The notes under the pieces: generated by a model
The model's input: only the letters and a program-made list of their open reading frames with translations
What the model was told of the DNA's origin: nothing
Database searches by the model: none
Position numbers and translations under genes: made by a program
Shown: piece by piece, positions 1 through 24,294 of the stretch
How the letters are laid out: each line of letters opens with the position of its first letter
Numbering within the stretch: position 1 is the first letter of the stretch
Source of the DNA: a bacterium
GTDB lineage: Bacteria > JAHJDO01
Length of the DNA stretch: 24,294 bases
Assembly: GCA_030611945.1 (NCBI GenBank)
Contig: JAUWOV010000016.1
Coordinates: 1 to 24,294 of the forward strand
Direction of reading: 5' to 3'

Positions 1-137
1 TGGCAATTAGCTAAAGATAAGGTGCCGAATCTGGACAAGCGCTTGCTTATGATTCCTCCTATTGACCTTGATACTGCGATTAGATTAGATCAGTCTTTTT
101 CTGCCCAGGGGGGTAATGATGTGTTGACCGTTCCCTT
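1..137 (+). repeat. Terminal inverted repeat, left copy
   Basis: These 137 bases are the exact reverse complement of 24158-24294; I compared them block by block and found no mismatch. Identity stops at base 138, where this copy reads A-rich and the other T-rich. The inner end contains the motif GATGTGTTGACCGTTCCC, which recurs with one change at 19634-19654. The simplest reading is that both window ends lie in copies of one dispersed repeat, a usual place for assemblies to break. A linear replicon with true terminal repeats is much less likely given the housekeeping genes between. Confidence 0.9.
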
Positions 138-159
138 AAAAGCAACCCTTAAAAACTAG
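1..159 (+). CDS. Partial open frame, C-terminal 52 residues, unknown
   Basis: An open frame enters from the left edge and ends at a TAG at 157-159. Its central part reads LLMIPPIDLDTAIRLDQSF, and I do not recognise it. The same frame is open in the right-hand repeat copy on the minus strand, but there the last residues differ and the stop (24139-24141) lies in unrelated sequence. So the last few codons are not conserved between copies. The frame may be the end of a repeated gene, perhaps from a mobile element, or just a chance open frame through a non-coding repeat. Nothing in the 52 residues allows a function to be assigned. Confidence 0.3.
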   Translation, partial: WQLAKDKVPNLDKRLLMIPPIDLDTAIRLDQSFSAQGGNDVLTVPLKATLKN

Positions 160-176
160 TAAAAAAATAAAAACGC

Positions 177-250
177 TTTTTCAGGTAATAAATCGTACAT
201 TTTGACAAAAGGAATAGGACCTATAAAATTCAGAATATTTTACCTGAAAA
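177..250. repeat. 11-base inverted repeat around a 52-base loop
   Basis: TTTTCAGGTAA at 177-187 is perfectly inverted at 240-250. A second short pair, AATAGG near 214-219 and CCTATT near 259-264, interleaves with it. It lies in the 113 bases between the left open frame and the end of the cysteine-containing secreted protein gene. It could be a weak bidirectional transcription end (T-rich on one side, A-rich on the other) or the remains of a small repeat. No strong GC-rich terminator stem is present. Confidence 0.4.
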
Positions 251-272
251 ATATAAGCCCTATTAGAGAAAG

Positions 273-746
273 TTATTTTCCCTTTTTTCGTCTGACTTTT
301 TTTACTGCTTTTTTAGTCTTAGCTGCTATCTTATTCATGAATGTCTCTGGCCCATCGCTAGCAAGTTCCTTCAGCAGTTTTCCTCTTCTGCCCAAAGACC
401 CTGCAGTAGTTTTAACCTTCTTACATCCCTTTATTGCGTTTTCGCATTTGGTTATGCATACTTTGGCGTCAGCTATTACAGCTTCATCTTTATCAATTTC
501 AGCAATAGCTATCTTCTTCCTGCATTCTTTAATACATGCTTTAGCCTCATCTATAATGGGCTTAACCTCTGAGGTCATCTTAGCGCTCAGCCCTTCCATA
601 TCTACGCCGCAGGATGTTAGCGCATTACAGCAGTCACCCAATATCCTATCACCTTTAGCTTCCAATTCTCCAGCAAAGACCACTGATGTAGATATCGTAA
701 AAACAATAGCTAATACAATTGTAAAAACTGTATTTGTTAATTTCAT
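273..746 (-). CDS. Secreted helical protein with paired cysteines, unknown function
   Basis: A 157-residue protein starting at ATG 746-744. A GTG at 755 is also in frame, but it abuts the purine-rich ribosome site (GGAAAGGGG), which is better spaced for the ATG. Residues 1-25 are a clear signal peptide ending VVFA. The mature part looks alpha-helical and charged, with eight cysteines at 39, 40, 46, 71, 75, 97, 101 and 108. Two segments repeat with a 26-residue period, EAKACIKEC and DAKVCITKC, each with a CxxxC pair on one helical face. The tail is very basic (AAKTKKAVKKVRRKKGK). CxxxC helices recall metal-storing bundles of the DUF326/Csp type, but the spacing is not a close match. It has its own promoter at 793-821. 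I do not recognise the family. Confidence 0.8.
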   Translation of the reverse strand: MKLTNTVFTIVLAIVFTISTSVVFAGELEAKGDRILGDCCNALTSCGVDMEGLSAKMTSEVKPIIDEAKACIKECRKKIAIAEIDKDEAVIADAKVCITKCENAIKGCKKVKTTAGSLGRRGKLLKELASDGPETFMNKIAAKTKKAVKKVRRKKGK

Positions 747-792
747 ATGTTTCACCCCCTTTCCTTAATAGCGTTCTTGTAATTCAACAACA

Positions 793-821
793 ATTATAAG
801 ACCCGTCAGATACTTTGTCAA
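793..821 (-). promoter_or_regulatory. Sigma-70-type promoter for the secreted protein
   Basis: On the minus strand TTGACA (821-816), a 17-base spacer and a perfect TATAAT (798-793) lie about 47 bases upstream of the ATG at 746. A second TTGACA lies 11 bases further upstream at 832-827. This is the closest match to the textbook consensus in the window and suggests strong expression. Confidence 0.8.
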
Positions 822-842
822 GTCTTTGTCAAGCCCCCAATT

Positions 843-875
843 GGAAATGGTAAGATACATCCTTACCCCCCTAGG
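843..875 (-). repeat. Degenerate copy of the terminal-repeat motif
   Basis: Read on the minus strand this stretch begins CCTAGGGGGGTAAGGATGT and continues with spaced matches to ACC-TT-CC. The inner end of the terminal repeat reads CCCAGGGGGGTAATGATGT. About 24 of 32 aligned bases agree if one base is inserted. It lies between the end of argG and the promoter of the secreted protein gene. Confidence 0.45.
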
Positions 876-911
876 TGGAGAGAACAAGGCTTCTCAGAAG
901 CGGAAGATAAA

Positions 912-2108
912 CTATCTGTTTTTTTCAAGCAGCGCTCTGATCTTCAGAGGAAGGCTCCAGATATCAATAAATCCTTTTGCGGATTTGTGGTCAAATGTAT
1001 CTTTAGAAGTGTAGGTAGCAAGGTTTTCGCTGTACAGAGAGAACTTTGATTTTCGTCCTACAATAGTAGAGTTGCCTTTATAAAGTTTTATCTTTATTGT
1101 TCCTGTTACATTCTCCTGTGTTTTATCAACAAATTCGTCAAGAGCTTCTTTTAGGGAAGAATGCCATAGCCCATAGTATATTATCTCTGCATACTTCTGC
1201 GAGATTATTTGCTTAAAATGCATGGTTTCTCTGTCAAGAACCAGCGCTTCAAGAGCATTATGAGCATTATGAAGAATAACAGCGGCAGGCGCCTCATATA
1301 TCTCTCTGGATTTAATTCCTATAAGCCGGTTTTCAACCATATCTATTCTGCCAACACCGTTTTGAGCGCCCAATTGATTTAAATTTTCTATTAAATTTAC
1401 ACTCTTAATGCTCTTTCCATTTAGTTTTCTTGGTATGCCTGCCTCAAAGTATATCTCTATATATGCCGGCTTGTTTGAAGCTTTCAGCGGGGATTGTGTA
1501 ATCTGATATGCATCTTCAGGGGGTTCTTTCCATGGATTTTCAAGAGCCCCGCATTCAATACTTATACCCCACAGATTTCTGTCAATGCTGTAAGGGCTCT
1601 TTTTTGTAATATCAACAGGAATTTTGTGTTTTATTGCATAATCTATCTCTTCTTCTCTTGATTTAAGTTCCCATTCTCTCAAAGGAGCAATTACTTCTAT
1701 ATCTGGATTTAAAGCTGCAAAGGTTGCTTCAAATCTGACCTGATCATTCCCTTTACCTGTACATCCATGCGCTACCGCGTCAGCTTTTTCTTTCTTTGCA
1801 ATTTCTAAAAGTCTTTTTGCGATAAGAGGGCGACCCAATGCAGTTGCTAATGGATACTTATTCTCATATAAAGCACATGCCTTTAAAGAGGGGAATACAT
1901 ACTCTTTAACAAATTCCTCTCGCAAGTCTTCAATATATATCTTGGAAGCGCCTGTTTTTATTGCCTTTTTCTTAAGAGGCTCCAGATACTCGCCCTGACC
2001 TAGGTCTGCGGTATATGCAATGATTTCAGCGTTGTATTTCTTCTTTAGCCAGTGAATTATAATAGAAGTATCAAGCCCTCCCGAATAAGCAACTACAATT
2101 TTTTTCAT
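912..2108 (-). CDS. argG: Argininosuccinate synthase
   Basis: 398 residues, the normal length for the family. It joins citrulline and aspartate using ATP in the seventh step of arginine synthesis. The ATP-pyrophosphatase loop AYSGGLDTS is at residues 7-15, and the family motif GCTGKGNDQVRFE lies near residue 120. The ATG at 2108-2106 overlaps the TGA of the upstream lytic transglycosylase gene (ATGA), so the two are translationally coupled. It is the last gene of the arginine operon. No argH follows, so the final lyase must be encoded elsewhere. No rho-independent terminator with a T run is visible after the stop. Confidence 0.97.
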   Translation of the reverse strand: MKKIVVAYSGGLDTSIIIHWLKKKYNAEIIAYTADLGQGEYLEPLKKKAIKTGASKIYIEDLREEFVKEYVFPSLKACALYENKYPLATALGRPLIAKRLLEIAKKEKADAVAHGCTGKGNDQVRFEATFAALNPDIEVIAPLREWELKSREEEIDYAIKHKIPVDITKKSPYSIDRNLWGISIECGALENPWKEPPEDAYQITQSPLKASNKPAYIEIYFEAGIPRKLNGKSIKSVNLIENLNQLGAQNGVGRIDMVENRLIGIKSREIYEAPAAVILHNAHNALEALVLDRETMHFKQIISQKYAEIIYYGLWHSSLKEALDEFVDKTQENVTGTIKIKLYKGNSTIVGRKSKFSLYSENLATYTSKDTFDHKSAKGFIDIWSLPLKIRALLEKNR

Positions 2109-2647
2109 AGGATATTTCTCCTTTTGTTGAAAAATTTACTAAATAGCTTATATTTTGTGCGCGCGGATTTTACTTTTTTAATAAATGACCTGGTTTCTTC
2201 AAATGGAATTTCTTTCTTCTGTTTTTGCCATTTTCTAATATTTCCCATGCCTGCGTTATAAGCTCCAAGAGATAAGTCAATGTCATTGTTAAATTCCTGT
2301 AGTAGCTTTTTTAGATAGTATGTGCCGATCCTGATATTAATCTCAGGGTTATATAAGGAATCCTTATTATACTTTTTTATCTTCAGTTCACGCGAGATAG
2401 ACTTCGCTGTTTTTGGCATAATCTGCATTAAACCTATTGCGCCAGCTTTGGACACTGCTTTGGGATCAAACTTACTCTCTATTTCTATAACTGCCATTAT
2501 GAGAGCTGGGTCCATATTGTATTCCTGAGCAGATTTGCAAACTGTTGGTATGCACTTTACGGGGCCTGCTGATGTTTTTGCAAGCCAAAGTACTACGCCC
2601 ATGACTATTACGAATATTGAATATTTTAATACAGATTTATAATTCAT
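2105..2647 (-). CDS. SLT-family lytic murein transglycosylase inside the arg operon
   Basis: 180 residues. One membrane segment or uncleaved signal (about residues 8-23) is followed by a transglycosylase SLT domain of the Slt70/MltC-like lysozyme fold. The likely catalytic glutamate is E57 in IEIESKFDP. GAIGLMQIMP (69-78) and the later AYNAG motif are both present. It would cut peptidoglycan glycan strands between MurNAc and GlcNAc, acting outside the inner membrane. The start overlaps the end of argF by 11 bases and its TGA overlaps the argG ATG, so it is locked into the arginine operon. Nothing in the sequence links it to arginine; the placement is the odd point. It has no LysM or other binding domain. 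Confidence 0.9.
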   Translation of the reverse strand: MNYKSVLKYSIFVIVMGVVLWLAKTSAGPVKCIPTVCKSAQEYNMDPALIMAVIEIESKFDPKAVSKAGAIGLMQIMPKTAKSISRELKIKKYNKDSLYNPEINIRIGTYYLKKLLQEFNNDIDLSLGAYNAGMGNIRKWQKQKKEIPFEETRSFIKKVKSARTKYKLFSKFFNKRRNIL

Positions 2648-3524
2648 TTCTCAAAAGTAGGCTTAAGATAGCTTTCTGAACATGCAACCTGTTTTCTGCT
2701 TCATCAAATACAATTGCATTAGAGCTGTCTATTACTTCATCTGTTATTTCTTCCCCTCTATGCGCAGGCAGGCAGTGCATAACTAGAACATCAGGGTTTG
2801 CATTTGAGAGGAGCTTTTTATTTATCTGAAATGCCTGAAACACCTTGTTTCGCATTTCTTTTTCTGATTCCTGCCCCATACTTGCCCATGCATCCGTATA
2901 AATAATGTCAGAATCCTTGACTGCCTCTTCCAGGCTGTGGGTAATTGTCATATCTTTGAAAGGTTCATATCCTTCTGGACATGCGATTTTAAGTATTATA
3001 CCTGTTTTTTCCGCACCACATATCCATGAATTGCAGATATTATTCCCATCACCTATATAAGCAACCTTAATGCCTTCCAATCTGCCTTTTTTCTCAAGTA
3101 TGGTGAACATATCAGTAAGTATCTGGCATGGATGCAGCATGTCAGTAAGCGCATTAATTACGGGAATATTTGCAACCTTTGCCAGATCAGTGACATTTTG
3201 ATGTGAAAAAGTGCGCACAACAATACCATCTACCCAGCGCTCGAGATTTCTGGCTACATCCTGAACAGATTCTCTGTCCCCTATTTTTTCTCCTATCAGG
3301 CGTTCGTAAACTGCGTGTCCTCCGAGCTGATACATGCCTACTTCAAATGTCATTCTTGTTCTAAGAGAGGGTTTTTCAAAGAGCATGGCTATTGTCTTTC
3401 CAGCCAGTAAGTGGTTATGTCTTTTACCCTGTCTTTGTTCTTTCTTTAATTGAGCTGCAAGGTTAAAGATTTTATAAATCTCTTGTTTTGATAAGTTCTT
3501 TATTGATATTAGGTCTTTTTTCAT
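2637..3524 (-). CDS. argF: Ornithine carbamoyltransferase
   Basis: 295 residues from ATG 3524-3522. A TTG six bases upstream is in frame, but the GGAG ribosome site is one base from it and seven bases from the ATG. The ATG also overlaps the TGA of argD (ATGA). The enzyme makes citrulline from ornithine and carbamoyl phosphate. The carbamoyl-phosphate site KPSLRTR is near residues 51-57. HPCQ (131-134) and the ornithine-site cysteine in MHCLPAHRGEE (C251) are both present. SLRTR in place of STRTR is common in ornithine-specific members, so this is not aspartate carbamoyltransferase. Cytoplasmic, normally a trimer. Confidence 0.97.
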   Translation of the reverse strand: MKKDLISIKNLSKQEIYKIFNLAAQLKKEQRQGKRHNHLLAGKTIAMLFEKPSLRTRMTFEVGMYQLGGHAVYERLIGEKIGDRESVQDVARNLERWVDGIVVRTFSHQNVTDLAKVANIPVINALTDMLHPCQILTDMFTILEKKGRLEGIKVAYIGDGNNICNSWICGAEKTGIILKIACPEGYEPFKDMTITHSLEEAVKDSDIIYTDAWASMGQESEKEMRNKVFQAFQINKKLLSNANPDVLVMHCLPAHRGEEITDEVIDSSNAIVFDEAENRLHVQKAILSLLLRNEL

Positions 3525-4702
3525 AGGCAATCTCCAAGAATTTTATCCAGTATATTCACAGCTTTATCAATCTCTTTTTTAGACACAATGAACGGAGGAA
3601 GAAATCGCAGGACATTACCTGAAGCGCAGTTTGTTAAAAGCCCTGCTTTTTGGCATTTTTCAACAATCTCCTTGCATTCAAAGTCCAGTTCAACTCCAAT
3701 CATCAAGCCAATACCACGAACTTCCCTGATAAAGGAATATTTCTTTTTGAGCACTTCAAGTTTATTTTTGAGGTGAGCACCCATTTTCAAAGCATGTTGA
3801 GATAAGTTATTTCTAAGTATTATTCTTAGAGTTGTTAAGGCAGCAGCGCAGCAGAGAGGATTGCCGCCAAATGTTGATGCATGATCTCCAGGTCCAAAGC
3901 CTGAACTGGTTTTATCTTTGGCGATCAATGCTCCAATAGGTAGCCCGCTACCTAAACTCTTTGCCAGTGTTATCATATCCGGTTCTATATTATAATGTTC
4001 GTAAGCGAATAGTTTTCCTGTTCTTCCGAGTCCGCATTGCACCTCATCAAATATTAAAAGAATTTTTTCGCTGTCACAGAGCTTTCTTAACTCAGTTATA
4101 AAATCTTTTTTTGCTATATGAATACCACTTTCTCCCTGAACAGGCTCAATCATAATTGCGCAAGTTTTATCGCTAATACATTTCTTAATACTTTTTATAT
4201 CATTAAAAACAGCGCGCTTAAATCCACCTGGCAGGGGCTCAATACCTTTCCGATACCTTGCATTATCTGTTGCTGTAATAGTTGCCATAGTTCTTCCATG
4301 AAAGGATCCTGTCATTGTAATTGTTTCGAATTTGTCTGGTTCTGTTGATTTTCTTGCAAGTTTTATAGCAGCTTCATTTGCTTCCGCTCCGCTATTACAG
4401 AAGAAGCACTTGCCCTTAAAAGAGTGTTTAATGAGTAATTCTGCAAGTTCTGCCTGTTGTTTAATATGATAGAGGTTTGATGTATGAATCAATGTGGAAA
4501 CTTGTTTTTTAACAGCTTTCACAATTTCTGGATGGCAATGTCCTAATGCATTAACTGCAATCCCTGCAAGAAAGTCCAGATACTTCTTCCCATCAGCATC
4601 CCAAACATACATCCCTTTCCCTTTTACAAGAGCAATGGAACGCTTACCGTATGTGTTCATTATGTATCTTTTACTTAACTTTATAATTTCAGCAGTATCC
4701 AT
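3521..4702 (-). CDS. argD: Acetylornithine aminotransferase
   Basis: 393 residues, a class III PLP-dependent aminotransferase of usual length. It converts N-acetylglutamate semialdehyde to N-acetylornithine with glutamate as donor. The cofactor phosphate is likely held by the SGAEANE segment (104-110). The ring contact aspartate is D219 in IFDEVQCG, and the Schiff-base lysine is K248 in ITLAKSLGSG. The position between argB and argF supports this role over other ornithine or GABA aminotransferases of the family. The start, two bases after the argB stop, has no purine-rich ribosome site, only AATTAATT, so reinitiation after argB is likely. Confidence 0.96.
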   Translation of the reverse strand: MDTAEIIKLSKRYIMNTYGKRSIALVKGKGMYVWDADGKKYLDFLAGIAVNALGHCHPEIVKAVKKQVSTLIHTSNLYHIKQQAELAELLIKHSFKGKCFFCNSGAEANEAAIKLARKSTEPDKFETITMTGSFHGRTMATITATDNARYRKGIEPLPGGFKRAVFNDIKSIKKCISDKTCAIMIEPVQGESGIHIAKKDFITELRKLCDSEKILLIFDEVQCGLGRTGKLFAYEHYNIEPDMITLAKSLGSGLPIGALIAKDKTSSGFGPGDHASTFGGNPLCCAAALTTLRIILRNNLSQHALKMGAHLKNKLEVLKKKYSFIREVRGIGLMIGVELDFECKEIVEKCQKAGLLTNCASGNVLRFLPPFIVSKKEIDKAVNILDKILGDCL

Positions 4703-4704
4703 AA

Positions 4705-5565
4705 TTAATTTTTTATAAGTTCTGTTCCTATGCCTTTATCGGTAAATATTTCCAACAATAAAGAGTGCAGTATTCTTCCGTCAATGATATGCGATTTCTT
4801 AACACCTGCTTTCAACGCTCTTTCGCATGCATGTATCTTTGGTATCATTCCTCCCGTAATTACGCCTCTTTTTTTAAGAACTTCTATCTCCGATATCTTG
4901 AGTGTAGACATTATTGATCTATGGTCAGATTTATCCTTTAATATGCCTGGAACATCTGTTAACAAAACCAGTTTTTGCGCTTTCATGGCAGCCGCAATTT
5001 CTGAGGCAGCGGTATCGGCATTTATATTGTATGTTTCTCCATTTTCACCAAGCCCAAGAGGCACTATTACAGGAATGATGTCTTGGTTACAAAGCTCATC
5101 CAATTTTCCAGGCTGTATTTTGACGATTTGCCCTACAAACCCCAGATTCATATTTGCTTTAAGTTTAGCTGCCATAATAAGAGATTCAGATTTTCCATTA
5201 ATGCCAAGAGCATTACCTCCTAACTTATTAATCAGAGAAACAATTTCCCTATTTACTTTGCCAACAAGCACTTGTTCTACAATCTGAATTGTTTCTTCAT
5301 CAGTAACACGCAATCCATCCACAAATTGAGATTTCTTTCCCATTTTCTTAAGCGCTTCAGTTATGGCATTTCCACCGCCGTGAATAATAATCGGGTTCAT
5401 TCCAACGTACTTCATAAACACAATATCCTGCATAACAGCTTTTTTAATCTCTTCATGCTCCATTGCGCTTCCGCCATATTTTATCACTACTTTTTTCCCA
5501 TGGAACTTTTTGATATATGGCAGCGCTTCTATAAGCACCTTTGCTTTTTCAATCAGTTTTTCCAT
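4705..5565 (-). CDS. argB: Acetylglutamate kinase
   Basis: 286 residues of the amino acid kinase family. It phosphorylates N-acetylglutamate and is usually the arginine-inhibited control step. Visible motifs are VVIKYGGSAM near residue 26 (lysine and glycines for phosphoryl transfer), IIIHGGGNAI near 60, and the long helix DEETIQIVEQVLVGKVNREI. An N-terminal helix (MEKLIEKAKVLIEALPYIKKF) precedes the core; such helices occur in arginine-sensitive hexameric enzymes, so feedback control is likely but inferred. It starts 15 bases after argJ. The start has no recognisable ribosome site and shares its 13-base context with argD. Confidence 0.96.
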   Translation of the reverse strand: MEKLIEKAKVLIEALPYIKKFHGKKVVIKYGGSAMEHEEIKKAVMQDIVFMKYVGMNPIIIHGGGNAITEALKKMGKKSQFVDGLRVTDEETIQIVEQVLVGKVNREIVSLINKLGGNALGINGKSESLIMAAKLKANMNLGFVGQIVKIQPGKLDELCNQDIIPVIVPLGLGENGETYNINADTAASEIAAAMKAQKLVLLTDVPGILKDKSDHRSIMSTLKISEIEVLKKRGVITGGMIPKIHACERALKAGVKKSHIIDGRILHSLLLEIFTDKGIGTELIKN

Positions 5566-5580
5566 AATTAATTCAACTTT

Positions 5581-6789
5581 TTATGTGTGGTAATGCGCAT
5601 TTATTTTTACATATTCTTCTGACATATCACAAGTATACGCAGTTGAACTGTGACCGCCAATGTTTAAATTGATTGTTATTGTAATTTCTTTTTCTTTTAA
5701 GATATTATGCAGTCTTTTTTGAGAGAAGTTTGTGCTTATACTGTTGTGAACTATTGGTTCAGAGTTAATTGCAATATCAATTTTCCCGGGCTTGATCTTT
5801 ATGCGCGCTGCGCCTAAACTGGAGAGGATTCTTCCCCAGTTAGGATCGCATCCATTAAGAGCTGTTTTTACCAGATTGGAATTAGCTACTGCTTTAGCTG
5901 CGCGTCTGGCATCCTTTATGTTTCTTGCGCCTTTAATCTGTATCTCAACTAGTTTTGTTGCGCCCTCACCATCATCAGCAATCTTTTTTGTAAGATATGT
6001 GCATATATAATTCAGTGCATCAGTAAATTTCTTATATTCAGGTGTATTGAATTTAATTCTTTTATTTCTCGCTAAACCATTTGCCATAATAATAACTGTG
6101 TCATTAGGGCTCATATCTCCATCCACGGTCAACATGTTAAAGGAGTTATTTACAGCCTCTCTAAGAGCTCCGTGCAACTGCTCATACTCTATACATGCAT
6201 CTGTTGTTATAAACACGAGCAAGGTGGCCATATTAGGAGCAATCATTCCTGAGCCTTTGGCAATTGCGCCGATTTTTATATTGTCCTTTGTTCTGCCTTT
6301 AATCCCTGTATCTACAGCCACTTCTTTTATAGTAGTATCAGTTGTAAGAATAGCCTCCGCAGCATCTCTAGAACCATCCACAGCAAGTTTGCTAGAGATA
6401 TTTTTAATTCCCTTTTTAATTTTATTTATGGGAAGCGGAACTCCAATTATGCCTGTAGATGCTACAAGCACGTCTTGCTTATCTATATCCAGACATTTTG
6501 CAGTGTATTCAGACATTTCTAAAGCATTGTCTCTTCCTGCAGCGCCATTGCATGCATTGGCATTACCGCTATTGATTATAATTGCCTGAGATTCTTTTCT
6601 GCGCAGTTTCGCTATATCAAGTAAAACATGAGCAGACTTGACTTGATTTGTTGTAAACAAACCTGCGGTTACTGCAGATTTGTTTGAGAATATAAGAGCA
6701 AGGTCATTTTTAGAGGATTTTATTCCGCAATGCAGCCCTGCTGCTCTAAATCCTAGAGGAGCTGTAATACCGTCTTTTATTATCTTCAC
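5581..6789 (-). CDS. argJ: Glutamate N-acetyltransferase / ornithine acetyltransferase
   Basis: 402 residues from a GTG start at 6789, with AAGG about eight bases upstream. ArgJ moves the acetyl group from N-acetylornithine back to glutamate, so the pathway recycles acetate. The precursor is cut by its own threonine to give two chains. The site is visible as NMATLLVF, with the nucleophile at T189. KGSGMIAPN just before it is typical. Whether it also uses acetyl-CoA (bifunctional form) cannot be told from motifs; the lack of argA or argE in this operon is compatible with either form. It lies ten bases after argC. Confidence 0.95.
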   Translation of the reverse strand: MKIIKDGITAPLGFRAAGLHCGIKSSKNDLALIFSNKSAVTAGLFTTNQVKSAHVLLDIAKLRRKESQAIIINSGNANACNGAAGRDNALEMSEYTAKCLDIDKQDVLVASTGIIGVPLPINKIKKGIKNISSKLAVDGSRDAAEAILTTDTTIKEVAVDTGIKGRTKDNIKIGAIAKGSGMIAPNMATLLVFITTDACIEYEQLHGALREAVNNSFNMLTVDGDMSPNDTVIIMANGLARNKRIKFNTPEYKKFTDALNYICTYLTKKIADDGEGATKLVEIQIKGARNIKDARRAAKAVANSNLVKTALNGCDPNWGRILSSLGAARIKIKPGKIDIAINSEPIVHNSISTNFSQKRLHNILKEKEITITINLNIGGHSSTAYTCDMSEEYVKINAHYHT

Positions 6790-6799
6790 AGAATTGCCT

Positions 6800-7843
6800 T
6801 TATGGAAACACTGGTATGAGATTCAAACCTGCTGTTTCTTCAAGCCCGCATACTATGTTCATATTTTGCACAGCCTGTCCACTGGCGCCTTTTACTAGAT
6901 TGTCAATTGCAGAGATAATGATAATTTGATGCGCTTCTTTGTTTTGAAAGATACCTATGTCACAGTAATTTGAGCCGTAAACATGTTTTGTCTGAGGAGC
7001 GATTCCTTCAGGCAATATCCGAATAAAAGGACTATCTTTATAGAAATCTTTATACATATCAATCACATTAGCAGCAGTGCCGTTCTCCTGTATGGAAACA
7101 TAGGTTGTGCTCAAAATACCGCGCGTTACAGGAATCAAATGCGGTGTAAAAGTAATTTGTGCAGTCTTTGCTTTATGTCCTGTAAGTTCCTGAATCATCT
7201 CCGGCAGGTGTCTGTGCGTGTTTATATTATAAGGAGTAATGTTTTCATTTACTTCTGGAAATAGGTTTTTCAGACTCAAGCTTCTTCCCGCTCCGGAAGC
7301 ACCGCTTTTCGAATCTATAATAATAGAGTTTATTTTTACCAGTTTGCCTGAAGTAAGGGGCTTAAGAGCAAGGATTGCGCCAGTTGGATAACAGCCCGGA
7401 TTAGCGATAAGCTTTGCCTTCGCAATGTCAGTCTTATAGATCTCAGGAAGCCCATATACTGCTTCCTTGAGTAGTTCCGGATGGGTATGCTTGGTTTTAT
7501 ACCATTTCTCATATACATCAGCATCTTTAAGACGAAAATCTGCGCTTAAATCAATAACAATTTTCCCTAACTTCAGAAATTGGTCAGTCAGATCTAAGCC
7601 GGAACAGTGGGGAAGCGCCATAAAAATAACATCAGCTTTTTCCGCAACCTGTTCCGGGTTTTTCAGTGTATTACATGGCAATGCCAGCTGATTATACATA
7701 TGGGGAAATGCTTCACTGATATTTGATATAGATTCTCCTTTTCTAGTCAAGGATGTAATCTCCACATCAGGATGATTCAGGAGGATTCGTATAAGCTCTA
7801 CACCTGTATAACCAGTTGCGCCAACAATTGCTGCTTTTATCAT
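6800..7843 (-). CDS. argC: N-acetyl-gamma-glutamyl-phosphate reductase
   Basis: 347 residues. It reduces acetylglutamyl phosphate to the semialdehyde with NADPH. The dinucleotide fold starts at VGATGYTGVEL (7-17). The catalytic cysteine is C151 in NPGCYPTGAIL, and HRHLPEMIQEL carries the conserved histidine region. It is the first gene of the operon. A GAGG ribosome site lies five bases before the ATG, and a promoter is present at 7872-7900. The order argC-J-B-D-F matches the classical bacterial arginine operon. Confidence 0.97.
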   Translation of the reverse strand: MIKAAIVGATGYTGVELIRILLNHPDVEITSLTRKGESISNISEAFPHMYNQLALPCNTLKNPEQVAEKADVIFMALPHCSGLDLTDQFLKLGKIVIDLSADFRLKDADVYEKWYKTKHTHPELLKEAVYGLPEIYKTDIAKAKLIANPGCYPTGAILALKPLTSGKLVKINSIIIDSKSGASGAGRSLSLKNLFPEVNENITPYNINTHRHLPEMIQELTGHKAKTAQITFTPHLIPVTRGILSTTYVSIQENGTAANVIDMYKDFYKDSPFIRILPEGIAPQTKHVYGSNYCDIGIFQNKEAHQIIIISAIDNLVKGASGQAVQNMNIVCGLEETAGLNLIPVFP

Positions 7844-7871
7844 ATTAACCTCTTAATATTTTGGGGGTTTT

Positions 7872-7900
7872 ATTCTATATATATATACAGAGCATGTCAA
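7872..7900 (-). promoter_or_regulatory. Promoter of the arginine operon
   Basis: On the minus strand TTGACA (7900-7895), a 17-base spacer of alternating TA, and TAGAAT (7877-7872) precede argC by about 28 bases. I could not identify a convincing ArgR box in the 67-base gap between argC and the hydrolase gene. Confidence 0.7.
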
Positions 7901-7910
7901 TGCAAAGCCG

Positions 7911-8456
7911 CTACTTTATCAAACTTACTATTTGTTTAAACTTATCCGTACCTGCTTCTCTTAATAACTCAAACACCACCATCTCTGTGGAAACGGGAAT
8001 TGCGCCTGTTTGAGCCATTCTTTCAAAACCAGTTTCTTTATTGTTTTTAGTTCTGGATGATATAGCGTCTTTAACAAAGAACACAGAATATCCTGACTTT
8101 AGTCCGTCTAAAGCTGTTTGCGTTATGCAAACATGGGATTCTATACCGCATAATATTAAGTTGTCTTTTTTTAGTTCTTTCAGTTTTCTTGAAAAATCGT
8201 TATTGCCGAAACAGCTAAAACATATCTTCTCTATCGGCTGCCATGGAACTATTAAATCCTTTATTTCAGCAATGGTTGAGCCTAATCCTTTTGGATATTG
8301 TTCGGTTATTATAATTGGAATATTAAGTATTCCGGCAGATTTTATTAATGTGACAGTATTGCTAATAACAGTGTGCTTGTCGGATATTTTAGGAATAAGC
8401 CTTTCCTGCATATCAACAATAATAAGCACGCTGTCTTGTATGGAAAGATTTTTCAT
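7911..8456 (-). CDS. Isochorismatase-like cysteine hydrolase
   Basis: 181 residues from the ATG at 8456. The frame stays open to an ATG at 8513 with a modest AGGG site, so a 200-residue form is possible. I prefer the shorter form because family members begin about ten residues before the VDMQ motif, and because a promoter (8478-8506) lies inside the extra 19 codons. Catalytic residues of the nicotinamidase/isochorismatase fold are visible: D15 in IIVDMQERL, K77 in IEKICF and the nucleophile C110 in CGIESHVCI. The substrate is unknown; members hydrolyse nicotinamide, isochorismate and various amides. It follows the acyl carrier protein gene, but nothing ties it to that pathway. Confidence 0.85.
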   Translation of the reverse strand: MKNLSIQDSVLIIVDMQERLIPKISDKHTVISNTVTLIKSAGILNIPIIITEQYPKGLGSTIAEIKDLIVPWQPIEKICFSCFGNNDFSRKLKELKKDNLILCGIESHVCITQTALDGLKSGYSVFFVKDAISSRTKNNKETGFERMAQTGAIPVSTEMVVFELLREAGTDKFKQIVSLIK

Positions 8457-8477
8457 ATCAAGAGTATAATTAGCTGA

Positions 8478-8506
8478 ATTATATCTTAAAATATGATAGG
8501 GGTCAA
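8478..8506 (-). promoter_or_regulatory. Probable promoter of the isochorismatase-like gene
   Basis: On the minus strand TTGACC (8506-8501), a 17-base spacer and a perfect TATAAT (8483-8478). The expected transcript start near 8471 is about 15 bases before the ATG at 8456. No strong ribosome site lies between, as also seen at argB and argD. Confidence 0.55.
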
Positions 8507-8530
8507 AACTCATTTTAGCCCTAATTCTTT

Positions 8531-8785
8531 TTATCTTTCTTCATCTTTTAAGGTAAGAACAAATTGGTAAACATCCTCAAGTGTCCGGATGTTTCTGATG
8601 CGTTGGTCAGCACGTATTTTAATGCCAAATTTCTGCTGCAAGGCAACAACCAGATCAACAACATCCAGACTGTCCAAGCCCAGATCTTCAAAAATATTCG
8701 CTTGCGGTAAGAGTTTTTCTTTTTTAATCTCAAAGGATTCCTCAAATACCTGATTTATTTTATCTATAATTTGCTGCTTATCCAT
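8531..8785 (-). CDS. Acyl carrier protein
   Basis: 84 residues, acidic and helical. The phosphopantetheine serine is S39 in EDLGLDSLDVVDLV, the signature of type II ACPs. It carries growing acyl chains as thioesters. The GGAGGG ribosome site lies inside the last codons of the upstream fic gene, and only one base separates the fic stop from this ATG, so the two are co-expressed. Its likely partners are the FabF-type ketosynthase and FabG upstream. Since no fabD, fabH or fabZ is nearby, this is probably a second, specialised ACP and not the main acpP; that is an inference from context. Confidence 0.92.
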   Translation of the reverse strand: MDKQQIIDKINQVFEESFEIKKEKLLPQANIFEDLGLDSLDVVDLVVALQQKFGIKIRADQRIRNIRTLEDVYQFVLTLKDEER

Positions 8786-8786
8786 T

Positions 8787-9857
8787 TTAAATCCCTCCTA
8801 TTTTTCTATAACTCGTGCTACGTCCCTGGCCAATACGTTCAACTTTTTTAAGTCGCAGCAGCTTATTGAGTGATTGTCTGACAGTTGGATGGGCAATTTT
8901 TGTTTTTTTAGCAATTTCAAGAGGAGTAGCTTCATCTACATTCTTAAGATACTGCCAAACTGTCTGTTGTTTTTTAGTGAGAAGTTTCTCTATGTTTTCC
9001 TTTGACAATAATTCTACTGCCATTTGTGATTGTTTCAAGAAAATAGTAAAAAAGAAATCAAGCCATGATGTAATATCTTCATGTTCAGTGTTAAGTGTTT
9101 TTTGACTTCTGCGGAGCGCAATATAATATTCCGGTTTGTTGTCCTCAACCAGCTTCTCATGAGAAATGTAAGACATATATAAATATCCCTCTTTTAGTAA
9201 AAGAAGGTTTGTGAGGACACGGGAAAGTCGACCATTACCATCTTGAAACGGATGAATCTTTAAAAATTCCACTAAGAAATTAGCAACAACAAGCGATGGA
9301 TGGAATTTCTTTTCTTCAAGCGCTTTTTGGGTCCATTCAACTAATTCCTGCATTTCTTTGGGAGCAAGAAAGGCGCATGTGGTATCAAAAAGAATATCGA
9401 TTGATTGGCCAGCTTTGTCTATCATATGCACTTTATTCTCCTGTTTCTTGTATTCACCTAGATGCCCTTGATCCTTCTCAACATGCTTAAGAAGTTCGCT
9501 ATGGAAATGTTTAATAGTGTTTTCATTAAACTGAAGCTTCTTCCACGAATTAAAAACATTCTCAAGTAATTCATAATATCCTCTAGCTTCCTGTTTGTCG
9601 CGATCAATAAACTTTTGAATAGAAATACCACGCATCATCTTCTCAATATCTTCATCCGAAAGCCTAGCGCCCTCAATACGAGTGGATGCGCCGGTAGAAG
9701 TAATCAAAACAGATCGTTTGAGACGACCTAAAACTTGAGAGCCTAATTGCGCTCCCCCAATCCATTGTCCCTGCAATTTATCGATTTGCGCTATCTTTGA
9801 CCAAATACTATCAGGAATATTCTGAAGCCGTTGGTCAAAAGGATTATTTTTTGTCAT
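8787..9857 (-). CDS. Fic-domain protein with C-terminal winged helix
   Basis: 356 residues from ATG 9857-9855; an in-frame TTG twelve bases upstream lies inside the repeat region. The layout has an N-terminal Fic-N-like helical part with the inhibitory motif STRIEG (58-63), the core HPFQDGNGRLSR with catalytic H202, and a C-terminal winged helix (about the last 65 residues: TPLEIAKKTKIAHPTVRQSL). Fic enzymes usually transfer AMP to Ser, Thr or Tyr of a target protein, and the N-terminal motif keeps them off. The DNA-binding tail and the repeats overlapping its promoter suggest self-regulation. It splits the ketosynthase from the ACP gene and is not part of ordinary fatty acid synthesis. The target is unknown. 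Confidence 0.92.
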   Translation of the reverse strand: MTKNNPFDQRLQNIPDSIWSKIAQIDKLQGQWIGGAQLGSQVLGRLKRSVLITSTGASTRIEGARLSDEDIEKMMRGISIQKFIDRDKQEARGYYELLENVFNSWKKLQFNENTIKHFHSELLKHVEKDQGHLGEYKKQENKVHMIDKAGQSIDILFDTTCAFLAPKEMQELVEWTQKALEEKKFHPSLVVANFLVEFLKIHPFQDGNGRLSRVLTNLLLLKEGYLYMSYISHEKLVEDNKPEYYIALRRSQKTLNTEHEDITSWLDFFFTIFLKQSQMAVELLSKENIEKLLTKKQQTVWQYLKNVDEATPLEIAKKTKIAHPTVRQSLNKLLRLKKVERIGQGRSTSYRKIGGI

Positions 9858-9861
9858 AAAT

Positions 9862-9900
9862 TTATCCAATATTTTATCTATATCGGATTATATCGGATTA
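9862..9900 (-). promoter_or_regulatory. Putative operator repeats at the fic promoter
   Basis: TATCGGATTA occurs twice in tandem at 9881-9890 and 9891-9900. An imperfect inverted copy (TTATCCAATA, 8 of 10 matching in the opposite orientation) is at 9862-9871. The tandem copies cover the -10 element of the fic promoter, so a protein bound here would block transcription. The winged helix of the Fic protein itself is the obvious candidate. Confidence 0.6.
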
Positions 9901-9915
9901 GCGAAATTAAGTCAA
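9887..9915 (-). promoter_or_regulatory. Promoter of fic-acp
   Basis: On the minus strand TTGACT (9915-9910) lies in the last codons of the ketosynthase gene. It is followed by a 17-base spacer and a perfect TATAAT (9892-9887). The transcript would start about 20 bases before the fic ATG and continue into the ACP gene. Confidence 0.7.
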
Positions 9916-11136
9916 ACTTTTGCACACCAGCGCTGCGTTAATCCCGCCGAACGCAAAGCAATTTTTCACCATAATTTTAATTTCTTTGTTTAATGGTTTC
10001 ATTACATGATAAATGCCTTCACAATCAGGGCTTACTTTCTCAAGATTTAGAGTAGGATATATGCACCCTTTTTTCATCATTGCCAAAGAAACAATTAGTT
10101 CCAATGCTCCTGATGCGCCGAGCGTATGTCCGATATATCCCTTCAAACTGCTTACTGGAACAAGATCTCCGAATATCTCCCCTATTGCCTGAGCTTCTTC
10201 CTTGTCACCTTGCGCCGTTGCTGTTGCGTGAGCATTGATATAATCAACATCCTTTGGTTCTATATGCGCATTGCTTAAGGCATTACTGATACACGAAACC
10301 ATACCAGCTCTGCTGGACTGGCTGATATGAGCTCCATTTCCGCATGTATGATATCCAATAATCTCAGCGTATATTTTCGCCTTCCTTGCTATGGCCCTTT
10401 CATACTCCTCCAGAACAAGTATCCCACTTCCTTCTCCACATACCAAACCGTCCCGTTTCACGTCAAAAGGCCGCGGGGTTTTATTAGGAGATTGATTATA
10501 ATTTGTTGATGTTGCAAAGAGAATATCAAAAGATCCGGTAACAGTTGGATGAGTTTCTTCTGCTCCGCCGCATAATACTGCATCTTGTTCGCCTAACCTG
10601 ATCAGATCGCAGCCTGCTCCAATAGCCTGCAATGCAGATGCGCACGCAGCAGAGGTTGCCATAACACAGCCTGTTATTCCCAGATACTGAGACACATTCA
10701 TCGCTGCTGTATGTGAAATACATTGAAAGAATTTTGTTGAATTAAGCTGGGTCAGATCTTTTTTGGGTATCATAATTTCAAAGGTTTCGCTAAGACTTTG
10801 AGCGCTTCCTGTAGTTGACCCAATAATACATCCAATCCTTCCTGTAGATAATCCTTCACGGTCTATATCAGCGTCTGAGATAGCTTGCTGCGCTGCCTGC
10901 GCTGCAAAAATACTCATTCTTCCCATTGACCGTCTGTTCTGACGCGGTATCAATTTTTCGTTTTTCATCTCCGCAGGCGCCGCAACTAAACTGCGCAGAC
11001 CGATGTACTGGTTCCAATCATCCATATAACGAACAGCGCTTTTCCTTTGTTCAATTCCCGCAGTAAGAGCAGGAACGTCATTGCCTAGAGGAGAAACAGC
11101 TCCGACACCAGTTATTACTACCCGTTTTAATTGCAT
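9907..11136 (-). CDS. fabF: FabF-type beta-ketoacyl-ACP synthase
   Basis: 409 residues, condensing enzyme of the KAS II class. It joins malonyl-ACP to an acyl chain with loss of CO2. The catalytic triad is complete: C165 in TSAACASALQ, H303 in NAHATATAQGD and H337 in KGYIGHTLGASG, with K332 in place. The N-terminal KRVVITGVGAVSPLG is typical. The start overlaps the upstream flavoprotein gene by ten bases. Whether it serves primary fatty acid synthesis or a specialised chain is open. The flavoprotein neighbour and the absence of other fab genes favour the latter, so the gene symbol denotes the family only. Confidence 0.92.
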   Translation of the reverse strand: MQLKRVVITGVGAVSPLGNDVPALTAGIEQRKSAVRYMDDWNQYIGLRSLVAAPAEMKNEKLIPRQNRRSMGRMSIFAAQAAQQAISDADIDREGLSTGRIGCIIGSTTGSAQSLSETFEIMIPKKDLTQLNSTKFFQCISHTAAMNVSQYLGITGCVMATSAACASALQAIGAGCDLIRLGEQDAVLCGGAEETHPTVTGSFDILFATSTNYNQSPNKTPRPFDVKRDGLVCGEGSGILVLEEYERAIARKAKIYAEIIGYHTCGNGAHISQSSRAGMVSCISNALSNAHIEPKDVDYINAHATATAQGDKEEAQAIGEIFGDLVPVSSLKGYIGHTLGASGALELIVSLAMMKKGCIYPTLNLEKVSPDCEGIYHVMKPLNKEIKIMVKNCFAFGGINAALVCKSLT

Positions 11137-12629
11137 AATCTCTGCTCAATAAAATGATTATATTTTTCTTTTCCAACAATAGTTCTTCCAACAATAAATG
11201 AAGACATCATTGCCCCTACCACTCCCGGTAGCATAGAACTCTGACCCGCAGCATATATATTACGAAGAGGAAGCTTTCCAAAAAGATTAAACTGTCCGAT
11301 TTTCTGTTTCACGCCGTATGCTGACCCGTCAGGAGAATTTAAATAATCTCTGAACGTCAGGATAGATGCAGAATCTATTACTTTAAAAGAATCCTTATAC
11401 TCCGGGAACTTTTCAATAATACGCTCTTTGATACTGCTGACATGCTGTTGTTTATATTTTCGGTAATCAGAAGGGCGACTCCCCGGCTTTGAAAACTTCC
11501 ATGCTTCCACATGCTCAGGGAAAGACACTTCAAGCGCGCTCAATACATGATAGAATTTCCCATTTACTTCTTCCGCATTCTGCATAATTACCAAGGCAGG
11601 CATCCCGCTATTTCCCGGATCAAGCAGCCGGTTTATATCCGCTGTTGGAAATAGAGAGGTGATTGTTGGAGTAAAGTCATCTGCTGAGTTAGGAGATTCC
11701 ACAACACCATACACTGAAAAGAACCCTGATGACGGTTCAAATGCTGACACCCGGTCAACAAAAGCCTTGCTCAAATGGTTATGAGGCAGGGTTCTTAATA
11801 TTTCCCCTGGATGTATTGTAAAGATACACTGGTCACAGGATATTTCTTCTCCTGTATTCAAAACAAAGCGTCCTACATAATTATTCTGTATATCAACACA
11901 CTCTGTAATATGCCTGTTGCACATGATTTCAATATCAAATTCTTTAAAATGCTTCTGAAATGCTCTGATAAACGCATCACCTCCGTCCTTTACTCTGGCA
12001 ACGGATTCATACAGGCTGTAACAGATTCTGCTGTGGTTAGCAAACGAAACCTCTCGAGGCTTAACTCCATAACACATGCTGTACCTAGCCAGCAGCGTCT
12101 TCAACTTAGAGTTGTCAGTCAATTGGTTTAGAACATCATCAAGAGTTAGAAAATCCTCATCTAAAGCGCTCACAGACATAGAAATTTTACGCAAATCCAT
12201 GGAAGCAGTTTGAGTACAGACATTTTTGGCCATAGCAAAATATTTGTCTACGGCATGTTCTTCGCATGGAAAGTATTCCTTTATCTTTTCTATTGTTCTC
12301 TGATAACCTGTCGGCAGATTATATGTTGTCTGTTCCGGGCCAAGTATAAACTGGTTGTTTTTCTCCTCTGACAGATAAATGGGCTGGATATGATCCTTAA
12401 TACCAAGAACCATCAGCATATCCTGAAGAATCCCGTTCTTATAGAATCCGCCTGTAAAGTGAAATCCAGTATCAAAAGGGATGCCTTGAGAATAAAATCG
12501 CCTCAATGATCCTCCGATATGCGCGTTTTTTTCAACAAGAAGCACTTTATGCCCATTCATGCCAAGTAAAAGCGCAAGTGTCAGACCGCTGACACCGCTT
12601 CCAACAATTATGTCATCATATTTTTTCAT
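11127..12629 (-). CDS. Phytoene desaturase-like FAD oxidoreductase
   Basis: 500 residues. The N-terminal FAD-binding motif is DDIIVGSGVSGLTLALLL (G10, G12, G15), followed by VEKNAHIGGSLRRF. The C-terminal part reads RNIYAAGQSSMLPGVVGAMMS, the FAD-contacting end of the CrtI / carotenoid isomerase / retinol saturase group. Such enzymes desaturate, saturate or isomerise polyene or acyl chains. No phytoene synthase or other carotenoid gene is present. The gene sits between fabG and fabF, with a ten-base overlap into fabF, so an ACP-bound or lipid-derived chain is the more likely substrate. That is inference. Similar flavoproteins beside FabF and ACP have been discussed in proposed ladderane lipid clusters of anammox bacteria. 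Confidence 0.85.
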   Translation of the reverse strand: MKKYDDIIVGSGVSGLTLALLLGMNGHKVLLVEKNAHIGGSLRRFYSQGIPFDTGFHFTGGFYKNGILQDMLMVLGIKDHIQPIYLSEEKNNQFILGPEQTTYNLPTGYQRTIEKIKEYFPCEEHAVDKYFAMAKNVCTQTASMDLRKISMSVSALDEDFLTLDDVLNQLTDNSKLKTLLARYSMCYGVKPREVSFANHSRICYSLYESVARVKDGGDAFIRAFQKHFKEFDIEIMCNRHITECVDIQNNYVGRFVLNTGEEISCDQCIFTIHPGEILRTLPHNHLSKAFVDRVSAFEPSSGFFSVYGVVESPNSADDFTPTITSLFPTADINRLLDPGNSGMPALVIMQNAEEVNGKFYHVLSALEVSFPEHVEAWKFSKPGSRPSDYRKYKQQHVSSIKERIIEKFPEYKDSFKVIDSASILTFRDYLNSPDGSAYGVKQKIGQFNLFGKLPLRNIYAAGQSSMLPGVVGAMMSSFIVGRTIVGKEKYNHFIEQRLCN

Positions 12630-12641
12630 ACAGAGACAACC

Positions 12642-13382
12642 TTAGAGAGCCAGACCGCCGTTAATACCAATGACCTGACCATGAATATACATATGCTTTT
12701 CTGTGCATAAAAAGTTCACTACCGATGCAACGTCATCAGGATTCCCAAATCTCTGCAATGGAATAAGCGGAAGAATTTTATCTTTCGGAAGATTTTCAAT
12801 CATATCTGTTTCAATCACGCCCGGAGCAACAACATTAACAAGAATATTCTTCTTGCCAACCTCCAGCGCTAACGCCTTAGCAGCGCCGATTAATCCTGCT
12901 TTTGAAGCAGAATAGTTTACCTGACCCGCGCGGCCAACCTGTCCGGAAGCTGAGGATACAACAACAATGCGTCCACGCTTCTCTCGCAGCATTGGGAATA
13001 AAGCGAAGTGCATTACGTTATAAAACCCATCCAGATTTGTGGAGAGAACGGCATCCCATTCTTCTTTAGTCATCCATACTAGAAGATTATCTCTGGTAAT
13101 GCCTGTGTTGTATACAACTATGTAGGGAGCGTGCTCATCTACCTTTTTCTCCAGAACAGCTTCAGTTTCCTGATAATTGGAAACATCGAAAGAGAGTGTA
13201 TCACATGCTCTTCCTATTTTCTCGACCTCTTCTTTTACCTTCTTAGCGGCAGCATGGTTGCTTTTATAGGTTAGCCATATATCAAACCCTGATCGAGCAA
13301 GACGCAAGGCTATTGCACGTCCTATACCCCGGCTTCCACCAATAATCAGAGCAGTTTTTGCGTTACTATTTTTCTTGTTCAT
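12642..13382 (-). CDS. fabG: FabG-type 3-oxoacyl-ACP reductase (SDR)
   Basis: 246 residues from ATG 13382; a GTG one codon upstream is also possible. It is a classical short-chain dehydrogenase. The cofactor loop GGSRGIG is at residues 15-21, the NAG-like turn reads YNTG, and the catalytic residues are S144, Y157 and K161 in SSASGQVG and YSASKAG. The arginine after GGS favours NADPH. It reduces the keto group left by the ketosynthase. The start lies within the end of the upstream 49-residue gene (17-base overlap), and the flavoprotein gene follows after 12 bases. The family is broad, so a sugar or other alcohol substrate cannot be excluded, but the neighbours favour acyl-ACP. Confidence 0.9.
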   Translation of the reverse strand: MNKKNSNAKTALIIGGSRGIGRAIALRLARSGFDIWLTYKSNHAAAKKVKEEVEKIGRACDTLSFDVSNYQETEAVLEKKVDEHAPYIVVYNTGITRDNLLVWMTKEEWDAVLSTNLDGFYNVMHFALFPMLREKRGRIVVVSSASGQVGRAGQVNYSASKAGLIGAAKALALEVGKKNILVNVVAPGVIETDMIENLPKDKILPLIPLQRFGNPDDVASVVNFLCTEKHMYIHGQVIGINGGLAL

Positions 13383-13515
13383 CACAAGATTGATTCGAAT
13401 TCTCTTCTGACTTTAAATTTTTTTTATCTAATTTGCGTTGTTTTTTTTCTTCCCGCTTTTTCTTTTTTGCTAAATCTTTCATACGTCTTGCATATTGATA
13501 ATTAGGTCTTGCCAT
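13366..13515 (-). CDS. Small lysine-rich protein, 49 residues
   Basis: This frame is too short for most gene finders. It starts at ATG 13515 directly after the stop of the aminotransferase gene and has a very strong ribosome site (GAGGAGG) four bases upstream. It ends at TAG 13368-13366. The protein begins MARPNYQYARRMKDLAKKKK and continues with alternating lysine and glutamate, then an acidic tail with one cysteine. It looks like a charged single helix. I believe similar short proteins beginning M(A/G)RPNY occur in other bacteria, but I cannot confirm that here. Function unknown; RNA or membrane-surface binding would fit the charge. The overlap with fabG suggests coupled translation. Confidence 0.75.
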   Translation of the reverse strand: MARPNYQYARRMKDLAKKKKREEKKQRKLDKKNLKSEENSNQSCDEQEK

Positions 13516-14760
13516 TTATCCTCCTCTTAGCTCTTCAGCATTCTCTTTGATTTTTTTAATTGCTCTTACAATATCATCCATATCTTTTTTAGTTCCAAGA
13601 AGCATCTCCTGTCTCAGCCACACAGCCTCTTTCTTGGAAATTCGTTCTGTAACCGAACAGGAAGTATTGGAGAAGTCTATTTCCTTTCCATAATATGGGC
13701 AGGATAATGGACAAAAGCCCGGTCCTTTCCCTTTTTTCTGAAACAGTGGATTTTCATATAATGGGAATGGGTAACCGGGTCTAGCCGGAATCCCTTCTGC
13801 TTCAAGAGCTTTTAGGAAGAATTCCCTTGGAATGCCGCAAAACTTGTTTTCAAGATACTTGAATATATAAATATGATAAGGTCTTTTTGTTACTCTCGGA
13901 TCTGTTTTTAAGGTTTTGATCCCGTCTATTTGCGAGAGCTTTTCATCTAAATATTCTGCATTTTTCCTGCGTTTGTCTTCAAGTCCTTCAAATCTATCTA
14001 ATTGGACAGTCAAGAGCGCTGCCTGAAACTCTGTCATACGGTAATTTCCTGCAAGAATATAGTGCTCATACCACCCTTTGCCCTTTCCTCTGCCGCAATT
14101 CGTGTATGAGCGGGCAGCTTCTGCAAGTTCAGAGTTGTTTGTTAAGAGTATTCCTCCTTCGCCTGCATTCAAGTTCTTGCTTGCCTGAAAACTAAACTCT
14201 CCAATATCTCCAATAGCGCCAACTCCTCTATTATGCCATCTGGCGCTCCATGCTTGCGCAGCATCCTCTATTACCTTTAAATTATGCTTAGATGCAATCT
14301 CCATGATCCTGTCCATATCAGCCGGATGACCTGCTATATGAACAGGCATAATTGCTTTTGTCTTTTTCGTAATTAGTTTCTCTATGCTCTCAGGATTGAT
14401 ACATAGAGTGTCTTCAGAGATATCGGCAAAAACAGGCACAGCGTTTGCTTTAAGAACAGAGCTGGCTGTTGCTATAAATGTATAAGCAGGAACAATAACC
14501 TCATCTCCAGCTCCAATCCCGCAAACAATGAGCGCAATTTCCAGACCAATTGTTCCGTTACATGTTGTTACGGCGTATTCTGCTCCCTGAAAATCGGCAA
14601 ATTTTTTCTCAAATTCAGCAATCTTTTCTCCATACCACCACTTGCCGCTGTCAATAACATCACAAACAGCTTTTTTTTCTTCTTCTCCAAAAACAGGCCA
14701 TGTGGAAAAAGATTTGGTTCTCGTTGGCAGATCACCGTTAATAGCAAGTTTAGTAGAGAT
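13516..14760 (-). CDS. DegT/DnrJ/EryC1 aminotransferase, non-standard start
   Basis: A PLP-dependent sugar-type aminotransferase. The cofactor lysine is K195 in FSFQASKNLNAGEGG, and HIAGHPADMDRI and EDAAQAW are typical of the family. The first ordinary start codon is a GTG at 14439, but that would give 307 residues and cut off a clearly homologous N-terminal part. The frame continues upstream for 107 codons and reads KLAINGDLPTRTK, then WPVFGEEEKKAV, the normal beginning of this family. This stretch has no ATG, GTG or TTG. An ATC at 14760 lies nine bases after GGAGG inside the end of the aldolase gene, and an ATT at 14742 is another option. I place the start at the ATC, giving 414 residues; a one-base assembly error is the alternative. 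The substrate is unknown. Confidence 0.8.
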   Translation of the reverse strand: MSTKLAINGDLPTRTKSFSTWPVFGEEEKKAVCDVIDSGKWWYGEKIAEFEKKFADFQGAEYAVTTCNGTIGLEIALIVCGIGAGDEVIVPAYTFIATASSVLKANAVPVFADISEDTLCINPESIEKLITKKTKAIMPVHIAGHPADMDRIMEIASKHNLKVIEDAAQAWSARWHNRGVGAIGDIGEFSFQASKNLNAGEGGILLTNNSELAEAARSYTNCGRGKGKGWYEHYILAGNYRMTEFQAALLTVQLDRFEGLEDKRRKNAEYLDEKLSQIDGIKTLKTDPRVTKRPYHIYIFKYLENKFCGIPREFFLKALEAEGIPARPGYPFPLYENPLFQKKGKGPGFCPLSCPYYGKEIDFSNTSCSVTERISKKEAVWLRQEMLLGTKKDMDDIVRAIKKIKENAEELRGG

Positions 14761-15739
14761 TTTTCATATCCTCCAGAGTTTTTGGTTCATAATCAGTAGC
14801 ATGTCCTGATGTTCCAAAATCAATCATCTTACTCTTCACCCATTTTTTAATAGCTTCCCGCGCTTCTCCAAGATACTTTCTTTGGTCAAACACTTCCGGA
14901 TGTTCGGAAAAGTATTTTCTTATAGCTCCGGTACATGCAAGCCGACCGTCAGTATCAATATTTATTTTTCTAACACCAAGCTTGATAGCCTTCCGAATCA
15001 TATCTACAGGAACTCCCATTGCCTTCTGTACATTACCGCCATATTTATTTATCTCTTCTATTAATTCAGGAGGAACGCTTGAGGAACCATGCATAACAAG
15101 GGTTGTGTCAGGACAATTCTTATGCGTTTTCTCTATAATGTCAAATGCCAGGACCGGTGTTACTTTGAATTTGTGAGCTCCGTGAGAGGTTCCTATAGCA
15201 AGAGCTAAAGCGTCAACCTTTGTCTGTCGAATAAATTTTATAGCATCTTCAGGGTCTGTTAGAATAATCTCACTTGCAGCTATTTCGTCCTCAATTCCAC
15301 CAAGAGTTCCAAGCTCGCCCTCTACTGTAACTCCAAATTGATGCGCATATTCAGCTGCTTTTTGTGTGATTTCAGCATTGCCCTCAAAACTTCTTGGTGT
15401 TTTCCCATCTTCTTCCAGAGAACCGTCAATCATTACAGAAGTAAAGCCCAGATCTATAACCTCTTTAATCAGTTCAAGGCTGGATCCATGATCCAGATGC
15501 AGAGCAATAGGAATATCTTTGTATGTATCTGCCACAACATTAACCATCGCAACTAATAATTTCTTGTCTGTGTATTTAAGCGCTGTTTTGGAGACCTGAA
15601 GTATAACCGGAGACTTGGTTTCATCCGCAGCCCACACTATTGCCTGCAGCTGCTCCATGTCATTAACATTATAAGCCCCTACTCCGTAATCCCCCTTCTC
15701 TGCTTCATCCAGAACCTGTCTCATTGGTACTAGTGACAT
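14750..15739 (-). CDS. fba: Class II fructose-bisphosphate aldolase
   Basis: 329 residues. It splits or forms fructose 1,6-bisphosphate in glycolysis and gluconeogenesis using a zinc ion. The catalytic and zinc site is HLDHGSS, with H81, D83 and H84. GELGTLGGIED, IGTSHGAHK and MHGSSSVPPE are the other conserved loops. KINIDTDGRLA carries the phosphate-binding end. A ribosome site AAAGGAG lies seven bases before the ATG, and a promoter is at 15791-15818. It is the first gene of the unit that leads into the aminotransferase and lipid genes. A related aldolase such as tagatose-bisphosphate aldolase is possible but less likely from the motifs. Confidence 0.92.
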   Translation of the reverse strand: MSLVPMRQVLDEAEKGDYGVGAYNVNDMEQLQAIVWAADETKSPVILQVSKTALKYTDKKLLVAMVNVVADTYKDIPIALHLDHGSSLELIKEVIDLGFTSVMIDGSLEEDGKTPRSFEGNAEITQKAAEYAHQFGVTVEGELGTLGGIEDEIAASEIILTDPEDAIKFIRQTKVDALALAIGTSHGAHKFKVTPVLAFDIIEKTHKNCPDTTLVMHGSSSVPPELIEEINKYGGNVQKAMGVPVDMIRKAIKLGVRKINIDTDGRLACTGAIRKYFSEHPEVFDQRKYLGEAREAIKKWVKSKMIDFGTSGHATDYEPKTLEDMKNLY

Positions 15740-15790
15740 TTTGCTTCTCCTTTTAGTAGTTAACTATTATTAATTTAAATTTGAGTTCGC

Positions 15791-15818
15791 ATTATAATAC
15801 ACAAAAGATGAAAATCAA
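15791..15818 (-). promoter_or_regulatory. Promoter of the fba operon
   Basis: On the minus strand TTGATT (15818-15813), a 16-base spacer and a perfect TATAAT (15796-15791). It sits in the gap between hydE and fba, about 51 bases before the fba ATG. Confidence 0.65.
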
Positions 15819-15828
15819 ACTGTAAAAT

Positions 15829-16848
15829 TCACTGCTCTTCTCTGATTGGCATTGGAGAATGTCCATGGTTTTGCGCGATTTTTCTACCAATTTTCTTCAC
15901 TCTGTTTTCCATACAGTATCTGCAGGTTATAGGATCTTCCCCTATGCACGGTTTATCAGGATAGAGCCTGTAATTTTGCTTGTATCTATCGGGTGTAATA
16001 TTAGGCATCACCACATTAGCCCCGGACTGCAGTATTATCTCTCTGGCATTGGAGCGCAATACATCCATAGCTGTAGTAGCCGGCAGGAGAACCTTCGGAC
16101 AGAGGATTCTAATCAATGCAATAAATTTTTGCACAATTGCAAAATCTCCGTTTTTATTGTTGGCAAGAGGTGTGTCATTATTAGAAATATATGGTCCTGC
16201 TCCTACCATATGAAAATTCCATTTTTTTATGAACAGAATATCTTCCGCTATATCCTCTATTATTTGTCCTGGCAAACCTATCATAGAACCGCTGCCAACT
16301 TGATATCTAAGCTCAAACAGCCATTGGAGACATTGTAATCTTTCATGATAGTCATCATCCGGATGCAGCTTTTTAAACAGGTTTTCATTGCTCGTCTCAA
16401 ATCTTAATAGATATCTGTCTGCGCCGGCATTTTTGAATGCCTTATACTCATCAAAACTTCTCTCCCCAATACTTAGGGTTACAGCCAGATCAGTATGCGT
16501 TTTAATGTCTTCTATTAATTTTGTTAATATCTTTTTTGTAAACCACATATCCTCGCCTGACTGAAGAACGATTGTTTTAAGACCGTGTTTATCTATCAGA
16601 ACAGCTGTTTGGAGAATTTCTTCAGGAGACATCCTGTAACGAGTAATATTTTTATTTGATTTGCGAAGACCGCAGTAAAGACAATCTTTTCTACAAAAGT
16701 TTGAAAATTCACATATGCCTCTTAGATGAACCTCATTACCGACATTTTCTTTTCTTATATAATCAGCTTGTTTAACAATATCAGAGTAATCGTCTCTCTT
16801 TAATATCTCAACTATGTCATGCTTAGAAATATATATCTCTTTCCCCAT
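15829..16848 (-). CDS. hydE: [FeFe]-hydrogenase maturase HydE (radical SAM)
   Basis: 339 residues from ATG 16848; a TTG two codons upstream is possible. HydE is a radical SAM enzyme that helps build the dithiolate-bridged diiron part of the H-cluster. The cluster motif CRKDCLYC holds C52, C56 and C59. The second, non-essential cluster site C-x7-C-x2-C is present at C301, C309 and C312 (CIGEDPITCRYC), as in the Thermotoga type. GSGSMIGLPGQ is a typical core segment. The start lies within the last codons of hydG. Position after hydF and hydG confirms the assignment over biotin synthase relatives. No hydrogenase gene lies in the window. Confidence 0.95.
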   Translation of the reverse strand: MGKEIYISKHDIVEILKRDDYSDIVKQADYIRKENVGNEVHLRGICEFSNFCRKDCLYCGLRKSNKNITRYRMSPEEILQTAVLIDKHGLKTIVLQSGEDMWFTKKILTKLIEDIKTHTDLAVTLSIGERSFDEYKAFKNAGADRYLLRFETSNENLFKKLHPDDDYHERLQCLQWLFELRYQVGSGSMIGLPGQIIEDIAEDILFIKKWNFHMVGAGPYISNNDTPLANNKNGDFAIVQKFIALIRILCPKVLLPATTAMDVLRSNAREIILQSGANVVMPNITPDRYKQNYRLYPDKPCIGEDPITCRYCMENRVKKIGRKIAQNHGHSPMPIREEQ

Positions 16849-18319
16849 TCTCAACTCTTTTGTAGTATTTCATAAGTTTTGCATAAAATTCAGGCATGAG
16901 CTTTTTAACTTCTTCAATTTCCTTGTTTATAATTTTTTCTCCTGCAATCTTTGTTTCTTTACTGCCAAAATCATCTAGCCACTCTCTGAAAGTAAGAATC
17001 GCGTTCAATTTGCAGAACTGTCCTTCCTTACCTGTTTTTAAAAGGTTCATAATGCACTTGCCTGTTCTGCCGCAGCGATATCCTGCAGTGCAAAACGAAG
17101 TAATATATCCCATTTCCGCAAATTCTCTTATTACCTCATCAAGACTGCGTGTATCTCCCAATAAGAATTGCTGACGTTCCTTTTCCTGCTCGGTATATCT
17201 GTCACTGTAAGCCCCAATCCCTATGCGTGTCGATGCATCCGTTTGCGTACACCCCAACGAAAAAGTCTCTCTTCGCATTTGAGCGCTCTCTCTTGCAGTA
17301 ATAATCATCCCTGTATACGGCACTGATAAACGTATCACTGTTACCAGCTTCTTGAAATCGTCATCGCTTACTTTATACTTTGGATCCTGTGTAATCGGAG
17401 AATTTGACGCAGGTTCAAGACGCGGAAAGGAAATAGTATGAGGCCCTATGCCAAATTTTTCCTCTAATTCCCTTGCATGGTATAAAAGTCCCATAACCTC
17501 AAATTTCCAGTCATACAAGCCGAATAAAGCGCCTATTCCAACATCGTCAATCCCTGCTTCCATTGACCTGTGCATGCAGTACAATCTCCATCTATAATCT
17601 GATTTTATCGTGCCTTTTGGATGAACTTCTTGATAGGTTTTATGATGATAGGTTTCCTGAAATACCTGAAACGTTCCTATTCCAACTTCCTTTAGTTTCT
17701 TCAAATCCTCTATTGACAACGGAGCAGCGTTCACATTAACTCTGCGGATGCTTCCCGATCCATTTTTCGTCTTGACCCTAACATCATATATCTGCTTTAT
17801 ACTGGAAGTCATATAATCTATATCAGTAGTCGGATGTTCGCCATAAACAACTATTAATCTCTTGTGCCCGATTTTACCTGCCAAAACCTCTGTTTCTTTC
17901 TTTACTTCTTCCAATGTAAGCACTCTTCTTTTCTCATCCTTGTTTTCTTTTCTGAATCCACAATATAAACAGCTATTCACACACAAGTTTGCCAGATAAA
18001 GAGGAGCAAAGGTTACAATCCTGTTGTCATAGACCTTTTTCTTGATTTTAGAAGCTGTGCTTGCCATTTCCTCCAGCATGTTTTTATCAGTTACATTGAG
18101 TAAAGTGGCCGTTTCGTCAGGACTTAGTGTTTCAACAGCCACTGATTTGTCAAGAATATCCCTTATCTCTTTTGAATCGACACGTTTATTATTTTCTAAT
18201 TTTTTTGTAATCTCTTTATCATTTATAAAATCTCCGTCTCCATCCATATATTTTGTAATCTGATCTCTATTAATCCTGTTTGCTATCCATGATTTTTTAT
18301 CAATTATTTCTGTGCACAT
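16823..18319 (-). CDS. hydG: [FeFe]-hydrogenase maturase HydG (radical SAM), atypical auxiliary site
   Basis: 498 residues. HydG cleaves tyrosine to make the CO and cyanide ligands of the H-cluster iron. The radical SAM motif CVNSCLYC has C113, C117 and C120. The C-terminal auxiliary cluster normally uses C-x2-C-x22-C. Here C410 and C436 sit exactly 26 apart as expected, but the middle position 413 is glycine (SFCTAGYRCGRTGKC). Extra cysteines occur at 416 and 422. So the auxiliary cluster may use a different ligand or be altered. The rest of the domain (GRTG, LNAILTFREWLDDF) is normal. The start overlaps hydF by 16 bases and the end overlaps hydE by 26. Confidence 0.93.
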   Translation of the reverse strand: MCTEIIDKKSWIANRINRDQITKYMDGDGDFINDKEITKKLENNKRVDSKEIRDILDKSVAVETLSPDETATLLNVTDKNMLEEMASTASKIKKKVYDNRIVTFAPLYLANLCVNSCLYCGFRKENKDEKRRVLTLEEVKKETEVLAGKIGHKRLIVVYGEHPTTDIDYMTSSIKQIYDVRVKTKNGSGSIRRVNVNAAPLSIEDLKKLKEVGIGTFQVFQETYHHKTYQEVHPKGTIKSDYRWRLYCMHRSMEAGIDDVGIGALFGLYDWKFEVMGLLYHARELEEKFGIGPHTISFPRLEPASNSPITQDPKYKVSDDDFKKLVTVIRLSVPYTGMIITARESAQMRRETFSLGCTQTDASTRIGIGAYSDRYTEQEKERQQFLLGDTRSLDEVIREFAEMGYITSFCTAGYRCGRTGKCIMNLLKTGKEGQFCKLNAILTFREWLDDFGSKETKIAGEKIINKEIEEVKKLMPEFYAKLMKYYKRVENGERDIYF

Positions 18320-19566
18320 TCTTTAGCTCCTTTAGCTTTTCTAAACACATCCAGAGCGGCAGGAAATGGAGAAAGCACTCTTTCCAATACTCCATGCAGG
18401 AAAGAAATACACACGCCGTAATTTGTTATAGGAACGTCTTCCTGTTTAGCTCGCTGAATTCTAAACAGCATTTCTCTTCTGTTGATCATACATCCTCCGC
18501 AATGAATAACCAGTTTATAGTCCTTTAAGTTTTCAGGATAATCATGCCCCGAATATACATCTATGTTCAGCTTTACACCTGTATATCCTTTTAGCCATCG
18601 CGGGATCTTTACTCTTCCGATATCATCTTCAACAGGATGATGTGTGCATGCTTCCCCAATAAGAATTTTGTCTCCGGAAACCAGTTTGTCTATTTCGCAT
18701 ACACCTCTTACTGCTTCAATCAAGTCCCCTTTGTATCTGGCAAAAAGAATAGAAAACGTTGTACATTTAACGTCTTTTGGAGTATCAGCTACCATCTTTG
18801 ATACAACCTGAGAATCACATACTGAAATGTCAGGCGGCTTCTTTAGGTTGTCCAGTATATGAGCATACTCACTCTCCTTAACAATCAATGCGGCAGAGTC
18901 ATTATCTAACGCATCTCGTATTGTCTGGACCTGAGGAAGAATAATTCTTCCTTTAGGAGCTTCCAAATCAATAGGAACAATAAGCACTGCCAGTCCTTTT
19001 GAAGGAATAAGATCCCCTATAATAGGAGGAGGATTCAAAAAATCATCAGGGCATATCTCAATAAGATGCTTTTTTAAGTCATTTACATATACATCTCTAT
19101 TATTAAAATCCGTGCTGGCGCAAAGAATAATCCGCTCTGTCTTAACTTTTAGTTTTTTTGCAAACTCAAGGGAAGGCGATTTTTGATCAATCTTATTCAA
19201 AACGATAATGAAAGGCGTATTTCTTTTTTTCGCTTCACGTAAAATAGTATCTTCGTATTTTCCCAATATATCTGCTTCAACCAGAAGCAAAATAATATCC
19301 GCTCTGTCAAATATATTCTTTGTTTTTTTGATTCTCAATTCTGAAATGGATGAGATGTCATCTATCCCTGCAGTATCAAGAAACACAACAGGTCCAAGCG
19401 GCAAGAACTCCATAACCTTTTCAACAACATCTGTAGTTGTGCCAGGAATAGGAGAAGTTATTGCCACATCCTGATTAGCAATAAGATTCAAAAAACTGGA
19501 TTTGCCAACATTGGTTCTTCCAAATAATCCTATGTGAAGCCGTAATGATTTAGGCGCTTTTTTCAT
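18304..19566 (-). CDS. hydF: [FeFe]-hydrogenase maturation GTPase HydF
   Basis: 420 residues. HydF is the scaffold that receives the diiron precursor and hands it to the hydrogenase. The N-terminal GTPase has the P-loop GRTNVGKS (16-23), the switch PGTTTD, DTAG near 60 and NKID near 124. The C-terminal cluster-binding domain shows ACTHHPVEDDIGR and HCGGCMINR, giving the expected CxH...HCxxC ligand set. A GAGG ribosome site lies five bases before the ATG. It is the first gene of hydF-G-E. In the 100-base gap upstream I see no convincing promoter, so transcription may continue from the rnf operon. Confidence 0.95.
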   Translation of the reverse strand: MKKAPKSLRLHIGLFGRTNVGKSSFLNLIANQDVAITSPIPGTTTDVVEKVMEFLPLGPVVFLDTAGIDDISSISELRIKKTKNIFDRADIILLLVEADILGKYEDTILREAKKRNTPFIIVLNKIDQKSPSLEFAKKLKVKTERIILCASTDFNNRDVYVNDLKKHLIEICPDDFLNPPPIIGDLIPSKGLAVLIVPIDLEAPKGRIILPQVQTIRDALDNDSAALIVKESEYAHILDNLKKPPDISVCDSQVVSKMVADTPKDVKCTTFSILFARYKGDLIEAVRGVCEIDKLVSGDKILIGEACTHHPVEDDIGRVKIPRWLKGYTGVKLNIDVYSGHDYPENLKDYKLVIHCGGCMINRREMLFRIQRAKQEDVPITNYGVCISFLHGVLERVLSPFPAALDVFRKAKGAKECAQK

Positions 19567-19633
19567 GTATTCCTCTTTTTTTACACGGATATATTAACGC
19601 CAATACAACTAATACTTATAAAGAGAATAAAAC

Positions 19634-19654
19634 ATGATGTGTTGACCATTCCCT
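19634..19654 (+). repeat. Internal copy of the terminal-repeat motif
   Basis: Twenty-one bases that match the inner end of the 137-base terminal repeat (117-137) with a single change (ACCATT for ACCGTT). It lies in the 100-base gap between rnfB and hydF. There is no open frame and no clear hairpin. Confidence 0.6.
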
Positions 19655-19666
19655 AAAGTTTTATAC

Positions 19667-19951
19667 TTATTCGTTGCCAAGCATTTTTGAGATTTGATCT
19701 ATTTGTTTTTGCTTTTTCTTTATAAGCAGGCATGCAGATGCTTTTGCTTTTCCCTCAACAATTGCCCGCGCAAGTTCCATACAGCTTGTAAATCCACACG
19801 CGCTGCAGTTTGCCCCAGGAAGAGCTTTGAAAACCTCTTCTATTTTGGGATCAATCTTTACAGCGAACTTTTTTGATGCATAGCCAAGTACAAGTCCAAA
19901 GATAAATCCAAGTCCCCCAAGAAGCAGAGTTGCTGTTAAAATGATTTTCAT
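19667..19951 (-). CDS. rnfB: Short RnfB-like subunit without ferredoxin domain
   Basis: 94 residues from ATG 19951, whose ATG overlaps the rnfA stop (ATGA); longer readings run into rnfA. It has one N-terminal membrane helix (about 4-24) and then the RnfB cluster motif at C49, C52, C57 and C74 (ALPGANCSACGFTSC). It ends in a lysine-rich helix. Ordinary RnfB continues with one or more ferredoxin-like domains carrying at least two [4Fe-4S] clusters, giving 180 residues or more. Here the gene simply stops, and the 100 bases downstream hold no remnant. Electron entry from ferredoxin would need another protein. Membrane bound, part of Rnf. Confidence 0.88.
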   Translation of the reverse strand: MKIILTATLLLGGLGFIFGLVLGYASKKFAVKIDPKIEEVFKALPGANCSACGFTSCMELARAIVEGKAKASACLLIKKKQKQIDQISKMLGNE

Positions 19952-20535
19952 ATTAAACAGGTAAATCCCATAAAAGCAAGCGACATTAAACCTGCTATGA
20001 TGAACGCAATTGGTACGCCTTTCATACACTCAGGCGCGCCGTCGGTTAGATCCAGCCTTTCCCTTATTGCAGACATAAGAAGCAGCGCAATAGTAAAACC
20101 CACACCGGCGCCCAGACCATTCACAACGCTTTCTATAAAACCAAGATTAGAATCACTGTTAATTGTTACCAGTCCGAGAACAGCGCAGTTTGTAGTAATA
20201 AGCGGAAGAAAAATTCCCAATGCTTGTTGAAGAGCGGGACTTATTTTAGTAATGACCATTTCTACAAACTGAACCAATGTTGCAATCACGAGAATAAATG
20301 TAATTGTTCGTAAAAACATTACATCGAACGGGATCAATAAGTAATGCTGTATAACCCATGCAGTCATTGACGCAATGGTCATAACAAATATTACAGCCAT
20401 TCCCATACCAAAGGCAGCAGAGCTATTTTTGGAAACGCCTATGAATGGGCATATGCCAAGAAATCTATTTAATACATAGTTATTTACCAGAGCTGCGGAA
20501 AGGAATATTATGAATAATTTAGTAAAAAACACCAT
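19948..20535 (-). CDS. rnfA: Rnf complex membrane subunit RnfA
   Basis: 195 residues with six predicted membrane helices. Conserved loops are NYVLNRFLGICPFIGVS near residue 20 and LPLITTNCAVLG near 110; both cysteine-containing half-repeats are typical of RnfA/NqrE and form a membrane cluster site with RnfE. The start abuts the rnfE stop with no gap. It works with RnfE as the ion and electron path across the membrane. Confidence 0.95.
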   Translation of the reverse strand: MVFFTKLFIIFLSAALVNNYVLNRFLGICPFIGVSKNSSAAFGMGMAVIFVMTIASMTAWVIQHYLLIPFDVMFLRTITFILVIATLVQFVEMVITKISPALQQALGIFLPLITTNCAVLGLVTINSDSNLGFIESVVNGLGAGVGFTIALLLMSAIRERLDLTDGAPECMKGVPIAFIIAGLMSLAFMGFTCLI

Positions 20536-21132
20536 TTATGCTTTTCCTTTTTTCGACAAACTATTAAATAAACCAAGAAACAAGCCAAGAGCTATGAATG
20601 CTCCAGGTGGTAAAATCATTATTATCACAGGGTTAAAATTAGTTCCCAATATATGATATCCCCAGATTGTTCCGACTCCAAGTATTTCTCTTACAGCTCC
20701 AAGAAGCGCAAGCGCGCCTGTAAATCCTATTCCCATGCCTAATGCGTCCAAAACAGAAGGGAAAACAGGATTTTTGGATGCAAAAGCCTCTGCTCTGCCA
20801 AGTATAATACAGTTTACAACGATCAATGGAATAAATATTCCAAGAGATTTATTTAATGCAGGAAAATATGCCTGCATTATAAGCTCCACTATAGTTACAA
20901 AAGTGGCAATGATCACAATAAAAGCGGGAATGCGAATATTTGATGGTATAAGTTTTCTGAATAAAGAAACAAGTATATTGGACCCTAAAAGCACAAAGGT
21001 AGTAGCTGCTCCCATGCCTATAGCATTTACCAATGAGGTTGAAACAGCAAGTGTCGGACACATACCCAGAATAAGGCGAAATGTGGGATTCTCCGCAAAA
21101 ATGCCTCTTGAGAAATCTTGTTTAAGGCTCAT
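20536..21132 (-). CDS. rnfE: Rnf complex membrane subunit RnfE
   Basis: 198 residues, six membrane helices, homologous to RnfA. The conserved segments are NPTFRLILGMCPTLAVS near residue 16 and FIPLIVVNCIILGRAEAFA near 105. The ATG overlaps the rnfG stop (ATGA). The RAEAFAS segment and the longer C-terminus separate it from RnfA. Confidence 0.95.
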   Translation of the reverse strand: MSLKQDFSRGIFAENPTFRLILGMCPTLAVSTSLVNAIGMGAATTFVLLGSNILVSLFRKLIPSNIRIPAFIVIIATFVTIVELIMQAYFPALNKSLGIFIPLIVVNCIILGRAEAFASKNPVFPSVLDALGMGIGFTGALALLGAVREILGVGTIWGYHILGTNFNPVIIMILPPGAFIALGLFLGLFNSLSKKGKA

Positions 21133-21674
21133 TCTTGTTTTCTCTCAATCTTTAAAAATTCCGCTATAGATTTTTGCACAGCTTTACTAACAGCGCGCGA
21201 TGATATAGTCGCTCCGGTAATAGCGTCAATAGTACCATTGTCGGAGTCTTTTTTTAAAAAAACTTGTTTCAAAGTTTTGTTCATAAACTGATCTGTGAAC
21301 TTCGTTCCTTCTACTCTTGTTCCAAGACCCGGAGTTTCACCCTGCTTGATGATCTTAATATCTTTTATTGTTTTATCCGGATTTAGCCCTATCTTAATTT
21401 TAATTGTGCTGCCAAATCCTTTTCCAGACGCATCTAGCGCATATCCTATTAACTTATTCTTTATATAAACCTCATAATAAATATAGTTGCCTTTACGGGT
21501 AATTAGCTTAAAACTTGTTGCTTTTGGGAAAATTTCCTTTAGCGCTTTTTCTTCTTCCAGTTTAACTTGTTTTGCAATCGGTTCCTTTGTAACAGTATAG
21601 GTTATCCCAAGAATTGCGCCTGAAATAGCGGCAATTATAAACAGAACCATCGCCAATTTTAATATGTTACGCAT
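21129..21674 (-). CDS. rnfG: Rnf complex flavoprotein RnfG
   Basis: 181 residues. A single N-terminal membrane helix (about 7-29) anchors an extracytoplasmic FMN-binding domain. The flavin is attached covalently to a threonine, here T156 in the motif TGATISS, by a flavin transferase (ApbE) that is not in the window. GETPGLGTRV is the typical loop before it. Overlaps rnfD by eight bases. It takes part in the electron path between RnfD and the other membrane subunits. Confidence 0.95.
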   Translation of the reverse strand: MRNILKLAMVLFIIAAISGAILGITYTVTKEPIAKQVKLEEEKALKEIFPKATSFKLITRKGNYIYYEVYIKNKLIGYALDASGKGFGSTIKIKIGLNPDKTIKDIKIIKQGETPGLGTRVEGTKFTDQFMNKTLKQVFLKKDSDNGTIDAITGATISSRAVSKAVQKSIAEFLKIERKQE

Positions 21675-22623
21675 TTATTTCTCCGAATTTTCTAGGTATT
21701 GTCCACTTCCATCTATCTATCAACGGACTTACGGCATTCATTAATAGTATGGAGTATGCTACTCCTTCAGGATATCCGCCTTTCAACCTTATCAGAACTA
21801 CTATTATTCCAGCTCCTAATCCAAATATAATTTTTCCTCTTGGTGTTATAGGCGTTGTTACATAATCTGTTGCCATGAAGAAAGCGCCAAGGATTAATCC
21901 TCCGCTCAGTATGCTGAACAATGCGTCTCCCGTAAATAAGCCGTTCTTACCGAATATCCAGGAAAGCAATGCTACGCACCCAATGTATGAAAGGGGAGTA
22001 TGCCAAGAAATTCGCTTTCTTATGAATAAATATGCTGCGCCGAGTAGCAACGCAAGAGCGGATGTTTCTCCAATACATCCTCCTATGTTCCCAATAAACA
22101 GGTTCCAGTGGGAAGGAAGCCCTTGAGCCAGATTGAGTTTTACTATTGCTAATGGGGTTGCGCAGGTTTCAGCATCAATCCTTCTGAATAAGCCTGATTG
22201 CGGCGCGAGCCATGTGGTCATAAAAGTAGGCCATGAAGCCATAAGTATTGCTCTGCCTATAAGAGCCGGGTTGAATATATTGCGTCCAAGACCGCCGAAT
22301 ACTTCTTTCCCAAGTATAATAGCGCACGCAGCTCCAACCGCAGGCAGCCATAAAAGCACTCCCGGCGGTATTATCATGCCTAACAAAAGACCTGTCACAA
22401 TAGCGCTGCCATTTGATATAGTTTTGCGTCCTCTTATTTTGGATATAACTGCCTCGGTTATTATGGCTGTGAAGATGCTTATTATAACCGGATACAACGC
22501 TTGCGCGCCAAAAAAATAAATTCCAATACCAAGCGCAGGCGCAAGAGCTATTATAACATCCCACATTGTCTTTCTAATAGATAAATCGGAATGGATACGA
22601 GGAGACGTTGAAATAGTATACAT
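21667..22623 (-). CDS. rnfD: Rnf complex membrane flavoprotein RnfD
   Basis: 318 residues from ATG 22623, which overlaps the rnfC stop (TAATG). The open frame extends 31 codons further upstream, but those lie inside rnfC. Many membrane helices, as in RnfD/NqrB. Typical segments are SPRIHSDLSIRKTMWDV at the start, GKEVFGGLGRNIFNPA near 105-120, and TDYVTTPITPRG near the end. The flavin attachment site, usually [S/T]GAT, reads TCAT here (T153-T156), with cysteine for glycine. The acceptor threonine T156 is kept. Confidence 0.94.
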   Translation of the reverse strand: MYTISTSPRIHSDLSIRKTMWDVIIALAPALGIGIYFFGAQALYPVIISIFTAIITEAVISKIRGRKTISNGSAIVTGLLLGMIIPPGVLLWLPAVGAACAIILGKEVFGGLGRNIFNPALIGRAILMASWPTFMTTWLAPQSGLFRRIDAETCATPLAIVKLNLAQGLPSHWNLFIGNIGGCIGETSALALLLGAAYLFIRKRISWHTPLSYIGCVALLSWIFGKNGLFTGDALFSILSGGLILGAFFMATDYVTTPITPRGKIIFGLGAGIIVVLIRLKGGYPEGVAYSILLMNAVSPLIDRWKWTIPRKFGEINA

Positions 22624-23933
22624 TATTTTTTTAACCGTGTTTTCCCATATTTTATATACTTGACTATCGGTATATTCGCAGGACATACATATGCGCAGGC
22701 ACCGCATTCCATACAATCCAATAATCCGTATTCTTTTGCGTCCTCAAATCGCTCATTTTTTATAGAGTTGGTTATTACATTAGGTAATATTTTCATAGGG
22801 CAGACACTAGCGCAGTTGCCGCATCTTATACAACATTCTTCAGGCTTATCGCAAACCTCGTTCTTTGTTTGCACAAGTATTCCCGATGTGCCTTTAATTA
22901 CCGGAACATCCGCTGTATATTGTGCGATCCCCATCATTGGGCCACCCATTATTATTTTCCCTGCTTCTTCTTTGGCTCCTCCACATGCCTCTATTAAATT
23001 TGAGAATGGAGTTCCTATTCTTACTCTAAGATTTTGCGGATTCCTGACGCCTTTTCCAGTTACAGTTACAATCCGCTCTACCAGAGGTTTTCTTTCTACA
23101 ACAGATTCATATACTGCAAACGATGTGCCGACATTACTAACTATTGCTCCAACATCCATTGGAAGTTCGCCGCTTGGCACTTCACGTTTCAGGAGAGCTT
23201 TTATAAGCTGTTTTTCAGCTCCCTGAGGATATTTTACCTTAAGTGATATCACATCAATATTAAGATCAGGTTCTTTATTAATTTCATCCGCAATTTTTCT
23301 AAACGCATCGGGCTTATTACGTTCAATGCCAATTATGCCTTTCTTTACGCCAGTTGCTTTCATTAAAATTTTGAGTCCTATGACAACTTGTTCTGCATAT
23401 TCCAGCATTAGCCTGTGATCAGCTGTTAGAAATGGTTCACATTCAGCGCCATTTAAAATGTATGTATCAATTTTTTTATTTTCCGGCGGGCTGAGTTTTA
23501 CATGTGTTGGAAACGCAGCGCCGCCAAGTCCAACAACACCTGCTTCCCGTACAATATGTTTTATCTCTTCCTGCTTGAGCGTTTTCCAGTCTCTTTTTGT
23601 TTCTTCAATAGCCCATGTATCAGCCTCATCAGATTCTATGATAATAGATAGAGCTTTAGTTTCTAAAGGATGCAGCATAGGGGAGATATCTATCACTTTA
23701 CCTGATATTGTTGCATGGACAGGAGCGGATACAAATGTCTTCGTATCACCTATCTTCTGTCCTACCTTAACAATATCTCCGATCTTAACCAGCGGCTCAC
23801 ATACTGCGCCTGTATGCTGCTGCAGGGGAATGATTGCTTTTTTAGGAGGACGAAGATTCAAAATTTTCTTTGCACTTGTGCCGGTTTTAGAATCCTCCGG
23901 ATGAATTCCTCCATAAAAGCTAAAATTTATCAT
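22623..23933 (-). CDS. rnfC: Rnf complex NADH-binding subunit RnfC
   Basis: 436 residues, peripheral, cytoplasmic face. The Rnf-Nqr N-terminal barrel carries HPEDSK and PLQQHTGAVCEPLV. The NADH/FMN domain shows GLGGAAFPTHVKL, LNGAECEPFLTADHR and later MGGPMMG. Two [4Fe-4S] motifs follow at 368-379 (CIRCGNCASVCP) and 407-418 (CMECGACAYVCP). The C-terminus is short after the second cluster, as in compact RnfC forms. It is the first gene of the operon, with a weak GGGGA ribosome site about seven bases before the ATG, a leader of about 175 bases and a promoter at 24114-24142. Confidence 0.96.
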   Translation of the reverse strand: MINFSFYGGIHPEDSKTGTSAKKILNLRPPKKAIIPLQQHTGAVCEPLVKIGDIVKVGQKIGDTKTFVSAPVHATISGKVIDISPMLHPLETKALSIIIESDEADTWAIEETKRDWKTLKQEEIKHIVREAGVVGLGGAAFPTHVKLSPPENKKIDTYILNGAECEPFLTADHRLMLEYAEQVVIGLKILMKATGVKKGIIGIERNKPDAFRKIADEINKEPDLNIDVISLKVKYPQGAEKQLIKALLKREVPSGELPMDVGAIVSNVGTSFAVYESVVERKPLVERIVTVTGKGVRNPQNLRVRIGTPFSNLIEACGGAKEEAGKIIMGGPMMGIAQYTADVPVIKGTSGILVQTKNEVCDKPEECCIRCGNCASVCPMKILPNVITNSIKNERFEDAKEYGLLDCMECGACAYVCPANIPIVKYIKYGKTRLKK

Positions 23934-24113
23934 AATATTTCCCCAGGATTAAGGATTAAGACGCTTCGTCCTGAACCAGAGATTTCTCTCGGTTCGGGGC
24001 TTCGCTCTAAGGATTAAGTCTGTAGTGTGTAATGTTTTTACTTAATTCTTAATACTTACAACTTAATACTAAAAAATTGACAGTTTGTAACTTACTTGTT
24101 AAAATTCTATGCA
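23934..24113 (-). other. Long 5' leader of the rnf operon with direct repeats and a hairpin
   Basis: TAAGGATTAAG occurs at 23950-23960 and again at 24008-24018. Between the copies lies a 47-base segment with a hairpin (GAACC at 23973-23977 pairing with GGTTC at 23991-23995, extended by GAGA/TCTC) and two GCTTCG words. Beyond the second copy, about 24030-24070 is built from short ACTTAAT/TCTTAAT-like units. There is no open frame. I recognise no known riboswitch. It may be a small insertion flanked by direct repeats, or a regulatory leader. Confidence 0.45.
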
Positions 24114-24142
24114 ATGATATCAACTAATTTTTAGTTTGTCAA
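24114..24142 (-). promoter_or_regulatory. Promoter of the rnf operon
   Basis: On the minus strand TTGACA (24142-24137), a 17-base spacer and TATCAT (24119-24114). Transcription would start about 170 bases before rnfC. The -35 box lies only 16 bases inside the end of the right repeat, so the repeat borders the promoter directly. Confidence 0.7.
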
Positions 24143-24157
24143 AACAGGAAGGTAAAA

Positions 24158-24294
24158 AAGGGAACGGTCAACACATCATTACCCCCCTGGGCAGAAAAAG
24201 ACTGATCTAATCTAATCGCAGTATCAAGGTCAATAGGAGGAATCATAAGCAAGCGCTTGTCCAGATTCGGCACCTTATCTTTAGCTAATTGCCA
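24158..24294 (-). repeat. Terminal inverted repeat, right copy
   Basis: Exact reverse complement of bases 1-137. On the minus strand it carries the same open frame as the left copy, but here the frame runs into different sequence and stops at 24141-24139. The copies therefore share a defined right boundary just after GACCGTTCCCTT. Confidence 0.9.

What the first reader, a model, noticed from the sequence alone, without database searches (positions are those of the whole stretch)
9907..13382. Small ACP-dependent assembly set with a phytoene-desaturase-like enzyme
FabG, a CrtI/retinol-saturase-like flavoprotein and a FabF-type ketosynthase are packed with small gaps or overlaps, and an ACP follows after the fic gene. 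No fabD, fabH, fabZ, fabI, phytoene synthase or other carotenoid gene is present, so this is neither a primary fatty acid operon nor a carotenoid operon. A flavoprotein of this class working on an ACP-bound chain could desaturate, isomerise or saturate a polyene. Proposed ladderane gene sets of anammox bacteria combine FabF, ACP and such flavoproteins, which is the closest parallel I know. The product here is unknown.
Basis: partly seen in the sequence, partly recalled or inferred. Interest (0 to 1): 0.62.

Follow-up and report, generated by a model that had tools for sequence, protein, structure and literature searches.

The report
Aryl-polyene-type cluster with radical enzymes
These four genes are one piece of a conserved set of about 20 genes, shared by oxygen-avoiding bacteria of at least eight phyla, that looks built to make and export a pigment-like polyene lipid and add radical chemistry to it, and that is related both to known flexirubin pigment genes and to the genes suspected of making ladderane lipids in anammox bacteria.

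Summary
In detail: fabG, a CrtI-fold flavoprotein (PD), a ketosynthase (KS1) and an ACP lie on the minus strand; fic is a species-specific insert.

They are a fragment of a larger conserved cluster: FabG-PD-KS1-ACP-PlsC-FlxY-type ligase-radical SAM/SPASM-LolA-MMPL-DUF3261-ApeI-type dehydratase-KS2-small protein-two B12 radical SAM enzymes-DUF2062/LpxL. It is contiguous in two congeners and a distant genome, but split over separate contigs here. At least eight phyla carry it.

KS1 matches aryl-polyene ApeR, FabG ApeQ, and most other genes have ape or flx counterparts. PD groups with PDs of flexirubin-type clusters (support 100/100), apart from CrtI/CrtD. The genome has no phytoene synthase.

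The anammox cluster proposed for ladderanes is homologous through its FlxY-type ligase, SPASM enzyme, TIGR04072 enzyme, FabG, KSs and MMPL, but its PD is not an ortholog (AU p=0.005). Here the SPASM enzyme is fused to an ApeP-like dehydratase half.

Best reading: an anaerobic variant of the aryl-polyene/flexirubin pathway making an envelope polyene lipid tailored by PD and radical SAM enzymes. Product and PD's reaction are unknown. Similar clusters were already reported as "ladderane-like"; the APE/flexirubin reading and the fusion were not found in the papers searched.

The parts
12642..13382 (-). FabG-type SDR ketoreductase, counterpart of ApeQ/FlxB
   Evidence: NCBIfam PRK05653.1-5 303 bits over cut-off, FlxB 292 bits below its cut-off of 340; cluster FabG profile hits E. 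coli ApeQ with 249 bits
11127..12629 (-). CrtI-fold FAD flavoprotein (PD), tailoring redox enzyme or isomerase; flexirubin-cluster homologs sit where flxV would be
   Evidence: tree with other cluster PDs 100/100; AlphaFold pLDDT 93.1, best PDB match 4REP carotenoid desaturase Z 33.4
9907..11136 (-). ApeR-type ketosynthase KS1 with intact Cys-His-His
   Evidence: E. coli ApeR 43% identity and 430 bits to the family profile; top PDB chains are the ApeR proteins 7f27 and 4ewg; active site; aromatic pocket F119/F136/F203
8531..8785 (-). acyl carrier protein with DSL motif, counterpart of ApeF
   Evidence: PRK05350 72.6 bits over cut-off; ApeF 63 bits to the family profile; directly follows KS1 in other genomes

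Best explanation
The block is the front end of an aryl-polyene/flexirubin-type type II PKS cluster in a variant shared by anaerobic lineages. Inferred pathway: a FlxY-type ligase activates an aromatic or similar acid. KS1 (ApeR-type) and a KS/CLF pair on contig C19 elongate it on the ACP with malonyl units. FabG reduces each keto group. A two-part dehydratase, an ApeI-type protein plus an ApeP-type domain fused to a radical SAM/SPASM enzyme, makes the double bonds. PlsC and LpxL acyltransferases and a DUF2062 glycosyltransferase anchor the chain to a lipid, and MMPL, LolA and DUF3261 proteins move it to the outer membrane. PD, a carotenoid-desaturase fold, acts on the polyene chain; isomerisation, desaturation or saturation of ACP- or lipid-bound polyene is my best guess, with isomerisation slightly ahead because aryl polyenes reach full conjugation without PD. 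Two B12 radical SAM enzymes add C-methyl groups or close rings. Shown by sequence: gene content, conserved order, family placements, active-site motifs, the fusion. Inferred: starter unit, product, every catalytic step, PD's reaction.
For: Complete contiguous cluster in L053, G002 and G004, and scattered but retained in the window's genome. Conserved FabG-PD-KS1-ACP-PlsC-ligase-SPASM order in many named genomes. Cluster profiles hit E. coli ApeR, Q, F, D, I, J, M, L and P. FlxY-type ligase 469-471 bits against about 190-200 for PaaK. ApeP fusion: hhalign E 8e-13, PDB 6qsr_B E 7e-9 by sequence and E 1e-11 by fold, 24 fused ORFs; the separate dehydratase's best PDB hit is 6qsr_A, the partner chain, and the His and Glu motifs are split between the two. 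PD tree and ligase tree show the same groups. FlxY biochemistry PMC3992019; ape functions PMC8253772; ApeR pocket PMC8358021.
Against: PD has no counterpart in the E. coli ape cluster, so aryl polyenes can be made without it and its step is unassigned. No tyrosine ammonia-lyase in this genome, its congeners or G268, so an aromatic starter is not shown. The ligase falls below the curated FlxY cut-off. No ApeH, ApeK or ApeB counterpart was found by the cluster profiles. Anammox bacteria have a related cluster, and aryl polyenes are not known from them to my knowledge. In this species the cluster is split over contigs of a 91% complete MAG.
Confidence: 0.7

Rival explanations
1. A ladderane-like pathway: KS, ACP and FabG make a polyunsaturated acyl-ACP, PD desaturates it, and radical SAM enzymes cyclise it into strained rings, as proposed for anammox bacteria.
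For: The B12 radical SAM enzyme on C14 is a member of TIGR04072 rSAM_ladder_B12 (646 bits, cut-off 360). The anammox candidate cluster shares the FlxY-type ligase, SPASM, TIGR04072, FabG, KS and MMPL genes. Rattray 2009 (PMC2649909) and the Cariaco study (PMC9902471) report ladderane-like clusters in non-anammox bacteria.
Against: The anammox PD is not an ortholog. The anammox methyltransferases and the degenerate KS of that cluster were not seen in the window-type clusters. Desulfotalea psychrophila, with a similar cluster, gave no ladderanes (PMC2649909). Anammox ladderane genes are themselves unproven (PMC4790861). Ape/flx-type export genes point to the envelope.
Confidence: 0.12
2. A carotenoid or retinoid-type PD that happens to sit beside fab genes.
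For: CrtI-superfamily domains and carotenoid-desaturase fold.
Against: All carotenoid NCBIfam scores far below cut-offs; outside CrtI and CrtD; no phytoene synthase in four genomes; PD-KS1 overlap conserved across phyla.
Confidence: 0.02
3. A non-aromatic polyene or anaerobic polyunsaturated fatty acid/hydrocarbon system, with the FlxY-type ligase loading an aliphatic acid.
For: No TAL in these genomes; D. psychrophila, which has a similar cluster, makes C31:8 and C31:9 hydrocarbons (PMC2649909).
Against: KS1 keeps the aromatic pocket residues of ApeR, and C. pinensis FlxY prefers 4-coumarate (PMC3992019).
Confidence: 0.16

Closest known systems
Flexirubin clusters (flx) of Bacteroidota
   Same: Homologous PD (probably FlxV by gene order), FlxY-type ligase, MMPL, PlsC, LolA, ApeI-type dehydratase, DUF2062 glycosyltransferase, FabG and KS genes
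   Different: No B12 radical SAM or SPASM enzymes found in the flexirubin loci profiled; dialkylresorcinol and TAL genes not part of the window-type cluster; PD only about 26% identical
Aryl polyene (ape) cluster of E. coli CFT073
   Same: Profile matches for ApeR, Q, F, D, I, J, L, M and P
   Different: No PD and no radical SAM genes; unrelated ligase (ApeH); ApeP stand-alone, not fused to a radical SAM enzyme
Anammox kuste3335-3352-type cluster proposed for ladderanes
   Same: FlxY-type ligase, SPASM and TIGR04072 enzymes next to one another, plus FabG, KS, MMPL and glycosyltransferase
   Different: PD from another branch; SPASM enzyme not fused; stand-alone FabZ-like dehydratase with both motifs; extra methyltransferases and a degenerate KS
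Geobacter, Desulfotalea and Pelobacter 'ladderane-like' FASII clusters (Rattray 2009)
   Same: Geobacteraceae loci here carry the order FabG-KS-PD-KS-ACP-PlsC-ligase-SPASM-LolA-MMPL
   Different: An extra KS between FabG and PD; PD about 30-33% identical; ApeP-like domain stand-alone in several

Membership tests
Aryl polyene / flexirubin-type cluster | ApeR-type and KS/CLF ketosynthases | tested here: met
   KS1 43% to ApeR; on C19 an active-site-intact KS that is ApeO's best hit in this genome and a partner KS lacking Cys/His
Aryl polyene / flexirubin-type cluster | ApeQ-type reductase and ApeI:ApeP two-part dehydratase | tested here: met
   the ApeP half is fused to a radical SAM enzyme
Aryl polyene / flexirubin-type cluster | Aryl-acid activating ligase | tested here: inconclusive
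   FlxY-like, 469-471 bits against a cut-off of 520; substrate not testable
Aryl polyene / flexirubin-type cluster | LolA, MMPL, DUF3261 and acyl/glycosyltransferase anchoring and export genes | tested here: met
Aryl polyene / flexirubin-type cluster | Aromatic starter supply (TAL or chorismate lyase) | tested here: inconclusive
   No TAL/HAL in G000, G002, G004, G268; chorismate lyase not searched
Aryl polyene / flexirubin-type cluster | Aryl polyene product | not testable with these tools
   Needs extracts
Ladderane (anammox) cluster | TIGR04072 B12 radical SAM enzyme in the same gene set | tested here: met
   646 bits, cut-off 360, on contig C14
Ladderane (anammox) cluster | Orthologous phytoene-desaturase-like enzyme | tested here: not met
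   Tree and AU test p=0.005; only the PD of this one anammox cluster type was tested, not kuste3607
Ladderane (anammox) cluster | Ladderane lipids | not testable with these tools
   Needs lipidomics
Carotenoid CrtI/CrtD | Score over family cut-off, grouping with CrtI/CrtD, phytoene synthase in genome | tested here: not met
Primary FAS operon | fabD/fabH/acpP/fabF set | tested here: not met
   No other fab gene in the window; a separate fabG-acp-fabF on contig C2

The most novel reading that the evidence does not exclude
The radical SAM/SPASM-ApeP fusion puts a radical step inside the elongation cycle of an aryl-polyene-type synthase, and together with PD and two B12 radical SAM enzymes turns the nascent polyene into a cyclised or branched envelope lipid. 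The anammox ladderane candidate cluster would then be one diverged branch of this radical polyene family.
Probability: 0.15. Interest if true: 0.88.

Novelty: new variant of a known kind. Interest (0 to 1): 0.62.

Why it matters
It places the genes suspected of making ladderanes in anammox bacteria inside the same wider family as flexirubin and aryl-polyene pigment clusters, with a concrete intermediate type found in several phyla. It separates which anammox genes are shared with pigment-type clusters (FlxY-type ligase, SPASM, TIGR04072, FabG, KS, MMPL) from those that are not (its PD, its methyltransferases). It also gives a testable target: one carrier, Victivallis vadensis DSM 14823, is a named culture-collection strain, so the product can be looked for. 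The fused radical SAM-dehydratase is a direct clue to how radical chemistry meets polyene assembly.

Tried and rejected
Viral contigs scan with PD found nothing. Plasmid hits with PD besides Persicobacter and Aureispira (Variovorax, Photobacterium, Pseudanabaena) belong to other CrtI-like branches; the Variovorax neighbourhood has no KS. The fic gene as part of the set was rejected. The C-terminal extension of the SPASM enzyme was first taken as unknown, then shown to be ApeP-like. The small protein next to KS2 gave only weak KS-like hits and no ApeC match; left unassigned. A plasmid record could not serve as a taxonomic centre; anammox genomes were reached through a planctomycete handle and confirmed by hydrazine synthase. 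Reads that could test the contig structure of the window's MAG were not available. Text searches for a published aryl-polyene reading of these clusters found none in the library, which lacks most subscription journals.
Full report
What is there. On the minus strand of the window lie fabG (12642-13382), a 500-residue CrtI-fold flavoprotein here called PD (11127-12629), a ketosynthase KS1 (9907-11136), a fic gene (8787-9869) and an ACP (8531-8785). PD and KS1 overlap by 10 bases, and a short overlap recurs in most relatives. Upstream lie a DegT-type aminotransferase gene and fba; downstream lie an isochorismatase-like gene and genes that look like an arginine operon. The left flank is shared with two congeners, the right flank is not.

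It is a fragment. In two species of the same genus (G002, G004) the block continues with PlsC, a phenylacetate-CoA-ligase-like protein, a radical SAM/SPASM protein, LolA, MMPL, a DUF3261-type lipoprotein, a FabA/ApeI-type dehydratase, KS2, a small protein, two B12 radical SAM proteins and a DUF2062 protein. In genome G268 the whole series from the end of fabG to LpxL is contiguous. In the window's own genome the pieces are on different contigs: C113 (window), C4 with PlsC-ligase-SPASM, and C14 with LolA through PagL. A KS/CLF-like pair on C19 has homologs next to the same cluster genes in G038 and in Lentisphaerota. The pieces lie inside their contigs, so the split looks real, but assembly error cannot be excluded. 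All pieces being kept suggests they still work together. The fic gene is absent at this place in G004 and replaced by another ORF in G002.

Distribution. A pattern scan with a PD alignment found the same block in MAGs or isolates of Thermodesulfobacteriota, Nitrospirota, Omnitrophota, Hydrogenedentota, Kiritimatiellota, Lentisphaerota and Verrucomicrobiota, besides the window's own lineage, which shares no phylum with any other genome sampled. Labels 'Deltaproteobacteria bacterium' map to Myxococcota in the taxonomy dump and were not counted. Thirty-three of 40 close PD loci have a KS within 8 kb, against none of 22 distant CrtI-like loci; anammox PDs are in a KS cluster but a little farther away.

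Relation to aryl polyenes and flexirubins. Profiles built from the conserved cluster were run on the E. coli CFT073 ape genes: KS1 hits ApeR (430 bits), FabG hits ApeQ (249), MMPL ApeM (121), DUF2062 and LpxL ApeJ (102 and 47), ACP ApeF (63), PlsC ApeD (41), LolA ApeL (32), dehydratase ApeI (28). KS1's two best PDB chains, 7f27 and 4ewg, are ApeR proteins (PMC8358021). The aromatic pocket residues named for ApeR, Phe118, Tyr135 and Phe202, are aromatic in all 33 KS1 sequences (119, 136, 203), while the genome's primary FabF has His and Ile at the first two. KS1 and KS2 keep Cys-His-His. The ligase scores 469-471 bits to the flexirubin ligase FlxY, below that family's cut-off of 520, but only about 190-200 to PaaK. 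FlxY of Chitinophaga pinensis activates 4-coumarate (PMC3992019). In Flavobacterium-type loci the PD homolog sits between the MMPL gene and an acyltransferase- or peptidase-like gene followed by FlxY; by position it is probably FlxV, listed in that paper only as a possible reductase. That equation is my inference.

The fusion. The SPASM protein of window-type clusters has a conserved C-terminal extension of about 145 residues. It matches ApeP by hhalign (probability 97.8, E 8e-13), by phmmer to PDB 6qsr_B (E 7e-9) and by fold (6qsr_B rank 10, E 1e-11, TM 0.80 on the target; model pLDDT 84.7). Twenty-four ORFs carry the fusion, a few of them overlapping copies of the same gene; anammox and Desulfobulbaceae homologs lack it, and several Geobacter-type clusters have a separate ApeP-like protein. 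The separate dehydratase's best PDB hit is 6qsr_A, the partner chain of the ApeI:P heterocomplex. The dehydratase keeps the GHFP motif but lacks the Glu, while the fused domain keeps the Glu/Gln motif and lacks GHFP. So an ApeI:ApeP-type two-part dehydratase appears to be physically joined to a radical SAM enzyme.

PD. Trees of 109 and 57 proteins place the window PD in a clade with PDs of window-type, Geobacter-type, Lentisphaerota and flexirubin-type clusters (100/100). CrtI and CrtD of Roseobacteraceae and the anammox PDs fall outside. Holding the anammox PDs with that clade is rejected (AU p=0.005). The predicted structure (pLDDT 93.1) matches a carotenoid desaturase best (4REP, Z 33.4, rmsd 3.2 over 445 residues). 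No phytoene synthase was found in four genomes. The fold allows desaturation, isomerisation or saturation; nothing here decides among them.

Ladderanes. Hydrazine-synthase-positive genomes include G471, a 4,406,153-base single contig; I take it to be Kuenenia-like from its size and gene order. Its candidate ladderane cluster (L227) contains a FlxY-type ligase (422 bits FlxY against 206 PaaK), a SPASM enzyme 45% identical, a TIGR04072 enzyme (440 bits, cut-off 360), FabG, KSs, an MMPL protein and a glycosyltransferase. The genes ligase-SPASM-TIGR04072 are directly adjacent there. The ligase tree puts the anammox ligases on a long separate branch. Rattray 2009 (PMC2649909) noted the Geobacter and Desulfotalea similarity; Javidpour 2016 (PMC4790861) found that the anammox PDs do not make lycopene and did not obtain ladderanes; the Cariaco study (PMC9902471) reported antiSMASH ladderane clusters in Omnitrophota and others without known product. 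So the existence of such clusters is known; their reading as a radical variant of the aryl-polyene/flexirubin family, and the fusion, were not found in the papers searched.

Mechanism proposed. Ligase-activated acid, elongation by KS/CLF and KS1 on ACP, reduction by FabG, dehydration by the split dehydratase, PD and radical SAM tailoring, then anchoring and export to the outer membrane. Shown: homology, order, motifs, fusion. Inferred: all reactions and the product.

Verdict. The ladderane link is real at cluster level but not for the flavoprotein. I rate this a new variant of a known kind with interest 0.62.

Noticed in passing
window 8787-9869: A fic gene is inserted between KS1 and ACP in this species only; a congener has a different ORF at the same place and another has none, so the spot seems prone to insertions.
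   Followed up: partly
window 13366-13515, minus strand: A short lysine-rich ORF (about 50 aa, starting MARPNYQYARRMKDLAKKKK) lies between the DegT-type gene and fabG.
   Followed up: no
window 14437-14760, minus strand: The DegT-type reading frame stays open upstream of its first listed start (GTG 14439), into sequence that reads like the normal N-terminus, so it may use an unusual start codon or overlap fba.
   Followed up: no
L183 17465-19051 (G002): A second, distant CrtI-like protein (528 aa) lies just past the cluster in one congener.
   Followed up: no
L015 (G000 contig C19) 12111-19775: A further KS/CLF/ACP set with a condensation-domain-like protein, an FAD protein and an AMP ligase; homologs of its KS pair adjoin the same cluster genes in other genomes.
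   Followed up: partly
L067 and L049 (G097, G364): Small genomes (1.3-1.4 Mb) with two adjacent CrtI-like genes; in G097 these lie among several B12 radical SAM genes, LolA- and LpxL-like genes, without a KS nearby.
   Followed up: no
L149: A contig binned as Bifidobacterium breve carries a Flavobacterium-type flexirubin cluster and is probably misbinned.
   Followed up: no
window 15829-19566: Three genes that look like HydE, HydG and HydF ([FeFe] hydrogenase maturation) lie next to an Rnf-like operon (19667-23933), fitting an anaerobic host.
   Followed up: no
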